Both the position numbers and the translations under genes were made by a program. DNA of 64,000 bases, from the NCBI RefSeq assembly GCF_000166055.1, contig NC_014664.1:3007501-3071500 (forward strand), given 5' to 3'. This stretch comes from Rhodomicrobium vannielii ATCC 17100 (GTDB taxonomy: Bacteria; Pseudomonadota; Alphaproteobacteria; Rhizobiales; Rhodomicrobiaceae). The notes below the pieces were generated by a model. That model ran no database searches, had not been told where the DNA came from, and saw nothing but the letters and a program-made list of their open reading frames with translations. The stretch's first letter is position 1. The number at the start of each line of letters is the position of its first letter. Shown piece after piece: positions 1 to 64,000 of this stretch.

Positions 1-1
1 C

Positions 2-799
2 GCCGCGAGCGAGATCGCGTCTGCGAACGATGACCTGTCAAGGCGCACAGAAAACCAGGCGTCAAACCTTGAGGAAACAGCGAGCAGCATTGAGGGAATT
101 GCCTCAACGGTGAAGCAAAACGCCGAGAACGCGCAGGAAGCCAATAAACTCGCCGCAGAAGCATCCAAATGCGCGCTTCACGGAGGAAAGCTGGTGGCCA
201 AGGTCGTGACGACCATGAATGACATCACCGCAAGCAATCGTGAGATTGCGGATATCACCACCATAATCGACGCCATTGCTTTCCAGACGAACCTTCTGGC
301 TTTAAATGCAGCGGTCGAGGCGGCGCGGGCAGGCGAGCAGGGTCGTGGTTTCGCCGTGGTGGCATCGGAAGTGCGCAGTCTTGCTCAGCGTGTGGCTGAA
401 GCCGCCAAGGATATCAAATCAGTTATTGCGAACTCGGTCGGCAAGGTTGACGAAGGGGCCAAACTCGTGGAAAGCGCCGGCATGGCGATGCAAGAGATTG
501 TTGGCCAAGTGCAGCGCGTCAGTTCGATCGTCGGCGACATCGCGATGGCCAGCAAGGAGCAGAGCGAGAGCGTGCAGCAGGTAAATGTGGCAATCACTCA
601 GATCGACGGTATCACGCAGCAAAATGCCGCGCTTGTAGAAGAGGCGACGGCGTCGGCGAGAAGTCTTGAGGAGCAGGCCCACGAGCTTGTCGATGCAGTC
701 GCCTTTTTCAAGATCGCGGAGGAACGCTCTTCCTCAAGGAGCGAGCCAGCCCTTTCGCATGGTTTCGCTAAACGGGTAAAAGACCCCGCGCTGCATTGA
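2..799 (+). CDS. Methyl-accepting chemotaxis protein, C-terminal signalling domain (5' end outside window)
   Basis: The reading frame is open from base 2, so the gene starts upstream of the window. The visible part is the cytoplasmic signalling domain of a chemoreceptor, which relays ligand binding to the CheA/CheW array. The hairpin tip is recognisable: [23 protein letters not shown] followed by [12 protein letters not shown] is shown here in key residues [18 protein letters not shown]. Upstream, [16 protein letters not shown] is a typical methylation helix. After about residue 230 of the visible part the sequence turns Ser/Arg rich and ends in RVKDPALH rather than a CheR-tethering pentapeptide. 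The sensor and membrane segments are not visible, so the ligand is unknown. Confidence 0.95.
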
Positions 800-1026
800 T
801 GTGCGTCTTGAACTCAGCGCTTGTCCAAGGCGGAGAACTCGGCCGCCTCGCAAAAAAAATACGACCTTCGTTTCCAGAGCCGCTGGATGACTCGAAAGTC
901 CAGTTGCGCGTTCCGATAGATCTGAAGCGTAAAGCCTCAAACTCGATATCTTTGATCAGGCTTCATTGCACCGCCGGCGGTGGCTTTCGCAGGCGCGGCC
1001 GCCGGCTCTAGCCCGTTGGCGGCCCT

Positions 1027-2528
1027 CTACCTCGTGTGGGTGATCGTCGACGTCCATCCAACCGTTGAGGCATTTGCGCCCTGCCCCGGTGGAGCGGTGT
1101 TTTTCGTGGCTTCCGCCGGGCTTGGGGGGACGTCGAGGCGCGTTAGCCGCAATTCCGCGAACCAGACCTCACCGGAAACGAATTCCTCGGATGGCGAACG
1201 CGCATCATGATAGAGACGAAGCATCTGCCCCTTGCACTCATCAGTGGGCGGGACGTCGAAGGAAAACGCGAAATTTCTCCATTGCTCTGACCGGCCTACC
1301 ATTTGTTCTGTTTCGCCGATAACGCGCTGGGTTCCGTGGGCGCAACGCATCTGCCAGCGCAGACCACGTTTACCGGTGATGTGGCCCCTTAGTTTGCCTT
1401 CGATCCGGTAGCTGCCAGAGGAAAAGAATACGAACTGCTTCACATCAGGAAACTGAATTCGCCCTTCCCCCAAATTGAAGTATATCGCGTGCCCCTTTTC
1501 GATGGGCACGAATTCGACAATTGCGTTGACGCCAGGGTGGACCCGCCAGTCAAAAGCAAGGCCGCTCGGTTCACGCTCGAAATTGGGGTGTGTTATCCGG
1601 CTAACCGTTTCGAGTTCGGTTGGCGGCAGAAACTGAAGCCACGCATTGTAAGCAACGTCGACGAGGTTTTTTGCGATCAGCGCATCCAGATAAGGAGAAA
1701 ACCTCGCTTGCGGTGAGAGGGTGCGCCGTACCCTTGCAGTGCGAGCATCAGCGTCGCGGGCGTGTCCGCTTTGCGCATATTTTTTGGCAGCGCTTCGAAG
1801 AAATGTAGCCGCCAAGCAGGCGCAAGCGCGAGTCTGGGAATTAGAAAGCGTCGGCCCTCCGTGTCTTCAGCAAGAAGCGTAAGATAGCTGAAGACGTACA
1901 GAGATAATTTCGGGTGTGACTGAAGCAGTATTTCGGCATGACCGAGAGCGCTCTTGAAGTCGTTGCGCAGGAAACTGTCATTCAGAAGCCAGAATTGTGC
2001 AATGGCGTCGCGTTGCGAGCGTCGAACTGCCTCCCGCATGAGAACACGAGCGCGGTCGGGCGTATCCGCTATTTCGCCGAGCATGCGGAATGCGGTCGCG
2101 TTCAACGGGTCGCTTTCGAGAGTGCGCAGGGCTAGCCAACGAATCTCATCACGCAGACGACGACGCTCCACGCTTTCCATCCCCTCCGCCTGCTGCGCCG
2201 GCGGAAGGCTACTTATGGTATCTTGAGAGGCGTCAGCATCGCCAGGCGTAACGCCGGTGGCACGCTTCAGGTTCAGGAACTGCACCCGAAGCTTCTCCGC
2301 TTTTGCTATGAGGGCCGCCGGGTTCGACGAGTTGAGACGTAGCGCCAAATCGGCATCATAGGGCGCGAGGGCGTAAGGCAGACTTTTCGTCGCGATCAGC
2401 AAGATGAGAAAAACACCGAGTGCGCACAAGAACGTAAATCTTGCCGGATGCGCCTTGATATTCGAGAACTTGCCGATTGCGATACGAAGCGCTCTGGCGC
2501 GCGCCGGTTTCGATGAACTCCTACTCAT
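1027..2528 (-). pseudogene. Membrane-anchored exopolysaccharide-cluster protein, split by a frameshift
   Basis: Two overlapping minus-strand frames join as one gene. The upstream part (from 2528) has a cytoplasmic N-terminus, one transmembrane helix (FLCALGVFLILLIATKSL, residues about 33-50) and an alpha-helical, TPR-like stretch (LNATAFRMLGEIADTPDRA). It should continue after MLALQ into VRRTLSPQARFSPYLDALIAKNL, but near 1729-1736 the frame is lost by one base and a premature stop follows. The downstream frame runs to 1027 and looks like a beta-rich extracytoplasmic domain. It is third in a minus-strand run after the chain-length regulator and the J-domain-like gene. I do not recognise the family. 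A sequencing indel at the GGG run is as possible as a real mutation. Confidence 0.6.
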
Positions 2529-2558
2529 GGCGGAACCCGAACAGGTTAAGTATGTGGG

Positions 2559-3077
2559 TCAAGGCGGCACGACGTCGGCGTGCCCGAGAACCGTGGCTCC
2601 TCGCCCGGACTTTGCTCTTGACCTTCGCCGGAGAGGCGGCTTCTTGGGCGGGACTGCAACCGTTTTTGCGCGGGTTGAATCATAGGCAGAGCGTCGGGCG
2701 GGTGATTTGACAGTCTCCCAAGCGAAAACGATACGATTTGCGTAAAGACTGCGGTTAAAACCGCCGTCGCGCTCGTGGATCGTTATCAGATCCGGATGCA
2801 GCCAACGCATGATAAGCGCCATATGCCGCCGCAGTTCTTTGGCGGGTGCCGCGGGGTTCGTCCCAAGCATTCGATAGAGATCGGCACCCTCGTCGAGCAT
2901 GACCTGTTCGATGAAAAACCCGGCCGCCTGCCTGAGCGTGGCTTCCGTTTGCCCGGTGATGGCTGCGGCGTCCTGAAGTGCATCGGGCTCGGCGGCTGCA
3001 ATCTCAAGGAGGAATGTTATGCCCCGAAGCAAAGGGAAGCAGCGCGACTTACGCGCCATGCGAGGATAGGAGAGCAT
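2559..3077 (-). CDS. J-domain-like protein of the exopolysaccharide cluster
   Basis: The middle of the protein reads DLYRMLGTNPAAPAKELRRHMALIMRWLHPDL, described here by its key parts: an LYxxLG opening, then LHPDL carrying the HPD tripeptide that J-domains use to stimulate Hsp70 ATPase. ANRIVFAWETVKSPARRSAYD follows and matches the last J-domain helix (A-W-x-x-V-x-x-P-x-x-R-x-x-Y-D). The tail is Arg/Lys rich. The longer reading frame starts at 3167 and would overlap the preceding chain-length gene, so I prefer the Met at 3077 (or 3059); the start is uncertain. It lies between the Wzz-kinase gene and the membrane-anchored gene with short gaps, suggesting one transcript. Its role in polysaccharide export is inferred only from position. 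Confidence 0.7.
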   Translation of the reverse strand: MLSYPRMARKSRCFPLLRGITFLLEIAAAEPDALQDAAAITGQTEATLRQAAGFFIEQVMLDEGADLYRMLGTNPAAPAKELRRHMALIMRWLHPDLITIHERDGGFNRSLYANRIVFAWETVKSPARRSAYDSTRAKTVAVPPKKPPLRRRSRAKSGRGATVLGHADVVPP

Positions 3078-5344
3078 CCAAGAGCGGCGACGATTGCTTC
3101 GCGGCTTCGCATGATCAGTAACGAGCAAGCTGCGGCGTTTGCGTGCTGCCATCAGCTTCGTCGTCATTCATATGGTAACCGTACTTATAATCGTAGCCCT
3201 GCCCGTAAGCGTATCCGACCGACTTCGAGTCGAACTTTGTAAGTAGCGTACCGAGCAGTGTTACGCGGGCCATGGGCATCCGGCGTAGCGCGGCACGGAG
3301 CGCACCTTTCCTGTTGTCGCCGGCGCCCACGACAAAAACTGTTGCCGCTGAGGCGCTTGAGAGCAGTTGCGCGTCAGCAAGGCCCAACACCGGAGGTGAA
3401 TCAAAGACTATGAGATTAAATACATCCGACCCGAGCGAGATGAGCGAGTAGATTCGGGGGCCACTGAGGAGATCGGCTGCGTTCGGCGGAAGAGGCCCAG
3501 ACGCCATGAATGCGAGATTGGGATGATCCGTTCTCTGCACCAAATCCGGCGGCATCAAGGAGCCGGTCAGGTAGTTACTGAGGCCAATCGAATTATCGAG
3601 ATTTAGCTTGATGTGCAGAGATGGCCGCCTCAGATCCGCGTCGATCAGCAGAACCTTCAGGCCCATTTGTGCGAAATGGCGGGCGATCGCAACCGCTGTG
3701 GTCGATTTACCCTCACCGGCGCCCGCGCTCGTCACAGCAATCGATCGCGGCAATCCGGTATCGGTAGAGAACTGTAACGCCGTCGCGAAAGAGCGATACG
3801 CTTCCGCTACATGCGAACGAGGATCTTTAAGGACGACACTTAATTCCATGTCGGATTCATCGCGGGGAATGATGCCCAGTGTTGGCAGTCCCGAAATTTC
3901 TTCGACTTCCTCGGGTGCTCGCACGCGATCATCAAGCATCTCCAGCAAAAGAGAAAGTCCGATCCCGATAATGAGTCCAAAGCCAAATGCAAGAATAAGC
4001 GTACGACTCAGGCTCGGCTCGGATGGGAAGTTCGGAGCGACAGCTCGGTCTACGATGAATATATTGTTGGCTCCGACGCCGCCGGCGATGTCCACTTCCT
4101 TGAGGCGTTGTAGAAGGCTGTTGTACAAATTACGGTTGGTCTCAACTTCTCTTTTTAATATGTTGTAGCGAATGCCTTTCTTCTGAAGATCAATAACTTC
4201 TGCGCGCAGTTCCTCTATTCTTCCCTTCATCTCGACTTCCTGGGCGAGAGAAGACTGATAGGCAGCTTTCAAGGAGTTTCGAATTGCCTTCACTTCAGCG
4301 GTAAACTGCCTATCTACTTCTTTGATCTTGTTAGAGATCTGCACCATCTCCGGATAGCTTGGCTTAAAGTTTTCCAGCTTTTCCTGGTACTCGGTTTCCA
4401 GCGCTTTGCGTTGACCGCGCAATGTGTCTACAACCTGGTTGGTCAGAAGCTGGGGCAGATTAATAGCGGTCGTGCTCTCGACCTGACGCCAAAGCTGCTC
4501 GTTTTTGATACGCTCGGAAATTAGATGACCTGTCGCAGTGTTCGCGGCGGCAAGGCTGTTTTCCGCGATCGAAGCTTTATCGTTTACTTCGACCATCCCC
4601 TCCTTTTCCGCGAAATCGATCAGAACCTGTTCGGATTCCTGCAGCCTTATCTGCAACTGCTTGATCCTCTCATCGAGGAACGTCTTTGCGTAGGCGTTCG
4701 CCTCGAACCTCCGGTTTAGATTGGAGGCAACGTATGCGTCTGCATAGCCGTTCGCTATGATCTGAGCGCGTTGTGGGTTTGGGTCAAGATAACGAATGTC
4801 GACGAGCCGTGAGCCTGGAACAGGCTTGATCGTGACAGCATTCATCAGGATATCGGCAGCGGTGGCGACTTTTGACGCTTGGGAGGATGTCGGCATCCGC
4901 GAGAAGTAGCCGGTTATCAGTCCCAATGCAGAAACATCGCGTGGCTTAAAAAACGAGTCATCTTTATAAAGATAAAGCGCCGACGTCACGCGCTCTGCCA
5001 TAGCACGGCTTTTCAGGAGCTCGTATTGCGTGCGCAGGAAGTCTGCGCTGCCCGTTTCTGTCGGGCTCGTCGTTCCGCTTTCGACGATTTTAGCGCCTTC
5101 CCGCTCAATCTGTATTCTGACGTTTGCAGCGTAATGAGGTGTCTTGAGCAAGTTATGGATTGCGCCGAGAACGCAAGAAGTGAGTATCACTCCCAGTATG
5201 ACCCACTCATGCTTAACCAGTAGATGAGCATAACGACGGAACGAAACCGCCAGCTTATCCCCTTCCTCAGGCGCGGTGCCATATCCAACGGAGGCATAGC
5301 CAAGCTTTGCTGGCGCGAGCGCTTGAGCTTCGACCCGAACTAGC

Positions 5345-6361
5345 TGTTTGATCCCGGCATTTGATGGTGCATTATTCTCCCTCGGCTGGAAGGATGCGCT
5401 ATGGGACAAATTCTTCATGGGAGCGCCACAACGACTGAGGCGGTCCGTCGAGCGATACAGCATAGTCAAGAGAGCTTGAGGGCCCTGGCCAAGCGCTACG
5501 GCATCAACCCGAAGACGGTTTCGAAATGGAAGAAGCGCTCATCCGTCGCCGATGTGCCGACTGGACCGAAAGAGCCGAAATCCACGGTTCTGTCGGTCGA
5601 GGAAGAGGCGATAATCGTCGCCTTCCGCAAGCATACGCTCTTGCCGCTCGACGATTGCCTCTATGCGCTACAGGCGACGATACCGCATCTGACTCGCTCG
5701 TCGCTGCATCGCTGTCTTCAGCGCCACGGTATTTCTCGGCTGCCGGACGTCGAAGGCGACAAGCCCGCCAGGAAGAAGTTCAAGTCCTATCCGATCGGCT
5801 ATTTTCATGTCGACATAGCCGAAGTGCAGACGGCCGAAGGCAAGCTCTATCTCTACGTCGCCATTGACCGCACGAGCAAATTCGCCTTCGTGCAACTCGT
5901 CAAAAAGACCGGCAGGACGTCCGCTTCAGCCTTCCTCGTCGCCCTGATAGAGGCAGTTCCCTACAAGATTCACACGGTGCTCACCGACAACGGCATCCAG
6001 TTCACGTTTCCGCCGCGTTATGCCGATGGACCAACGGCCAGATACATGACGCACATGTTCGACATGCGATGCAGCGAGAACGGCATTGAGCACCGCCTCA
6101 CCAAGGTCAAGCATCCCTGGACAAACGGCCAGGTCGAGCGAATGAACCGGACGATCAAGGAGGCGACGGTCAAACGCTATCACTACGACCGTCACGAGCA
6201 GCTCGAAACCCACCTATCGGACTTCATCAACGCCTATAACTTTGCTCGCCGACTAAAGACCCTCAAAGGCCTCACGCCTTATGAGTTCATCTGTAAATGC
6301 TGGACGAATGAGCCGGAAAGATTCAAGATCGATCCAATCCATCAAATGCCGGGACTGAACA
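5345..6361 (+). mobile_element. IS481-family insertion sequence, copy 1
   Basis: The element is 1,017 bp. Its ends are imperfect inverted repeats of 23 bp with 20 matches, starting TGTTTGATCC on the left and finishing GGGACTGAACA on the right. It is flanked by a 6-bp direct repeat ACTAGC (5339-5344 and 6362-6367). TGT...ACA ends and a 6-bp NCTAGN target duplication are what is known for IS481. It is inserted in the chain-length regulator gene. A second copy of identical length lies at 57219-58235. Confidence 0.93.
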
Positions 6362-6366
6362 ACTAG
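5401..6366 (+). CDS. IS481-family transposase, copy 1
   Basis: A 321-residue DDE transposase that cuts and inserts its own element. The N-terminal helix-turn-helix is visible at about residues 12-45 (SQESLRALAKRYGINPKTVSKWKKR). The rve integrase core follows, with FHVDIAEVQ (first Asp), VLTDNGIQF (second Asp) and HPWTNGQVERMNRTIKEA (Glu), giving a complete triad. It differs from the second copy at about three residues (P/T in GIN-KT, R/K in KPA-KKF, and the last residue). The final codons AAC TAG run past the right terminal repeat into the target duplication, so the host sequence supplies the stop codon. Confidence 0.95.
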   Translation: MGQILHGSATTTEAVRRAIQHSQESLRALAKRYGINPKTVSKWKKRSSVADVPTGPKEPKSTVLSVEEEAIIVAFRKHTLLPLDDCLYALQATIPHLTRSSLHRCLQRHGISRLPDVEGDKPARKKFKSYPIGYFHVDIAEVQTAEGKLYLYVAIDRTSKFAFVQLVKKTGRTSASAFLVALIEAVPYKIHTVLTDNGIQFTFPPRYADGPTARYMTHMFDMRCSENGIEHRLTKVKHPWTNGQVERMNRTIKEATVKRYHYDRHEQLETHLSDFINAYNFARRLKTLKGLTPYEFICKCWTNEPERFKIDPIHQMPGLNN

Positions 6367-6451
6367 CGCCTGTGACCCGCATGGGCGATCGTCAGCCCCG
6401 CCCCGGAAAGTATCCTGCATAGTTTGACTCACAACCCCGAAGCTGCCGGTT

Positions 6452-6472
6452 TAGGTTCGTAGAGCGAACCTA
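6452..6472. promoter_or_regulatory. Perfect inverted repeat between divergent exopolysaccharide genes
   Basis: TAGGTTCG (6452-6459) and CGAACCTA (6465-6472) are perfect reverse complements separated by TAGAG. The repeat lies just upstream of the native ATG (6420) of the chain-length regulator on the minus strand and upstream of the plus-strand gene at 6783. There is no T-run, so an operator for the divergent promoters fits better than a terminator. The rest of 6421-6782 is AT-richer around 6660-6780, as expected for a promoter, and holds no gene I can support. Confidence 0.5.
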
Positions 6473-6782
6473 GCTACATTCTTCGAAAACAGGTCCATGC
6501 GTTGACTTTGGGCCGCTGCCCCGGACCATCCTGGCACTCGCCCCAACCCGAAAAGACATCCATAGCTCCCCTTCAGGCAAGCACCGCGTGGGGCGTCTCC
6601 CATCTTGTCCGCAATCTTCGATTGAAAACTGGCGCCAAGTTGCGCAACCTTTGGTGTATGTGTGCCGTTTTAAGGAAAAAGACATTATTCCATTAACATA
6701 TAAATTGCTCGGATACCATGATGCGTATAGCTTTCATAATGTTTCCATTTCGTGGAAAGACCTTAAACTATTAGAGGGTGTA

Positions 6783-7238
6783 ATGAAAAACCGAAAGCGT
6801 GGTCTGAGGATGCACGCGGCGTGGGCTTCGGTGTTGGCTATCGGTGCCGCCCTCATGTTTACGGCAGCGCATGCGACCGTTTTGACCAACATCCAGGGTT
6901 CCGTGATGGTTGATCGTGGAAGTGGGTTTCAGTCGGTCTCGGCGACGTCGCCGGTCGCGGCGGGTGACCGCGTTCGCGCAGTTGGGGGCAGTGCTGACAT
7001 CGTGTACGACGACGGCATAGTACAAAAGGTCGCCCAATCTCAAACCGTTGCTGTCCTTTCGAAGGGGCGGCCCGACGTGCCTTTTGTTGGGGCCGAAGGC
7101 GGCCTCGCTGGCAACTTGCCTGTGATAGGCGCTACTCTCGGTGTCGTTGGGATCGCTGCCGGCGTTGGTATGGCGATGAGCGACAGCGGTAACGATTCCA
7201 GCGGTTTAACGCCACCGGTTGAAGGGGAAAGCCCGTAA
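6783..7238 (+). CDS. Secreted FecR-like protein of the exopolysaccharide cluster
   Basis: A 151-residue protein. The ATG at 6783 follows the ribosome binding site AGAGGG by about six bases. It has a signal peptide (MKNRKRGLRMHAAWASVLAIG..., cleavage near AHA). The segment NIQGSVMVDRGSGF...AGDRVRAVGGSADIVYDDG resembles the beta-strand repeat seen in FecR-type periplasmic domains. A Gly/Val-rich hydrophobic segment (LPVIGATLGVVGIAAGVGMAMS) near the C-terminus could anchor it or pack in a membrane. It is followed after about 20 bases by the polymerase gene. Its role in polysaccharide assembly is inferred from context. Confidence 0.7.
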   Translation: MKNRKRGLRMHAAWASVLAIGAALMFTAAHATVLTNIQGSVMVDRGSGFQSVSATSPVAAGDRVRAVGGSADIVYDDGIVQKVAQSQTVAVLSKGRPDVPFVGAEGGLAGNLPVIGATLGVVGIAAGVGMAMSDSGNDSSGLTPPVEGESP

Positions 7239-7258
7239 TCCTGAGTCGGGGTATACCG

Positions 7259-8716
7259 ATGTTGTTTGGGTTTTGCGTCGCTGTCTTAGTGCTGGCGATT
7301 CTTCTCGGGGGCGGCACGAGCAGCGGCTTCCTGGGAGACGTAGTGATACAGGTGGCGGCGGTACAGCTGCTCTGCTTAGCGCTTTGGCCGGTGTTAAAAG
7401 GGGCTGGCTGGGACGGGCAGCGGCGCGCTATAGGCGTTGTTGTTCTTCCGGCTGTGGCCGCTACTGCGCTGCAGGTTCTCCCGCTTCCGCTCCATATCTG
7501 GTCCGGAGGTGAGGCTATACTAGCGCGTGACGGTGCCACGGGGATTGTGGGGTCGAGAGCGTGGGACACATTATCTCTCACCCCTGAGGCAACTTGGGCA
7601 GCGGCTGTATCTCTCCTTGTTCCGATTGCGATTTTTTGTGCGGCTGTTCGCCTGAATTTCCAGCAGAGAGAAACGCTTTGCTGGGTCGTGCTCGGACTGG
7701 GTGCGCTGTCGCTGATGATTGGCTTTCTTCAGGTGGCGCAGGGCCCCGGAAGCAGCCTCCGCTTCTACAGTCACACGAATCTGACGGAAGCTGTGGGCTT
7801 CTTCGCAAACCGCAATCACTTTGCGGCCCTTCTGGTCGTGTGCCTGGTGCTGATTGGGTATTGGGTAACGACCGCCAGAGTGGAGGTCCGGAGGTCATCT
7901 GCCAACCTCCTCCTTTGGGCGGCGGTAGCACTCGTCTCCGTGGCATTCATGGCCGGCCTGATGATGGCAAGATCGCGAGCCGCGGTATCGCTGGCAATGC
8001 TAGTGATCGGAGGGGTCGCTGCCGTTTTTTACGCCACCCGAAAGGGCGAGGTATTCGGTCGGGACAAGCGGACGCCTGCGAAAGCTGTCGTAATGGTTGC
8101 GATTGTCGCGATGCTTCTTGCGATGCAGTTCGGCCTCGGTCGCCTTCTGACGCGCTTCGAAGAGGATTCCGTTGACAGTCTTCGCATCCGCTTCGCCGGT
8201 GCCGCTGTCCATACCGCAATGAGATCGCTGCCTTTTGGTACCGGTCTGGGCTCCTTCGTGCCAGTCTATGGTGCGGTGGAGGCTAGCGATCAGGTGCGCC
8301 CTTCCTATGCTAATCGTGCCCATAATGATTTTGCTGAAATCTTTCTTGAGACCGGGATACCGGGGGCAATCCTCGTCTTGGGTTTCGTCGCTTGGTTCTT
8401 GCGACGGAGCTGGGCCGTTTGGAGGGCGCCTCCCGGTGGCGAGGCGACGCGTGTAACGGCGCTGAACCGAACTGCGATGCTGATTGTCGCTGTCCTGATA
8501 CTCCATTCGCTTGTCGACTATCCTCTCAGAACTACCGCTTCGGCTGCCATCTTTGCATTCTTCTGCGGTGTACTCGCCGTACCGGCGACCTGCGAGCCCG
8601 TCACCAGGCCCAGACAGCAGCGCAACCCGCGCCATTCAGGCGAAAAAGTGAGACGGGAAGCTTGGACCGGCGAGGTGAGCTGGCCGGAAAAGTGGCGGAA
8701 AACTGCGCCAAGCTAG
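7259..8716 (+). CDS. O-antigen ligase/polymerase family (Wzy-like) membrane protein
   Basis: A 485-residue integral membrane protein with about ten or more hydrophobic helices. The signature of the family is visible: YANRAHNDFAEIFLETGIPG at about residues 348-367, the periplasmic loop that carries the conserved Arg/His and precedes helix LVLGFVAWFLRR. Such proteins polymerise or ligate lipid-linked oligosaccharide units on the periplasmic face. It lies between the secreted protein and the initiating sugar transferase, so polymerase of this exopolysaccharide is the likeliest role. The last 40 residues are hydrophilic and poorly conserved. Confidence 0.85.
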   Translation: MLFGFCVAVLVLAILLGGGTSSGFLGDVVIQVAAVQLLCLALWPVLKGAGWDGQRRAIGVVVLPAVAATALQVLPLPLHIWSGGEAILARDGATGIVGSRAWDTLSLTPEATWAAAVSLLVPIAIFCAAVRLNFQQRETLCWVVLGLGALSLMIGFLQVAQGPGSSLRFYSHTNLTEAVGFFANRNHFAALLVVCLVLIGYWVTTARVEVRRSSANLLLWAAVALVSVAFMAGLMMARSRAAVSLAMLVIGGVAAVFYATRKGEVFGRDKRTPAKAVVMVAIVAMLLAMQFGLGRLLTRFEEDSVDSLRIRFAGAAVHTAMRSLPFGTGLGSFVPVYGAVEASDQVRPSYANRAHNDFAEIFLETGIPGAILVLGFVAWFLRRSWAVWRAPPGGEATRVTALNRTAMLIVAVLILHSLVDYPLRTTASAAIFAFFCGVLAVPATCEPVTRPRQQRNPRHSGEKVRREAWTGEVSWPEKWRKTAPS

Positions 8717-8760
8717 TTTGCTTGCTGGTTATCCTGCAACCTCAGGTGTTTTATGGAGCT

Positions 8761-10317
8761 ATGTCGATGCGTCGCCCTTTTTTGCTCATCCTGGATGTCG
8801 TGTTTCTATGCGCCGCGACTATTTTTGCTTTCATTCTCAGGGAGAACTTCGAAATAAGCGTGGCACGTCTTCTTGGGTTCGCCCCCTATCTCCTTGCCAC
8901 GGCAGTCGCATCCCTGATAATCTTTTCCATAGCTGGCGTAAACCGAACCATTTGGAGGTTCTGCAGTGTGCCGGACTACTTGCGCGTGATGACCGCGGTC
9001 GGGGCGGTTGTCGTCGGCGCCGTCGCCTTGACCTTCTCATGGAATCGTCTTGAAGGAACTCCGCGCTCTCTACCTTTCATTCAGCTGATTTTCGGTATTG
9101 CTTTGCTCGTTGGCGCACGCGCTATTCATAAACTACGCCACGATGCCCGGCAGCATCGGAAGGCCTTCGGCGCTTTTCTTCGGCCCGCTTCACCGTTACA
9201 GCAGGTTACAGTGCTGGTTGTGGGCATTTCCAAACTGACGGAGCTATATTTCCAGGCGGCTGCAGAACTTGCTCCAGGGAGAATAAGGGTAGCCGGTCTC
9301 ATTGGAAGTAACGATCGGCATGTCGGACGACTGGTCGCTTCTCATCCTGTGCTTGGCGACACGGATGAGCTCGAGAGCATATTGGACGATCTCGAAGTCC
9401 ATGGGGTTACCATTGATCGCATCGTTGTCGTATTGCCATTTCACTCTCTTGGCGATTCGGAACGCGAAACATTGCTTCGAATAGAGCGATCGCGAAGCAT
9501 AATGTTGCAATTTCTTGGCCAGGATCTTGGCTTCAATTTTGGAAAGCCCGTCCTGATTTCGAAGATCGGTGGAGCGGCTTGGTCGCAGCGAACCTCGAAT
9601 TTGGGGCTTCAAAATGTCAGCTTTCACATACCGCCAGAGACGCTTGAGAAAATCGCCCGACGCCGATATTGGAAAACCAAGCGTTTCTTCGATTTTTTCA
9701 TCGCGCTTTCCGCAATCATAGTTCTTTCTCCCTTGCTGCTTGTTTCGGCGGCATGCGTTGCGGCGAGTGTGGGATTCCCGGTACTTTTTTGGCAGCAGCG
9801 TCCCGGACTTGGAGGCAGGCCACTGAGATTATATAAATTCAGGACTATGAAAGCCGCCTACTCCCCGGATGGCAAGAGATTATCCGATGCCGAACGGGTC
9901 TCGCCGCTCGGAAGCTTGATGCGCCGCCTGCGGTTCGACGAGTTCCCACAGTTGTTCAGCGTAATTCGGGGGGATATGGCCGTCGTCGGGCCCAGGCCGC
10001 TACTACACTGGGAACAGACGGAAGCACAAAGCGCGAGGCTACTGGTGCGGCCTGGCCTCACGGGATGGGCTCAGGTTGTCGGGGGACGTCATATATCGTC
10101 CGACGACAAAGCAGCGTTGGACGTCTGGTATGTGCAACATGCGAGCTTGCTTCTTGATATCGAGATCGCGCTGCGGACCATTCTTGTGGTGGTGTTGGGC
10201 GAAAGGATTTCTACTGGCGACATCGAAAAGGCCTGGAGCGATCTTGGCGAGAGCGGAATCGTCCGTAGACCGGCCGGAACAAAATTCCCGGTGGTGCTTG
10301 GTGGGGTCAGAGTTTAG
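8761..10317 (+). CDS. Polyprenyl-phosphate sugar-1-phosphate transferase (exopolysaccharide initiation)
   Basis: A 518-residue enzyme of the WcaJ/WbaP/ExoY-like group, which loads the first sugar phosphate onto undecaprenyl phosphate. The frame is open upstream, but ATG 8761 follows GGAG and begins four N-terminal transmembrane helices. A CoA-binding/Rossmann-like region (about 150-300; VAGLIGSNDRHVGR...PVLGDTDEL) precedes the catalytic domain: KRFFDFFIALSAIIVLSPLLL membrane anchor, VLFWQQRPGLGGRPLRLYKFRTM, LRRLRFDEFPQLF-type motif and VGPRPL. It probably initiates synthesis of the polymer whose length is set by the Wzz-kinase gene. Confidence 0.92.
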   Translation: MSMRRPFLLILDVVFLCAATIFAFILRENFEISVARLLGFAPYLLATAVASLIIFSIAGVNRTIWRFCSVPDYLRVMTAVGAVVVGAVALTFSWNRLEGTPRSLPFIQLIFGIALLVGARAIHKLRHDARQHRKAFGAFLRPASPLQQVTVLVVGISKLTELYFQAAAELAPGRIRVAGLIGSNDRHVGRLVASHPVLGDTDELESILDDLEVHGVTIDRIVVVLPFHSLGDSERETLLRIERSRSIMLQFLGQDLGFNFGKPVLISKIGGAAWSQRTSNLGLQNVSFHIPPETLEKIARRRYWKTKRFFDFFIALSAIIVLSPLLLVSAACVAASVGFPVLFWQQRPGLGGRPLRLYKFRTMKAAYSPDGKRLSDAERVSPLGSLMRRLRFDEFPQLFSVIRGDMAVVGPRPLLHWEQTEAQSARLLVRPGLTGWAQVVGGRHISSDDKAALDVWYVQHASLLLDIEIALRTILVVVLGERISTGDIEKAWSDLGESGIVRRPAGTKFPVVLGGVRV

Positions 10318-10406
10318 GCTGGCTAGCCCCTTGCGCTGATATCTGCCTTGCAGATATGACGTTGCGAAGCTGCACCGCAGAGAAAGCACGTGGAGAGGTC
10401 TCGTTT

Positions 10407-11174
10407 ATGCTACATCGCCGATCGGTCCTCAGCATCGGTGTGGCCCTAGGTGCTGCGCCTCTTTTATCCAGTGCTGTCGAGGCGCAGTCGGCCGACCGAA
10501 GTCGAGATGTTATCCTGGCCGTGGCTGATGCGAAGGCTGCAGCCGAAAATATCTTGTCGCTCGCGTTGTACGCCAAGTTCTCGCCTGAGAACGTTTCGGC
10601 GCTGGAGGGATTGAACGAGCGGATTTTTGCCTCCTTAGCCCCCCTTGGAGGCGTCCCAGCGGCCGAGGCAGAGGTTTATGTCGAGCCGGGTCAGGCGATA
10701 CTTACTGCCCAGATCAACGAGCGGGGGATGCCTCTCGTGCCAAGCTCGGCAAGTGCCGTCGTCTCCGTCGTCAAGTCCGAGACCCCCGGCGAAGATCTTA
10801 ACGCGGCGGTGGCAGCCGTGATCAAATCCGCATTCGGGCTCCGGGACATTGATGCCGCCGGCCTCTCCCGTCTGGCTGAGCAGTTTTCGCTTAAGGATAC
10901 TCTCGTGCAATTGGCGGCTCTGATCCGTTCGGGCGAGTGGGCCTTCGCGGCCCAGATCCTGAGAACACTCCTCACCCAACTTGCTGCGATCTGGCAGGCA
11001 GTGCCAGCCATTCAGGAGGCCATAGGCGCAGAGGCAACCAAGGGCATCCTGAACGCGGTGACCACGAGATTTATACCGTTCGTCGGGTGGCCTGTGCTTG
11101 TTACGACGATCCTCTTCGCTGTTGCGCAAAACCGGGAGAGGCTCATCGCCGCCCTCGACAAAGCGGGCCTTTGA
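10407..11174 (+). CDS. Secreted protein of unknown function
   Basis: A 255-residue protein. The frame is open from 10356, but ATG 10407 follows a strong GGAGAGG site and starts a clear export signal (MLHRRSVLSIGVALGAAPLL..., Arg-Arg then hydrophobic core, cleavage near VEA-QS). The mature part is largely helical and Ala/Leu rich, with a hydrophobic C-terminal segment (FIPFVGWPVLVTTILFAVAQ) that may be membrane-associated. I recognise no domain. It follows the sugar transferase by about 90 bases in the same direction and may be the last gene of the cluster. Confidence 0.7.
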   Translation: MLHRRSVLSIGVALGAAPLLSSAVEAQSADRSRDVILAVADAKAAAENILSLALYAKFSPENVSALEGLNERIFASLAPLGGVPAAEAEVYVEPGQAILTAQINERGMPLVPSSASAVVSVVKSETPGEDLNAAVAAVIKSAFGLRDIDAAGLSRLAEQFSLKDTLVQLAALIRSGEWAFAAQILRTLLTQLAAIWQAVPAIQEAIGAEATKGILNAVTTRFIPFVGWPVLVTTILFAVAQNRERLIAALDKAGL

Positions 11175-11557
11175 GACAAGAGCGCTAAGCTCGATCAAGG
11201 CTCAGCTTAACGTCGCGCCAATCGACAGATCGATCAAGCTGCCAGTTTGCCTTTTTCGGCGCTTGATGCGAGCCGCACCCATACAGTCGACGTGGCCGCG
11301 TCGAATGGTACGCAAGGCCTTCGCACAAGCCGTAGATGGATCACCCGCTACTCAATGCTGAGCGAGACTCTCAGGACAGAGGGCTTGCCGACTCGCAATT
11401 TGCAGACGCTTGATGAAAAGCGTCTATGGACCGTCGCGGTCTATCTGCATGTTACGACGGAAATCTGCGAAGCATGCATTGCGTCCATCCGTTTCCGATG
11501 ATAGAAACGGCAAACTCGGGAACCGGCGGTTCCACCGTCCGGGTTTTTGACGTGCGT
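11175..11557. other. Gene-free stretch before the tRNA
   Basis: This 383-base stretch between the secreted protein and the tRNA contains only short overlapping frames without a convincing ribosome binding site or family resemblance. I see no gene. The last part should hold the tRNA promoter. Confidence 0.5.
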
Positions 11558-11649
11558 GGAGACGTGGCCGAGAGGCTGAAGGCACTCGTTTGCTAAATGA
11601 GCAGACCCCTAAAAGGGTCTCGAGGGTTCGAATCCCTCCGTCTCCGCCA
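11558..11649 (+). tRNA. tRNA-Ser(GCT)
   Basis: The acceptor stem GGAGACG pairs with CGTCTCC, followed by discriminator G and an encoded CCA. The anticodon loop TTTGCTAAA sits in a CTCGT/ATGAG-type stem and gives anticodon GCT (serine, AGC/AGU). A long variable arm (ACCCCTAAAAGGGTC) as in class II serine tRNAs and a T-loop GGTTCGAATCC are visible. The 3' end is the attachment site of the satellite that follows. Confidence 0.97.
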
Positions 11650-11651
11650 AC
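11635..11651 (+). repeat. attL of the satellite element (17-bp repeat in the tRNA 3' end)
   Basis: CCTCCGTCTCCGCCAAC covers the T-stem side, acceptor strand, CCA and two further bases of tRNA-Ser. The identical 17-mer recurs at 23840-23856. The integrase gene starts 125 bases further in and is oriented towards the site, the usual arrangement for tRNA-targeting integrases. The tRNA stays intact. Confidence 0.9.
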
Positions 11652-11717
11652 GTGTCCAAAAAACTCAATGAAATCAAGGCTTTAGGCCCACCAATTTGAA
11701 ACCAGCGCGACACGGTT

Positions 11718-12776
11718 TCACACCTTTCGTTCGTCAGACGTTCCTCGAAGCGTTGCGAACGCCGCCTCCGCCAGCCGCAGCTGGCTCGCTTCTTTCGTGT
11801 AGCGCTCGATTTCCCTAAGCGTCGCGTGGCCGGTAATCGCCGCGATTTGATGGACCGTGCAACCGGCTTCCGCCAATCGCCGCGCCGCCGCTTTCCGCAA
11901 ACCGTGGGCTGAACAGTGGGTAAGCCCGGCCGCGACGCACGCCTTCTTTATAAAAAGGCCGAAGCCCTTTTCCGTGAACGCCCGCCCATATTGCGTGACA
12001 AGCGCCGTCTCGGCGCCGATGACGGGCGCCGCTGCGAGCGCCGCCTGAAGCTCCGGTAGCAGTGGAATGCGCAAAGGCGCGTGCGTCTTCTGTTGGGAAA
12101 GAGCCACGCAACCGCCCGCGATTTGCGCCGTCCGCATCTGGCGAACATCGCTTGACCGCTGCGCCGTGCAAAGCAGCAACTCGAAGGCCAGCCGCTGGCG
12201 CGTCTCGATGGCCCAATGCGCCCGAAAGGCCGCCACCTCGTCTTCGGTCCAAGTGTGGAAGCCTATGGCGCGGTGCTTGAGCTTCTTTACCGTGCGGGCC
12301 GGATTTGTCTCAATCAGGCCAGCATCGAGCGCGACGTCGAGCAATATCCCAAGCACCGACAGCAGCCGGTTGGCGGCACAAGCGCCACCTTCGAGGGCCT
12401 TCTTTTCGATGAGCTTCTTGATGTGCTCGCGCTTAAGCCCCGCAATGGGCATGCCCCCGTGGGCCTCGCGAAGCGCCTCGATCACTCCGCCGTAAGTCCG
12501 CTTCGTGGAAGACGCGAGGCCGCGCCACGCCGCCGAAGAGTAATAAGCAACGATCACCGCGCCCAACGAGCGGGGAACGGTTCGGCTCGCGCCGATCTCG
12601 GCGGGCTTCGCCTTCGTCGCCTTCTCGTAAACCGCCATAAATTCGGGCGTCCATGGCAGGCCCGGCACGCGAACGCGCGGATAGCCCGGCCGCTCGAAAT
12701 ACCAACAGCCGAAGTTGCGGCCGTTCGTTTTCCAGTGGCAATATGGTGGCGCTTTAGATTTCAAAGGATTGCGCAT
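11718..12776 (-). CDS. Tyrosine site-specific integrase of the satellite
   Basis: A 352-residue tyrosine recombinase that integrates and excises the element at tRNA-Ser. The core-binding domain spans about 70-170 and the catalytic domain about 180-340. Catalytic residues seen are Arg in CTAQRSSDVR, Lys in QQKTHAPLRIPL, His/Arg in HGLRKAAARR, His in GHATLREIERY and the nucleophile Tyr in ERYTKEA. It is the last gene of the minus-strand run and lies next to attL. It is unrelated in detail to the second integrase at 23958, which belongs to the neighbouring ICE. Confidence 0.95.
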   Translation of the reverse strand: MRNPLKSKAPPYCHWKTNGRNFGCWYFERPGYPRVRVPGLPWTPEFMAVYEKATKAKPAEIGASRTVPRSLGAVIVAYYSSAAWRGLASSTKRTYGGVIEALREAHGGMPIAGLKREHIKKLIEKKALEGGACAANRLLSVLGILLDVALDAGLIETNPARTVKKLKHRAIGFHTWTEDEVAAFRAHWAIETRQRLAFELLLCTAQRSSDVRQMRTAQIAGGCVALSQQKTHAPLRIPLLPELQAALAAAPVIGAETALVTQYGRAFTEKGFGLFIKKACVAAGLTHCSAHGLRKAAARRLAEAGCTVHQIAAITGHATLREIERYTKEASQLRLAEAAFATLRGTSDERKV

Positions 12777-12796
12777 GAAACCGTACTCCTACGTTT

Positions 12797-13150
12797 TTAC
12801 GCTGGCACCGGCAGCGGTGCCGCTTCGGAAGTGGGAAGTTTCACCGCCGCTACAACCGCCTTCTCCCCATCGGGCGGCAACACAACCTCGATGCGATAGG
12901 CTTCGCCGGGCGTGACCGACACTATGGCGCCCTTGCGCGGCCGAAAATCCATGAAGACCAGCTTGATAGTGCTATCGGCCATGCCGGCATACTCGCCGTC
13001 GACGCGGCCGCGCCAGCCATCGCTGCGCAGCACGCGGATCGCGACGGGCGTGACGGCGCCCGCGTATAGGTAGAGCGCGGGGACCATCAACGCTGCGTGC
13101 AAATCGCGACGCGCTTGCGCCACGGCACCCTTTAGAGGATCGAGTCCCAT
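12797..13150 (-). CDS. Possible head-tail joining protein (lambda gpFII-like)
   Basis: A protein of about 117 residues starting at the Met of MGLDPLKGAVAQARRDLH, which overlaps the stop of the AlpA-like gene. After a short helical N-terminus it is beta-rich (ALYLYAGAVTPVAIRVLR...GEAYRIEVVLPPDGEKAVVAAVKL), matching in size and pattern the small head-tail connector that caps the lambda-type portal. A GxAYRIxVVLPPDG segment is a common feature of such proteins in alphaproteobacterial prophages. The match is by pattern only. If right, the element makes heads ready for tail attachment. Confidence 0.5.
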   Translation of the reverse strand: MGLDPLKGAVAQARRDLHAALMVPALYLYAGAVTPVAIRVLRSDGWRGRVDGEYAGMADSTIKLVFMDFRPRKGAIVSVTPGEAYRIEVVLPPDGEKAVVAAVKLPTSEAAPLPVPA

Positions 13151-13383
13151 GGGTTTACTCCTTTGCTTACGCTTGATCCGCCAAGCCGCGCCCAATCTTC
13201 ACGCAACTTGGCCAGATCGAAACGTGGGCAGCGGGGCGCGAGCCGCAAGGGTGGCGTGATCCGGCCTTCACCGACGAGTCGCGCGAGCGTGGGCAAGCTG
13301 ACGCCGATAAGCCGCGCGGCCTCACGGGGCGACACGCCCAGTGGCTCAATCTCGGGAACGATTATCGGAGCTGCGCGGCGCAT
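13132..13383 (-). CDS. AlpA/MerR-type helix-turn-helix DNA-binding protein
   Basis: 83 residues. LGVSPREAARLIGVSLPTLARLVGEG is a typical winged-helix segment of AlpA-like excisionases and activators, followed by RFDLAKLREDWARLGG, the usual recognition-wing end. It sits in the integrase operon, overlapping both neighbours by about 20 bases. In satellites such as P4 and PICIs a protein of this type controls excision. An excisionase role here is an inference. Confidence 0.75.
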   Translation of the reverse strand: MRRAAPIIVPEIEPLGVSPREAARLIGVSLPTLARLVGEGRITPPLRLAPRCPRFDLAKLREDWARLGGSSVSKGVNPWDSIL

Positions 13384-13736
13384 TGGCGTTCCCCTTCAAG
13401 CAATTCGTTCACGTCGTCTTCGAGTTGCTGGCATTCGACTGCGAGCGCGATACCGGCCGCCTCGATAACCGTTTCGAGGCAAGGGCAATCTGCGGGCATG
13501 AAATACAGTGCGACTGTCGCTTTCGCCTGGTGCAGAGCGGCGGCTTGCTTTCGTGCTTCTTCCAGCCGGTCGGTCAGCATGTGCTTCATCGCGCTCTCTT
13601 CCGCGAGTGCGAGCAAGTCTCCCACCGCGTCGATTTGGCGGAAAAGCCGCTCCGTCGCGTGTAGCGACCTGTGCAGCTCTTCCGTTTCCTCGATTTCGCA
13701 CGCGGTGCGCTCCGCGAGCCTACCCAAGCTTGACAT
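13362..13736 (-). CDS. Small helical protein in the head-gene operon
   Basis: A 124-residue, mostly helical protein rich in Glu, Ala and Leu (ETEELHRSLHATERLFRQIDAVGDLLALAEESAMK) with coiled-coil potential and three Cys residues. I recognise no family. It overlaps the DUF2190 gene by 17 bases and the AlpA-like gene by 22, so translational coupling is likely. Confidence 0.6.
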   Translation of the reverse strand: MSSLGRLAERTACEIEETEELHRSLHATERLFRQIDAVGDLLALAEESAMKHMLTDRLEEARKQAAALHQAKATVALYFMPADCPCLETVIEAAGIALAVECQQLEDDVNELLEGERQCAAQLR

Positions 13737-14040
13737 TGACCGTCCCGCTGGGATTGGGCGCGGCCGTCACCGCTACGCCGATTTTCGTGTTGCCGGTCGC
13801 GGTGCTCGTGACGAGCTTCGTGGCGCTGGCGTAATAGGCAGAATCGCCGACGGCGAATGCATCGGTCGCGACCTTGGGCAGTTCGAACACGCCTTCGGTC
13901 ACAAGGTCGAAATCCACGCCCGACGCCGCGTCAGCCGCCGCAATGCCGTGAAGCGAGCCGATCACGATGACTTCGCCCGATGTCACATCGGCGGGAGCGG
14001 GAAGAGTCAGGTTCACACCCGGTTGAATGTAGTTGCGCAT
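13720..14040 (-). CDS. DUF2190-family capsid decoration protein
   Basis: A 106-residue beta-rich protein. The start MRNYIQPGVNLTLPAPADVTSGEVIVIGSLHGIA is described by its key pattern: hydrophobic strand, then GD/GE, then I-x-G-x-x-x-G-I-A, as in DUF2190 proteins encoded beside phage capsid genes. The second half has VGDSAYYASATKLVTSTATGNTKIGVAV, also family-like. It is thought to decorate or stabilise the shell. The start shares one base with the stop of the preceding small gene. Confidence 0.8.
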   Translation of the reverse strand: MRNYIQPGVNLTLPAPADVTSGEVIVIGSLHGIAAADAASGVDFDLVTEGVFELPKVATDAFAVGDSAYYASATKLVTSTATGNTKIGVAVTAAPNPSGTVNVKLG

Positions 14041-14261
14041 TAGTAGAGTCCTTTTGAAGTCCTGAAATGGATGGTGGACGGCTGCCTTCTCTGGGCAGCC
14101 GCGATCTCGGAATCGGCGGCCGCGATGGCCGCCTTCATTTCGTTGTCGGAGCGGTATTCGATTTCCACGCCGTCCGCGTCCCGAACCCGTCTGACGCCTG
14201 TCATCCGGGCCTCAAAGAGCGCGTCACGCCAGTCGATCAACTGGGCGAGGGAAGCGGCCAT
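14040..14261 (-). CDS. gpW-like head-tail joining protein
   Basis: 73 residues from the ATG at 14261, three bases after the capsid gene stop. The frame is open further upstream, but that part lies inside the capsid gene. Size and pattern (LAQLIDWRDALFEARMTGVRRVRDADGVEIEYRSDNEMKAAIAA, given as helix, RRVRD-D-xxxEYRS hairpin, helix) match lambda gpW, which sits under the portal and is needed for tail attachment. In lambda the W gene lies between terminase and portal. Here it follows the capsid gene. Confidence 0.7.
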   Translation of the reverse strand: MAASLAQLIDWRDALFEARMTGVRRVRDADGVEIEYRSDNEMKAAIAAADSEIAAAQRRQPSTIHFRTSKGLY

Positions 14262-14263
14262 GG

Positions 14264-16066
14264 TTACACCCCCGGATTTCTGGCAGCCCCGCGGTGATCT
14301 ATAGCGCCCGCGCCGAAATCGAGGTACACGCGATATTCGCGGCTGAGCACGTCCCAGCCCTCGCGCTCCGAAATCTGCGGGCCGGGAGCGCTCGAAAGGT
14401 ACGAAAATTCGAGCACAGGCACGCTTGCCGGATCGGCGAAGAGGTACCACGCTTTGCCGGAAATACGCGGCTCGACCAGAAGCGTGAGCTTGCCCGCAAA
14501 CGGGTTCACATCGCCCGTGGTCGTCGCGGTGATCGAGGTGAGCAGCTTTTCGGCGGCCGTCTCGATTTCAGGGCCGACAAGCAGATATTTCGGCACAACC
14601 GAAATGACCGTTTTCTTGTCGAGACCTTTCCGTGTACGGAGCGCCAGGCGTGCCGCCGACAGCGATGTTTCCGACAGCGCGGCGGCCGTCAGGAGATTGC
14701 CGTGGTCCGCATGGAACAGCCGCTTGTTGTCCTCTCCCATTACCGGGCCAGCGCCTGAAGACTGCGAAAGCAGGCTCCAGAGAAGTTCCGCTTCCTTCTG
14801 TGCAGCGGCTTGCCCGGCGGCCTGGGCGACGTCATTGAATGCGCCCAAATCGTCGTTGATGAGGGCCTTACGGCTCAAGCTGAACTTAGCGCCGAAACTG
14901 TCAATCGCGTAGCTTTCCTCAGATTCCCCGCGCGTCACGGATTTGATTTCGCCCGCCTCACTAAGCGGTTGCAACGAGCCGATCTCGCCCAGGCGCAGCG
15001 TGCTGCCGGAGCGGAAGTCCGAACGAGTGCTCTGCCTCGCCAGCGCCTTCAGCGGGCTTTGAGCCGCCTGATAGCTTGCGAGCAGTGACCGGCGGCCAAC
15101 GCCAGTCAAGAGCTGGGGAAAGTCGCTCGTGGTGTGCATGGCGGCGCGGAACAGCTCGTCGGTATTGAGGCCGCGCGTCGAGTGGCCCGCCGCTTCAAGC
15201 GTTTCACGCGCAAAGTCGCGCAAGCTATGGCCCAGATAAGGCTTTGCCGCTTCAGAAGGCGTGCCGCCCGCAGTGCGGACGAACAGCGCCTCTTCCTGGG
15301 CAGCGCGTCGAACGTCCGGGCTATCAGCGGCCGGACTGTGAACGCGGATGATGGGCGTTTTCTTGCTGCGCTTTACGAGCTTGTCGAACAGATCGGCGCG
15401 AACCTGTTCCTCGGTCAGCTCCGAGTCGATGAACTGGTCGGCGAGTTCAGGCGTTTCGCCCGCTGCGCGAACCAGCTCACGGACGCGGGCGCGGTGTTCG
15501 GCCTGCGTCGGCTGGTTATCTTCGTTTTCGTTGCCCTGGGGCATGGTTCTACCTCTGACAGTTGCTCCCGCATCTGCGGGCGTTGCGACAAAAGACGCTT
15601 CACGAATGGCGGGGGTGATGGTGCGGACTCTCTGGCCGTTCTCGGTCGTCTCGCGAACCGCTGCGGCGCTGTAACCGATGCTCAGTCCACGGAGCGTTCC
15701 TTCAGCAACTTTTGTGCGGATGCTCGAAACATCGTCGGCAGCGCTCAGCTGGATAACAGCGACCAGGCCAGCGGACTCGCGCCGCGCCTCTCGGATCACA
15801 CCCACGACATGCTCCGAGCCGCTCGAACGGTGCGCGTCCAGAATGGGCAAGCCCACGAGCTTCGCCGGATCGACGCCCGACAAATCGAGCCGCTCAATAT
15901 ATGGGCCGCGTGAATCGCTCCGCTTAACCGGCGCGCCCGTAGAGATGACGGCTTCGATGGTGCGCGTCGCCTCATCCCAGGTGAGGGGCGAGACAGGCGC
16001 GCGGCGCTCGAAAACCTCATCCGGCGATGACCGATAAACAGGCCGCCTATATTGCTTTTTGGGCAT
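14264..16066 (-). CDS. Prohead protease-major capsid protein fusion
   Basis: A 600-residue polyprotein. Residues 1-170 are an HK97-type prohead protease: LPILDAHRSSGSEHVVG holds the catalytic His and GTLRGLSIGYSAA the catalytic Ser, followed by EASFVATPADAGA at the domain end. A Gln/Glu-rich scaffold-like linker follows (about 175-260). The C-terminal 300 residues are the major capsid protein (SLSRKALINDDLGAF, VPKYLLVGPEIE, GREWDVLSREYRVY-like end). The protease would process the scaffold and then the shell assembles. It overlaps the portal gene by 20 bases. Such fusions are known in lambdoid-type prophages of proteobacteria. Confidence 0.9.
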   Translation of the reverse strand: MPKKQYRRPVYRSSPDEVFERRAPVSPLTWDEATRTIEAVISTGAPVKRSDSRGPYIERLDLSGVDPAKLVGLPILDAHRSSGSEHVVGVIREARRESAGLVAVIQLSAADDVSSIRTKVAEGTLRGLSIGYSAAAVRETTENGQRVRTITPAIREASFVATPADAGATVRGRTMPQGNENEDNQPTQAEHRARVRELVRAAGETPELADQFIDSELTEEQVRADLFDKLVKRSKKTPIIRVHSPAADSPDVRRAAQEEALFVRTAGGTPSEAAKPYLGHSLRDFARETLEAAGHSTRGLNTDELFRAAMHTTSDFPQLLTGVGRRSLLASYQAAQSPLKALARQSTRSDFRSGSTLRLGEIGSLQPLSEAGEIKSVTRGESEESYAIDSFGAKFSLSRKALINDDLGAFNDVAQAAGQAAAQKEAELLWSLLSQSSGAGPVMGEDNKRLFHADHGNLLTAAALSETSLSAARLALRTRKGLDKKTVISVVPKYLLVGPEIETAAEKLLTSITATTTGDVNPFAGKLTLLVEPRISGKAWYLFADPASVPVLEFSYLSSAPGPQISEREGWDVLSREYRVYLDFGAGAIDHRGAARNPGV

Positions 16067-17387
16067 CGGTGCTTCCTTCAGAAAAAGTTAACCCTAGTGA
16101 TGCCTCACGCTCGCGGTCGGACGCGATTTCGCTATCGAGGTCCGCTACCGACCAACCGCGCGACGCGACCAGTTTGCGACGGCTAGTCAAGCCCATTTCA
16201 AGCTCAAGCTTGTCCGCCTGCGCCGCCTTGGCAGGATCGACTTGCATCAACGCTGGTGGGAGCCATTCGCAGTGAGGCACGCTCTTGAGTTCGCCCGATA
16301 GCAGCGCGAAATTCATCACGGCGCGCCATATCGGATTGAGCAGCTGTGGGACAAGCACGCCGTACTGCACTTGCTCGCAGCGTTGGCGGAAAGGTAAAAG
16401 CCCAGCGCGAAGGCTTGAGTAATTCGCGTTGCTCAGGTCGCCGCTAAGCATATGGTCGGGTAAGCCGAGACCGGCGGCCAGTTGCCGGAGCTGGAAGTTC
16501 AGAAACGCCGCTGTTTCGCTTGCCTGCTCCGGGCTCGAAAACTTGATATCGAAGCCTTGGGGAAGCCGACGAATGGTGCCGGGTTCGAGGCTTATATCCG
16601 AAAGATTGCCTTCGAATGGCTCGCCCGCGCCGTTCAAATCCGTGAGAAAACCCGCATGCATCGCGGCGATCTTTATGCCCACGCTTAGCGCGTCGACGAT
16701 GCCGTCAAACTCATTTGCGCTTATGGTAATTGGTGAGAGCCACGACATGCCGCGGACCTGCCCGGCGCCCAAGGGCTTGAAGATATGCAGTATTTCCGAG
16801 GCCGGGATACGCACGGGCGGGGCGTAAGACTCGAAAGCCGCTGTTGGCTTCGACGGACGAATCCAATATGCGACGCGCTGGCCGTCCGAGTTGAACTCGA
16901 CTCCCGACACACAGTAACCGCCGTTGGGCGATTCAACTGTTTTCGATTCGTCGACCAGTTCGGCCGGAATGGCCCGAAGGCGCACTCCGGCCTCGGTGAC
17001 GAGCACTTGCAGGAAGGCTTCGCCATCGACCACTAGGCTTCGAGCAAGCTCGCTTTGACTGCCAAAAAAATCCGTGCGGCCGTCGAAATCGGCTTCGTCC
17101 GCCCACTGATTGAACAGCGCGACCGCTTCAGCAGCCCCAGCTGGGACAATGCCACAGCCGACGAGCGAGCCCACCCAGTTGTCTACGCCCTGGCGAATCC
17201 ATGGGTTGTTCGCGTAAAGATAACGCGCCCTTGAACGGACCTGATAAGCCGCGCCGCTCACCTCGGTTTGCGTGCGGCCGAATGAACCGAAGCCATGGGC
17301 GCGCCGTCCGCCTCCCGCTGCGTCGAAGCGTCTCACTTGAAATTTTGAGGTTGCGAACCAATCGCGGATGCGCGTCAGCGTTCCCAT
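16047..17387 (-). CDS. Phage portal protein, lambda gpB family
   Basis: 446 residues from ATG 17387 (two bases after the preceding stop); the frame is open 54 bases further upstream. The family pattern is clear: SRARYLYANNPWIRQGVDNWVGSLVGCGI near the N-terminus, EAFLQVLVTEAGVRLRAIPAELVD, GVEFNSDGQRVAYWIR, IPASEILHIFKPLGAGQVRGMSWLSPI and LSNANYSSLRAGLLPFRQRCEQVQ. Such proteins form the dodecameric portal through which DNA enters the capsid. It works with the terminase pair encoded upstream. Confidence 0.93.
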   Translation of the reverse strand: MGTLTRIRDWFATSKFQVRRFDAAGGGRRAHGFGSFGRTQTEVSGAAYQVRSRARYLYANNPWIRQGVDNWVGSLVGCGIVPAGAAEAVALFNQWADEADFDGRTDFFGSQSELARSLVVDGEAFLQVLVTEAGVRLRAIPAELVDESKTVESPNGGYCVSGVEFNSDGQRVAYWIRPSKPTAAFESYAPPVRIPASEILHIFKPLGAGQVRGMSWLSPITISANEFDGIVDALSVGIKIAAMHAGFLTDLNGAGEPFEGNLSDISLEPGTIRRLPQGFDIKFSSPEQASETAAFLNFQLRQLAAGLGLPDHMLSGDLSNANYSSLRAGLLPFRQRCEQVQYGVLVPQLLNPIWRAVMNFALLSGELKSVPHCEWLPPALMQVDPAKAAQADKLELEMGLTSRRKLVASRGWSVADLDSEIASDREREASLGLTFSEGSTDAQKAI

Positions 17388-17389
17388 GG

Positions 17390-17920
17390 CTATTTCACCA
17401 GAAGGCTGAGCACGGGCGAGGCGAGCGCGCTCACCGGCCACAGCAGCGTTTGCGTCACGCCAGGGCGCATATTGGCGGCGGGCAACTCAACGCCGCCAAT
17501 GCGGACATCCACGCCGCCGAGGCCGATATCGGCGCGAACGAAAAGCGGAACGCCCGCGCGGATGAACGTCATGTGCTGCTCGAACATGCGCGACGAGCGG
17601 AGCTGTATGTCCATCACCTCCAGCACAGTCCACGACGTGCCGTTCAGGCTAGCGATCAGGGCGAGCGCAGCGAACGCCGCGTCGGCCTCAGTGTAAGTCG
17701 TGGTCACGCCGCGCCGCGTCTCGTGGTCGAGATGCAGGCCCGTGATGCGGTGAAACGAATCGACTGCCTCATCATCACCGTTGAATGAGCCATCCGTGCT
17801 TCGGATGATTCGCTTTTTCTGAAGAATACGGGCGCGTTCATACACGGCTTCCTGCGTGTAGGTTGCGATATTCTGGGTTGCCCATACAGCGTGGGCGATA
17901 TTTCGCAGAGTAATCGGCAT
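17390..17920 (-). CDS. Unknown protein between terminase and portal genes
   Basis: A 176-residue protein with a strong ribosome binding site (GGGGGAG) before ATG 17920. It has a helical N-terminus (HAVWATQNIATYTQEAVYERARILQKKRI) and a beta-rich C-terminal half (VRADIGLGGVDVRIGGVELPAANMRPG) ending in a hydrophobic run. I recognise no family. Its place in the morphogenesis operon suggests a structural or assembly role, but nothing in the sequence proves this. Confidence 0.65.
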   Translation of the reverse strand: MPITLRNIAHAVWATQNIATYTQEAVYERARILQKKRIIRSTDGSFNGDDEAVDSFHRITGLHLDHETRRGVTTTYTEADAAFAALALIASLNGTSWTVLEVMDIQLRSSRMFEQHMTFIRAGVPLFVRADIGLGGVDVRIGGVELPAANMRPGVTQTLLWPVSALASPVLSLLVK

Positions 17921-17995
17921 GGTCTCCCCCTTCGGTTGCGTAAGAAACTAGCCGAGTTGGGATATTTTTCCAAGATAGATTTTTAGTAGTTATCA

Positions 17996-18011
17996 GCAAC
18001 TTCGAGGTTGC
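17996..18011. promoter_or_regulatory. Small hairpin in the divergent intergenic region of the satellite
   Basis: GCAAC (17996-18000) and GTTGC (18007-18011) flank TTCGAG in the AT-rich stretch 17921-18162, which separates the minus-strand head operon from the plus-strand pair at 18163. The region probably holds divergent promoters. The hairpin is short and could be chance. Confidence 0.3.
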
Positions 18012-18162
18012 CTAATTTTGCCGAAAAATGCGTCAAAATGCACAAGTATAACTGCAAAAATTAACCCATTTTAAGTAAATTCCCGCTATGGTTGCGGATG
18101 TTCACGGGTCAAAACCCGGTGTAGTGCGTCAGTCGATCACGAAAATGTGAATAGGAGCTGAC

Positions 18163-18414
18163 ATGACCACCGCCAATCCCATCATCGAACTGCACGCACT
18201 GAAGATCGTGCAGCTTGCCCAAGACCCTCACGACGACCGCGATGAAAAAATGGAGCAGCTATTCCAAGACATCCGCGACGAACTCGATGAGTCGGACACC
18301 GAGGCCGACCTGCGGACAAACCCCGAGTTCGAAGGCGGCGGCGGCGAATACCTCGCGCGGCGCGAGAAAGAGCGGGCCGCCGCTGCCGCTGCTCTTGCTG
18401 TGCTGCGAGGCTAG
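18163..18414 (+). CDS. Small acidic protein
   Basis: 83 residues, with ATG after AGGAG at good spacing. The protein is very acidic in the middle (DDRDEKMEQLFQDIRDELDESDTEADLR), then has a Gly run and an Ala/Arg helix. I recognise no family. It is one of the few plus-strand genes in the satellite, is transcribed divergently from the head operon and is followed within five bases by a membrane peptide gene. A regulator or helper-phage interference role is conceivable, but nothing shows it. Confidence 0.6.
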   Translation: MTTANPIIELHALKIVQLAQDPHDDRDEKMEQLFQDIRDELDESDTEADLRTNPEFEGGGGEYLARREKERAAAAAALAVLRG

Positions 18415-18418
18415 AGCT

Positions 18419-18538
18419 ATGCCAACACTCCTCGTAGGCGTCGTCCTGACGGTCTACATGCTCGCGAACTCATCGGTTGCTTTTTGGCCGATCGCGCTCG
18501 TGATCGTGTTCCTGCTTATAACGGTGTTTTTCTGCTGA
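18419..18538 (+). CDS. 39-residue membrane peptide
   Basis: The ATG at 18419 gives MPTLLVGVVLTVYMLANS followed by SVAFWPIALVIVFLLITVFFC, two hydrophobic segments making a short membrane hairpin. It follows the acidic protein gene by four bases and ends 13 bases before a good terminator, which supports a two-gene plus-strand transcript. A holin-like role cannot be excluded but is not supported by any motif. Confidence 0.5.
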   Translation: MPTLLVGVVLTVYMLANSSVAFWPIALVIVFLLITVFFC

Positions 18539-18551
18539 CATGCGCTGAGGC

Positions 18552-18580
18552 CCGCCAGTTTGACCGCTGGCGGTTCTTTC
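18552..18580 (+). terminator. Rho-independent terminator of the small plus-strand pair
   Basis: CCGCCAG (18552-18558) pairs with CTGGCGG (18567-18573), followed by TTCTTTCTG. It lies just after the membrane peptide stop and ahead of the convergent large terminase stop. Confidence 0.75.
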
Positions 18581-18605
18581 TGTTGGTCTCTAGGGTAGTA
18601 GCGGG

Positions 18606-20411
18606 CTACCACACTCCCGGCTGCTTGGCAGGCCGTCCGTTGGGGTACAGCCACGAGCTGTAGACAACAGGCGAAACGGGCTTCGTCGTCATGCCCGGAT
18701 TAGCCACCTCAGCTTCTCGCGCCTCGATCTTCTGGCCGATCAAGTGGCGCACCGCGGTCGCGTAAACCACACAGTCGAGACTTTCAGCCCGTCGCCCTGG
18801 GACGCGCTCCCAAAGCCGAACGGGCGCGCCGCGCTGGTAGCGGATGACAAGGCGCTCGCTGGCCAGTTCTTCGTAAAACCGCCCTTCAAGCGTCTTCGAG
18901 AACCGCACAGAATGCCCGCGCGTCAGTCGGTCGTTAAGCTGTTGCTTCAGCCCATCGACGCCAACGATGAACAGGATATGGCCCTTCTGGTTACTGCGCT
19001 TGATCGCTGGTCGATTGCCCGCCATGCCCTTGATCGCGAAGATTCGGCGGCCCAGCCGTGGGCGGCAGAAGTTCACGACGCGGTCCATCGTGACGCCGTC
19101 GCTCGAATCCACGGCCGTCGCGTCGACCTTGAGAAATCCGCCCTTGGGATGCTTCCAATTGGTGCGGATAGCTTCGTCGAGTTCGGCCCAAACGTCATCG
19201 GCCATCGGATCGCCATAGATCGCCGATTGCCCAAGGACGAAGATTTCATCCCGTGACCATCCGAGGAAGACGACTTCAAGCCGATCGCGCTGAACGTCCA
19301 CGCCCGCCGTCACGAACAGCACTTCCGGCGGGATGCTTTCGAGGCTGAAATCCTCCGCCCGCGCGGCAAGCGCCGTATCGTCGAGCGATTCCGTTGCCTC
19401 GCGCCATCCCTGGGCCAGGATCGTGTTCACGAAGACCTGGAGCTGGTCCGGGCTTTTCTTCGCTTCGATGAACTCGGCGGCCAGCGCGCCCCATCGAGCG
19501 TTGTGCAGCGTCGAGACGAGCGCGTTAAGCCTGAAACCCGCATGGCCCTTCACATGGGGCGCTGTGGCCCGCCAGCGGCCGTTCTCGACCATCGCCGCCT
19601 TATGCCGCTCATCGATGCAACAGCCGCACGATGGGCACACGTAGTGCGCTCGCTCCGGCTCGCCTTCGGGCCATTGGATGTCCGCCCAGGTGATTTCATG
19701 GAAATGTCCGCACTCAGGGCAAGACACCTCGAACACGCGCTGATCGGACTGGGCATAGGCCCGCAAAACGTTAGAGGTCGCCTCAAAGGTCGGAGTACTG
19801 CCCAAAATGATCTTGCGATTCGCGAAGCTCAAGGTGCGCTTTTCTGCCAGCGTGACCGGCGATCCCTCAGCGCCCGCTTCCATCGCGTCGGCTTCGTCGA
19901 TAAGCAGTATACGGACATTATGCCGACGCAAATTCCTGGGCGACTTGGCGGCAACGATCTTCAGCGAGCCGCCTGGGAAGCGACGGCTCAGAAGCGTATT
20001 GCGGCCCGTCTCGTCGGCCTCGGCGGACAAAAGCCCGCGCAGCACCGGTGTTGCCTCGAAGATCGGTTCGATGTCCGAAACCACATAATCGCGGCAATCG
20101 CTCTCGGTCGGTAGCAAGCATAAAATCGGCGAAGGTTCGTTGGCGATGTAAGACGCCAAGGCGCCCGTCAGTAGCGTGGTGAAGCCAACGCGCACCGGCT
20201 TGACGAGCGAGATGCGCTCGATCTCGGGATCGCTGATCGCGTCAGCAATCTCCCGCATGTAGGGCGCGAGCCTGATCGGCCCAGGCAATGCGCTCACGCT
20301 ATCCGGGAGCCGCATATGCGTCTCGATCCACTCGGACAACTTAAGCCGTGGTGGCGGAATCAGAGCCCGCAGCGCGTTGCGGCGGACCGTGGCGATGGCT
20401 TCATTCGGCAT
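18606..20411 (-). CDS. Terminase large subunit, lambda GpA family
   Basis: A 601-residue packaging motor and nuclease. The ATPase part has a Walker-A-like segment (LVKPVRVGFTTLL), Walker B LLIDEADAMEAG and the coupling motif LGSTPTFEATSNV. A zinc-ribbon-like insert CPECGHFHEITW...CPSCGCC follows. The C-terminal nuclease part shows GVDVQRDRLEVVFLGW and FLKVDATAVDSSDGV with conserved Asp residues. It would cut concatemeric satellite DNA and pump it through the portal. Its start overlaps the small terminase stop by 11 bases. Confidence 0.93.
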   Translation of the reverse strand: MPNEAIATVRRNALRALIPPPRLKLSEWIETHMRLPDSVSALPGPIRLAPYMREIADAISDPEIERISLVKPVRVGFTTLLTGALASYIANEPSPILCLLPTESDCRDYVVSDIEPIFEATPVLRGLLSAEADETGRNTLLSRRFPGGSLKIVAAKSPRNLRRHNVRILLIDEADAMEAGAEGSPVTLAEKRTLSFANRKIILGSTPTFEATSNVLRAYAQSDQRVFEVSCPECGHFHEITWADIQWPEGEPERAHYVCPSCGCCIDERHKAAMVENGRWRATAPHVKGHAGFRLNALVSTLHNARWGALAAEFIEAKKSPDQLQVFVNTILAQGWREATESLDDTALAARAEDFSLESIPPEVLFVTAGVDVQRDRLEVVFLGWSRDEIFVLGQSAIYGDPMADDVWAELDEAIRTNWKHPKGGFLKVDATAVDSSDGVTMDRVVNFCRPRLGRRIFAIKGMAGNRPAIKRSNQKGHILFIVGVDGLKQQLNDRLTRGHSVRFSKTLEGRFYEELASERLVIRYQRGAPVRLWERVPGRRAESLDCVVYATAVRHLIGQKIEAREAEVANPGMTTKPVSPVVYSSWLYPNGRPAKQPGVW

Positions 20412-20925
20412 GGGCGGCCTCGCTCAATGCGGTGCGAATCTCGGCGTCGATGGCAAGGATGTCGTGCTTGGTGAGATGGCCCATGCGTTGCTGAACGCGC
20501 GAGGGGACCGACAGCATGCCCGCGCGCACGTCGCGGAGGACCGTCGCCCACGCGCGTTCGACGTCGCTGGCGGCGATCAGCTCACGCCGCGCGGCCTGGT
20601 TGTGCAGTTCGAGCTTGTCGGCCGTCGCTTCAGCCGCTCGTGTCTTGGCAGCCGTGAGGGCCAGCGACTGGGATCCCATGCCTGGGCGGCTCGTGCGCTG
20701 CCAATCGGCCCATGCACGCACTGCGGCCTTCAGCTTGTAGCGGCCGGGCGTGATTGTCGGGATGAGCCCGGCGCGCGCCATCTCCCTGATCCGCTGATTG
20801 GACACGCCAAGCCACTCGCTCAGCTCGAAGGTCGATACCACGTGGCTAGAGATATCCGTAGGCGGACCATCAGCAGGCGGACTATTACCCAGAAGTTGGG
20901 CTATGCTGGCATTCGGTTTTAGCAT
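20401..20925 (-). CDS. Terminase small subunit, Nu1-like
   Basis: 174 residues. STFELSEWLGVSNQRIREMARAGLIP is a winged helix-turn-helix like that of lambda gpNu1, which binds the packaging site. The C-terminal half (AAKTRAAEATADKLELHNQAARRELIAASDVERAW) is a helical oligomerisation and large-subunit-binding region. It is immediately upstream of the large terminase. Having its own small subunit lets the element mark its own DNA for packaging, a hallmark of satellites. Confidence 0.85.
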   Translation of the reverse strand: MLKPNASIAQLLGNSPPADGPPTDISSHVVSTFELSEWLGVSNQRIREMARAGLIPTITPGRYKLKAAVRAWADWQRTSRPGMGSQSLALTAAKTRAAEATADKLELHNQAARRELIAASDVERAWATVLRDVRAGMLSVPSRVQQRMGHLTKHDILAIDAEIRTALSEAAHAE

Positions 20926-21226
20926 CCGAGTTATCCTTGTGAGCTGAGCTGACTTAAAATTTAAGTCGCGGTAAATTTAACGGGGTAGCGGGCTTGTCGT
21001 AGATCGTAAATTTAACTGGGACGCGATGGGTCCTAAGTTAGCTAAAATGGGCGCGAGGGGCGTGGAGCCGCACTGTGTCGGCCGTTGCAAAAATGTCACA
21101 CCTCGATTTCGCCGTTTTAGCTTTTCAGGCCGCGCTAAAAGCCCAGCAGCTACGACGGCGATTTTTATATTTCCCATATTTTTTGCCGTCCCCCAGTTAG
21201 CCGCTATTTAGTCTGCATACGGACCA

Positions 21227-21378
21227 TACACGTTTTACACGTTTCTTCCGGTTCCCCTTTACATGTGTGCGCGTATGTGTGTGTGTGTGCGCGCTATGGC
21301 GATAGAATACGGGAGAAACGTGTAAAACGTGTATTTCCAATGAAATCAATGGGTTACGAGGCCATTTTACACGTTTCT
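21227..21378. repeat. Origin-like repeat region beside the PrimPol/helicase gene
   Basis: TACACGTTTTACACGTTTCT (21227-21246) has a perfect 20-bp inverted copy at 21314-21333, and its last 14 bases recur directly at 21365-21378. Between the arms lies an alternating purine-pyrimidine tract rich in GTGTGTGCGCGC (about 21262-21294). The rest of 20926-21226 has AAATTTAA-type repeats and no supported gene. The repeats sit just 3' of the D5-type primase-helicase gene, as the cis-acting replication region does relative to the alpha gene in P4, so a replication origin is the best reading. Confidence 0.65.
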
Positions 21379-21429
21379 CCGAAGTGGGCTCTAACGGTTT
21401 TTACGCGCCGCAGATAAAATCCGTTATTT

Positions 21430-23610
21430 TTAATCATCGAGAGCCGCCAAATCCCCCTTATTTTTACGAACGCGCAAGCCGCGATAGCCCCGTTTCCGGT
21501 CTCGCCCGATCTGATCCCGCTTAAAAAATCCCCGCTGGGATAAGGTCTCCGCAAAAGTTCCTTTCTTCGTGCCGGGCTCTTCGCCAAGTCCGTAAGCGTA
21601 GCGCGACCACGAATCCCAGAGGTTATCTGACGTATCCACGAATTCCGGGCCGACGTCGCAACGGTCGGCAAGCCACTGGGCAAAGGTGTCTTCAGCTGCA
21701 AAATACTCTTTCGTGGCCGCGTCCATGACCGGCGGAACGATAAGCCCGCTTTCCTGCCAGTCGAGGCAACCGTCGATCAGCCACGCTAAAATGCCCGGCC
21801 ACTCCCGCTTCAGTGCGTCGGCCAATTTCGTATTGGGCCGGCGCGGTGGGTGATCGAAGGGCAGGATCAGAAAACGCCGCTTGATTGCCGCGTCCACGTC
21901 GCGAAGGCTGGGCCGATTATTGCCGAAGATCGTGAGCTTGAATTCAGGCGCGAACTCGAAGTCGTCCTGTCGCATGAACCGCGCGGTAATCGTGTCCTGC
22001 CCGGTCAGGTTCTTGATCCGATTCTCAGCCCAAGCCTTGCCCTTTTCGGTCTCGGACGCGCGCGCCATGCGAGCACCCCGAAGCCTCGCCAACTCGGTCG
22101 TGTGACGCTCGTACTTCGAGGCCGTGAGCGTTTCCATGCCGACGTTGACGGCGTAGTCGCCCAGGATGTCGCCCACAGTGTTGATCGCCGTCCCCTTGCC
22201 CGAACCGCCCGGCCCGTAAACGAAAACCAGCTTCTGTTCTCGCGTCTCGCCTGTCAGACTGTAGCCACACCATTGCTGAAGAAACCGGATCGCGCCCGCG
22301 TCACCCGCCAACGCCTCATCGAGGAAGGCGAGCCAGCGCGGGCAATCCCGTTTCGCCCGAAACTCATCATGTGGGATAGGGGCGACGGCCGTCACGCGGC
22401 TGATTCTGTCTTCTGGCCGTGCGTCGCGAAGCTCGCCTGTCCGCAGGTCGACGGTGCCGTTCGGTGTGCCGAGAAGCATCGTGTCGCGGTTCCACACATC
22501 CGATGTCACCGCGAATTCGCGAACCGATCGGGCGCCGCGTTCGATGGCTTCCCACGTGGGCACGGTTTTGAGCGTCTTTGCTTCGCTCGAAGCGATCTTC
22601 AAAGACTGCTCGCGGGCATAGTGCAGCGCCAGCTTGGTTTCTTCCCGTCGCCAATACCCATCGAAGCGGAACCACTTCCCGGCATGATGGTCGAACAGCA
22701 ATTCACCCGCGTAGGCCTTCGTGAAGGCGCGAATCACGCTGTCCTGATCGAACCCGGCCGGTTCGTCTTCGTGCGTAGGCTCGAAGGGCTTGGCGGCATT
22801 ATCCCAGGCACGATCAAGGGCGCGCTGGCCTTCCTTCGCCACGTGTGCGGCAGCGTCCGGGTGATCGGCTATCACGTCCTCGAATTCTTCTTTCAACCAT
22901 TCGAGATCGTGGGCAAGCTTCGCTAGCCGGAACAACTGCCCGCTGCCACTCTCGTCTCTGGGCCGCTCGCCGCCTCCCTTCATCTGCTTCTGGTAGGCAG
23001 GCCCGGCCACGTCGATGAACCAGCGCACCGCGCCCGCATCGATTTCGCGTAAAGCCCCTCGGGAATAAGCCTTCTCGGTCAGCGTCGACCAGCCGCGAAC
23101 CATGAGCTTCATTTCGGAATGCGCCCCAGGGCCTGCGAACGCCTTGCCCGCGGTCACCCCCAGTGCCGCCACGTCCGTGTCCGATATAAGGAAGAACAGC
23201 TTCAGGCCCCTCCCGGATGGCGACACCTCGCAATACGAGCCGAAGCGCTTCACCACGTCAGCGGCGTGCGGGGCGGCGCCGTCATTCCCGAGGCAGCCAT
23301 CAAGGTCGATGCACCACAAATGCCCGTCCCCGAGATCGCCCAGCATCACCCCAATGCCGCCGGAGCGAGGATCGCCAATAAGTGCCTCGACTGTGCGATT
23401 GCGGCTCCACCAAGCCCGCGCCTCGCGCTGTGTGGCCCAGCTCGATGAATCGTTCGAGCGTGCGTTACCACCCGTCCGCGCGTCCTTGGGCACCTTCCGC
23501 CCGTCTTCGAGCCGCCATGCAACCCAACGCCGCATGCCCGCGAGATCGTTAAGACTTTTTTTCGCGGAAGCCCTTGAATCTTCGGCGAAATCATCATAAA
23601 TCTTAGCCAT
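21430..23610 (-). CDS. PrimPol-D5/P4-type primase-helicase of the satellite
   Basis: A 726-residue replication initiator. The N-terminal bifunctional primase-polymerase domain has LWCIDLDGC (metal-binding Asp pair) and SPSGRGLKLFF (His/Ser-Gly region), at about residues 25-220. The C-terminal SF3 helicase has Walker A GPGGSGKGT near residue 465, then RGARMARASETEKGKAW and LTIFGNNRP sensor segments. ATG 23610 follows AAAGGTCA. With the adjacent repeats it should allow autonomous replication after excision. It is first in the minus-strand gene order. Confidence 0.93.
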   Translation of the reverse strand: MAKIYDDFAEDSRASAKKSLNDLAGMRRWVAWRLEDGRKVPKDARTGGNARSNDSSSWATQREARAWWSRNRTVEALIGDPRSGGIGVMLGDLGDGHLWCIDLDGCLGNDGAAPHAADVVKRFGSYCEVSPSGRGLKLFFLISDTDVAALGVTAGKAFAGPGAHSEMKLMVRGWSTLTEKAYSRGALREIDAGAVRWFIDVAGPAYQKQMKGGGERPRDESGSGQLFRLAKLAHDLEWLKEEFEDVIADHPDAAAHVAKEGQRALDRAWDNAAKPFEPTHEDEPAGFDQDSVIRAFTKAYAGELLFDHHAGKWFRFDGYWRREETKLALHYAREQSLKIASSEAKTLKTVPTWEAIERGARSVREFAVTSDVWNRDTMLLGTPNGTVDLRTGELRDARPEDRISRVTAVAPIPHDEFRAKRDCPRWLAFLDEALAGDAGAIRFLQQWCGYSLTGETREQKLVFVYGPGGSGKGTAINTVGDILGDYAVNVGMETLTASKYERHTTELARLRGARMARASETEKGKAWAENRIKNLTGQDTITARFMRQDDFEFAPEFKLTIFGNNRPSLRDVDAAIKRRFLILPFDHPPRRPNTKLADALKREWPGILAWLIDGCLDWQESGLIVPPVMDAATKEYFAAEDTFAQWLADRCDVGPEFVDTSDNLWDSWSRYAYGLGEEPGTKKGTFAETLSQRGFFKRDQIGRDRKRGYRGLRVRKNKGDLAALDD

Positions 23611-23957
23611 AAAATGACCTTTCGAAGAGGGTTGTTTTATCGTCCTGATGACTGGCGTCTCTCCTACGCCGGGTTTACTGCCTGCGCGAATCGTCGCCGC
23701 CCCGTAGCCAGGGCGGCGATTTCTTTTTGTAGACCAGAGACTTCGGTTTCAAGCTGGCGAGATTCCCCAATGGAATCAATGGTGGCGCTTTGGCTGTGAT
23801 TCAAGGGTAGCGCGTTGATTTCATTAGCGAAAAGGACAGCCTCCGTCTCCGCCAACCTTTTTTTGCAAAAATCCCGTAAGCACCTATTCCAATTCACTGT
23901 TTTGCCGTAGAGCGAATTACTTCAGACTTGTTTCGCCCGGATGTGCTATACATTTCG
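23611..23957. other. Junction between the satellite and the second integrative element
   Basis: 347 bases holding attR (23840-23856) and the upstream region of the second integrase. A 77-codon minus-strand frame (23664-23897) runs through the att site but has no convincing start or family, so I leave it out. Confidence 0.5.
23840..23856 (+). repeat. attR of the satellite, also left boundary of the ICE
   Basis: An exact second copy of the 17-mer CCTCCGTCTCCGCCAAC found at the tRNA-Ser 3' end. The bases either side differ from those at attL, so the identity is confined to the 17 bp. A new integrase gene begins about 100 bases further on, so this copy probably serves as junction of two tandem elements that use the same tRNA. 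Confidence 0.88.
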
Positions 23958-25259
23958 ATGCACAATTTGGGAGACACGCGGGCTTTGAAAGACACAACCA
24001 TTTTCAAGCGGGCCGATACGTGGCAACTCCGCCGCCGCGTGCCCGCGCGCTATGCCCCCGTCGAAGAGCGCAAGGTGATCTGGCTCAGCCTTCACACCGA
24101 TTCGGAAAGCGTGGCGCGCCGCAAGGCCGCTGCTGCATGGGTGCAACTCGAAGAGGCCTGGGAGGCCCGTCTCGCGGGCGACACGAACGATGCGGAGAAG
24201 CGTTACGCGGCGGCCCTGAACCTTTGCGGAATGCGCGGCTTTCGCTACCTGCCTGCCGAAAAGATCGCGGCCTTGCCGGAGGAAGAGCGCATCCGGCGCG
24301 TGGAAGCCGTCGCTTCCGGCAAGCCGGAACGCTTTGAAGCGGCGGCTTTGCTCGGCGGCATAGCGAACCCGCCGCTCACGGTGACGCGGGCGCTCGATCT
24401 CTATTGGACGCTTGCCAGGGATCGAACATTGGGCAAGAGCGAGGACCAGCTTCGCCGCTGGCGCAACCCGCGCATGAAGGCCGTAAAGAACTTCGCCCAT
24501 GTGATCGGCGCGAAGCCGCTCGCCGAAATCACCGCCGACGATGTGCTTAACTTCCGTGAATGGTGGATCGAGAAGATTGAGGCCGAAGACCTGTCGCCCA
24601 GCAGCGCGAACAAGGATTTTACCCATCTCGCGGACATGGTGCGCACGCTCAACCGCATGAAGCGGCTCGGCCTGCCGGACCTGTTTCGTGGTGTGGCGCT
24701 CAAGGAAGGCGCCAAGCGCACCAGGCCTCCGTTCTCAACCGAATGGACAAGGATGCGCCTCATCGCTCCCGGAGCGCTGGACGGCCTCAACACCGAAGCC
24801 CGCTGCATTGTGCTGGGCATGGTCAACACCGGCTACCGGCCAAGCGAGGCGGCAGGATTGCTGCCGGACCATATCAGGCTCGAAGGCCCGATCCCCTTCA
24901 TCTCGATCGAACCTGTAGGGCGGCAACTCAAGAACGAGACGAGCAAGCGTATCATCCCGCTCGCGGGCGTGTCGCTCGAAGCGTTCCGGGAGTGCAAACA
25001 AGGCTTTCCACGTTATCGAAATTCCAGTGCGACGCTGAGCGCAACGGTGAACTCATATTTCCGCGAGAATGGTCTGCTCGAAACGGAAGATCACAGCCTC
25101 TATTCCCTTCGCCATTCTTTCGAGGATCGGTTAATCGCCACGCATGCGGACGAGCGCATCCGGCGCGACCTGTTCGGGCACGCCTATAACCGCGAGCGCT
25201 ACGGCAAGGGCGGAAGCCTCGAACGCTTGCGCGAAACGATTTTGGCGGCAGCGCTCTGA
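23958..25259 (+). CDS. Tyrosine integrase of the ICE
   Basis: 433 residues from ATG 23958 (a TTG-initiated frame extends ten codons further). The N-terminal part (KRADTWQLRRRVPARYAPVEERKVIWLSLHT) is an arm-binding domain of the type found in large alphaproteobacterial island integrases. Catalytic residues are Arg in NTGYRPSEAAGL, Lys in NETSKRIIPL, Arg in SLYSLRHSFEDRL (with Tyr in place of the usual first His), His in LFGHAYNRERY and the nucleophile Tyr in RYGKG. It probably recombines at the same tRNA-Ser sequence as the satellite. Confidence 0.92.
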   Translation: MHNLGDTRALKDTTIFKRADTWQLRRRVPARYAPVEERKVIWLSLHTDSESVARRKAAAAWVQLEEAWEARLAGDTNDAEKRYAAALNLCGMRGFRYLPAEKIAALPEEERIRRVEAVASGKPERFEAAALLGGIANPPLTVTRALDLYWTLARDRTLGKSEDQLRRWRNPRMKAVKNFAHVIGAKPLAEITADDVLNFREWWIEKIEAEDLSPSSANKDFTHLADMVRTLNRMKRLGLPDLFRGVALKEGAKRTRPPFSTEWTRMRLIAPGALDGLNTEARCIVLGMVNTGYRPSEAAGLLPDHIRLEGPIPFISIEPVGRQLKNETSKRIIPLAGVSLEAFRECKQGFPRYRNSSATLSATVNSYFRENGLLETEDHSLYSLRHSFEDRLIATHADERIRRDLFGHAYNRERYGKGGSLERLRETILAAAL

Positions 25260-25411
25260 GCGACTTCGCGGGCGCGCTCCCACGCCTTCGCCTTTTCCAT
25301 GTCGCGCTCGAAGGCCATGAAGACGGGCAAGAGCGCGGGGTTCTGAGTAGCGAGCCGTGCAACTTTCGCATGGGCTGCCTTCAGGCGCTCGATGTCCTTG
25401 AGGGTGCGCAT
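25199..25411 (-). CDS. Small helical protein antisense to the integrase end
   Basis: 70 residues, highly helical and charged (TLKDIERLKAAHAKVARLATQ...FMAFERDMEKAKAWERAREVAQ). Composition and regular heptad-like spacing make it look like a real small protein rather than a shadow, but its last 60 bases overlap the integrase gene on the other strand. No family recognised. Confidence 0.45.
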   Translation of the reverse strand: MRTLKDIERLKAAHAKVARLATQNPALLPVFMAFERDMEKAKAWERAREVAQSAAAKIVSRKRSRLPPLP

Positions 25412-25637
25412 GGCTCACACTCCCACGTTGCGGGCGAACCGTCCGAACTCGTCACGGCGTACCGCTCCAGATGACCCAGACATGTTGCAGCTTGCAGCCT
25501 TCCAAGCGCTGCGTGTGCGTTGCACGCGCCTCAGGCCCACGCCGAGCCCTCGGCTTGGTGTCTCGTGAGAACCGCGCCATTTCCCCTTTTGGAAATGCCT
25601 TGGGCAGGGAGGAAGGGATGCGGAGAGACATGCGGCC

Positions 25638-26258
25638 TCATCGAACCTTCCTTTCACGATTATAAACGGGGCAATCAAAGATCAGCTCTCGTCCCGTCCG
25701 CACCTCAACGCCGAAGACTTTCGCGGCGAGGTCTGCGCCATGCGCCCGCGCAAAGGACGTAATCAGCTCATCCCAGTAAAGCGCTCGGCCGGAGGCCGTC
25801 TCCGGATAAGGTCGCGCGAAGGCGGCGATGGACGCCGCATGGATCCGTTCGAATTCGTTCGAAGAGCCGGGTTCTGGTACGTCGCTTGGTGGCTTGACGC
25901 GGGCTCTTTTCCTGGGCTTGCCGCGCACCGGGGGCTTGTGCCCTGCAGAAGCAACCGCGAGGGCATCCACGCCGATAGACTGAAGCCACAGCAATTCCGC
26001 CACCGGCCCAAGCGGCGAAGCCAGGTTCAGGCAAACGCGGCACAGTGGCAAGGCCCAGACCGGTTTTCGCGGGGGTATTCGGATTTTCAATGCATGAAGG
26101 GCGATTGCCGGCTGCTTTCGGCACGCAACGCAGCCGGCTTCTGTCGGGGCTTGACGAGGGACGCGATCACTCGCCGCCTGTACACATGTGATCGACGGCG
26201 TTTGTCGCGCGCCGGCGGGCGAAACTCGCCCTTTGGAAGCAGGAACTCTGCCTATCAT
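25638..26258 (-). CDS. Hypothetical protein with two Cys pairs
   Basis: About 206 residues if started at the Met of MIGRVPASKG (26258); the frame is open to 26360. It holds GCVACRKQP and PLCRVCLNL, two CxxC pairs that could bind zinc, then a basic Pro-rich linker and a helical C-terminal part (NEFERIHAASIAAFARPYPETASGRALYWDELITSFARAHG). I recognise no family. It lies between the integrase and the regulators on the minus strand. Confidence 0.5.
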   Translation of the reverse strand: MIGRVPASKGRVSPAGARQTPSITCVQAASDRVPRQAPTEAGCVACRKQPAIALHALKIRIPPRKPVWALPLCRVCLNLASPLGPVAELLWLQSIGVDALAVASAGHKPPVRGKPRKRARVKPPSDVPEPGSSNEFERIHAASIAAFARPYPETASGRALYWDELITSFARAHGADLAAKVFGVEVRTGRELIFDCPVYNRERKVR

Positions 26259-26442
26259 GCTGGCAACCCCAAGACACGGTACGAAGCAAGAAGCCAACTG
26301 CCTGATACGCTCTAGGCTTGCCCAATATTGTCTAAAAAGCAAAAAATAAAAATCGTCCAAAATAGGGCAACTATGGCATGACTCGCCTCAAGCAAAAGAC
26401 GCCGTTTGGGAAAAAGGCGCGGCGAACAAGCTGGGGAAAAGA

Positions 26443-26856
26443 TTACTTGGCGGGCGCGATCCTCGCGGGCGGCTGAGCCCAGGGCGCAGCGGCAACGAGC
26501 CGGACATTTGGGCCAAGAACCAGAGGCGGGAGTTCGAGACAGCTGGTGTTGATGGTGAGTTGCCGGGGCGGCACGAACAGCCGCAACAACAAGAGCTGTC
26601 TGGGTGGTGATCCGACGGTGACCGCCGCGAAGGAAACCACCGAAGGCGTCTCACCCTCATCAAGGAGGCGCAAGGTCAGGAGATCGCCAGGAAACACGCC
26701 GCTGTCGGACAGAACGCGAGAGCGAACTTCGTAGACCTGGCAGGAGGGATCGGATCCAGATCTGGCATGGCTGCGATCGAGCGCGATCAGATCGTCATCG
26801 AGACCGCTCTGCCCCTCGGCCGCCAAAGCCGACGCCCACGCACGCGCAAGTCTCAT
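26443..26856 (-). CDS. Hypothetical protein near the regulators
   Basis: 137 residues, beta-rich in the middle (VYEVRSRVLSDSGVFPGDLLTLRLLDEGETP), reminiscent of the LexA/CI-type S24 fold where a SxxxxPGD segment is usual, but without a helix-turn-helix and without a clear catalytic Ser/Lys pair. The ribosome binding site is weak. Treat as an unrecognised gene. Confidence 0.4.
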   Translation of the reverse strand: MRLARAWASALAAEGQSGLDDDLIALDRSHARSGSDPSCQVYEVRSRVLSDSGVFPGDLLTLRLLDEGETPSVVSFAAVTVGSPPRQLLLLRLFVPPRQLTINTSCLELPPLVLGPNVRLVAAAPWAQPPARIAPAK

Positions 26857-26958
26857 AGGCCGCTTTTCCGCTTCGTTGCCTTGGACTTAGACTTCTTCAT
26901 TTATATTGAAACTGCAATCTGAGATCCGATGCAGTTCAAAGAATGTGCGCGGACCTAT

Positions 26959-27509
26959 TCAAAGAAGGACGCGGCCGATCACGGTCGCTTTTGCTCTAAG
27001 CCTATGAATAGGCATGGCATTTTGATCATCGCTGTTGGTAATCAAAAGGTGCGGCCCGATGTATTGCCGCAACAGCAAAACGCCTTCTGGGCAGTTACTG
27101 GTAAAGATTTGGGCAATCACCAACTGGCCAAGCTCCAATTTCTGCAATCCCTTAGGGTCCATATCCGCGATGATCGGATCGCCCTCGGTGATGCCAAGCT
27201 CGCTCATCACGTTCGACAGAACCTTGAACATCTCTTGCGTCGAAGATGTCAGCGCCTTTTCGATTGCCGAGCCTTTGGGCGGGATATAGGGCGCAAGGTC
27301 GGCCATGTAGCTCAAGCTCTGAACCGAGAGAATTTCGGTCACAGGCACGCCCAACGCGCCGGCGAGCGCCTCCATTTTGGAAAGATGCAGCCCCCGCGCG
27401 CCCGCTTCGACCCGCGACAAATGACTTTCCGAGATGCCGATTTTTTCGCGAGCTCGGTGAGCGACAAGCCGCGTTCAAGTCTCAGTTGCCGGATTCGATT
27501 GATTGCCAT
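26959..27509 (-). pseudogene. XRE-family regulator, frame broken in an A6 run
   Basis: The N-terminal helix-turn-helix starts at 27509 (MAINRIRQLRLERGLSLTELAKK). The frame then fails at a run of six A (on the coding strand, near 27442-27447). With one more A the protein continues IGISESHLSRVEAGARGLHLSKMEALAGALG, completing the HTH, and then a C-terminal domain of about 120 residues (TEGDPIIADMDP..., LELGQLVIAQIFTSNCPEGVLLLRQYIGPHLLITN) like phage-type repressors. This is a homopolymer indel, a sequencing error or slippage. The neighbouring plus-strand regulator gene is divergent. Confidence 0.65.
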
Positions 27510-27639
27510 GGAGGGCTTCTTGCCAGCTTTCTTGGTGGCAATCCAGAGTTTGTCCAAAAAAGACCTTGGCTGAGGATTGTCTAACAGGCAACAATCGGCA
27601 AGTCAAAGCTAAAACCTGTCAGGGAGGCGCGGGGCACGC

Positions 27640-27957
27640 ATGAACTTGGCGACCAAATTCCAGAGCGTTTTGCAAGTGACGGGACATACCCGCACGAGTT
27701 TCGCGAAGCGCGCAGGCGTCACGCCCGCGATGTTATCGCGGCTCATCCCCCAGGATGGGAGGGAGCCAGAGAGAAAAGCCACGCTCGCAACCCTGCTCCG
27801 GCTGATCTCGGCCTCCGAAGGCCTACTCACTATCCAGGACTTCCGGGCGCACCGCGCCACGCGCGAACGGCCCTTCCTGATGGAGACCGCCTGCCCGCTC
27901 TGCGGGCGCGCCATCGAGGGCGATGCGAAGCACCCCAAGTGCAGATCAGCCGGATGA
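27640..27957 (+). CDS. XRE-like regulator with C-terminal zinc ribbon
   Basis: 105 residues. TSFAKRAGVTPAMLSRLIPQDGREPERKATLATLLRLIS is a Cro/CI-type helix-turn-helix. The C-terminus CPLCGRAIEGDAKHPKC has a CxxC...C pattern suggesting a zinc ribbon. It lies just upstream of the replication protein gene and divergent from the broken regulator, so control of replication is plausible. Confidence 0.7.
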   Translation: MNLATKFQSVLQVTGHTRTSFAKRAGVTPAMLSRLIPQDGREPERKATLATLLRLISASEGLLTIQDFRAHRATRERPFLMETACPLCGRAIEGDAKHPKCRSAG

Positions 27958-28024
27958 GCGCGGCCTTGCGATAGGCCCGAGCCAAGCGCGGCTCGCATGC
28001 AAGCAGGAAAGCAAAGGATGTCGC

Positions 28025-31000
28025 ATGAAACGGGGATCGGGCGGCAAGGCTAAAGCCCGCGACGGCGACACGTCGCCAGGCAAGACATCGCCAAGCGAGA
28101 CATCAGGTATGGCGTCATCAGGCCGATGGGAGTCCGTAAAAGCCGACCTCGCCGGCCGGGAGCTCGATATCCTGCGCTGGATCGGCATCGCCTGGCCACC
28201 GGCAAGGCGTCAAACCCATATCCATTGCCCCTTTCCGGGCCACGACGACAAGAACCCGTCCTGGCGATGGGACACGCGAAAGAAGGCATGGTTCTGCAGC
28301 CAGTGCGGCGGTGGCGACATCCTTCATGCCGTCGAGCGCATGAAGGGACTGTCCTTTCAGAAAGCCCTCGATTTGATCGAGACGGAGCTTCTCGGCCGCG
28401 CTTACGAAGCGCCGAAGCCGGAGCGAAAAACACGCCGCATCAGCCAGCAGCAGCCCGCTGAACGCGCCTTACAAAATAGGGCTGAGGCCGAAGCTTTTGG
28501 CGATTTGCCCAAAGCGCTCGATGAAAGCGCCGATGCTGCTACCGGTGGGCCGACCGGGCGACCGGTCCTTGATGCAGCCGATGACGACATCGAGAGGAGG
28601 CGCCAGCGCGCATTCCAGCTCTGGAGCGAGGCCAAAGCCGTCGCCGGCACGCTCGCTCAGACCTATTTCGAGCAGCATCGCGGCATTGTGCTCGATTGGC
28701 CGCTCCTTCACACGGCGATCCGCTTTCATTCCCGTCTTTGGTGCAGCGAGCGCGACGGATATTATCCGGCCATCCTGTTCCGGGTCTCGGACGCCTATGA
28801 TGGGGAACTCAAGACCCTCCACCGCCTCTATCTCGGCGAGGATGGCGGCAAGGCCAAGATCGCAAGCCCGAAAAAGGCCTATGGCGAGTATGCGGGCGGA
28901 GCCATCTGGTTTGGCGCGCCGCAAGAAGGCGGCGAGCTTGTAAAAGCCGAGGGGCCTGAAAACGCGCTTGTCTGTTTCATGGCGGGGCGCCCCTTTGTTG
29001 CCTCCGCCATTAGCGGCGCGAATCTGAAGAACGTCGTGCCTCCGTCCATTATCAAGACCGTGCTTGTCGCCGGCGACCGGGGCCGCGGCGTCGGCAAGGG
29101 CAAGGCGGGCGAGGACTATGCCGAGGATGCAGCCAACGCCGACCGCAAAAGAAAAGTCTCGGCCGCCATCACCTATCCGCCGGCGCGGCCGAAGCCGGAC
29201 GGCAAATGGCAGGATTGGAACGACCTTCTCGTAAGCGATGGGCTCGATGCCGTGCGCGAAGCGCTGGCCCAAAGCGAGCCCTGGGAAGATCTGCCCTTCG
29301 GGTTTCGCTGGCAGGAGAACGGCCGAGGCCTCGAATTCTTGAGCCGCATCGTGAAGGGTGAGGACGGCGAGGAGGAGGATGAGTGGGATTGGCTGTGCTC
29401 CGAGGTGAGGTTCCTCGCCACCACGCTCAACGCCGACAGCAAGGACTGGGGCCTCTATCTCGAAATCAGGACGCGCAACGCCGTCTGGCACAAGGCCGCC
29501 ATCCCGAAAACCGACCTCGTGACGAGCTCCGAGGATATTTTCAAGCACCTCGCCTATCACGGGCTCGATTTCAACATCACGCCAAGAGCGAAGACGAAGC
29601 TCCGGGAGCTGCTCGTCCGCACTCGGCCCAAATCCTATGCGCTGTGTGTTCCGAAGGTCGGGTTTCACGACGGGGTGTTTGTGCTCCCCGATGAGACCAT
29701 CGGGAACAGCAAAGGCCGCGCCGTCGTCTTTCAGCCGCACAAGCCGGTCGAGCATTTCTACCGAAAAGGCGGGAGCCTGAAAGGCTGGCAAGACGGCGTG
29801 GCGGCTTACGCGCGCGGCAACGACCGGCTCATGTTTGCGATCGCCGCCGCGTTAGCGCCGCCGCTCCTCGAACCGATCGGCATGGAAGGCGGCGGCATTC
29901 ATTTCCGAGGCGGGTCGACGGCTGGCAAGACCACCATCCTTCGAGCCGCTGGCACCGTCTGGGGCGGCGGCGGTCAATATGGCTTCATGCGTACCTGGCG
30001 GGCGACCGACAACGCGCTCGAAGCTGTCGCCGCCATCCACAACAATGCGTTTCTTGCCCTCGATGAGATCGCTGAAATCGAGCCGAGAGCGCTCTTTCGG
30101 GCGGCCTACGCGCTCGCGAATGGTCGGCAGAAAGAGCGGATGCAAAGAACCTCCGATCTTCGCAGCGCTTGCACCTGGCGGCTCCTCTTCATGTCCACAG
30201 GCGAGATCGGCATGGCCGAAAAACTCTCCGAAGACCGCATGCGCGCAACGGGTGGGCAGGCGGTGCGGCTTGTCGAAATCAGTGCCGACGCAGGCCACGG
30301 CATGGGCATGTTTCAAAGTCTGCACGGGTTCAAGGAACCAAAGCAGCTCGCCGAGGCGCTCAGTGCGAGCGGGCGGGAGCATTACGGCCATGCGGCGACC
30401 GCCTTCATTCGCCATCTGACAAGCGATCTTGAGCGGCTGACCGAAGGCGCGAAAGCCTTTATCGGCCGCTTCGTGCAACAAGCCTGCGCCAAAGACGCCG
30501 ACGGCCAGGTTGCGCGCGTGGCGGGCCGCTTCGGGCTTATCGCTGCCGCCGGCGAGCTTGCGATCGCGGCCGACATCGTGCCTTGGCGCCGCGGCGAGGT
30601 GCGCGAGGCTTGCAAGCGGCTGTTTCTCGAGTGGCTCGCCGCGCGCGGCACTTCGGGGCCGATCGAGACGCAGAACGGAATCCTGCAAGTCAAAGGCTTC
30701 ATCGAGCTGCATGGCTCCTCGCGCTTCAGCTCCTGGCATATGCCTGGCCAGCCGACCGTGAATAGGGTTGGCTTCTACCGCATCTTCGATCAGGGTGGCG
30801 AGGACGAGAGGGTCGTCTATTACGTGCTGCCCGAAGGGTGGAAAGAGATCTGTCGCGGTCACGACGCGCGATCGATCGCCAGCGCCATGGTGGAGCGGGG
30901 CATCATCAAGCCGGACAACGATGGAAAGTATCAGCGCGTCGTTCGCCTGCCCGGCATGGGCCCGAGGCGGTGCTACGAAATCGATGCGTCGCTTCTGTTT

Positions 31001-31084
31001 GGCGATGAGGATGAGCCTTCACCGCAAGTGAACGGCAGCGCCTGGGTGCCCGTCGGGCCGGATTTCACGGCGCCGGACCAATAG
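28025..31084 (+). CDS. ICE replication protein: CHC2 zinc finger, Toprim and DUF927 ATPase
   Basis: 1,019 residues from ATG 28025; the frame is open upstream into the previous gene. A CHC2-type primase zinc finger (Cys68, His73, Cys91, Cys94 in CPFPGHDDKNPSW...WFCSQCGGGD) is followed by a Toprim-3-like domain (LVKAEGPENALVC, then TVLVAGDRGRG and DWNDLL, about 300-430). The DUF927 domain spans about 450-900 with Walker A FRGGSTAGKTT and Walker B FLALDEIAEIE. The enzyme should prime and unwind ICE DNA. Iteron-like repeats follow its stop codon. Confidence 0.9.
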   Translation: MKRGSGGKAKARDGDTSPGKTSPSETSGMASSGRWESVKADLAGRELDILRWIGIAWPPARRQTHIHCPFPGHDDKNPSWRWDTRKKAWFCSQCGGGDILHAVERMKGLSFQKALDLIETELLGRAYEAPKPERKTRRISQQQPAERALQNRAEAEAFGDLPKALDESADAATGGPTGRPVLDAADDDIERRRQRAFQLWSEAKAVAGTLAQTYFEQHRGIVLDWPLLHTAIRFHSRLWCSERDGYYPAILFRVSDAYDGELKTLHRLYLGEDGGKAKIASPKKAYGEYAGGAIWFGAPQEGGELVKAEGPENALVCFMAGRPFVASAISGANLKNVVPPSIIKTVLVAGDRGRGVGKGKAGEDYAEDAANADRKRKVSAAITYPPARPKPDGKWQDWNDLLVSDGLDAVREALAQSEPWEDLPFGFRWQENGRGLEFLSRIVKGEDGEEEDEWDWLCSEVRFLATTLNADSKDWGLYLEIRTRNAVWHKAAIPKTDLVTSSEDIFKHLAYHGLDFNITPRAKTKLRELLVRTRPKSYALCVPKVGFHDGVFVLPDETIGNSKGRAVVFQPHKPVEHFYRKGGSLKGWQDGVAAYARGNDRLMFAIAAALAPPLLEPIGMEGGGIHFRGGSTAGKTTILRAAGTVWGGGGQYGFMRTWRATDNALEAVAAIHNNAFLALDEIAEIEPRALFRAAYALANGRQKERMQRTSDLRSACTWRLLFMSTGEIGMAEKLSEDRMRATGGQAVRLVEISADAGHGMGMFQSLHGFKEPKQLAEALSASGREHYGHAATAFIRHLTSDLERLTEGAKAFIGRFVQQACAKDADGQVARVAGRFGLIAAAGELAIAADIVPWRRGEVREACKRLFLEWLAARGTSGPIETQNGILQVKGFIELHGSSRFSSWHMPGQPTVNRVGFYRIFDQGGEDERVVYYVLPEGWKEICRGHDARSIASAMVERGIIKPDNDGKYQRVVRLPGMGPRRCYEIDASLLFGDEDEPSPQVNGSAWVPVGPDFTAPDQ

Positions 31085-31102
31085 GGTGATCGCTTTTTCC
31101 GG

Positions 31103-31323
31103 GTAACAGGTGAAACAGGTGCTACATTATTGCTATAACCTGACTTTTTCAGTTACACGGGACAGAGAAGCTCGTGTAACAAGTGTAACATCGCTGCACG
31201 TTTCGCCGAATCCTGATCGCGATATTCTCGCTTTAAGCCGGGCGTGTTACGCCTGTTACGCCTCGTCGGTTTTCGAGTGTAACAGATATTTCTTCGTGAT
31301 TTCAGAACTGTAACGCCTGTTAC
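31103..31323. repeat. Iteron-like region: seven GTAACA/TGTTAC hexamers
   Basis: GTAACA occurs at 31103, 31176, 31185 and 31279 and its complement TGTTAC at 31245, 31254 and 31318, several within a longer GTGTAACA or CGCCTGTTAC context, all inside 221 bases just 3' of the replication gene. The clustering suggests an origin or a replication-control site. The remaining part of 31085-31544 holds a 22-codon frame with a GGAG site (31348) and a hairpin described separately. Confidence 0.55.
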
Positions 31324-31486
31324 ACGCATTACACGGAAAAGGAGACCATGCCCGCGGACGAACCGGCGTTTGGGCGGGGTGCGTCATTCAGGGGCTACCA
31401 CGGGTCCCGGGGATAGCTGCAAGAGGCCGGGAGAGGTCATGGGCTCCCGGACGAGAATGGCCTGCTAAAGCCCATGAAGCGGACAC

Positions 31487-31509
31487 TGTAAATCGGTGTC
31501 GGATTTACA
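31487..31509. terminator. Hairpin between the replication region and the TIR gene
   Basis: TGTAAATC (31487-31494) and GATTTACA (31502-31509) are perfect reverse complements around a 7-base loop. It lies about 35 bases beyond the stop of the minus-strand TIR gene and could end that transcript, though no T-run follows. Confidence 0.35.
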
Positions 31510-31544
31510 GAGGGACATCAGCAAAGCAGCCGCTCTTGCCCTAA

Positions 31545-32525
31545 CTAGTCTTTCTTTCCCGGCAGATGAAAATTCGAGCGGTAACCCTGGAGTAATTCAC
31601 GTATGTCAGCAATTACCCATTCGAAATCATTATCTAGCGCTTCGTTAGATGTTAAATCTGCGATATTCGCCTGAGAGAACCCAAACCCTTTTGGGATCTT
31701 GCTTGCTCCAGAAATAACATCGTCAATCATTGTCGAGACAAGGAAACCGTTAACACTTCCAAACTCGATTTCGTCCCAGAAAATTTGTCGCTCAGTTTGA
31801 ACAGATTCCTTGCTCCAGAAGACCAGAACGCATCCTGAGCGATCAAGAGCCCGGCTAATGGCCATCCTATAATTATCAAAGAACCTAATATATTTGAGGT
31901 TTGGTGATCCAACCCACTTCTTTGAGAGACCGAGCTTTGCGGGCTTATCGATGAAAACAGTCAATTCGCTCTCTAACATCTTTTCGACAAATGGTCGTAT
32001 CCTAGGCTTGTCCACATCGACGTGCGAAACAAAAACCCAAGGCTTTTCAAGCTCTTCACTAATTTCCTTTTGCCCAGGTCGAGGCTGTTCGGCAGGCGGG
32101 ATTTCCGCTGATGGAACGGCGTCTTCCGCATCCACTCGTCGACGAATCAGTAGAGATAACGACCTTAGTAGTGCCTCAACTGAGGTCTTGTCGGTTTGGT
32201 TAAATATGTGAGTTTGATATACGTTAAATGGTATCGGCAAATCCTTGGGGTTCAGTGAGCCTACTATAATCGGTATCAGCTTTTTTAATCTCGCGGCGTA
32301 ACCAGCTTCGGCTAGCACCCAATCGCTTTTTACCGATAAATCGGACCAGATAACGATAACGGCTCTTGCTTCATTTAGACGGTCCTGAATAACCCTGTTA
32401 AAATCCTCGCCCGCCAGTAGGTCAGTGTCCCACCAGGTCGAATGCCCACGATCATTAATGATTTTGGCTAACGCCTCTGCAATAGGCCTTTCAGGTCGAG
32501 CATATGCGATAAAAACGTCTTTCAT
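31545..32525 (-). CDS. Tandem TIR-domain protein
   Basis: 326 residues with two TIR domains in a row. The first (1-130) opens DVFIAYARPERPIAEALAKIINDRGHSTWWD and has SDWVLAEAGYA, where the Glu is at the position of the NAD-cleaving residue. After a Glu/Pro linker the second (about 165-320) opens PWVFVSHVDVDKPRIRPFVEKML and has VLVFWSKESVQTERQIFWDEIEFG. The gene is AT-richer than its neighbours, a sign of transfer. It stands alone, without a recognisable sensor gene. An NADase defence role fits the family but is inferred. The two domains could instead act as scaffold. Confidence 0.85.
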   Translation of the reverse strand: MKDVFIAYARPERPIAEALAKIINDRGHSTWWDTDLLAGEDFNRVIQDRLNEARAVIVIWSDLSVKSDWVLAEAGYAARLKKLIPIIVGSLNPKDLPIPFNVYQTHIFNQTDKTSVEALLRSLSLLIRRRVDAEDAVPSAEIPPAEQPRPGQKEISEELEKPWVFVSHVDVDKPRIRPFVEKMLESELTVFIDKPAKLGLSKKWVGSPNLKYIRFFDNYRMAISRALDRSGCVLVFWSKESVQTERQIFWDEIEFGSVNGFLVSTMIDDVISGASKIPKGFGFSQANIADLTSNEALDNDFEWVIADIRELLQGYRSNFHLPGKKD

Positions 32526-32871
32526 AATACACCCTCAACTCCATTGCCCGTGCACGGATTGTGTATCAGCTGTCCTGCTTTTTGCAATCGCCGAGGCACA
32601 GCCTAGCCCCCCGCGGTGGCATTCACATCGATTTCTGTATCTGAGGGTGAAGCCGCCACGATGGTTTGGGACCGCGATTTCCGGTTTCGACCCATCTCGA
32701 CGAACAGCGCGCAACTTTTTTGATGCGGTTCCGTCGATGGATAAGGCTGAATGCTAACCTGCCTTCAAGGCCGCTGGCGCGGGCACAGCGCAGAGGTCGG
32801 TTTGTCCCGCGCTGTGGTTTGTCGGTGTTTTGGCTTTGCCTTCTGCCAACGGCTCCCATTATCTTGGCTCA
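32526..32871. other. Gene-free stretch
   Basis: 346 bases between the divergently transcribed TIR and AbiEii-like genes. It should contain both promoters. I see no gene and no strong repeat. Confidence 0.5.
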
Positions 32872-33549
32872 ATGACACAGATATTCGATCCGAGGCTCGA
32901 TATCCTGCCCGCCTCGCAGCGGCGCCTTTGGGACGAACTCGGCGATACCCCGGCAGACTTCATCCTTTATGGCGGTACCGCTCTTGCCTTGCGGATTGGC
33001 CATCGAAAGTCTGTGGATTTTGATTTTTTCAGTTCAGAACCGCTTGATCCCGCCAAGCTTCTTGAACAGGTTCCCTATCTCAAGAATGCCAGTGTTATTC
33101 AAAGCGAAGTCAACACGTTGACTGTCACTGTGCGAAGGCGCGGTCCTGTAAAGCTCTCCTTTTTTGGAGTGCCTCGTTTGCGGCGAGTTGGCGAAACGAG
33201 CAAAGCGCCTGTGACCGGATTAAGAGTCGCATCGCTGCTGGACCTCGCAGGAACCAAGGCTGCCGTGGTTCAAAGAAGGGCCGAGGCAAAGGATTACATC
33301 GATGTTGCCGCGATTTTGTCAGAGGGCAGCATCGATCTTCCGCTCGCTTTGGCGAGTGCAAAGGCGATCTATGGCGCGCAGTTCAATCCGCAAAATACCC
33401 TCAAGGCGCTTGTGTTCTTCGATGAAGGCAATTTGCAGGGGCTCTCGCAGCGCATAAAGAAGCAACTTGTAGACGCCGTCCGCGGTGTTGATCTTTCAAA
33501 ATTGCCCCATCTGACCGGTAAGAAGCTCGATTCGGGACGAAAGCGGTGA
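32872..33549 (+). CDS. AbiEii/AbiGii-like nucleotidyltransferase (toxin-type)
   Basis: 225 residues from the Met of MTQIFDPRLDILP. FILYGGTALALRIGHRKSVDFDFFS carries the nucleotidyltransferase signature of the DUF1814/AbiEii group (GGTAL, then R/K-S-x-D-x-D). VASLLDLAGTKAAVVQRRAEAKDYIDVAAIL is the conserved downstream helix with K-x-x-x...R-x-x-x-K-D-x-x-D. Members of the family act as toxins or abortive-infection factors by modifying tRNA. Its stop overlaps the next gene in GTGA, implying translational coupling. Confidence 0.85.
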   Translation: MTQIFDPRLDILPASQRRLWDELGDTPADFILYGGTALALRIGHRKSVDFDFFSSEPLDPAKLLEQVPYLKNASVIQSEVNTLTVTVRRRGPVKLSFFGVPRLRRVGETSKAPVTGLRVASLLDLAGTKAAVVQRRAEAKDYIDVAAILSEGSIDLPLALASAKAIYGAQFNPQNTLKALVFFDEGNLQGLSQRIKKQLVDAVRGVDLSKLPHLTGKKLDSGRKR

Positions 33550-33833
33550 GAGAGATACCCTTGACGCCAGAAACTTCGAGGATCGCAAGGCGGATCATCT
33601 GGTTTGAGCCGCCGTCTGCTGCGCTTTCCGATCCCGTTCGTTTCATGGCTTATGCCATGGCGCGCGCCACCCATGAGGACATGCAGGTGCTTCGCCGATA
33701 TGTCCCGCTGGAAGATTTGGTCGAGGCGCTCGATCGGGCGCCGCCTGGGATCATCGATACTCGATCCTGGGCGTATTGGAACCTGATTGCCGGCCGTTAT
33801 CCCGCGCCTCCTTTGCCCAAGAGGCAGCTTTAG
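33546..33833 (+). CDS. Small partner of the AbiEii-like protein
   Basis: 95 residues starting at a GTG that overlaps the upstream stop by four bases. The sequence (TPETSRIARRIIWFEPPSAALSDPVRFMAYAMARATHEDMQVLRRYV) matches the general pattern of small proteins coupled to DUF1814 genes. An antitoxin role is inferred from gene coupling. Classic AbiEi antitoxins have a winged helix and are longer, and I do not see that here. Confidence 0.65.
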   Translation: MREIPLTPETSRIARRIIWFEPPSAALSDPVRFMAYAMARATHEDMQVLRRYVPLEDLVEALDRAPPGIIDTRSWAYWNLIAGRYPAPPLPKRQL

Positions 33834-33866
33834 AGAGTCGCTGTTCGGTTGACTATGGCGTCGCGA

Positions 33867-34079
33867 TCATGATTTGGCGGCACGTTCCGCGGCTGCAAGA
33901 GACTGAGCGAGGCTGTCGAGTTCATCGTCGACTTGGCGGGACAGGCTTCGAAGCCTAATGTGACGCGCGGTATCGTCTGCCGCTCGGGAGGTGTTCGCCG
34001 CGTCGTCGATCAGTTCGCGCGCATATCGCAGCAAAGCCTTGAGACTTTTGAGGTCCGCAACAGTAAGCTTCATGGGCAT
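33867..34079 (-). CDS. Small helical protein
   Basis: 70 residues (or 68 from the second Met), helical and acidic (LTVADLKSLKALLRYARELIDDAANTSRAADDTARHIRLRSLSRQVDDELDSLAQSLA). A GTGGGGG ribosome binding site precedes the start. It is divergent from the XRE gene at 34144. No family recognised. Confidence 0.55.
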   Translation of the reverse strand: MPMKLTVADLKSLKALLRYARELIDDAANTSRAADDTARHIRLRSLSRQVDDELDSLAQSLAAAERAAKS

Positions 34080-34143
34080 ACCCCCACGCTCGCCAATGTG
34101 TTAGCGTCACAATGCTTATGGCTATGAATGTATATATGATACA

Positions 34144-34578
34144 ATGAAGGTGTCAACGATACAATTGAAGATGGCGCGCGCGGCTCTAGGCTGGACCATT
34201 CGTGAGCTGGCCGAGAGGGCTCGCATTCACGTCAATACCGCCCAACGCATCGAGGCCGGTCTTCCGGCGCAGAGCGCAACGCTGCAAACAGTGCAGCGCG
34301 TCTACGAGGACGCTGGACTGGAATTCATTTTCGCCGATAGCGGCGGTGGGCCAGGCGTCCGTCTGAAATTGAACGCCGAGATCCCGGCGCCTGGAGGGCG
34401 CTCGGATGAAGGCGAAGACAACGAGCCGGACGGCTTGAAGGCTCTCGATTGCGAGTTGGTCGACCATTGGCGCAAGCGGCCACGGCTTTGGCACTCGCTT
34501 TCGGAGACAGGTCAGCGTGTGCTGTCCCGCGAAATGTTTGGCGAGGATTGCGCAAACGAGGTGCGCCCCGGAGAATGA
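34144..34578 (+). CDS. XRE-family regulator
   Basis: 144 residues. The N-terminal helix-turn-helix (QLKMARAALGWTIRELAERARIHVNTAQRIEAG) is paralogous to that of the gene at 47096, sharing MARAALGW. The C-terminal extension is hydrophilic. GATACAAT occurs at 34138-34145, across the start codon, and again at 34158-34165, possible sites for autoregulation. It lies between the AbiEii-like pair and the permease genes. Confidence 0.8.
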   Translation: MKVSTIQLKMARAALGWTIRELAERARIHVNTAQRIEAGLPAQSATLQTVQRVYEDAGLEFIFADSGGGPGVRLKLNAEIPAPGGRSDEGEDNEPDGLKALDCELVDHWRKRPRLWHSLSETGQRVLSREMFGEDCANEVRPGE

Positions 34579-34615
34579 GGCGCGGCCCCTGATCCTTCGT
34601 CGTGATCCTCCCGAA

Positions 34616-35539
34616 TCAAGGACTGGAGCGCCCTCGAAGGCTGGGCTTCGCTCCGACCCGGTCACGGCAGACAGGCTCAGCGAGACGAAGCAAGGCAGCT
34701 TTTAGATAAGGCGTGGGACGCGGGATCGCGGGCATGATTTTGAGCGTGAGAGACGCGGCGGTGAGAAGCAGGAGCACGGCGAAGACGCGTTTCAGAAGCA
34801 CAACCGGCAGGCTATGCGCGAGCCTCGCGCCAACGGGCGCGGTCAGAACGCTTGCGACCCCGATTGCGCCGACGGCCGGCATGAAAATGGCGCCTGCACA
34901 GGCGCCGGAACAGCCCTCGGGCGAAGGCGCCAGAAGATAGCCCGCAACTCCCGCCCCAGCGAGCGGCAGACCGAGCGCGGACGCCGTTCCGATCGCCTTC
35001 TTCATGGACACGAAGCGCGACAGGATCGGGACGCAGAAGAAGGCGCCGCCAAACCCAAGGAGTGCCGCAAGCGCCCCGCCGCTCACGCTTTTCAGCGCGG
35101 TTTCCGTCAGGCGTTCAAAGCCAAGCCTGTCCGAGACGGCAGCTTCCTTCGCCCTTTCGGGCCTCAGGACTCCCCACGTAAACACGATCGCATAGAGAAC
35201 GAAGACGGCGACGATCATGCGCGCATCGAGAAAGGGCGCGAGCGTGGTCGCCAGAAAGGAGCCCGTGATAAGCGCAGGCGCCAGGAGGGCCGCGCATCTG
35301 AGACAGACCGCGCCCTTCGCCGCATGGGCCTGGGCGCTTGCAAGCGCGGTTGGAATGACGAGCGCCAGCGAAGTGGCGGTGGCGATTCTCGGCACGTCCG
35401 GCCCGGAGATACCTAGGAGCGGCAAACCGTAGATGAGGCTCGGCACCACGACGAGGCCGCCGCCGATGCCCAGCAGTCCCGCGGAGAGACCGGAGACGCA
35501 GCCGACGGCGGCGAGCAGGACCCAGTCAAAAGGCGTCAT
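34616..35539 (-). CDS. TauE/SafE-family permease, second of a pair
   Basis: 307 residues, about eight hydrophobic helices. The opening VLLAAVGCVSGLSAGLLGIGGGLVVVPSLI is the family repeat (GxxxGLxGIGGGxxxxP), and the second repeat ALAALLGFGGAFFCVPILSRF is seen near residue 160. Such proteins export or import sulfite, sulfoacetate or other small anions. Its ATG overlaps the preceding stop (ATGA), and together the pair follows trbI directly. Confidence 0.85.
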   Translation of the reverse strand: MTPFDWVLLAAVGCVSGLSAGLLGIGGGLVVVPSLIYGLPLLGISGPDVPRIATATSLALVIPTALASAQAHAAKGAVCLRCAALLAPALITGSFLATTLAPFLDARMIVAVFVLYAIVFTWGVLRPERAKEAAVSDRLGFERLTETALKSVSGGALAALLGFGGAFFCVPILSRFVSMKKAIGTASALGLPLAGAGVAGYLLAPSPEGCSGACAGAIFMPAVGAIGVASVLTAPVGARLAHSLPVVLLKRVFAVLLLLTAASLTLKIMPAIPRPTPYLKAALLRLAEPVCRDRVGAKPSLRGRSSP

Positions 35540-36501
35540 CGGGCCTCGCTGATGGGTGCAAGGGCCAAGGTTTTACGATCGAAGATTGGCACGGCGGGAG
35601 CGGGCTGTGGCTCGCAAAGCGAACCCAGCACAAGGTCGAGAGCGCTTTCTCGAGTCTCTGCCAAAAGGCTGCCAAGGCTCTGGGGGCGAAGGCCGACTGT
35701 GCACAGAAGTGCTATGGCGAAGACCGCGAGCGAGCGGCTCGCCGGGGCCGACGGCAAGAAGGGTCTGAGCCGCAGCGCAAGCGGCGCGATGAGAACGGCA
35801 CTCATGCCAATTGCGGCCAGCGCTGGCAGGAAGAGGACGCCGGCGCAGGCCGGCCCGCAGGTCAGGGGCGCCGGGGCCAAGAGAGCGCCGACCGAGGCGG
35901 TGAACGCAAAGGGCAAGGTCAAGGCGCTCGCGGTGGCGGCTGCCTGTGCGGAAGGAAGGGCCTTGGCGAGCCAGCGCGCCAAAATCAAGCCCGCGCTCAC
36001 ACCGGTAAGGGCGGCGAAGGCTCCGCCCACGACCGTTTTCAGCGTCAGGGCAAGGAGCGAAGGATTGCGCGGCTCGACATGGTCCCTATCGCCGCCGCCC
36101 GCACGCCTCGAGAGGCGAAGGGCCAGAAGGATGGATCCTGAACCGAGAAAAAGCGCAACGATCCGGCCGTCCAAATTATCCGCGACCATCGCGGCGATCA
36201 CCGCGCCAACGGCCGCGCCTGGCGCAAGCAGGAGGATGAAGTCCCAATCGATCGCTTTCCAGGACAGCCTGCCCTCCGCTTGGCCGATCGTCACCGGGAT
36301 CAAGATCGCCAGGGCGGTCGTCACTGCGAGCCGCGGCGCCGCCTCGGCGGTCACGCCGCAAAGGGGAAGCACAATCAGAAGGGCCGGAGCGAGGGCAAGG
36401 CCACCGGCCTGGCCGAGCAGCCCGAAGCAGAGCCCGACAACGCCGCCCGTCAGGATCAGAAGTCCCCAGGCGGATGGATCAAGGGTGACGTCCATGGCCA
36501 T
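35536..36501 (-). CDS. TauE/SafE-family permease, first of a pair
   Basis: 321 residues with the same fold as its downstream neighbour: ILTGGVVGLCFGLLGQAGGLALAPALLIVL in the first repeat and FAALTGVSAGLILARWL in the second, where the usual GGG is partly replaced. It starts 24 bases after the trbI stop in the same direction, so it is probably cotranscribed with the conjugation operon. Two diverged family members in one transcript suggest a heteromeric carrier. Substrate unknown. Confidence 0.8.
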   Translation of the reverse strand: MAMDVTLDPSAWGLLILTGGVVGLCFGLLGQAGGLALAPALLIVLPLCGVTAEAAPRLAVTTALAILIPVTIGQAEGRLSWKAIDWDFILLLAPGAAVGAVIAAMVADNLDGRIVALFLGSGSILLALRLSRRAGGGDRDHVEPRNPSLLALTLKTVVGGAFAALTGVSAGLILARWLAKALPSAQAAATASALTLPFAFTASVGALLAPAPLTCGPACAGVLFLPALAAIGMSAVLIAPLALRLRPFLPSAPASRSLAVFAIALLCTVGLRPQSLGSLLAETRESALDLVLGSLCEPQPAPAVPIFDRKTLALAPISEAR

Positions 36502-36525
36502 CTCCCTTCGTGGGTTCCGATGGCC

Positions 36526-37827
36526 TCATCGCTGTACTCCGTCGCGATAGGGATACCCGCCGAAAAACGCCGTCGCCTTGTCGCCTGGGACCCAGGGCCG
36601 AAGGATCAGATCCTTCGTCACCTGCACCACGAAGCGGTAGCCGGGCCTCACCTCGAGCGTCGGCTGGATTTGCAGATTGCGCCTCGCCATTTCCATGCCG
36701 AGCTGGCCCAATTGCTGGCCGGTGGACGCCGCGATGGTCTGCGTCGCGTTGAGCCCGCCGCTCGTCTGGTTGTTGCCATTGCCCTGGCTGAGCTGAATGC
36801 CGGCCGAGAAGGCCGAGAGCAGGATGGCGTTGCTCCAGATCTTCCAGACATGATTGTTGACCTGATCGTTAAAGCCCGCATAGCCGCCTTCGTCGGCGCC
36901 GGGCATCCGGCCAAGATCGAGCGAGGAGGCGTCGGGATAGATGATCCGCGTCCAGGCGACGAGCACCCGCTCCTGACCGGTGGTAATGCCGGAATCATAG
37001 GTGCCAACGAGCTTTGATCCTTGCGGGATGACAATGAAGCGCCCCGTGGCGGTGTCGTAGACGTTCTCTGAAACCTGGGCCAGAAGCTGGCCCGGCAGAT
37101 CGGAATTCACCCCGCCGATCATGATAGCGGGGATCACCGTGCCGGCGCGCACTTCGTAGGGTGAGCGCGGCGCTTCGCGCCGCGCCTTGAGCGTGTTCTG
37201 GTCGGCTGTTTTCGGGTCCTGGTCGGCGAGGAAGGCGCGCTTGTCACGCTGCCTGTTGAGGTCGCGATCGCGTTCGGCATCGCCGCCGAGCTGCGAAAGT
37301 CGGTCCGCCGCCAGTCTCGTGAACTGCTCCGAGGCCGAAAGCGGCGCGGGCGCTGCCTCGCTTGTCGAGAAAGCGGTTCGTCTTGGAAGATTGGCCTGGA
37401 TTTCGGAGCCGGCGCCGAGCGCTGTCAGCGCGAGCTTCTCGCGGGCCTCGCGCAAATGTTCGAGGCGCTTGTAATAGCTCTCCCAGGCAAGACGATTGGG
37501 ATCTGGCACGTCGGGGAGAGGCGGCGCCGCGGGTTGGAGCGAAACCGGTTGCGGCAGCACCGGGATGGTCTCGGGCGCTTTGGGCGGAATGTAGCCCGCG
37601 TCGGGCGCGTTCGCCAGAATGCCGATCGGAGCTTGCGTCTGCCGGCCCATTTCGGCGCCTCGTTTTGAGGCTTGCAGGCGCAAATGATAGGTGTAGGCGA
37701 TGGTTGCCATGATGAGCGCCAGGATCGCCATGGCGATCATGAGCGGAACGCGGTTCAAGCGCCGAACGCCTGCGCCGCGCGAAGGCGACCCGCCCAGGAG
37801 ATCGGGGGAGGAAGGGGTTTCGTTCAC
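36526..37827 (-). CDS. trbI: TrbI (VirB10-like) mating-pair protein
   Basis: 433 residues from a GTG start that follows AGAGGT and gives the family-typical opening VNETPSSPDLLGG. One inner-membrane helix (VPLMIAMAILALIMATIAYTY), a Pro-rich periplasmic stretch (APETIPVLPQPVSLQPAAPPLPDVPDP) and the C-terminal beta-barrel domain (YEVRAGTVIPAIMIGGVNSDLPGQLLAQVSENVYDTATG, IPQGSKLVGTYDS) are visible. It bridges both membranes in the type IV secretion channel. Its start overlaps a tiny upstream frame in GTGA. Confidence 0.92.
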   Translation of the reverse strand: MNETPSSPDLLGGSPSRGAGVRRLNRVPLMIAMAILALIMATIAYTYHLRLQASKRGAEMGRQTQAPIGILANAPDAGYIPPKAPETIPVLPQPVSLQPAAPPLPDVPDPNRLAWESYYKRLEHLREAREKLALTALGAGSEIQANLPRRTAFSTSEAAPAPLSASEQFTRLAADRLSQLGGDAERDRDLNRQRDKRAFLADQDPKTADQNTLKARREAPRSPYEVRAGTVIPAIMIGGVNSDLPGQLLAQVSENVYDTATGRFIVIPQGSKLVGTYDSGITTGQERVLVAWTRIIYPDASSLDLGRMPGADEGGYAGFNDQVNNHVWKIWSNAILLSAFSAGIQLSQGNGNNQTSGGLNATQTIAASTGQQLGQLGMEMARRNLQIQPTLEVRPGYRFVVQVTKDLILRPWVPGDKATAFFGGYPYRDGVQR

Positions 37828-37922
37828 CGTCTGACCTCTCGAAGCGTGGAGCTGCTGCTGAAAACTGCGGTGCTGCCGGCGCATTCGCCTGGTTCAAAGA
37901 GCGCAGCCGAGAGTGTTTGCAT
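37824..37922 (-). CDS. Tiny frame in the trbH position
   Basis: A 32-codon frame (MQTLSAALFEPGECAGSTAVF...) fits exactly between trbG (stop two bases before its ATG) and trbI (stop overlapping the GTG). In classical trb operons the lipoprotein gene trbH sits here. This could be a remnant or a translational-coupling leader. There is no signal peptide. Confidence 0.35.
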   Translation of the reverse strand: MQTLSAALFEPGECAGSTAVFSSSSTLREVRR

Positions 37923-37924
37923 GA

Positions 37925-38848
37925 TCAATCCCTCCGCGTGCGGGTGATGGTGACACTGCTCGCGCTGCTGCCCACGCCCGAGGTGAGCCGCGCCAGGGTC
38001 AGGACCTTGTCGACTTCGAAGCGGTGCTCGACGAAGCGATAGTTCACAAGCCGCGTCACGGGCCCGTTGAAGAGGCTATCGAGGCCAAGGAAGCTCGCGT
38101 CTTCGGCGATCTCGACAAGGGCTGGAAGCTCGCTCGAGCCGACTTCGGCCGGAAACAGAATGTAGGTCTTGACGCCGTCGGTATAGACATGCGTCGGCTT
38201 CCAGGGCGCGTCGCCCGAAACAGCGAACTCAAAATCGAGTTTGCCGGGCGCGGGCGCCACGGCCGCCGCCGCGCGCATTTCGCGGGTCTGCTCGACCTTG
38301 GTGCGGTACGCCTTCCACTGGCTGCTGGCGTCATCGGGATAGTCGAAAGAAACGCGCGGCATCCAGTCTTGCGAGCGGCTCACAAGCTTGATGATGTAGG
38401 TGCGCCGATTGGTGGTGATGACGAGATTGGTGATGAGCCCCACATCGGTCGGCTTGATGATCACATGGGTGATGATGGCCTCGCCCGCCCCTTGCGTCGC
38501 CGGCGTAATCTTCCAGCGCACGCTGTCGCCGACATTCAGATCATTGACGCTTTCGCCTTCCTGCAGAGCAAGATCGCAGACGTAAAACGGCGCGCACACG
38601 ATGGTGGGAAGCGTCGAGCCGAACACGAACACGGTTGCACCCTCGTCGCCTCGCGCCGGCCCCGCACGGTTGCCGGCCCATTCCTTGCCATAGGCCACGC
38701 CCTTTTGCTCCTTGGGCGCCAGAGGCGGCTGCGGCCCGGCCAACAGCGGCACGCGCGGCGGTGGTCCTTCGGGAAAGCTCTGAGGCGCTTGCGCCAGCGC
38801 CGCGCCAGAAAGCAAGGATGATAGTACATATAAAATCACTGCGCGCAT
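37925..38848 (-). CDS. trbG: TrbG (VirB9-like) mating-pair protein
   Basis: 307 residues from ATG 38848, preceded by GGAGGGGAG and starting a signal peptide (MRAVILYVLSSLLSGAALA-QAP). The family pattern is visible: FVFGSTLPTIVCAPFYVCDLALQEGE near residue 90, then LVITTNRRTYIIKLVSRS, VSFDYPDD, and YILFPAEVGSSELPAL with VNYRFVEHRFEVDKVLTLARLTSG at the end. It forms the periplasmic and outer-membrane layer with TrbI. Confidence 0.92.
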   Translation of the reverse strand: MRAVILYVLSSLLSGAALAQAPQSFPEGPPPRVPLLAGPQPPLAPKEQKGVAYGKEWAGNRAGPARGDEGATVFVFGSTLPTIVCAPFYVCDLALQEGESVNDLNVGDSVRWKITPATQGAGEAIITHVIIKPTDVGLITNLVITTNRRTYIIKLVSRSQDWMPRVSFDYPDDASSQWKAYRTKVEQTREMRAAAAVAPAPGKLDFEFAVSGDAPWKPTHVYTDGVKTYILFPAEVGSSELPALVEIAEDASFLGLDSLFNGPVTRLVNYRFVEHRFEVDKVLTLARLTSGVGSSASSVTITRTRRD

Positions 38849-38867
38849 GACAAAGTCTCCCCTCCGC

Positions 38868-39557
38868 TCAAAGCCGTTGCGACCAGCTGTAGCTGTTGAT
38901 GTAAATGCCAAGCGGGTTAAGGCGAATGGTGGCCTCGTCCGATGGCGGGTTCAGCGTGATGGCGATCGTGGCCTGCCAATGCTGGGTTTGAGGCTTTGAG
39001 CCGTCGCGGGTTCGGGTTTCTTCGCGCCACTCGATGCGCCAACTGTCGGCGGACAGCGGCAGAACGCTTTCGACCTCCACCATGACGGTTTCGGTCTTGG
39101 CGCGCTCGAACGGATCGTGGGCGCGCATGTGGTCGTTCAGCCGCGCATAGGCGTCGCCCCGCTCGTTGATCATGGCATAGGCTTCTTTCAGGAGCGCGCG
39201 CTCGGCGCCCGCGTCGGTGTAGACGCTTCTTATGTTGGCGATGAAGCGCGCAAGGCTCGCGACGATGAGCTGGTGGTCCGGCTTGACGAGCCGGTCGGCG
39301 CGATCGACGGCGGCGGCGGAGCCGAGCTTGTCGACGCGTACCACATAGGGAACGATCTGGCTTTGGCTTGCGACGTAGACGAGGCCTGCGCCCGTGATCA
39401 GCGCTACGAACAGGGCCAAAATGGCGGCAAGCCGCCAGTTCCGGGCTTGCGCGATGTAATCGCCGTAGCGCTCGTTCCATTCGCGGCGCGCATTGAGATA
39501 GGGATTGGTCCCTTCCTCACGGGAAGAACCAAGCTTCCCGTCCTGATGGCTGCTCAT
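38868..39557 (-). CDS. trbF: TrbF (VirB8-like) mating-pair protein
   Basis: 229 residues. It has a cytoplasmic N-terminus (NPYLNARREWNERYGDYIAQARNW), one transmembrane helix (LAAILALFVALITGAGLVYVAS) and a periplasmic NTF2-like domain (RFIANIRSVYTDAGAERALLKEAYAMI, IEWREETRTRDG, NPLGIYINSYSWSQRL). It nucleates the inner-membrane part of the channel. Confidence 0.93.
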   Translation of the reverse strand: MSSHQDGKLGSSREEGTNPYLNARREWNERYGDYIAQARNWRLAAILALFVALITGAGLVYVASQSQIVPYVVRVDKLGSAAAVDRADRLVKPDHQLIVASLARFIANIRSVYTDAGAERALLKEAYAMINERGDAYARLNDHMRAHDPFERAKTETVMVEVESVLPLSADSWRIEWREETRTRDGSKPQTQHWQATIAITLNPPSDEATIRLNPLGIYINSYSWSQRL

Positions 39558-39620
39558 GATCCCTCTCGATGGTACATAGACAATGTTGATAACCGCGCAT
39601 TTCTGCTCCTGGATCGCGGC

Positions 39621-40985
39621 TTAAGGCTTCTTCGGCGGGTTGCCTTGGCTTGGCGGTGCGGCCTGACTTTGCTGCGCAGCTTGGCTCGGCTGTGCCGGTT
39701 GGCCCGCGCCCGTGACCGATCCTTGCGGCTGGGAGGGCTCGCTCGCGGTTCTTGCGGCCTGCCGGTCGACGGTTCGTTCTTTCAAGGCCTCGGCCATCTG
39801 CCCCGCCCAGGTGCCGTAATGGATGCGCCCGCTAAGGCGCATGCCAAGCGTATCGCCGGCGGCCATGGCGGTATTGCCGGCCATGCGAACCACTCGCCCT
39901 GGTCCGAAGCTGCCCGACATGCGCGCATCTTGCATTTGCTCGCTCGCAAGCGCCGAGCTTCGGGCCGCCACCATGGCAGCGCCAATGCCGCCCTTGAACG
40001 CGCCCCAGCCAACACCGGCAGCGCCCGCGGCAACACCGGCGAGTGCGCCGCCGCCGCTTATTTGCGTGCCATTGATGAGGCCCTGGATCATGTCGGGAAT
40101 GATTTTGGTGAGCGCCAGCATGACGATGGCCGAGCCGACCGAGACGAGAAGATCAGACGTGTTCGCCTCGAAATTCTGGATCAGCGCGTTGAAGATTTGC
40201 TGGCCGAGCCCGATCAGGAGCTGCAGCACGAACAGCTTCGCGCCGACGCTCAGCGCGTAGATGATCATTTTGAGCGCGTAATCCTTGGTCCAGCGCGATC
40301 CGCCGAAGCCCATGAACAGGATGCCGGCCGAGATCACGACGTAGGATTCGACGAGCGCCAGTACCAGAAAGGCGGCGATGAGAGCGAAGCAGATAAGGAG
40401 CACGAGCGCGAAAATGAGGAGACCCACGCTCGCGCCGGGGCTCCAGATGCTCGACTGATCGAGTACCTTGTTGGCCATGCTGAGCCCGATCGCAAAAATG
40501 TCCGATGGCGCGATCAGGCTCGTGCCGCCCGAGGCCTGCACGGCCTCGTTGGCGGCGGTCCTGAAGCTGTTGACGATCGCCGCCGCCCAGGCGCTCGAAT
40601 TGACAAGTAGCGCCAGAAAAAAGCCGATGAACAGGATCTGATTGACGAGTTCGGCCATCCATTCGCTGACATCGGCGCCGCGAAAGGCAAGCCGGATGGC
40701 GGCATAGGACATCTCGATGGCGGCGAGCAGCCAGAACAGTGTTTGCGCGTAAGTCGCAAGCGTCGTTTCCCATTTCTGCGCGTTTTGCTGGTAGAGCCGC
40801 ACGATCCCATCGAGCGCGTTGGTCGTAGGCTCCGCGGCCGCGGCCGGGCTTGCCGAAATGATGCTGAGAACAAGCACGCCAACGGCAAGGCCGATCAGCG
40901 CGCACCCCGCTCGGGCCGCAGGCGATGAGCCGAGAGGAGAGCAAGATGCTCTCGGCGGCGTTCTTGGCGGGAGCCGCCTCATCAA
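39621..40985 (-). CDS. trbL: TrbL (VirB6-like) inner-membrane channel protein
   Basis: 454 residues, multi-pass. It has a signal-like N-terminus (ALIGLAVGVLVLSIISASPAAA), then WETTLATYAQTLFWLLAAIEMSYA, WMAELVNQILFIGFFLALLVN and LVESYVVISAGILFMGFGGSRWTKDYA, typical of TrbL, and a Gly/Ala-rich segment plus a Gln/Pro-rich cytoplasmic tail. Its start overlaps the trbJ stop (ATGATGA). There is no room for a trbK entry-exclusion gene between trbJ and trbL. Confidence 0.92.
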   Translation of the reverse strand: MMRRLPPRTPPRASCSPLGSSPAARAGCALIGLAVGVLVLSIISASPAAAAEPTTNALDGIVRLYQQNAQKWETTLATYAQTLFWLLAAIEMSYAAIRLAFRGADVSEWMAELVNQILFIGFFLALLVNSSAWAAAIVNSFRTAANEAVQASGGTSLIAPSDIFAIGLSMANKVLDQSSIWSPGASVGLLIFALVLLICFALIAAFLVLALVESYVVISAGILFMGFGGSRWTKDYALKMIIYALSVGAKLFVLQLLIGLGQQIFNALIQNFEANTSDLLVSVGSAIVMLALTKIIPDMIQGLINGTQISGGGALAGVAAGAAGVGWGAFKGGIGAAMVAARSSALASEQMQDARMSGSFGPGRVVRMAGNTAMAAGDTLGMRLSGRIHYGTWAGQMAEALKERTVDRQAARTASEPSQPQGSVTGAGQPAQPSQAAQQSQAAPPSQGNPPKKP

Positions 40986-41737
40986 AATCGCGCTCCGCCG
41001 CTTGTTGGGATCGTCGTTTGCGTTTTGATGAACGTCCGCCAGGCCGCCTGTTGGGAGGCACTCTGATCGGCCTCAGTCTGGATGGCGTTCGCCTTGAGGC
41101 TCGTGTCCGCCAGGATGAGTTGGCGCAGCTTCTGCAACTGCTCGATATTGAGAAGCCCTACTTGAGCAAGCGTCTGTAGCGCCTCGAGATTGCCTTGCAC
41201 CGCGCCGGTCTGGCTCTTGAGGCGGTTGATGAGCGCAAGCTCGTCGCCGCCGATCTGGCCCGACTGAAGGGAACCCGCTTCAAGCGTCGAGAGCACGCTC
41301 GCATTGGCGTTGGTAGACCATTGCTGATATTTGGCGGCAAAGGCTGCGCTCGTCGCGGGCGAAGTCAGGTAGCTGTCGTACGAGCCATAGTGCTGGCCAA
41401 ACTGCGCCGCGAGCCCTGTCTTGGCGAAGGACAGCGAATTGGCGCTTGCCAGCGCCGTGTTGACGGATTGGATGTTCGCCGCTCCATTCCCCCATTCGAG
41501 CGAGGGCCAAGGCGTCGTGTTCACCGTCATGGTCTGGAACTGGTTGGTGTTCGTCTGAAGGATACTGCCTTGCGTACCGAGCTGATCGACGAGCCGGGCC
41601 AGATTCAAGAGCTGCGTGATTTCGCTGGCGCAATTGGTGCAATAGACGGCCTGGGCCCGGCTTTGCCGGACGCTCACGACTGAGACACAAGCGATTGCTA
41701 CAAGCGCAAGCGCCGCCACTTTAAGGCGTCTTTTCAT
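40982..41737 (-). CDS. trbJ: TrbJ (VirB5-like) pilus-associated protein
   Basis: 251 residues from ATG 41737 after GGAGGAGG; the start overlaps the trbE stop by 17 bases. It has a signal peptide (MKRRLKVAALALVAIACVSVVSVRQSRA-QAVYC). The mature protein is helical with CTNCASEITQLLNLARLVDQLGTQ, the TrbJ opening motif, and EALQTLAQVGLLNIEQLQKLRQLILADTSLKANAIQ near the end. Minor pilus component or adhesin. Confidence 0.9.
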   Translation of the reverse strand: MKRRLKVAALALVAIACVSVVSVRQSRAQAVYCTNCASEITQLLNLARLVDQLGTQGSILQTNTNQFQTMTVNTTPWPSLEWGNGAANIQSVNTALASANSLSFAKTGLAAQFGQHYGSYDSYLTSPATSAAFAAKYQQWSTNANASVLSTLEAGSLQSGQIGGDELALINRLKSQTGAVQGNLEALQTLAQVGLLNIEQLQKLRQLILADTSLKANAIQTEADQSASQQAAWRTFIKTQTTIPTSGGARF

Positions 41738-44225
41738 TGAGCCCCTCCTCCGCTGGTCCGAGAATGTCGTTGGGATCGAGGCCCCGCTCGGCGAGCCAGG
41801 CTCGCGGCCACTCTTGTCCGTGGGCCTCGATGAGCGCGCGCACGCGGGCCACATCCTCGCGCGATGAGACGGCGGTAAAGGCAAGGGCCACGGGACCAAG
41901 TCCGAGCTCGAACAGCCTGCGGCCTTCCGGGCTCGTGTAGTAGTAGTGGCGTTTCTTGACCGCCCCCTTCAGGAGCGCGATCTCGGTCTCGTTCAGACCG
42001 ATCAGCCGGTAAAAATCGAGGGGACCGGGCATCGCGCCGGAGCCACCCTTATCGGCTTCCTCGTTCGGCAAAAGGATCCTGGTCGGGCAGGATTCGAGAA
42101 GCACATCGAGGATGCCGGAGCGTGCCGCGTCCGAAAGGCTCTGGGTCGCAAGCACGACGGCGCAATTGGCCTTGCGCAGCACTTTCAGCCATTCGCGGAT
42201 CTTTTCCCGGAACACGGGGTGGCCGAGCATCACCCACGCCTCATCGAGAAGGAGAAGGGCGGGCGCGCCTGTGAGCGAGCGCTCGAAATGGCGAAACAGA
42301 TAAAGAAGCACCGGGATCAGGTTCTTCTCGCCGAGCGCCATCAGTTCCTCGATCTCGAAGACCGTGAATGAGGCCGGCTCGATGCCGTCGGCCCTGGCAT
42401 CGAGAAGATGGCCGAGCACGCCTTCGATCGTATAGGTGCCAAGCGCCGCCCGGATGTCCTTGTCCTGAACGGTGGCGATGAAGTCGGTGAGGCTTCGGCC
42501 CTCGCCGCTTTTGGTTTCGCGCATTAGCCGCACGGCGCGATGGATTTCTTCTTTCTGCCGCGGTGTCGGCGCGCTTCCCTGTTGAAGCTCGTAGCAGGTG
42601 GCAAGCCAGTCTTCGGCGAACGCCACATCTAAAGCCGTCTCGAGTTTGCCGAGCGGACACAGGCCCGGGCTTCCCGCATCGCCTGCCAGATCATAGTGCT
42701 GCGCGCCAGCCGCATGAGCGAGCGCGAACAGCGAACGACCCTTGTCAAACACCGTGATGCGGGCATGCCGGTAGCGGCGGAACTGTGCGGCGATGAGTGC
42801 GAGCAGCGTCGATTTGCCAGCACCTGTCGGCCCGAAGATCAGCGTATGGCCGACATCGCCCACATGCAGATTGAGCCGGAACGGCGTCGAGCCGGTGGTG
42901 GCGCCGTAAAGGAGCGGCGGCGAGCCTGCCGGGAAGAGCGGGCTCGGACAGACGGGAAGTCCCGGCCAAATGGAGGCTGCCGGCATGAGGTCGGCGAGGT
43001 TCAAACTGTGGACGAGCGGCCGCCTCACATTCGGGACGGCATGGGCGGGCAGGCTCCCGAGAAAGGCCTCGAGCGTATTCACCGTCTCGACGCGGCTCGA
43101 AAAGCCTTCGCGCCGAAGCTCGCGGCCGACAAGGCGCGCCTCCTCGAGAAGCGTGTCCCTGTTCTCGCCCATCAAGATCAGGACCGGCGTGTAATAGCCA
43201 AAGGCGACGAGGTTGGAACTCGCATCGGTGATGGCGTCTTCGGCCTGCGCCGCCATCAGAGCGGCATCCTCATTCACGACGCCGCCTTCGGTGCGGAACA
43301 CTTGCGAAAAGAACCCCCGCATCCATTGCCGCCATTTGCGCCGGTAGGCGCGGAGCAGCCCGAGGCTTTCGTGGGAATCGAGCGGGATGAAGCGCGAGGA
43401 AAAGCGAAACGCAATCGCGAGCGTCTCGAGCCTTGCCAGCATATTGGGATAGGATTCGGCGGGAAAGCCCTCGATCGCCACCACCGCGATGAAGTGCTCG
43501 CCCATTTTCGGGGTGTCGCCGCCATAAAGCTCCTGCCCGCCGAGCCAGGCATCGCAATACATCGGGCATGGCGGCAAATTGAGGGGGCTGAGATGCCCCG
43601 TGACCGCGAAGCTCACATAGTTGATGAGTTCGTCTTGCAGATGCGCGCGCCCGCTTTCATCCATCACGCGGTAGGCCTTCATGCGTCGTAACCGCAAAAT
43701 ATCCGACAGGCCGTCTTCGAGATCGCGAAGCACGCGCTCGAAGATCTTGATCTGACGGTCGCCGGGGCTTTCGGGCTCAGCTTTTGGATCGTCGTCATAA
43801 ATGAGATCGGCGATCTTGGTGGTGCGGCGGAGCGGCGGCGTATAGGCGACGAGGAGCGCGTATTCCGTCTCGAAATGAGCGCCTTCGCTCAGGAATTGGC
43901 GGCGCCGCTCGGCATCGATGGCAGCCGTGATCGGGTCCGGAAAGTGCGAGGCGTCGGTCTCCGGGTAAGCGGCGGCTGGAAGCCGCACGGCGTCGATCCA
44001 GAGCGCAAAGCCGCTGCCGAGCCTCGCGAGGCTCGCATTGATGCGGCTTGTCACATAGTTGAGTTCGGCGGGCGTTGCACTTTGGCTGTCGGGGCCGCGA
44101 TAGAGGAAGCCGGCCAAAAGCGAACCGTCCTTGCAGAGCACAAGGCCATCGCCGATGAGGCTCGCATAATTCAGGAGATCAGCGGTGCCTTTGGCGCGAT
44201 CGCGGAACTGTTTCAAGCGCAGCAT
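41721..44225 (-). CDS. trbE: TrbE (VirB4-like) secretion ATPase
   Basis: 834 residues. The N-terminal half has DLLNYASLIGDGLVLCKDGSLLAGFLYRGPD, as in TrbE. The ATPase domain has Walker A IFGPTGAGKSTLLALIAAQ (about 460-475), Walker B ALLLLDEAWVMLGHP and VLATQSLSDAARSG. It powers pilus assembly and substrate transfer and is the largest gene in the operon. Confidence 0.95.
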   Translation of the reverse strand: MLRLKQFRDRAKGTADLLNYASLIGDGLVLCKDGSLLAGFLYRGPDSQSATPAELNYVTSRINASLARLGSGFALWIDAVRLPAAAYPETDASHFPDPITAAIDAERRRQFLSEGAHFETEYALLVAYTPPLRRTTKIADLIYDDDPKAEPESPGDRQIKIFERVLRDLEDGLSDILRLRRMKAYRVMDESGRAHLQDELINYVSFAVTGHLSPLNLPPCPMYCDAWLGGQELYGGDTPKMGEHFIAVVAIEGFPAESYPNMLARLETLAIAFRFSSRFIPLDSHESLGLLRAYRRKWRQWMRGFFSQVFRTEGGVVNEDAALMAAQAEDAITDASSNLVAFGYYTPVLILMGENRDTLLEEARLVGRELRREGFSSRVETVNTLEAFLGSLPAHAVPNVRRPLVHSLNLADLMPAASIWPGLPVCPSPLFPAGSPPLLYGATTGSTPFRLNLHVGDVGHTLIFGPTGAGKSTLLALIAAQFRRYRHARITVFDKGRSLFALAHAAGAQHYDLAGDAGSPGLCPLGKLETALDVAFAEDWLATCYELQQGSAPTPRQKEEIHRAVRLMRETKSGEGRSLTDFIATVQDKDIRAALGTYTIEGVLGHLLDARADGIEPASFTVFEIEELMALGEKNLIPVLLYLFRHFERSLTGAPALLLLDEAWVMLGHPVFREKIREWLKVLRKANCAVVLATQSLSDAARSGILDVLLESCPTRILLPNEEADKGGSGAMPGPLDFYRLIGLNETEIALLKGAVKKRHYYYTSPEGRRLFELGLGPVALAFTAVSSREDVARVRALIEAHGQEWPRAWLAERGLDPNDILGPAEEGLNEKTP

Positions 44226-44233
44226 GAGACCCC

Positions 44234-44521
44234 CTAATCAAGCCTTGAGCCGCGGGACCGCGCCGGAAAATACGCGCCGTAGCGGAGTTGCCGCAGATAG
44301 ATCCTCGTCATGAAGGGGTCGGCCTTCGCCATCGTGCGGAACGCGCCAATCAGGACGAGCCAAAGGCCGGCGCCGATCATGATCGCGATAAGGTTGAGGC
44401 TTGAGACGGCGAGGCCAGCGCAGATGATCGCCGTCATCATCACGGGCTCGCGCTCGCCGCCGAGGAACAGGTTCGGCCGGTGCAGGGCGCGATAGAGCGG
44501 GGTCCGTCTCAGTTCGCCCAT
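44234..44521 (-). CDS. trbD: TrbD (VirB3-like) protein
   Basis: 95 residues from the ATG that shares one base with the trbC stop. LRRTPLYRALHRPNLFLGGEREPVM is the TrbD signature, followed by one or two membrane helices (TAIICAGLAVSSLNLIAIMIGAGLWLVLIGAF). The reading frame is open far upstream inside trbC, but that part is a shadow. Confidence 0.92.
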   Translation of the reverse strand: MGELRRTPLYRALHRPNLFLGGEREPVMMTAIICAGLAVSSLNLIAIMIGAGLWLVLIGAFRTMAKADPFMTRIYLRQLRYGAYFPARSRGSRLD

Positions 44522-44859
44522 CAGATCACGGCCCCGGCGCTGAACAGCGTGCTCAAGAGGTCGGTGGCAAACACCATGAGCGAGACGACGAGCACGAGCA
44601 TGATGACGCGGCGCACGAATTCGTTGATCTCGCCGCCAAAGACGAGGATGGCGCCCGTCACGACGATGCCCATCAGCGAGACGGCATAGGCGACGGGGCC
44701 CGTGATGCTGTCGCGGACCTTTTGCAGCGGCGTTTCCCATTGGAGCCCGCTGCCGGTCGAAGACGCGAGCGCATGCTCGGGAAAGGCGATCAGGAGCACG
44801 AGCAGCGCCGTCAGCGCGAGGCTCCAAAATCCAGTGAAATCGCGTTGGGCTTGTTGCAT
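44521..44859 (-). CDS. trbC: TrbC (VirB2-like) pilin
   Basis: 112 residues: a long signal segment (FWSLALTALLVLLIAFPEHALA), a short polar region (SSTGSGLQWETPLQKVRDSITGPVAY), then two hydrophobic helices (AVSLMGIVVTGAILVFGG and IMLVLVVSLMVFATDLL) around GGEINEFVRRV, exactly the TrbC arrangement. TraF would cleave or cyclise it. Confidence 0.92.
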   Translation of the reverse strand: MQQAQRDFTGFWSLALTALLVLLIAFPEHALASSTGSGLQWETPLQKVRDSITGPVAYAVSLMGIVVTGAILVFGGEINEFVRRVIMLVLVVSLMVFATDLLSTLFSAGAVI

Positions 44860-44862
44860 GGC

Positions 44863-45828
44863 TTACTCCTCGGCTTCGGTGACGTAATCGCTGCCATCGT
44901 GATCGATGACGCGCAGCAGCTCCTGCACTTGGCGGCCGGATTTGGTGGCGGCTGTCTTCGCAATGACAATGATGAGGTCGACGGCGGCTGCGATCGTCTT
45001 TTGCATCGGGGCCGCGGTGACTTCGCCGACGAGGTTTTCGAGGCGGATGAGGCCACCCTTGGCGTTATTGGCGTGAACGGTCGCGACGCCGCCCGGATGA
45101 CCCGTATTCCAGGCCTTCAACAGATCGAGGCATTCGCCGCCCCTCACTTCGCCGACAAGAATCCGGTCCGGCCGATAGCGCATGGTCGAGCGGAGAAGCC
45201 GCCGCAAATCGATGGTTTCGGTGGTGCGCTTGAACACGTGATTGGGCGCGGCGCATTGGATCTCGGGCGTGTCCTCGAGGATCAGCAAACGCTCGCCGGG
45301 AAGTTCGGCGCCGATCAGATGGATGACGGCGTTGACGAGCGTCGTCTTGCCAGAGCCGGTGCCGCCAACAATGAGGATGTTCTGATGACCGAGCGCTGCT
45401 GCCCGGATCAAGGCCCGCTGGCGCTGGCTCATGGTCCCGGCGCGCACATAATCGTCGAGGGTGAAGATGCGGGTGGCGCGTTTCCTGATACAAAAGCTCG
45501 GGGCTGCCACCACGGGCGGGATCAGCCCTTCGAAGCGGCTGCCGTCGAGCGGCAGCTCGCATTCAAGGATTGGGTTCTCGCGCGTGATGGTGGTCTTGTG
45601 AAGCGCCGCGATGGTTGCCATGGCGGCCTCGGCTTGATGCGGGGGTATCTCGCCAAGGCGCGCCATGGGGTGCCCAGTACGCTCGACCCAAAGGACACCA
45701 TCGGGGTTCAGCATGATCTCGATGACCTCCGCGTCTCGAAGACAGCCGAGAATCTGTTCGCCAAGCTCGCGTTCGAGCTTCTGGCCGACGCGGACAGCGT
45801 GTTCGGAAGCGGAACGATAAGGGGCCAT
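44863..45828 (-). CDS. trbB: TrbB (VirB11-like) ATPase
   Basis: 321 residues, first gene of the trb operon. Walker A VGGTGSGKTTLVNAVIHL, an Asp box (LLILEDTPEIQC), Walker B RPDRILVGEVRGGE and the His box GGVATVHANNA are all visible. It is the hexameric motor that switches the channel between pilus assembly and DNA transfer. A motif shared with the traG promoter region lies upstream at 45864-45881. Confidence 0.95.
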   Translation of the reverse strand: MAPYRSASEHAVRVGQKLERELGEQILGCLRDAEVIEIMLNPDGVLWVERTGHPMARLGEIPPHQAEAAMATIAALHKTTITRENPILECELPLDGSRFEGLIPPVVAAPSFCIRKRATRIFTLDDYVRAGTMSQRQRALIRAAALGHQNILIVGGTGSGKTTLVNAVIHLIGAELPGERLLILEDTPEIQCAAPNHVFKRTTETIDLRRLLRSTMRYRPDRILVGEVRGGECLDLLKAWNTGHPGGVATVHANNAKGGLIRLENLVGEVTAAPMQKTIAAAVDLIIVIAKTAATKSGRQVQELLRVIDHDGSDYVTEAEE

Positions 45829-45863
45829 GAACGCATCGGCTCGGATCGGCTTTGTTACGATGC

Positions 45864-45881
45864 GCTCGCTTATAGACGATC
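45864..45881. promoter_or_regulatory. Possible transfer-gene operator upstream of trbB
   Basis: GCTCGCTTATAGACGATC matches the palindrome in front of traG (49852-49869) at 14 of 18 positions, with TATAGAC(A/G)ATC conserved. It lies 36 bases upstream of the trbB start. I found no other gene in 45829-46372. Confidence 0.4.
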
Positions 45882-46295
45882 AAATCTGGATCGACAAACT
45901 TGCAAAACCCGGTGGTGGTTCTGCCGTCTTCGCGCTCTTCGTATTCATGGTCTTTATTGCTAAGGTTTTTAATAAAACAGCGCTCTGTATTTCGCCATCT
46001 TTCGAGTAACGATTCCAAGATATAGAATATTTAATCTAATAATGTTTGCTTTCAAATCGCTATATGTCTCTGCACTGAATTCGGATCTCGATGCCATCGT
46101 CAAACACGATGCCCCATACCCGGCAAGGACGGCTCAAATTTTATTGCATATCGGCGATGAACGACTTGCGATCATACGCCATTGCACACTGTGTCTTTGG
46201 CGCATCATAGATCGTTCAAACACTATCGCATGTTGATAAGCTGTCTCGCGGGGCGCTCTCGCCTTGTGCCATCAAAGCCATTTTCTGGGGCCGCT

Positions 46296-46312
46296 CTTGC
46301 CTCGTAGGCAAG
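46296..46312. promoter_or_regulatory. Operator-like inverted repeat upstream of the XRE gene
   Basis: CTTGCCT-CGT-AGGCAAG is a perfect 7-3-7 palindrome about 60 bases before the XRE start. A possible -10 box TATAGT lies at 46319-46324, so a bound repressor would cover the promoter. Confidence 0.5.
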
Positions 46313-46372
46313 ACCGCCTATAGTGCACATACGATAGAAGCCACTTGGCCCTTCGCGACGCCCGAGCCCCTA

Positions 46373-46678
46373 ATGCCCGATAAGAGCCTGTCCTCTGAAA
46401 CAAGCCCCGCCGAACCGCCTAAGCGGAAGCGGGCGTTACCGGTCCTCGCCAAGAAGAGGGCGCCAGACAGCCAGCCGGAACGGGAGATATTTGCGAGGAA
46501 TTTGCGCAAATCTCGCATCGATGCGGGCCTTAGCCAGCGCGAGCTCGCCGCGGTCACAGGCATCGCCCAGGCCCACATCTCCGAGCTGGAAAACGCGATG
46601 CACAATGTCTGCATCGACACCATGGTCAAGCTCGCTCAGGCCATGCGCAAGCCGCTGTTCCAGATGTTTCAGCCTTAG
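46373..46678 (+). CDS. XRE-family regulator upstream of the trb operon
   Basis: 101 residues. A basic N-terminal tail (PPKRKRALPVLAKKRAP) precedes a full helix-turn-helix (FARNLRKSRIDAGLSQRELAAVTGIAQAHISELENAMHNVCIDTMVKLAQAM). It is transcribed divergently from trbB across 545 bases and has its own palindrome upstream. Control of conjugation genes is the natural inference. Confidence 0.85.
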   Translation: MPDKSLSSETSPAEPPKRKRALPVLAKKRAPDSQPEREIFARNLRKSRIDAGLSQRELAAVTGIAQAHISELENAMHNVCIDTMVKLAQAMRKPLFQMFQP

Positions 46679-46735
46679 GCTGCTCCCATTAAGGTGTCCG
46701 GCATATCGCGCTGAAGACTTCCTGCCCTTGCGCAA

Positions 46736-46927
46736 TCAAGGCTTGCTTTCAATCAAGTGGTCCAGCTGCTCGATTTCGTTTCGGATTGCATCGCCGATGG
46801 CTTCCAGGCGCGAAGCCGTGCCGCTGTCTCCGCTGTTATGAAGAATAGCCTGGACATCGGCGACAAATTCGAAGGCTTCCTTCAGGTACCGCTTGGCGGT
46901 AATGAGCTGCTGCCGTGAGAGCTGCAA
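46736..46927 (-). CDS. Small helical protein
   Basis: 63 residues (LSRQQLITAKRYLKEAFEFVADVQAIL...ASRLEAIGDAIRNEIEQLDHLIE), wholly helical with hydrophobic spacing. It lies between two regulators on the opposite strand. No family recognised. Confidence 0.55.
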   Translation of the reverse strand: MQLSRQQLITAKRYLKEAFEFVADVQAILHNSGDSGTASRLEAIGDAIRNEIEQLDHLIESKP

Positions 46928-47024
46928 GACAGGCCTCCAATCGGTTACCGTCGCGAGCCAAGGCCGCTCCGATTGTGGATATCCGAGGAGCCTCGCATAC
47001 GCGAACTATAGCACTGTAACGATA

Positions 47025-47041
47025 CTGTAACATGGTTACAG
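47025..47041. promoter_or_regulatory. Operator-like palindrome upstream of the second XRE gene
   Basis: CTGTAAC-ATG-GTTACAG is a perfect 7-3-7 palindrome 55 bases before the start at 47096, with a further half-site CTGTAAC about ten bases earlier (47014-47020). The GTAAC core is the same as in the iteron-like region at 31103-31323. Confidence 0.5.
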
Positions 47042-47095
47042 CACTGGTATCTAGCTATCTTTGCGCTCCGCTGTTGGCGCTATTACTGTTTCCAC

Positions 47096-47323
47096 ATGAT
47101 AACAGCGACTCAGTGCAGAATGGCCCGAGCGGCCTTGGGGTGGGGCGTTCGCGACCTCGCAAAGAAGGCAGGCGTGAGCGTCACGACCATCACGCGGTTT
47201 GAAACCGAACAGTCGGAACCGATCAGAGCCACGCTTACCGTGGTTCAACAAACCTTCGAGGCGGCCGGGATCGAGTTCACGAATGGTGACGTGCCAGGCG
47301 TTCGCGTCCACAGGCGCAAATAA
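47096..47323 (+). CDS. Short XRE-family regulator
   Basis: 75 residues: helix-turn-helix ATQCRMARAALGWGVRDLAKKAGVSVTTITRFETEQSEP followed by LTVVQQTFEAAGIEFTNGDVPGVRV, a compact phage/ICE-type regulator. It shares MARAALGW with the regulator at 34144. It is convergent with traF and probably regulates transfer or itself through the palindrome upstream. Confidence 0.82.
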   Translation: MITATQCRMARAALGWGVRDLAKKAGVSVTTITRFETEQSEPIRATLTVVQQTFEAAGIEFTNGDVPGVRVHRRK

Positions 47324-47377
47324 AGCCGTTCGCGGAGAACGCGCGGGTCTGTAGGCCTTCGACATTTCTCCAATATT

Positions 47378-47929
47378 TTATAATTCGGGAGCGGCAGCCC
47401 AAAACCGCGTCGCCACCCCTTTGACAGCGGAAAGAGGCAGAGGCCCGAAGTATCGGCTGTCGAAACTTCGTTCGTGTCTGGAAACGAGGAAGACTTCACC
47501 TTTGCTGATGACGAGGGATCGCGCACAAAGCTTCGGAAGGGGCCGCCCCTCGCTGTCCGCAGAGGAAGCCAACGAATGAGGCAGAAGCCGGCCGTTTAAG
47601 CGCAAGCCCTCGCTTGTCTGTTCGACGACGTCACCCTCGAGCGCGGCAATGGGCTTCAACATGGGCTCGAGCCCGCCAGGACAAGAGCCCTCAGACAAAT
47701 AGCCCCGTGCTTTCGCCTCCAGGAAGACACCGGTTGGCGGCGGACACACGCTGACGATCTGGCCCCGCTCCAGCGGGCCATTGACCGGCCGGACCCGCCA
47801 AACCCCAACCGGAACCGATGGGGTTTCGTTGAAGCGATAGCCCAAATGATCCGCGGCAGCGACGAGCGCCGAAGCAATTGCGGCCAGCATCCAGGCCGCG
47901 AGGCCTATTCTCCGGTTTTCGGATCCCAT
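47378..47929 (-). CDS. traF: TraF-type conjugative signal peptidase
   Basis: 183 residues. It has one N-terminal membrane helix (IGLAAWMLAAIASALVAAA), then NETPSVPVGVWRV with the catalytic Ser, and MLKPIAALEGDVVEQTSEGLRLNGRLLP with the catalytic Lys region of the S26 TraF group, ending FDSRYFGPLPLSAVKG. It would process and cyclise the TrbC pilin. Its start overlaps the traG stop by 25 bases. Confidence 0.9.
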   Translation of the reverse strand: MGSENRRIGLAAWMLAAIASALVAAADHLGYRFNETPSVPVGVWRVRPVNGPLERGQIVSVCPPPTGVFLEAKARGYLSEGSCPGGLEPMLKPIAALEGDVVEQTSEGLRLNGRLLPHSLASSADSEGRPLPKLCARSLVISKGEVFLVSRHERSFDSRYFGPLPLSAVKGVATRFWAAAPEL

Positions 47930-49851
47930 TGGAAGGCCAGTATCTGGCTGCGGTGAAGGCTATCGGTGGCAGGAACAGGCAACTTCGCCCGCTCGCTGAA
48001 CACGGGATCGCGAAAATAAAGGCTTTGCGTGCCGAAAATCGGTGCGTGGCCCGCAACAAAGATGAGCATGTCGCCGGGCTCGATGATGAGGTCGCCAGAA
48101 TCCTTCAACGGCGATTTCAAGCGCATGATCTCATCGGCGGTGAGAAGCGGCCGGCTGACCTGGTGATAGGTCTTCGAAACCTGCGTCAAGACCGCGCCGA
48201 AGCGCCGTCCGCTCGTCGTGATGTCCTCCTTCACGATGGTGGCAGTGCCGACCATGCGCGACAGCCATTCGGCGGTCTCGACCCTGTTCGGCGCATAGGC
48301 GATCCGCACATGGCAATTGGACGTAATGCTTTCGTCCTTGCCATAGGCGCCCCAGAGCTGGGACATGTCCTGCATGATAAGATAGGCCTTGATGCCGTAG
48401 CCCGCGATATAGGCGAGCGCCTCCTGAAACACTTCGAGCTTCCCGTAGGAGGGAAACTCATCGAGCATGAGAAGCAGCCGGTGCTTGTGCGGCGCCTGGG
48501 GGCGGCCGTCGACGAAGGTGATTTCCGGGCGCAACAGCACGCGCACAAGCTGATTGATGATGAGCCGCATCAAGGGCCGCATGCGGTCCTTGTCTTCGGC
48601 GCGGACCACGAGATAGAGCGTGACGGGGCGGTCGTGGTTCATCAGATCGCCCACCTTGAAGTCGGAGCGCGCCACGTTCCTGGCGACGAGCGGATCGCGA
48701 TAGAGCGACAGGAACGACATCGCCGTCGAGAGCACGGAGCCCCGCTCGTCGTCCGGCCGGTTCAGCATGTCGCGCGCAGCACTCGCGATGGTGGAATGGG
48801 TTTTCTCGCCCTCGCCCCAGCTGTTGGCGATCATCTCGAAATAGAGGCTCTCGATGCGCTGGTCTGGATCGGACAGCGCGCCGGCCACATCGGGGAGCGA
48901 GCCAACCTTGCCTTCGGCGCGCTTTTTATAGAGAACGTGGAGGACCGCGCCGGTCAGAAAGGCGTGGCTCGTCTTTGCCCAATGATCGACGAGGCCTTTG
49001 CCTTCCGGGTCGACGAGGATGGTCACGAGGTTCTGGACATCGCCAACCTCGTGAAGGCTGCCCAGCCTGATCTCTTCGAGCGGGTTGAAGCTGACGCTGC
49101 CCGAGGAAGCGCCCGGATCAAACTTCATGACGGCATTGCCTGCCTCTTTTTTCCGCCAGGCCGCCGTCAAATTCCAGAGTTCGGCTTTCTGATCGTTGAC
49201 GACGACGCTATGGGGCCAGGAGAGAAGCGTCGGCACGACAAGCCCGACGCCTTTGCCCGATCGCGTCGGTGCAATGGCGGCGACATGCTCCGGGCCGTTG
49301 TGGCGCAGGTAACGAAGCCGTTTGCGTTCATCGCGCCAGCCGCCGACATAAACGCCTTCGCCGCGCCGTCCCTTCTTTGGCAAAAGCCCTGTCGCCTCGA
49401 TTTCAGCCTGGCTCGCCCAATGAGCGGTCCCGTGAATGCCTTCGTGCCGTTCCGCGTTCCGCCCGCTTGCCGCGAGCAGGCCGAACAGGCCGCAAGAAAG
49501 CGCAAGCGCCATGCCTGCCGAGACGGTTCGGAACACGCTGTGGGTCTGGCCGCCGAACTTCTGCTGCCAGATCAGCCACTCCCAGGGTGGATAGAGAGGA
49601 CCGATGAGAGGCGCGCCAAGAGCGGGATGATGGGCGAACCGTGAAGCGACATACTGCGTCGCTACGCCGTTAAGGACGATGAGGCCGATCAGGACGGCGA
49701 TCGCGAGCGCTTTTCTGTCAGGCTTCGGACGCTCCGCCCCGATCATCGCCATTCCCGTTCGTTGCCTGATCAAATCGGACAGCGTGAGCGAGCCTGCCTT
49801 CCCGCTGGCTTTCAAGTGTCGTCCTCTCGCCGCAAGCCAGAATAACGGCAT
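47905..49851 (-). CDS. traG: TraG (VirD4-like) coupling protein
   Basis: 648 residues from 49851, but the Met of MAMIGAERPK (49752) is an alternative start and gives the more usual N-terminus. Two membrane helices (ALAIAVLIGLIVLNGVATQYVA and TVSAGMALALSCGLFGLLAAS) precede Walker A APTRSGKGVGLVVPTLL and Walker B LLMLDEFPSYGKL. The conserved YGIKAYLIMQDMSQLWGAYG follows. It links the relaxase-DNA complex to the Trb channel. A palindrome abuts the first possible start. Confidence 0.94.
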   Translation of the reverse strand: MPLFWLAARGRHLKASGKAGSLTLSDLIRQRTGMAMIGAERPKPDRKALAIAVLIGLIVLNGVATQYVASRFAHHPALGAPLIGPLYPPWEWLIWQQKFGGQTHSVFRTVSAGMALALSCGLFGLLAASGRNAERHEGIHGTAHWASQAEIEATGLLPKKGRRGEGVYVGGWRDERKRLRYLRHNGPEHVAAIAPTRSGKGVGLVVPTLLSWPHSVVVNDQKAELWNLTAAWRKKEAGNAVMKFDPGASSGSVSFNPLEEIRLGSLHEVGDVQNLVTILVDPEGKGLVDHWAKTSHAFLTGAVLHVLYKKRAEGKVGSLPDVAGALSDPDQRIESLYFEMIANSWGEGEKTHSTIASAARDMLNRPDDERGSVLSTAMSFLSLYRDPLVARNVARSDFKVGDLMNHDRPVTLYLVVRAEDKDRMRPLMRLIINQLVRVLLRPEITFVDGRPQAPHKHRLLLMLDEFPSYGKLEVFQEALAYIAGYGIKAYLIMQDMSQLWGAYGKDESITSNCHVRIAYAPNRVETAEWLSRMVGTATIVKEDITTSGRRFGAVLTQVSKTYHQVSRPLLTADEIMRLKSPLKDSGDLIIEPGDMLIFVAGHAPIFGTQSLYFRDPVFSERAKLPVPATDSLHRSQILAFQWDPKTGE

Positions 49852-49869
49852 GATCGTCTATAGACAATC
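49852..49869. promoter_or_regulatory. Palindromic operator candidate in front of traG
   Basis: GATCGTCTATAGACAATC is an 18-bp near-perfect palindrome centred on GTCTATAGAC, directly upstream of the first possible traG start and 20 bases after the relaxase stop. A 14-of-18 match lies before trbB (45864), and a half-match (TCGTCTATGG) lies just before the gene starting at 52121. Confidence 0.5.
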
Positions 49870-49888
49870 GCTTTATCTAACGCCTGCG

Positions 49889-51520
49889 CTATGGACGCGA
49901 GAGGCGAGGACGCGGCGTGTTCTTCATCATGAGCCGCTGCCGTTCGGCCTCCATGGCGGGATCGCTGAACGTGATGGCAAGTGAAAGCGCTGCTGCGGCC
50001 TCGACCGCTTGTCTCTTGAAGGCGCCTGTTCCTTCGACCGCCAGGGCCTGGCCGCGAAAACGCTGCGCACCAAGCGTCAGCGCGATGATGGTGGCCTGGT
50101 AGGAGGCTTTTTCGATGCGGATGCGCAGCTTATCGTCGGTGACCGCGCCTCCGTCGGCGAGGCGATAGACAAGTTCGCCGTTGCGCTGGCAGACGGGGTT
50201 CAAGTCCTGCAAGATGACGGTTCTTGCGGCCTCCGCATCCTTGGCTGTGAGTAAGGCAGCCGCGGTCTTGGCACCGGGTGCGGCGCTCGCGCGAAGAGCA
50301 CGCAGCGCTTTCTGGTCGCCCCCCTTTGCGCGCGCCTGCAAATAGGACACCCAGGTGAAGAAGTACGCCTCCTCGATTGCCGCCTCGCGCTCGCGCCGGG
50401 TGTCGGCCAGCGCGGCAAGCGCGCGCGATCGCATCAGGCGAAGCTCCGCCCGTCTCGCTTTTTTACCCAGGCGTGTCAGGCCTGAGCGGCTGACTTCGAA
50501 CCTTCGTTTTGCAAAAGCCGCGTAAGCCTCGTTTCGGGCTGCGGCGCTCACCTCGCGGGATTTATGCCGGGCTTCGAGGCCTTGCTGGCGCTGGCGCACA
50601 TAATCCACATAGAGCGATGCGGTGTTGAGAGGGTACAGCGGCGCGCGACCATACCCATCCTGGACGATTGCCGGTTCAGCGAGGCCAGGCTGAAAGGCGC
50701 CAAGACGCGATGTAAGCTCTTTCATGGAAAAGGCGCGGTTCACGGTGGACGCCTTGACGGCAAGCCTGCTCTTGGCGTCGGCGATGACAAGGCCCGCGCC
50801 GCGGCGCTTCAGGATGAGGCCGTCACGCGCCATGATCGCGTGGATATCGCGCCAATCGGCCTTTTCGCCAAGCGCCGCCAGAAGCGGAGCTTCGATCTTG
50901 TCTTTCACGAAGGACAGGAAAGAGGCTTCAGCCGCATGGGCTTCAAGATCGGCTGCCCGTCCCTTTGGCCGTTTTCGCTTGGAGTTCCCATGATTGGTTT
51001 GGGCAAGCCCATGCTTGAGTTCGAGGCTCACGCAGGCCGCCATCAGCTTGCGCTTGTCGTAATAGGGCTCGACACAGCGAAGCCTTTCCGGATCTATTTT
51101 GTTGATGGCGATGTGGAGATGGAGATGCGCCCGGTCGAGATGGAGCGCCGAGATGCGCTGATGGCGTCCCAGCCCGACCGCTGCGCAAAGCTCGTTTTCA
51201 ATATCTTCAAGCTGCGCAGGCGTCGGTGTCTCGCCGGGCTCGAACGACACCACGAGATGGTAAGTGCGATCCGATCGGCTGCGCTTGTTGAGCGCCTGGG
51301 TGACGAGGATTTCCTTGATTGCAAGATCGGGAGCCTCCGACATGCAGTTCGTGACCCGGACGATCCCAACCCGCCCAGCGCCCTCTTGTCCATCGAGAAT
51401 ATAGCTGAAGGTGCGCGTCGTGAGCGTCTCGCTCGGCGTCTGACCGTCGCCAAGGATATAGGCGCCGAGCCGACCGAAATTTGAGGCGGCTTTAGGCCTC
51501 AGGATTCGTTTCGCGATCAT
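49889..51520 (-). CDS. TraI/MobA-type conjugative relaxase (MOBP)
   Basis: 543 residues. The N-terminal relaxase domain has a Tyr in LGAYILGD near residue 21 and the three-His metal site in RAHLHLHIAINKI (about 150-162). RTYHLVVSFEPGETPT is also typical of the P group. The long C-terminal part is helical and basic and ends in a region (LRIRIEKASYQATIIALTLGAQRFRGQALAVEGTGAFKRQAVEAA) like the LPD7-type domain of large relaxases. It nicks oriT and leads the DNA into the channel. oriT should be close; I could not recognise it. Confidence 0.9.
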   Translation of the reverse strand: MIAKRILRPKAASNFGRLGAYILGDGQTPSETLTTRTFSYILDGQEGAGRVGIVRVTNCMSEAPDLAIKEILVTQALNKRSRSDRTYHLVVSFEPGETPTPAQLEDIENELCAAVGLGRHQRISALHLDRAHLHLHIAINKIDPERLRCVEPYYDKRKLMAACVSLELKHGLAQTNHGNSKRKRPKGRAADLEAHAAEASFLSFVKDKIEAPLLAALGEKADWRDIHAIMARDGLILKRRGAGLVIADAKSRLAVKASTVNRAFSMKELTSRLGAFQPGLAEPAIVQDGYGRAPLYPLNTASLYVDYVRQRQQGLEARHKSREVSAAARNEAYAAFAKRRFEVSRSGLTRLGKKARRAELRLMRSRALAALADTRREREAAIEEAYFFTWVSYLQARAKGGDQKALRALRASAAPGAKTAAALLTAKDAEAARTVILQDLNPVCQRNGELVYRLADGGAVTDDKLRIRIEKASYQATIIALTLGAQRFRGQALAVEGTGAFKRQAVEAAAALSLAITFSDPAMEAERQRLMMKNTPRPRLSRP

Positions 51521-51554
51521 CGCTTAACGCCCCTTTGCGGCTTGCTCGAAGGAG

Positions 51555-52121
51555 CTATCCACTGAGCCTGCGGCCGCGATCCCAGCAGCCTTGCCGCTCC
51601 ACGTACCGTATCGGGGATTCACAGGCTGCGCCGATCGCGCCGATGATCATGAAGGGGGCAAGAAACGCGCCCAGCAAGAGCTGAACGAGCGTGGCCACGA
51701 CGCCGTAAAAGACATTGGTCAGCCGGATGTTGACGACGAAAGCGAACAGGAGACCGACCCCGCCCAAGCCCAACAGCGCAAGGCCGTTCGACAGGTTTTC
51801 GTGCTTCGCAAGGGCATCGCTATAAGAGAGGACGCCCTCCCAAAAGATGATGGCGGCGATGCCGACGCCAGCAAAGGCAGGCAGCGTCAGCAACTCGACG
51901 CCAAACCGCTTAACGCAAGACGCGTTGTAGTGCGTGCAAAAGACGATGATCACCCCAAAGGCGCAGACTGCCATCGCGGCATAGGCGGTGATCTTCAACA
52001 CAAGCATGGCGCCTCCCAGCCGGCTACCCGGCGCGTCTCCGGTTCCAACGACGATCCTGTTGATGGCGCGGATCGCTCCCGCAAGTTTGCTCGCATATAC
52101 GCTATCATAGCTGAAATGCAC
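51555..52121 (-). CDS. Membrane protein upstream of the relaxase
   Basis: 188 residues from a GTG start, with four hydrophobic helices (LVLKITAYAAMAVCAFGVIIVF, LTLPAFAGVGIAAIIFWEGVL, LALLGLGGVGLLFAFVVNI, LVQLLLGAFLAPFMIIGAIGAAC). It precedes the relaxase gene by 34 bases in the same direction. I recognise no family. A role in conjugation or surface exclusion is possible from position only. Confidence 0.65.
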   Translation of the reverse strand: MHFSYDSVYASKLAGAIRAINRIVVGTGDAPGSRLGGAMLVLKITAYAAMAVCAFGVIIVFCTHYNASCVKRFGVELLTLPAFAGVGIAAIIFWEGVLSYSDALAKHENLSNGLALLGLGGVGLLFAFVVNIRLTNVFYGVVATLVQLLLGAFLAPFMIIGAIGAACESPIRYVERQGCWDRGRRLSG

Positions 52122-52223
52122 GGGTCGTCTATGGCGCCCTATTGCTCGCCCTTCTTGGGTTAGCCGCAGGCCGGATATACGATTGTACCTCTACCATTGA
52201 AAGACACTGCTTGTGGAGAAACC

Positions 52224-52496
52224 ATGGCCCGCAAGCCCAGCAAAGCGGCCATCGCCGCAGCCGCTCTGAAAGAAGCCCGGTCCTTTATCGCGGCCCGCAA
52301 TCGCGCCCGCACGAGAGCGGAGGCACCAGGCGGCGGAGACCCGTTCTTCCGCAATTACGAAATCGCACAAGGCCATTTGGCGCGCCTGAGTGACCTCATC
52401 GGCGAGAAGCGAGCGGGCGATCTCATCCGGGCCGAGGAGCAAAAGGGCTTCCGCTATGTCTTCGAGAGCAAGAAGCCGCCGCAGCGAAAGCGCTAA
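52224..52496 (+). CDS. Small basic protein
   Basis: 90 residues from ATG 52224 after GGAG; an earlier Met at 52197 lacks a good site. It is Ala/Arg rich (KPSKAAIAAAALKEARSFIAARNRARTRAEAPGGGDP) with a hydrophobic helical end. It is divergent from the membrane protein gene. A DNA-binding accessory role in transfer is conceivable. Family unknown. Confidence 0.6.
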   Translation: MARKPSKAAIAAAALKEARSFIAARNRARTRAEAPGGGDPFFRNYEIAQGHLARLSDLIGEKRAGDLIRAEEQKGFRYVFESKKPPQRKR

Positions 52497-52571
52497 GGGC
52501 CTCCGCAGGCTCATTCGGGAAGTTCGACGTGCTGGCGTCTTAACCTCTGTAATGATAGTATATGAACAATC

Positions 52572-52871
52572 ATGTATGCGCTGGGGCGTCCCATGCCGGC
52601 TTCCGACCACACGAAGCCTTCCATCATCTGGAAAGGACTGGATAGCGGGGGATATTTCCGGGGCGTGTTCCGTGATGGCGAGCAGCTTCTCCCCATCAGC
52701 ATCGCTGTTCCAGGAGAGGGCGATCCGCCCCATGCGGGGCCGCTCTTTCAGGTTTTCATTCGAGGCGAGAAGGCGGGCAGCATGCCGAACTTGAAGGGCG
52801 CTCAGGCGCTTGCCGAGCTTCATGTGCTCGGTTTTCCGCGATCGCGAAAGTTGCCTGGCCATCGCCGGTAA
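52572..52871 (+). CDS. Small unknown protein, paralogue of the next gene
   Basis: 99 residues (92 if started at the second Met). The core I-I-W-K-G-L-D-S-G-G-Y-F, PISIAVPGEGDPP, VFIRGEKAGSMPNLKGAQAL aligns with the following gene. Beta-rich with no known domain. Confidence 0.6.
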   Translation: MYALGRPMPASDHTKPSIIWKGLDSGGYFRGVFRDGEQLLPISIAVPGEGDPPHAGPLFQVFIRGEKAGSMPNLKGAQALAELHVLGFPRSRKLPGHRR

Positions 52872-52932
52872 CGCTGCGCAGGCGGCAACGGCATCGGGCG
52901 AGCATGGACCGAAAAGAGGGAGATGAAGAAAC

Positions 52933-53259
52933 ATGGACAGGACATTCGTCTGGCGAGGCATTGATGGTGCTGGTTTTCTCTACGGCACCTGCAGTGAAGG
53001 CAGCCGCCGCTTTCGGCTCGATATTGCCCTTCCCGGCCGTGGCGGAAATCCCAAAGGCACCGATCACAGGATCTATGTCGATGGCAACGAAGTCGGCAAG
53101 GCATCCTCGATCGAAGGCGCGCAGAAGTTCTTGTCGAACTTCTTCGACAAGGGATTGCATGAGCATCTCGGCCGCGACGAGCCCCGCAAGCGCCGGTCAC
53201 TCGCCGACACGCTCAAGGCTGCCGCCGGGCTCACCGGCGGCAAGAGCCGGGGCCGATGA
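52933..53259 (+). CDS. Small unknown protein, paralogue of the previous gene
   Basis: 108 residues. FVWRGIDGAGFLYGTCSEGSRRFRLDIALPGRGGNPKGTDHRIYVDGNEVGKASSIEGAQKFL, described by its shared positions W(K/R)G(L/I)D-xxG(Y/F), D/S-IA-x-PGxG, G-N/E-xxGxxxxxxGAQ, matches its upstream neighbour. The C-terminal tail is basic. A tandem duplication inside the ICE. Confidence 0.65.
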   Translation: MDRTFVWRGIDGAGFLYGTCSEGSRRFRLDIALPGRGGNPKGTDHRIYVDGNEVGKASSIEGAQKFLSNFFDKGLHEHLGRDEPRKRRSLADTLKAAAGLTGGKSRGR

Positions 53260-53352
53260 GCAATGCGTGCGAGATCGCCAGGCTGCCGAGGCGCTGCCAC
53301 GATCGAGGCCGTGCCGAAGTCCGATAGTTGAGGCCCTGAACAGAAAGCCCCC

Positions 53353-53571
53353 ATGTCACAAGAGCGCGTTGTCTATCTGCCCGAGTTTGTCGTCGAAGAG
53401 CATCTCGGCCGCAGACTGCCGGAAGCCATCGGGCAGGAGTTCGACTATAACGGCCACCGCTACCGCGTCCGCCAGCGTGACCCGCTGCGCCCGGAAGCGG
53501 AGATCCCGTGCGAACTCATCGAACAGCCTAGCGAAAGGAAGATGGCACGCTCGAAGTCGCGCCGGCGCTGA
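53353..53571 (+). CDS. Small unknown protein
   Basis: 72 residues (VVYLPEFVVEEHLGRRLPEAIGQEFDYNGHRYRVRQRDPLRPEAEIPCELIEQ) with a very basic tail MARSKSRRR. It follows the tandem pair in the same direction and may share its transcript. No family recognised. Confidence 0.55.
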   Translation: MSQERVVYLPEFVVEEHLGRRLPEAIGQEFDYNGHRYRVRQRDPLRPEAEIPCELIEQPSERKMARSKSRRR

Positions 53572-53609
53572 ACACTTCGGAAACCAAAGCCCGGGGCGCA
53601 CAGCTTGAT

Positions 53610-53636
53610 TCAGGGTTCCTGCCGGGCAGGAACCCT
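53610..53636. terminator. Strong perfect hairpin after the small-gene run
   Basis: CAGGGTTCCTGCC (53610-53622) and GGCAGGAACCCTG (53624-53636) are perfect 13-bp arms around a single base. It lies about 40 bases after the last small gene and could end that transcript, but no T-run follows. I see no gene in the rest of 53572-53910. Confidence 0.5.
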
Positions 53637-53910
53637 GCCTCGCGGCGAGTAGCGGGTGGGCAAGCGGAGACCGGCTTCGCGGGGAACAGTCTGCAGGAAG
53701 CGAAGCGGCCGAAGATGGGCGGGAGCCGGTTCGAAGCGCGCTGAGGGCAGAGCCCTGAGCCTCGATCCCTGATCGAAAAGTCATCATGCAATCTGTTTGA
53801 CGGCCTTCGACATTTGGCGGCGCTCCGCAAACCGCACTAAGATCAACATGCCGGCTCAAAAAGGGACGCCCACCGATTTGGACCGCGCGCGCCAGACAGG
53901 AACAGCAGCC

Positions 53911-54360
53911 ATGTCCTCCCTGAAATTCGTCTTCTTCAATTTCCAGGGCCGCATCGATCGGCGCACATGGTGGATGGCCTTTGTGCTTATTCATTTGGGG
54001 ATCGCGAGCTTCAACTTCGTGCTGTCGAAGTTCATGGGCGATGACGCGCCCTTCCTCGACGGCACCTGGCCAAATCTCGTCCGCCTCCTCGGCGACCGGT
54101 CCGGGTGGATCACCGCGGTCGTCTTCCTCGTTCCGCAAATCGCGATCAACACGAAGCGCTTCCACGATCGCGGGATGTCCGGATGGTGGTGGCTTGTTTT
54201 CCTGATCCCCTTTCTTGTGGCGACCGCCATCTCGATTTCACCGCTCGGCGGCGAGAATTACCCGTCGCCGCTTGCGGGTTGGGCGCAGTTGATCTGCGGC
54301 TTGACGGCCATGTGGACGTTCATCACCCTCGGATTCCTGCCGTCGAAACACGCGAAATGA
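53911..54360 (+). CDS. DUF805-family membrane protein
   Basis: 149 residues from the ATG at 53911 with AGGA upstream; the frame is open earlier. The FQGRIDRRTWWMAFVLIHLGI opening, the INTKRFHDRGMSGWWWLVFLIPF signature and a final hydrophobic helix pair define DUF805, an inner-membrane family of unknown function often found near phage or stress genes. Confidence 0.85.
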   Translation: MSSLKFVFFNFQGRIDRRTWWMAFVLIHLGIASFNFVLSKFMGDDAPFLDGTWPNLVRLLGDRSGWITAVVFLVPQIAINTKRFHDRGMSGWWWLVFLIPFLVATAISISPLGGENYPSPLAGWAQLICGLTAMWTFITLGFLPSKHAK

Positions 54361-54734
54361 GTTGCCGCTTGCATCCGATGACCGGATCACGCTGATAGCG
54401 GCCGTACGGGCGATGCCTCCTTCGGGCCATTTGCGGTCATTCCGGTCATCCTATGAGTTCGCGTTCCGTTCGCGGCTCCTATACAAATGCGCACCTTGAT
54501 CTGTGGTAAGCGATGCCCGTCATAGGGCCGCGGCATATGCTGACAAAGGGAAATCCACGACCAACAACCACGCCGCGTACCGCCTGATCGCGAAACCGTG
54601 GCCTGGTGTCGCGCGAGCCGCGTGCGCTCGGTCGCAGCCCATCCTTCTCCTCGACTTCGACGCAAATTCGCCTCATCGGCCCTGCTGTTTATGATAAAGA
54701 CGTAAGTATTTTTTTTAACGACGGTGATTGAGCG
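54361..54734. other. Gene-free stretch before the SLOG-like gene
   Basis: 374 bases with no supported gene. The last 60 bases are AT-rich (AAAGACGTAAGTATTTTTTTTAACG) and should contain the promoter of the gene at 54735. Confidence 0.5.
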
Positions 54735-56498
54735 ATGCTGGATTTGCAGACGGAAGCCGCGCTGAAGAGCGCGAGCGATGCGGCGGGGTTCTCGGGTTGG
54801 GAAGGCCGCATTCCCATCGTGCTTGGCGGCATCGGCCACCGCGAGTTGGGTGATCTGGAGCGCATCGCCGGCCTTGTCCGCAAAGAGTGTGCTGCTCTGA
54901 AAGAGCGCTATCCGCACTCGCCTTTCGTCATCCTCTCGCCGCTGGCCGAGGGTGCGGATCGGCTCATCGCGCGCGTCGTTATGGATGAACTCGGAGCGAA
55001 CCTCATCGCCGTGCTGCCCATGCCGCCGGAGGACTACAAGAACGATTTCCCGAGCGAGGCGTCCAAGGCAGAATTTGACGACCTTCTGGCAAAAGCCCTC
55101 TGCGTGAAGCTCGCGCTGACGCCTGACGATCCGGCATGGAAGCAGCCCGGCCCCAAGCGCGACGAGCAATATGCCCGTGCGGGTGCGATCATCGCGGACC
55201 ATGCGCAAGTCTTGTTTGCCATCTGGAACCGCCTGCCCGCCAAGGGCGTTGGCGGCACCGCCGACCAGGTCAAGTGGTTCGACCGCGGCTTCGCTCCCGC
55301 CGCCTATTCGTTATACAACGGGCAGATTTCGCCGCTCGATCCGCCGGAGCCCGGCCTTCGTATCGGCATCGATCCAGTGTCCTTCGATGTCGAACTCGTC
55401 GAGAATCCTCTAAGCGGATCGACGGATGCAAACCCGAAAAGAAGCAACATCCGGGCGATCATGCATCGCACCGAACGCTACAATTGCGACGTCGTGAGCC
55501 ATCGCGCCGCCATCGCTGCAAGCAAGCCCATCGCGGTATTAAGCAAAGGCGCAGTCGCCGAGAGCAGGCTCGCCGACAGCGTCTTCCAGGCCGCCGACGG
55601 AATGTCGGCGCATTTCGCGACAATCGCGCGTTTCAGTGACAAGGTTGTATATGCGCTCGCGATTGTCGCCATCGTTTCCTTCAATTTTATGAATGTGAGC
55701 GCCTATGCTGTGTGGCTCTATCTCGGCGTCACGCTCCTGATGTTGGCCCTGTATTTGCGGATCAGATGGCGCTCTATCGACAATCGGTTCCTCGAATACA
55801 GATCACTTGCGGAGGCTTTGCGCGTCTTCTGCTTCTGGCGCCACGCGGGCGTCAAGCGCTCCGTCTGGCTCTCTTTTCTCTCACGGCAAGCGGGCATCGT
55901 GCATTGGCTCAGGCATGCGACAAGAACCGTGGAGTTCTGCCAGGACAGCGTTGCCACCGCGCACACGGTTACGCAGCAGAACTTGGCCGACGTGAAAAAG
56001 CATTGGGTGCAGGATCAGGTGGATTGGTTCGCGACAAGAATTCCGCAGCACGAAGGTCGAAGAATGGGGCTCAGAACCCTGTGGCGCACAGCCATCGGTC
56101 TTTCTTTCGTGCTTTCGTTTGCCCTGTTACTGATGACGTTCACTCCGGCTGCGCTCTTCTTCGGCTCTTCCGCCGAGGCAGACGTAAGCTTGTGGAAGAA
56201 ACTCGTGGAGCCGGAACCCTACGGCAATCTCTGGCAAGCGGTGTTGAGCTTCCTTGCCGCAGGCGGCTTGGCTGCGCGCGGATTTAGCCAGCGCCGGGGG
56301 GATGCCGAACTCGCCAAACAGTACGCGTCGCAACAACAGATCTTCAAGACGGCAAACGATATGCTGGACAAAGTCGGCCAGCCCGACGCCGAATGGAAGC
56401 CGGAAGAGATCCTCAGAACGCTGGGCAAGGAAGCGTTGGAAGAGCAGGCGGAATTTGTCTGGCTCAGACACGCGCGCCCCTTCGAGATGCCTCAATAG
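54735..56498 (+). CDS. SLOG-like nucleotide-sensor domain fused to a four-helix membrane module
   Basis: 587 residues. The N-terminal part has a Rossmann-like pattern close to the SLOG superfamily (PIVLGGIGHRELGD at residues about 26-39, then FVILSPLAEGADRLIARVVMDELGANLIAVLPMP, and RDEQYARAGAIIADHAQVLFAIWN). The C-terminal part holds two transmembrane pairs (VVYALAIVAIVSFNFM, VWLYLGVTLLMLALYL; AIGLSFVLSFALLLMTF, LWQAVLSFLAAGGLAARGF) with long helical cytoplasmic stretches, reminiscent of SLATT-type effectors. Known SLOG-SLATT pairs are predicted defence systems: a nucleotide signal triggers membrane disruption. The assignment is by pattern. A small gene follows in the same direction. Confidence 0.65.
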   Translation: MLDLQTEAALKSASDAAGFSGWEGRIPIVLGGIGHRELGDLERIAGLVRKECAALKERYPHSPFVILSPLAEGADRLIARVVMDELGANLIAVLPMPPEDYKNDFPSEASKAEFDDLLAKALCVKLALTPDDPAWKQPGPKRDEQYARAGAIIADHAQVLFAIWNRLPAKGVGGTADQVKWFDRGFAPAAYSLYNGQISPLDPPEPGLRIGIDPVSFDVELVENPLSGSTDANPKRSNIRAIMHRTERYNCDVVSHRAAIAASKPIAVLSKGAVAESRLADSVFQAADGMSAHFATIARFSDKVVYALAIVAIVSFNFMNVSAYAVWLYLGVTLLMLALYLRIRWRSIDNRFLEYRSLAEALRVFCFWRHAGVKRSVWLSFLSRQAGIVHWLRHATRTVEFCQDSVATAHTVTQQNLADVKKHWVQDQVDWFATRIPQHEGRRMGLRTLWRTAIGLSFVLSFALLLMTFTPAALFFGSSAEADVSLWKKLVEPEPYGNLWQAVLSFLAAGGLAARGFSQRRGDAELAKQYASQQQIFKTANDMLDKVGQPDAEWKPEEILRTLGKEALEEQAEFVWLRHARPFEMPQ

Positions 56499-56536
56499 CT
56501 GCGCAAAGGCGCGGCTACTTGCGCTGGAGTACCCTG

Positions 56537-57025
56537 ATGCCATCGGATGACCGCCTCTTTGTAGACCGGCTCTCGCCGCGAATCGCGGCGGCACTCGACG
56601 GGCAGGGCCGTCGCTACAGGAAGGCGGCGGAGGTTCGAGCGGAGCGCGTTTCCTCGCCGAGATCGATAAACACCATCCTCTCGAACGGCGCAGTGGAAAC
56701 AAAAAACCGCGCCGAGCCGGGCGACTACATAGTGACGGCGGAAACCGGTGAGCGTTGGGTCGTCAAGCCCGACACTTTCGTCAAACGCTATTCTCTGAAA
56801 CCCGGCCGGAAGAACGTCTACCTCGCGCGCGGCGAGGTGGTCGCGGTTCCTAACCCGTTCGGACGACCGATCGAGATCCTCGCGTCGTGGGGAGATAAGC
56901 AGGTGGGGGCTACCGATTGCATGATCGTCGATGTCTTCTACCCGGCAACCGGCACACGCGAAGGGCAGCCTTATCTGATCGCACATGCCGAATTCGGGAA
57001 GACTTATCGATCTGTGAAACGGTGA
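56537..57025 (+). CDS. Small partner of the SLOG-like membrane protein
   Basis: 162 residues from ATG 56537; the open frame reaches back into the previous gene. The central motif NRAEPGDYIVTAETGERWVVKPDTFVKRYS and the following strand-rich end (YLIAHAEFGKTYRSVK) form a compact beta domain of a recurring PGDYxVT type that I cannot name. It is 38 bases after the SLOG-like gene, so a two-gene unit is likely. Confidence 0.6.
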   Translation: MPSDDRLFVDRLSPRIAAALDGQGRRYRKAAEVRAERVSSPRSINTILSNGAVETKNRAEPGDYIVTAETGERWVVKPDTFVKRYSLKPGRKNVYLARGEVVAVPNPFGRPIEILASWGDKQVGATDCMIVDVFYPATGTREGQPYLIAHAEFGKTYRSVKR

Positions 57026-57218
57026 GGATGCCGCTAGCAGTGTTTCGTGGGCTTCTACCTGAAAACGAGCATGTCCGTGGTCATGGAACATAGATGAACA
57101 TCACTGCCATGCTCGATCGAGGCACGTCTCCTACTGGAGGTCTTGTCGAAGTGATATTGGTAGTCGTCAATCGTGCTCGCGGTTGTATTGCATCACGATC
57201 TCTGCACTCGGGCTAAGA

Positions 57219-58235
57219 TGTTTAATCCCAGATTTTGATGGTGCATTATTCTCCCTCGGCTGGAAGGATGCGCTATGGGACAAATTCTTCATGGGAGCGC
57301 CACAACGACTGAGGCGGTCCGTCGAGCGATACAGCATAGTCAAGAGAGCTTGAGGGCCCTGGCCAAGCGCTACGGCATCAACACGAAGACGGTCTCGAAA
57401 TGGAAGAAGCGCTCATCCGTCGCCGATGTGCCGACTGGACCGAAAGAGCCGAAATCCACGGTTCTGTCGGTCGAGGAAGAGGCGATAATCGTCGCCTTCC
57501 GCAAGCATACGCTCTTGCCGCTCGACGATTGCCTCTATGCGCTACAGGCGACGATACCGCATCTGACTCGCTCGTCGCTGCATCGCTGTCTTCAACGCCA
57601 CGGTATTTCTCGGCTGCCGGACGTCGAAGGCGACAAGCCCGCCAAGAAGAAGTTCAAGTCCTATCCGATCGGCTATTTTCATGTCGACATAGCCGAAGTG
57701 CAGACGGCCGAAGGCAAGCTCTATCTCTACGTCGCCATTGACCGCACGAGCAAATTCGCCTTCGTGCAACTCGTCAAAAAGACCGGCAGGACGTCCGCTT
57801 CAGCCTTCCTCGTCGCCCTGATAGAGGCAGTTCCCTACAAGATTCACACGGTGCTCACCGACAACGGCATCCAGTTCACGTTTCCGCCGCGTTATGCCGA
57901 TGGACCAACGGCCAGATACATGACGCACATGTTTGACATGCGATGCAGCGAGAACGGCATTGAGCACCGCCTCACCAAGGTCAAGCATCCCTGGACAAAC
58001 GGCCAGGTCGAGCGAATGAACCGGACGATCAAGGAGGCGACGGTCAAACGCTATCACTACGACCGTCACGAGCAGCTCGAAACCCATCTATCGGACTTCA
58101 TCAACGCCTATAACTTTGCTCGCCGACTAAAGACCCTCAAAGGCCTCACGCCTTATGAGTTCATCTGTAAATGCTGGACGAATGAGCCGGAAAGATTCAA
58201 AATCGATCCAATCCATCAAATGCCGGGACTAAACA
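57219..58235 (+). mobile_element. IS481-family insertion sequence, copy 2
   Basis: 1,017 bp, the same length and orientation as copy 1. Ends TGTTTAATCC and GGGACTAAACA are imperfect 23-bp inverted repeats with 19 matches. The flanks carry GCTAAG on the left (57212-57217, with one extra A before the end) and TCTAAG on the right, so the target duplication is imperfect. It lies between the SLOG-like pair and the DGR template repeat. Confidence 0.9.
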
Positions 58236-58240
58236 TCTAA
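57275..58240 (+). CDS. IS481-family transposase, copy 2
   Basis: 321 residues, differing from copy 1 at about three positions. Helix-turn-helix and complete DDE core (FHVDIAEVQ, VLTDNGIQF, GQVERMNR) are intact, so it is probably active. The last codons ATC TAA again extend past the terminal repeat into the flanking target sequence. Confidence 0.95.
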   Translation: MGQILHGSATTTEAVRRAIQHSQESLRALAKRYGINTKTVSKWKKRSSVADVPTGPKEPKSTVLSVEEEAIIVAFRKHTLLPLDDCLYALQATIPHLTRSSLHRCLQRHGISRLPDVEGDKPAKKKFKSYPIGYFHVDIAEVQTAEGKLYLYVAIDRTSKFAFVQLVKKTGRTSASAFLVALIEAVPYKIHTVLTDNGIQFTFPPRYADGPTARYMTHMFDMRCSENGIEHRLTKVKHPWTNGQVERMNRTIKEATVKRYHYDRHEQLETHLSDFINAYNFARRLKTLKGLTPYEFICKCWTNEPERFKIDPIHQMPGLNI

Positions 58241-58525
58241 GGGGAAGTGCGGGGTTTGCCAATTTGGCGGGACCATCACGGCCGCTTGCGTCATACCGAG
58301 GCGGAAGAACCAAAGCGGAAGCTCGGGGCGGCGACATGCGCAACGTGAAAAAGCCAGCCGCGCCGGTCGAAGCCCGTGCGTCTTCCAAGACCGGCGCGGC
58401 TGTGGCTGGAACATTTCCCAGCCCTATCATCATGAACGGCCCTGAACGCTTAATCGGGGGCGGCGGTAAAGCGTTCCCCATCGTGCACGCCCGGCGCGAC
58501 CGTGATCGCACCGGCTCTGGCGACG

Positions 58526-58651
58526 AAGCGTGCTGGCAAGCCGAAACCCGTTGTTGTTGTTCCGGTTGTCGGTTGTGTTCCTGTTGCGGTAGGCCGCGCG
58601 GAGGTTCTGTGGATTGTTGTTCCAGGAGCCGCCGCGAAGAACGCGAAGAGA
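58526..58651 (-). repeat. DGR template repeat (TR)
   Basis: A non-coding 126-bp segment read on the minus strand. It matches VR1 (58841-58966) and VR2 (62636-62761) without gaps. Read in the VR frame it is rich in AAC codons (TGG AAC AAC AAT ... CGG AAC AAC AAC AAC GGG), which adenine mutagenesis can turn into many residues without stops. The constant 3' part is GGGTTTCGGCTTGCCAGCACG. Every difference from either VR lies at a TR adenine, except one C (58532 on the plus strand G) that is A in both VRs. Confidence 0.97.
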
Positions 58652-58759
58652 AACGGGCCGGTCAGGGAGCGTGATGTCACATCAAGGCTCGATGAAAATT
58701 ATCGCCGATTCCCTCTATGCGCGGAGGACGAAAAAATGTGACGCACAAAAAATTTGCCG

Positions 58760-58774
58760 CCCGCCTTCGGCGGG
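58760..58774 (-). terminator. Hairpin and T-run after the TIR-FGE target gene
   Basis: On the minus strand CCCGCC-GAA-GGCGGG is followed within four bases by AAATTTTTTG. It lies 57 bases after the target stop and between VR1 and TR. It may end the target transcript or serve as the VR-distal hairpin known to help DGR retrohoming. Confidence 0.65.
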
Positions 58775-58831
58775 ACGCCCAGGCCGAGTGTTCGACAACC
58801 GCAAGTGCATAGGGGGTAAAGTTGTAAAGAT

Positions 58832-60238
58832 TCAAGAAGTAAGCGTTCTGGCAAGCCGAAACCCGTTGAGGTTGTACCGGTTGTCGGTAGTGATCCTGTT
58901 GCGGTAGGCCGCGCGGAGGTACTGTGGAATGCCGATCCAGGAGCCGCCGCGAAGAACGCGAAGAGATGCGTCTCCGCCCGGCCAGATTGAGCCGTCCTCA
59001 GGTGCGCCACGGTAATTCCCATGCCCGTTGTCGGCGCACCATTCCCAAACGTTTCCGTGAACCTGATAAAGCCCCCAGGGGTTGGCCTCAAAACTCTCCA
59101 CCGGCAGGGTGCGTTTGCGATACTCCCCTTTCTTGCCGGACCCGTAGGTGTAATTGCCGTCATAATTCGCCTGCGCGGTGGATATGTCCGCGCCCCACCA
59201 GAACGGCGTCGCTGTCCCGGCGCGGCAGACATACTCCCATTCGGCTTCGGACAGCAGGCGGTAGGGTTTGCCGGTCGTCTTTGAAAGCCATGCGCAGTAA
59301 GCCGTGGCGTCGTCCCAATTCACGCCCACGACAGGATGGCGCGCCGTTTGCTGAAAGCCGGGATTGCGAAAATTGCGGCCCTTGCGCGTCTCCCACTTTT
59401 CGTTCTCAAACGTAAACATCTCGTCGGGCATGGCATGGCCCGTCGCCTCGACGAAGGCGGTGAATTCGCCGAGAGTGACGGCAAACCGCCCGGCCGCGAA
59501 CGGAGCCTTGATCGCGACGGAATGCTGAGGCCCTTCCCGGCCATCGTCCGGCCTTCCAACCTCGTCCGGCGGCGAACCCATGACGAACTGTCCGGCGGGC
59601 ACAACCACCATCTCCGGCGCAAGCGGGTGATCCTTGAACCATTCGGTGCGTCCGGCGCCCGGCAAGAACCGCCCGTTGGGAGCGCCGTGAACGTTGAGGG
59701 CGCCGACTTTAATGCGCCCGTCCTCGGCATCGCGCGGAGCCGGCGCGGAAGTATCCGGGCCGGCGAATTTGTGGCCGCGCATCAATTGAATCGATCTCAC
59801 CACACCATCGATCAGGGCTTTGGCGTCGGCCTCGAAACTCACCCGCTGCAACCTTGTGGCTTGGAGCGCGAGCAAGGGACGGATCGAGGCAGGCAATTGG
59901 GAGGCAAGAGGCACAGGCGCGTCGCCCAGAAAGACCGGCGCCACCGGGATCTTGCGTGCGAGCGCGCTCTCAATCTCCGTAAGGACGTAATCGGGCTGTC
60001 CGCTTGCCGCCCGCAACTCAAACTCGGTCACCCAAGAGCGGCCGATGAGAACCAGCATGAGATCGCAGGCCGCCACTTGGCTGTCGAGCCACGCCGCCCA
60101 CTGATAGCCGAGCGGGATGTTGCCGTCGATGTCCATGAAGACATCGCCCCTTGGAAACTGCGCGGTGAGCCGCTCATAGAGACGGTCGGCCCAAGCCTCC
60201 GCGTCAGAGCGCCGGTAATTGAGAAAAATTTTGGCCAT
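58832..60238 (-). CDS. DGR target 1: TIR domain fused to FGE/SUMF1-type variable domain
   Basis: 468 residues. TIR domain at about 1-150: KIFLNYRRSDAEAWADRLYERLT, VFMDIDGNIPLG, ACDLMLVLIGRSWV and DYVLTEIESALARKIPVAPVFLG, with a Glu at the NADase position. After a linker, the formylglycine-generating-enzyme-like C-type-lectin fold spans about 215-468 ([70 protein letters not shown]). VR1 covers about residues 425-466. The FGE domain is a known DGR display scaffold, not an enzyme here. Binding through it presumably controls the TIR signal. Confidence 0.95.
   Translation of the reverse strand: MAKIFLNYRRSDAEAWADRLYERLTAQFPRGDVFMDIDGNIPLGYQWAAWLDSQVAACDLMLVLIGRSWVTEFELRAASGQPDYVLTEIESALARKIPVAPVFLGDAPVPLASQLPASIRPLLALQATRLQRVSFEADAKALIDGVVRSIQLMRGHKFAGPDTSAPAPRDAEDGRIKVGALNVHGAPNGRFLPGAGRTEWFKDHPLAPEMVVVPAGQFVMGSPPDEVGRPDDGREGPQHSVAIKAPFAAGRFAVTLGEFTAFVEATGHAMPDEMFTFENEKWETRKGRNFRNPGFQQTARHPVVGVNWDDATAYCAWLSKTTGKPYRLLSEAEWEYVCRAGTATPFWWGADISTAQANYDGNYTYGSGKKGEYRKRTLPVESFEANPWGLYQVHGNVWEWCADNGHGNYRGAPEDGSIWPGGDASLRVLRGGSWIGIPQYLRAAYRNRITTDNRYNLNGFRLARTLTS
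58841..58966 (-). repeat. DGR variable repeat VR1
   Basis: 126 bp at the 3' end of target 1. It has ten differences from TR in the variable zone, all at TR adenines, giving W-I-G-I-P-Q-Y-L where TR would encode W-N-N-N-P-Q-N-L, and changes such as N to I, Y and L further on. The 3' flank reads GCCAGAACG against GCCAGCACG in TR, as expected for IMH versus IMH*. Confidence 0.97.
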
Positions 60239-60324
60239 GAAAAATTTCGCGCCGCCGAATTTGAGACCAATAAGCCTATCATTCTATAAATCGCATTCGC
60301 TGCCGCGAGCAACTTGTTACCGCG

Positions 60325-61422
60325 CTAAAGGCCCGGGATGACTTCAAACCAGCCGCCTTCGAACAGCGCCTGACGCAGCCGGAAGCTGTCGGCGTGGCTC
60401 GCATGCGCGATCCAGGATTTGACCCGCGCCTCCACTTCGCCTTGCGTGACCGTGCCCGCGCGCCATCGATCTCTGAGACCGCGTAGCCGGTTGCGGAACC
60501 GGGCGACATTGCCGTCCAGCAGTTTCCTTCGGCCACGGCCGCCCTTGGCGGTTCGCCGCGGACCTGGGTGCAGTTCAAAGCCCAAAAACGGCGAAGGCTC
60601 GGCTACCGGCAGGATCAGCGTTTTGCGGGGATGCAGCTTCAAGCGCCGCCCCTCCAGGCAGCGCTCGATCTTCTCCCGCCAGGTTGCCAGTATGCCGGGA
60701 TCGTCGTGAAACAGCGCAAAATCGTCCACGTATCTCACGTAGGGCGCGCCCAGCTTTTCGATGACCCAGTGGTCGAAGCGGTTGAGATAAAGGTTCGCAA
60801 AGAACTGGCTGGTCAGATTGCCGATCGGCAGCCCGCGCCGCCGCGTGTAGGGCGTGAAAAGATCGTCGCCCGGAAAATGCAGTTCGACCGGCTCTTGGCT
60901 GTTGGAGCAATCGACAATGAGGTCCATAAGCCAAAGCGTGCGCTCGCAAGCGATCTTGCGGCGGAACTCGGCTTTGAGAATTTCATGATCGATGGCGGGG
61001 AAATAGCGAAAGATATCGGCGCGCAAGACATAGGAATGGTTATCGCGGTAGCGCTCATAAAGCCGGATGGCTTTGTGGGTCCCTTTGCCGGTGCGGTTTG
61101 CGAAGGTGTGGTCCGTGAAGCCCGCCTCGAACAACGGGCAGACAACGGCGCAAAGCGCGTGATGGACGACACGGTCGCGAAACGGGGCGGCGGAAATGAG
61201 CCTCTCTTTTGGATCCTTGACGAGGATTTCGACGTATCGCCCAGGACGGTAAGACCCGTCCCGCAATTCTCTCTCAAGCCTCAAAATTTCGCGTTCGAGA
61301 TTTGCCATGAACGCCGCCGCGCCCGGCTTCTTGCGCTTGCCGTTGATGGCTGTCCGGGCTGCCGCGCGGAGCGCCTTGAAACTCGCGATGCGCTCAAAAA
61401 GACCTTCATGCCGTTTCGGCAT
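60325..61422 (-). CDS. DGR reverse transcriptase
   Basis: 365 residues. Domain landmarks: FRDRVVHHALCAVVCPLFEAGF (81-102), YVLRADIFRYFPAIDH with the first catalytic Asp (131-146), GLPIGNLTSQFFANLYLN (197-214), whose IGxxxSQ in place of QGxxxSP is the DGR hallmark, YVRYVDDFALF with the catalytic Asp pair (228-238), and PFLGFELHP (278-286). The C-terminal part is basic. It copies TR RNA with adenine misincorporation and, with Avd, delivers it to the VRs. It lies 86 bases upstream of target 1 on the same strand. Confidence 0.96.
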   Translation of the reverse strand: MPKRHEGLFERIASFKALRAAARTAINGKRKKPGAAAFMANLEREILRLERELRDGSYRPGRYVEILVKDPKERLISAAPFRDRVVHHALCAVVCPLFEAGFTDHTFANRTGKGTHKAIRLYERYRDNHSYVLRADIFRYFPAIDHEILKAEFRRKIACERTLWLMDLIVDCSNSQEPVELHFPGDDLFTPYTRRRGLPIGNLTSQFFANLYLNRFDHWVIEKLGAPYVRYVDDFALFHDDPGILATWREKIERCLEGRRLKLHPRKTLILPVAEPSPFLGFELHPGPRRTAKGGRGRRKLLDGNVARFRNRLRGLRDRWRAGTVTQGEVEARVKSWIAHASHADSFRLRQALFEGGWFEVIPGL

Positions 61423-61466
61423 GGGGACGTCTCAGGCGCATCGCCGAACGCAGCGAACGGCGCCCG

Positions 61467-61775
61467 TCACGCAGCGGCCGTCAGCGGCTTGGCGCGCTCG
61501 ACCCGCTCCCGTTCATGCGGATCGTGCATCGCGTCCCACAGATCGCAGCGCCGCTGCACATTCAGCCAGAACTCGGGGCTGTTGCCGAACACGCGGGCCA
61601 AAATGAGCGCGGTGGGAGCGGTGACGGCGCGGCGCCCATTGCAGAGTTCGTTCACATGCTTGCGTGGAACGCCCATGGCCTCAGCCAGCGCGCTTTGCGT
61701 CAACCCCAAGGGCTCCATGAACTCCTGGGTTAGGATTTCGCCGGGGCTCGCCGGCTTGCGCTTGGTGATCAACAT
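61467..61775 (-). CDS. higA: HigA-type antitoxin
   Basis: 102 residues from the ATG at 61775, preceded by GAGG; a further Met at 61787 overlaps the toxin stop. KPASPGEILTQEFMEPLGLTQSALAEAMGVPRKHVNELCNGRRAVTAPTALILARVFGNSPEFWLNVQ is a textbook HigA/VapI helix-turn-helix protein. It lies between the toxin and the reverse transcriptase. Confidence 0.92.
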   Translation of the reverse strand: MLITKRKPASPGEILTQEFMEPLGLTQSALAEAMGVPRKHVNELCNGRRAVTAPTALILARVFGNSPEFWLNVQRRCDLWDAMHDPHERERVERAKPLTAAA

Positions 61776-61783
61776 CGCATGCC

Positions 61784-62080
61784 TCACTGATAAATGTGGC
61801 CGTCCAGATAAACCCCTGTTGCTTCACCCCGGCCGCCATCCCATTGAAAGATAAGCCGCCATTGCTTGTTGACGCGGATGGAATGGAAGCCTTCAAGATT
61901 GCCGCGCAGCTTTTCGAAGTGGTTGCTGGGCGGAACCCTCAAATCTCGGTCCGCCGTCGCGTCGTCGAGCATCTGTAGTTTGCGAAACAGGCGGCTTTCG
62001 AGATCGGGCGGGATTTTCTTCGACCGGACGTCATCGACGAAGAAATCGCGCAACCAATCGTCCCGGAAGCTTACAATCAC
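61784..62080 (-). CDS. higB: HigB/RelE-type toxin
   Basis: 98 residues. FRDDWLRDFFVDDVRSKKIPPDLESRLFRKLQMLDDATADRDLRVPPSNHFEKLRGNLEGFHSIRVNKQWRLIFQWDG, given by its key positions (helical N-terminus, L-x-P-P-S-N-x-x-E-x-L-x-G, Y/H-S-I-R-V-N-x-x-W-R-L-x-F), is the HigB mRNA-interferase family. Toxin-first order is normal for higBA. The pair interrupts the DGR gene run. Confidence 0.93.
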   Translation of the reverse strand: MIVSFRDDWLRDFFVDDVRSKKIPPDLESRLFRKLQMLDDATADRDLRVPPSNHFEKLRGNLEGFHSIRVNKQWRLIFQWDGGRGEATGVYLDGHIYQ

Positions 62081-62143
62081 GCGCCCGCTCCTGCGTGAGG
62101 CAATGTACCACCCAACGGGTCACGGAGCAACCTCAAATTCACG

Positions 62144-62509
62144 TCAGGCTGCCTGGCGAGGGGCTGCGCCGGCTTTTGCCCAGCCGCCGACCAGCCGGCC
62201 GATTTCATCGATAGCGCGAACCGCGTGCTCATAGCGCCCAAGATCGAGATAGCGCAGCTCGCATGCCATGCGAATGAAGATGCGCAACTTTTCAAGGCCA
62301 AGGTTGGCGCGGTCGAGATGGGCGCGGCGGTCGCGCGTGTAGGTGGCCTCGATTAAAGCCTCAAGCACATCGAGCGCCGTACCCTGAATACGGTCGCCGA
62401 GCAGAAACTTTTGCGCACGCGGAAATTTCTCTACAGTAGGAACCAGCCAGAGCAGGAACTTTTGATGGGCTTCAAGAGCCGGGCCTGTGCGTCGCGCGTT
62501 CTCTTTCAT
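62144..62509 (-). CDS. avd: DGR accessory variability determinant (Avd)
   Basis: 121 residues from ATG 62509. It is a four-helix-bundle protein with the Avd pattern: LEAHQKFLLWLVPTVEKFPRAQKFLLGDRIQGTALDVLEALIEATYT, then ANLGLEKLRIFIRMACELRYLDLGRYEHAVRAIDEIGRLVGGW. Avd forms a barrel that binds the reverse transcriptase and TR RNA and is needed for retrohoming. It lies between target 2 and higB. Confidence 0.93.
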   Translation of the reverse strand: MKENARRTGPALEAHQKFLLWLVPTVEKFPRAQKFLLGDRIQGTALDVLEALIEATYTRDRRAHLDRANLGLEKLRIFIRMACELRYLDLGRYEHAVRAIDEIGRLVGGWAKAGAAPRQAA

Positions 62510-62538
62510 GCCCGAAGAATGCCTCGATTCCGTAGCGA

Positions 62539-62560
62539 CCAGGGAGCTAAAGCTCCCTGG
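62539..62560. repeat. Hairpin after target 2 (VR-distal inverted repeat)
   Basis: CCAGGGAGCT (62539-62548) and AGCTCCCTGG (62551-62560) are perfect 10-bp arms around AA. It lies 57 bases beyond the stop of target 2 and before avd. It could be a terminator or the cruciform element used in DGR target recognition. Confidence 0.6.
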
Positions 62561-62617
62561 ACCCACAGCTTTCGCTCGGCGTGTGTGGAAAAAGAAGAGC
62601 CACAAGACGTAAAGGGG

Positions 62618-64000
62618 CTAAGTGGAAGGAGGTAAAAGCGTTCTGGCAAGCCGAAACCCGAGGCTGGTGTACCGGATGCCGGTTGCGTTCCGGAGGCGGT
62701 AGGCCGCGCGGAGGTTCTGTGGATTGCTGCTCCAGGAGCCGCCGCGAAGAACGCGAAGAGAACATCCTTCGGTTGTATACGCTTTGCCGTCGGTTGGCGC
62801 GCTTTCATAGGACCCTTCATAGCAATCCTCGGTCCAGGAAAACACGTTGCCATGCATATCGAAAAGGCCCAAAGCGTTCGCTTTGTAAGACCCCACCTTT
62901 GCCGTCGTTCCGTTGCCGTCATCGCAAATGTCGCTGGTTTGAATAGTGGCGTTCTGCCGCCGCGCCAACTCTCTAAGCGATAGATCGGCGAAATTGCCGT
63001 ACTCACAAAGCTGCTTCGGATCGTCGCCAAAGCTGAAAGCCGTCTGCGATCCCGCACGAGCCGCGTATTCAAACTCGGCCTCCGAGAGCAGCCGGTACTC
63101 CTTTCCGGTCATGAGCGTAAGCCACGCCGCATATTGCTTGGCGTAATGCCAAGGGACGTTGATGACAGGCTCGCGCCCTTTGCCATATGTGGCGGCAACG
63201 TCGGCGGGGCAGCCGCCGAGCGCCACGCATTCGTCCCATTCCGCCCAGGTGACAGCATACTTGCCGATGGCGAAGCGACCGATCTTGACGCGATGCCTCG
63301 GACCTTCATCGTCGCCACGGCCCTCTTCGGCTTTGGGGATAGGCCCCGCTTCGGGCTTGCCGTCGAGCCCGATGACGGGCGTCTTGCCGTCCGGCGAGCC
63401 CATGACAAACGTCCCCGCCGGTAGCGCAACCATCTCGGGGCAGCGCCCGTGCACACACTCCTGAAAGCTCTCAAGCGGTTTCAATTCGCGTTCTTTGTCC
63501 TCGCTCAGCACGCGCGGCATAAAGTTTTTCGCCAGGTAAGGCCGCGCGGTTCCGTACCAGTGGACCTGCTCGCCAATCCATTCCTTTTTGATAATACCGG
63601 CAAGGCCAATAATGGTGGCGGCCATGAGCACGGTCACCGCCACCTGCATGCGCTTACGAAAGCGCACGCTCGCACGGTCCTTTTCCGCCGCCGCAAGCTC
63701 CGCAGCCCTGCACGCGGCGAGATAGTCGTGATCGGCCGGCTCCAAGTTCGCAGCAAGGTCCGGCCGCTCCTGCAACCCATCAGCAGCTTTCAGACGCTCG
63801 CCCGAATGAGAAAGCCAGGTCGCGGCCTTGGCGTTCGCCGCCCAATCGCGGCTTGCGCGCTTGATGCCGTCGAGCACCGTCAAGAAGCCCGCGTCGTCCG
63901 CAAGCCAGCCCTGCAAAAGTCCCCATTGGCGCAACAGCGCCTCGTGCGCCGGCTCGATGGTCGTCTCGCCGGTCTCCTTTGAAACATCGGTCGAAAGCAA
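62618..64000 (-). CDS. DGR target 2: STAND-like region, membrane helix and FGE-type variable domain (N-terminus outside window)
   Basis: 460 residues visible; the frame is open to the window edge. The first 110 residues (TTIEPAHEALLRQWGLLQGWLADDAGFLTVLDGIKRASRDWAANAKAATWL) match the end of nSTAND-type NTPase modules that are often preceded by TIR or peptidase domains. A transmembrane helix follows (MQVAVTVLMAATIIGLAGII). The FGE domain runs from MVALPAGTFVMGSPDG to LRVLRGGSW with YRLLSEAEFEYAARAG and GNVFSWTEDC. VR2 lies at residues about 414-455 of the visible part. Confidence 0.92.
   Translation of the reverse strand: MLSTDVSKETGETTIEPAHEALLRQWGLLQGWLADDAGFLTVLDGIKRASRDWAANAKAATWLSHSGERLKAADGLQERPDLAANLEPADHDYLAACRAAELAAAEKDRASVRFRKRMQVAVTVLMAATIIGLAGIIKKEWIGEQVHWYGTARPYLAKNFMPRVLSEDKERELKPLESFQECVHGRCPEMVALPAGTFVMGSPDGKTPVIGLDGKPEAGPIPKAEEGRGDDEGPRHRVKIGRFAIGKYAVTWAEWDECVALGGCPADVAATYGKGREPVINVPWHYAKQYAAWLTLMTGKEYRLLSEAEFEYAARAGSQTAFSFGDDPKQLCEYGNFADLSLRELARRQNATIQTSDICDDGNGTTAKVGSYKANALGLFDMHGNVFSWTEDCYEGSYESAPTDGKAYTTEGCSLRVLRGGSWSSNPQNLRAAYRLRNATGIRYTSLGFRLARTLLPPST
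62636..62761 (-). repeat. DGR variable repeat VR2
   Basis: 126 bp at the 3' end of target 2. It has thirteen differences from TR in the variable zone, all at TR adenines (for example AAC to AGC, CTC, ATC, TAC and ACC, and AGG to CGG). The 3' flank has the same C-to-A difference as VR1. The encoded stretch reads [20 protein letters not shown]. Confidence 0.97.

Follow-up and report, generated by a model that had tools for sequence, protein, structure and literature searches.

Introduction

The reverse transcriptase (RT) of diversity-generating retroelements (DGRs) has a motif of the [ILV]GNxxSQ type. In the DGR of Bordetella phage BPP-1 (mtd, bbp7, TR, brt; L051), change from the template repeat (TR) to the variable repeat (VR) is adenine-specific, with 18 of 22 mismatches located at A. 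DGRs with more than one VR are common, and the accessible text of PMC6642488 gives several VRs in 271 of 948 elements. Targets containing TIR, STAND and FGE domains have already been published as well, as described in the accessible text of PMC10907252.

Here, we analyze a DGR on the chromosome of Rhodomicrobium vannielii ATCC 17100, a single-contig genome of 4.01 Mb (G000). The window, i.e., the whole 64,000-nt stretch of DNA analyzed, had been predicted to contain a complete DGR, and this was confirmed: an intact RT, Avd, one TR and two VRs are present, all on the minus strand, as are all features given below by window position. We consider it very probable that this chromosomal DGR uses its one template to diversify a pair of NLR-like conflict sensors and works in the manner proposed in the Discussion.

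Results

One template repeat and two variable repeats

The whole window was scanned for repeats on the same strand with a length ≥60 nt and an identity ≥75%, which yielded the pairs TR/VR1, TR/VR2 and VR1/VR2, one insertion-sequence pair and nothing else. The DGR repeat is 126 nt long and occurs as TR (58526..58651), VR1 (58841..58966, 91% identical to TR) and VR2 (62636..62761, 89%). An insertion sequence lies ~290 nt past TR. No TR or VR copies beyond these three were found in the 4.01-Mb genome (E ≤ 0.001), and the prediction that one RT and one TR serve two targets flanking the RT gene was right.

VR1 differs from TR at 11 positions, 10 of which are TR adenines (hypergeometric P 3.0e-6), and VR2 differs at 14 positions, 13 of which are TR adenines (P 2.4e-8). 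The sole non-adenine mismatch falls at one site common to VR1 and VR2, a C in TR (58532) and an A in VR1 (58847) and VR2 (62642); a 3’-end difference between TR and VR (IMH* versus IMH) is therefore present as this one shared C→A site, referred to here as the boundary base. VR1 and VR2 are identical at 94/94 non-adenine TR sites but at only 15/32 adenine sites. Upstream of the VRs, the FGE-coding DNA of the two targets is 57% identical (360/630), and the 30-90 nt immediately upstream are 42-46% identical. The motif CTTTAC follows both VR1 and VR2; counting our own and related loci, it is found downstream of 19/27 VRs versus 0/17 TRs.

FGE paralogues are plentiful in the genus, with seven pieces matched in this genome (TR included) and 19 in a second Rhodomicrobium genome (G002), and VR1, VR2 and TR could in principle be ordinary duplicates or gene-conversion products of such paralogues. 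However, the mismatches lie only at template adenines, every other site as far as the boundary base is unchanged, and RT and Avd adjoin the repeats. The confinement to adenines and the VR1/VR2 site comparison make an origin by ordinary duplication or conversion very unlikely indeed.

The reverse transcriptase groups with DGR enzymes

The RT gene (60325..61422; Pfam RVT_1) encodes 365 amino acids and contains LPIGNLTSQ and RYVDDF, which bears out the predicted IGNLTSQ and YVDDF motifs. Its best match among solved structures is 8ub7 (E 7.8e-42). Placement in an RT tree had been proposed beforehand as a check, and in a 31-row tree, which omitted the partial RTs of L044, L045, L047 and L050 and secondary ORFs in L007 and L041, the RT clusters with the DGR RTs of BPP-1, of cyanobacterial and Chlorobi plasmids and of an Aeromonas phage. 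A branch with 99/98 support parts these DGR RTs, our own included, from group II, RT-Cas1 and other RTs.

General RT models for group II introns, retrons and other defence RTs do match this protein, as would be seen if it belonged to one of those kinds and the repeats were unrelated to it. The scores, however, are below the cut-offs (group II, 126.9 bits against 300; retron, 42.1 bits against 235), and both the tree position and the IGNLTSQ motif are contrary to such an identity. We reject the group II and retron assignments and give a non-DGR RT next to no probability.

A viral origin was also considered. It received no support from IMG/VR queried with the single RT, which gave no match, or from an exact-match search for viral relatives with the spacer motif, which found none; IMG/VR queried with an RT alignment returned four loci, one of them close (L161, 63%). 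Plasmid and phage relatives reach at most 47.6% identity among the matches listed (30 and 40). A phylum-wide RT search added nothing close, with 4/398 genomes at E ≤ 1e-60, our own included.

Both targets are TIR-type proteins with a VR-bearing FGE domain

Target 1 (58832..60238) is a TIR-FGE protein of 468 amino acids (Pfam TIR_2 and FGE-sulfatase). Target 2 is a TIR-nSTAND1-FGE protein of 1002 amino acids (Pfam TIR_2, nSTAND1 and FGE-sulfatase; ORF 5619-8627 of L004) that begins outside the window; its C-terminal 460 amino acids are encoded at 62618..64000, and the gene extends beyond the window end up to G000:C1:3073126. In both targets, the VR lies at the C-terminal FGE domain, a domain of the C-type-lectin fold. 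A structure model of target 1 has a mean pLDDT of 66.4 and is confident in the FGE part alone (from about residue 200), where the fold matches 5hha and 2y3c (PvdO and a Treponema DGR variable protein). The TIR part of the model is unreliable, which we count against the preferred reading. Judged by their domain composition, both targets appear to be conflict sensors of the published kind, in which an effector domain, with or without a STAND NTPase, is fused to a variable FGE/CLec end.

A HigBA pair lies between avd and the RT gene

The predicted Avd protein was recovered (62144..62509; NF033474, 107.8 bits, cut-off 80; Pfam bAvd). Its ORF is open from 62605, and inspection of the ORF suggests that the ATG at 62509 is the likely start. 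The 724-nt gap between avd and the RT gene, which counts against the preferred reading, is filled by a higB-like toxin gene (61784..62080; Pfam HigB-like_toxin, PF05015, E 1.5e-31) and a higA-like antitoxin gene (61467..61787; TIGR02607, 113.3 bits against a cut-off of 47.7). The order higB then higA matches that of type II HigBA toxin-antitoxin systems; higA overlaps higB by 4 nt and ends 44 nt before the RT start. Only our own locus, 1/26 compared, contains HigBA inside the DGR, which gives no support to HigBA as a regular DGR component, and a lineage-specific insertion is most likely. No inverted repeats were found before higB. A HigB/HigA pair also occurs near one FGE gene in G002 (L120), with no DGR within the stretch fetched; since HigB relatives are common (22/61 genomes), we take this proximity as chance.

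The RT start is located just behind higA, so the higBA promoter could drive the RT. HigBA might then act as a switch, in which the HigA-repressed promoter would be released and RT expression raised when HigA is lost under stress. If true, stress would be tied to hypermutation of two TIR sensors, i.e., to receptor diversification. No promoter or operator backing this arrangement was found, and we regard such a switch as improbable.

A conserved RNA at the 3’ end of the template repeat

Three features were absent from the original prediction: the HigBA pair between avd and RT, the placement of TR after target 1, and the conserved RNA that includes the 3’ end of TR. TR adjoins RT in 15/17 compared loci, and its location behind target 1 here counts against the preferred reading. 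The TR 3’ end and spacer (58404..58552) match a conserved RNA of related DGRs: model R1, made from 16 relatives with the window left out, finds this region with 58.7 bits (E 1.3e-13). The RNA is conserved and covarying, and the boundary base is unpaired within it. Our spacer carries ~29 nt extra relative to the model, again counted against the preferred reading. In an Rfam search, no family reached threshold for the TR/spacer RNA; ctRNA_pGA1, which overlaps the spacer, is a chance-level hit (E 0.58; 22.4 bits, where the gathering score is 45).

The inverted-repeat and terminator scan identified an inverted repeat of 14 bp without mismatches, with CTTTTT directly after it (58355..58402), which is likely the 3’ end of the TR RNA, and a hairpin with a T-run behind target 1 (58748..58773), which is terminator-like and possibly serves as a target-site hairpin too; such terminator-like sites are only slightly more frequent than expected by chance (11 observed versus 7.7 in shuffles, sd 2.5). 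An inverted repeat with a 10-bp stem lies 76 nt downstream of VR2 (62539..62560) and, by analogy with BPP-1 as described in the accessible text of PMC3240598, is a possible target-site hairpin. The hairpins behind both VRs are at 60-80 nt, versus 4-34 bp for the phage DGRs in that text. A search of 58200-64000 for sigma-70-like promoters found none, where 1.2 would be expected by chance, and a separate TR transcript is therefore only putative.

HigBA having split avd from RT, and TR being far from RT, the DGR may have worked recently and now be silent or weak. The odd gene order and HigBA insertion, the lack of a promoter-like site and the insertion sequence beyond TR would be consistent with this, as would a shortened TR that follows a different FGE gene of G002, which indicates that such elements decay in the genus. 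However, the reading frames of RT, avd and the two targets are open, conservation extends to the spacer RNA, and neither VR has a non-adenine change save the common boundary base. We consider a silenced or weakened element possible but unlikely, and retain the reading of a working DGR.

The boundary base in related loci

In rows picked by hand, the boundary base is a pyrimidine in the TR of 17 related loci and a purine in 25/25 paired VRs. Segments with no paired TR were left out of this count, i.e., L044 (two segments), L078 and L080, all purine, and L065, a VR-like segment with the pyrimidine codon CGT that would break the pattern should it prove to be a VR belonging to our clade; with unpaired segments included, the purine count is 29/30. 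Where the VR has an Arg codon of the AGR type, a purine is obligatory; Arg codons of the CGN type (12 VRs, four loci) impose no such constraint. Several loci are near-duplicates (L031/L035, from the same genome, and L038/L047), so that some cases depend on one another. Of the four segments in L047, two are located ~270 codons ahead of the protein end and may not be VRs, and L047 and L067, absent from the RT tree, were assigned to the clade by RT similarity. L029 yielded no TR or VR, and its RT stretch (L144) no match to the RNA model. Outside the clade, in L046, L052, L054 and L089, the TR and VR codons are identical at the boundary. Perhaps the boundary base marks the start of the cDNA.

Discussion

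In the mechanism we propose, an RNA containing TR and the conserved spacer would be transcribed and terminate at the 14-bp hairpin. By homology with other DGRs, RT and Avd would take this RNA and prime cDNA near the boundary base, with misincorporation opposite template adenines, and the mutated cDNA would substitute for VR1 or VR2; present activity is likewise proposed by homology. Asparagine codons of the template (AAY) would thereby come to specify different amino acids at the C-type-lectin-like FGE tip. Homology also suggests that this tip senses an invader molecule as its ligand and that TIR, plus nSTAND1 in target 2, converts sensing to a defence or death output.

The locus clearly exemplifies how a single template on a chromosome can be shared by two distinct sensors of the TIR type, and it is a candidate for generating a repertoire of immune receptors in a bacterium. 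It also provides a testable clade pattern, in which one base that distinguishes TR from VR stands unpaired within a TR/spacer RNA that is conserved and covaries, and predicts where cDNA synthesis starts in this DGR lineage. To our knowledge, the lineage has never been studied biochemically.

Within the genus, the G002 DGR (G002:C222, L048) likewise has a TIR-FGE target and Avd, its RT is 73% identical to ours, and 12/12 of its VR mismatches are at A of its own TR, which is 351 nt from the VR. Unlike our locus, it has one target seen, TR before Avd, overlapping Avd and RT genes, and no HigBA. The DGRs that the accessible text of PMC10907252 presents from multicellular bacteria, whose targets contain STAND, TIR, CHAT and FGE/CLec domains, share with ours FGE-type ends fused to conflict domains and loci with two targets per DGR; unlike here, that text describes no HigBA or similar insertion. 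The BPP-1 RT is kin to ours, and the accessible text of PMC3240598 describes a boundary where TR and VR begin to differ, as seen here, and a downstream hairpin, to which the hairpins behind our VRs may correspond, whereas BPP-1 has a single phage tail target, its TR lies between avd and brt, and our clade RNA model does not match its TR. With type II HigBA systems our pair shares the HigB and HigA families and the gene overlap, but it sits within a DGR operon, as in no other locus compared. Taken together, the locus looks like a DGR of known type with a known type of target, in an unusual gene order and with a toxin-antitoxin pair inside.

Results

The original prediction of a complete diversity-generating retroelement (DGR) at 58526..64000 was borne out: a reverse transcriptase (RT), avd, one template repeat (TR), two variable repeats (VRs) and two targets all lie on the minus strand of the window, which spans 3007501-3071500 in a genome assembled as one contig of 4,014,469 bases. 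The minus-strand order is target 2 (from 62618, running past the window end, with VR2 at 62636-62761), avd (62144-62509), higB (61784-62080), higA (61467-61787), RT (60325-61422), target 1 (58832-60238, with VR1 at 58841-58966) and TR (58526-58651), and this order agrees with the claim that one TR and one RT serve targets flanking the RT. The 126-nt repeat occurs in three copies within the searched stretch 57000-64000, and three copies were likewise found in the whole genome (E <= 0.001). An insertion sequence whose transposase has an integrase core is present twice, at 57234-58235 and 5360-6361; the copies are 99.2% identical, and one ends about 290 nt beyond TR. A plus-strand ORF of 587 aa with apparent membrane stretches (54735-56498) had no Pfam or PADLOC match (E <= 0.001).

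TR lies directly behind the RT in 15 of the 17 loci with a TR. In the window it comes after target 1, at a distance of 315 nt from VR1 (compare 351 nt in G002, a genome of the same genus), and in G002 it is placed between target and Avd. A truncated TR-like piece in G002 (L118:3306-3354, minus strand, G002:C27) lies behind another FGE gene with a spacing of about 305 nt and no RT match in the 8 kb covered; this similar spacing suggests that target plus TR may be an old unit in this genus.

The tree proposed for the RT grouped it with DGR RTs and not with group II RTs. In 31 rows, with an outgroup of eight group II, RT-Cas1 and other RTs set by us, the window RT fell with DGR RTs and TR/VR-carrying relatives on a 99/98 branch; BPP-1 and some others form long branches, and support for the branching order within the DGR RTs is weak. 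The nearest row was that of G002 (72% over 356 columns). RT matches occurred in 8 of 61 related genomes (E <= 0.001), and besides the window's own genome only G002 held a close relative (6.1e-169; the next was 5.0e-19). A scan of genome contigs with the RT gave 19 loci, which in the tree come from Pseudomonadota, Acidobacteriota, Binatota and Latescibacterota. The best solved sequence relative was 8ub7 (E 7.8e-42, entry named Reverse transcriptase), which we take to be the BPP-1 complex. Two further RT-like genes lie in the genome (G000:C1:2045974-2046747 and 3455728-3456483), one group II-like at a sub-cut-off 238.2 of 300 bits and the other more divergent. The start codon of the window's RT lies within an inverted repeat (61407-61423; 7-bp arms, 3-nt loop), after which comes a T-rich stretch; the RT start of locus L067 has a similar palindrome and that of G002 has none.

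Divergence from TR was concentrated at adenines, with 10 of 11 mismatches in VR1 (hypergeometric P 3.0e-6) and 13 of 14 in VR2 (P 2.4e-8) at TR adenines; the same count in BPP-1, as control, gave 18 of 22. Among the 25 pooled mismatches, those at A sites fell 13 times at codon position 2, 9 times at position 1 and once at position 3, and the two at C sites fell at position 3. Read in the target frame, TR has 11 AAY codons. The two VRs are identical to each other at 94/94 non-adenine TR sites versus 15/32 adenine sites. The preceding FGE parts are only 57% identical in DNA (360/630), and in the 30-90 nt directly upstream VR1 and VR2 are 42-46% identical and TR and each VR 27-34%. Plain duplication as the source of the two VRs is disfavoured by this non-adenine agreement amid diverged upstream DNA, and the pattern is best explained if the TR segment was transferred repeatedly and with errors.

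The one non-adenine difference, just before ACGC of TR, is C in TR (58532) and A in VR1 (58847) and VR2 (62642). Across 17 loci this boundary base was C or T in 17/17 TRs and A or G in 25/25 paired VRs (the alignment itself gives 24/24 differing; G002, one base off there, was read separately), and the 18 preceding positions had 0 to 3 mismatches each, of at most 25. The L161 TR also carries C; as a counter-case, a VR-like segment without paired TR in L065 carries CGT. In four loci (12 VRs) the boundary codon is CGN and the change therefore silent, so the constraint likely acts on nucleic acid. According to PMC12875486, cDNA synthesis in BPP-1 starts within the TR 3' junction (IMH*), with an adenine of the spacer as primer. 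By analogy, sequence upstream of the boundary would be copied and the boundary base itself would not, so that VR would stay different from TR. The motif CTTTAC is present in the 60 nt after 19/27 VRs versus 0/17 TRs. Downstream of many of the clade's VRs, across phyla (L031-L047, L067), lie a conserved stretch resembling TCTTTACCTCTTTACC and a GC-rich hairpin.

An alignment of the 3' end of TR and the bases after it from 16 relatives, some near-duplicates and the window left out, gave an RNAalifold consensus of 19 pairs; at 14 of these, one sequence or more differs at both partners. In the closing stem the end of TR (G, one unpaired base, ACGCTC) pairs with the spacer. The boundary base stays unpaired and faces a C. 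The resulting model matched the window at 58552-58404 (58.7 bits, E 1.3e-13), with about 29 extra nt; the next matches, at E 0.013 and 0.02, were the VR1 and VR2 ends, where the TR part recurs, and elsewhere in the window E was >= 0.28. L161, outside the training set, matched at 82.4 bits (E 1e-19), plasmids of Prosthecochloris (E 7.5e-6) and Microcystis (E 1.5e-4) matched more weakly, and the BPP-1 TR did not match the model. Strand folding of 58340-58660 was better than that of shuffles (z -2.41; 2/100 equally good). A perfect 14-bp inverted repeat and then CTTTTT lie beyond the model match. Terminator-like sites in the DGR region were only mildly above chance (11 versus 7.7, sd 2.5, in shuffles) and no promoter-like site was found there, so the limits of the TR RNA are ones that we infer.

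DNA similarity to G002 stops at the avd end and returns at the RT start, with about 740 extra bases in the window, where higB and higA sit. Among 26 loci matched by RT or Avd, the avd-RT gap could be measured in 23: it was 724 nt in the window, 103 nt in L037, 280-420 nt in three loci less similar to the window's RT (L063, L064, L091) and between -26 and +14 nt in the remaining 18. Only the window's own locus among the 26 had HigA/HigB matches. An order-wide Avd search matched 26 of 397 genomes (E <= 0.001), with 6 above cut-off, and in the 29 loci examined to about 1.5 kb each side HigA/HigB lay beside Avd only in the window's own. A literature search for DGRs jointly with HigB found no publication; one for DGRs with toxin-antitoxin systems gave 27, and an insertion of this kind may already have been described.

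Target 1 has the domains TIR-FGE and target 2 (1002 aa) TIR-nSTAND1-FGE. In the target-1 structure model, the FGE part has matches to PvdO (5hha, E 7.7e-27) and to the variable protein of the Treponema DGR (2y3c, E 5.7e-16). Three target/FGE genes scanned in other relatives contain a kinase, caspase or ankyrin part, and TIR is present in the target of G002; FGE-related pieces number 7 in the window's genome (with TR counted) and 19 in G002. The roughly 11 kb upstream of target 2, on a stretch reaching beyond the window (L004), hold a CHAT-AAA-TPR protein whose long TPR units are near-identical (L004:10690-14199; G000:C1:3075189-3078698) and type I restriction genes (L004:15339-19657), and with these neighbours the site looks like a defence neighbourhood.

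Discussion

The window's DGR is ordinary in kind and complete, and has probably been active recently. PMC6642488 gives several VRs in 271 of 948 DGRs and 122 cassette patterns, so neither the two targets nor the odd order is new. The two-target layout is less worth following than the HigBA pair that separates avd from RT, the position of TR behind a target and the clade's boundary base. An IMH with 5 mismatches and a downstream hairpin are described in PMC3240598. STAND, TIR, CHAT and FGE targets of DGRs have likewise been published (PMC10907252), and one locus there has two FGE targets, as in the window.
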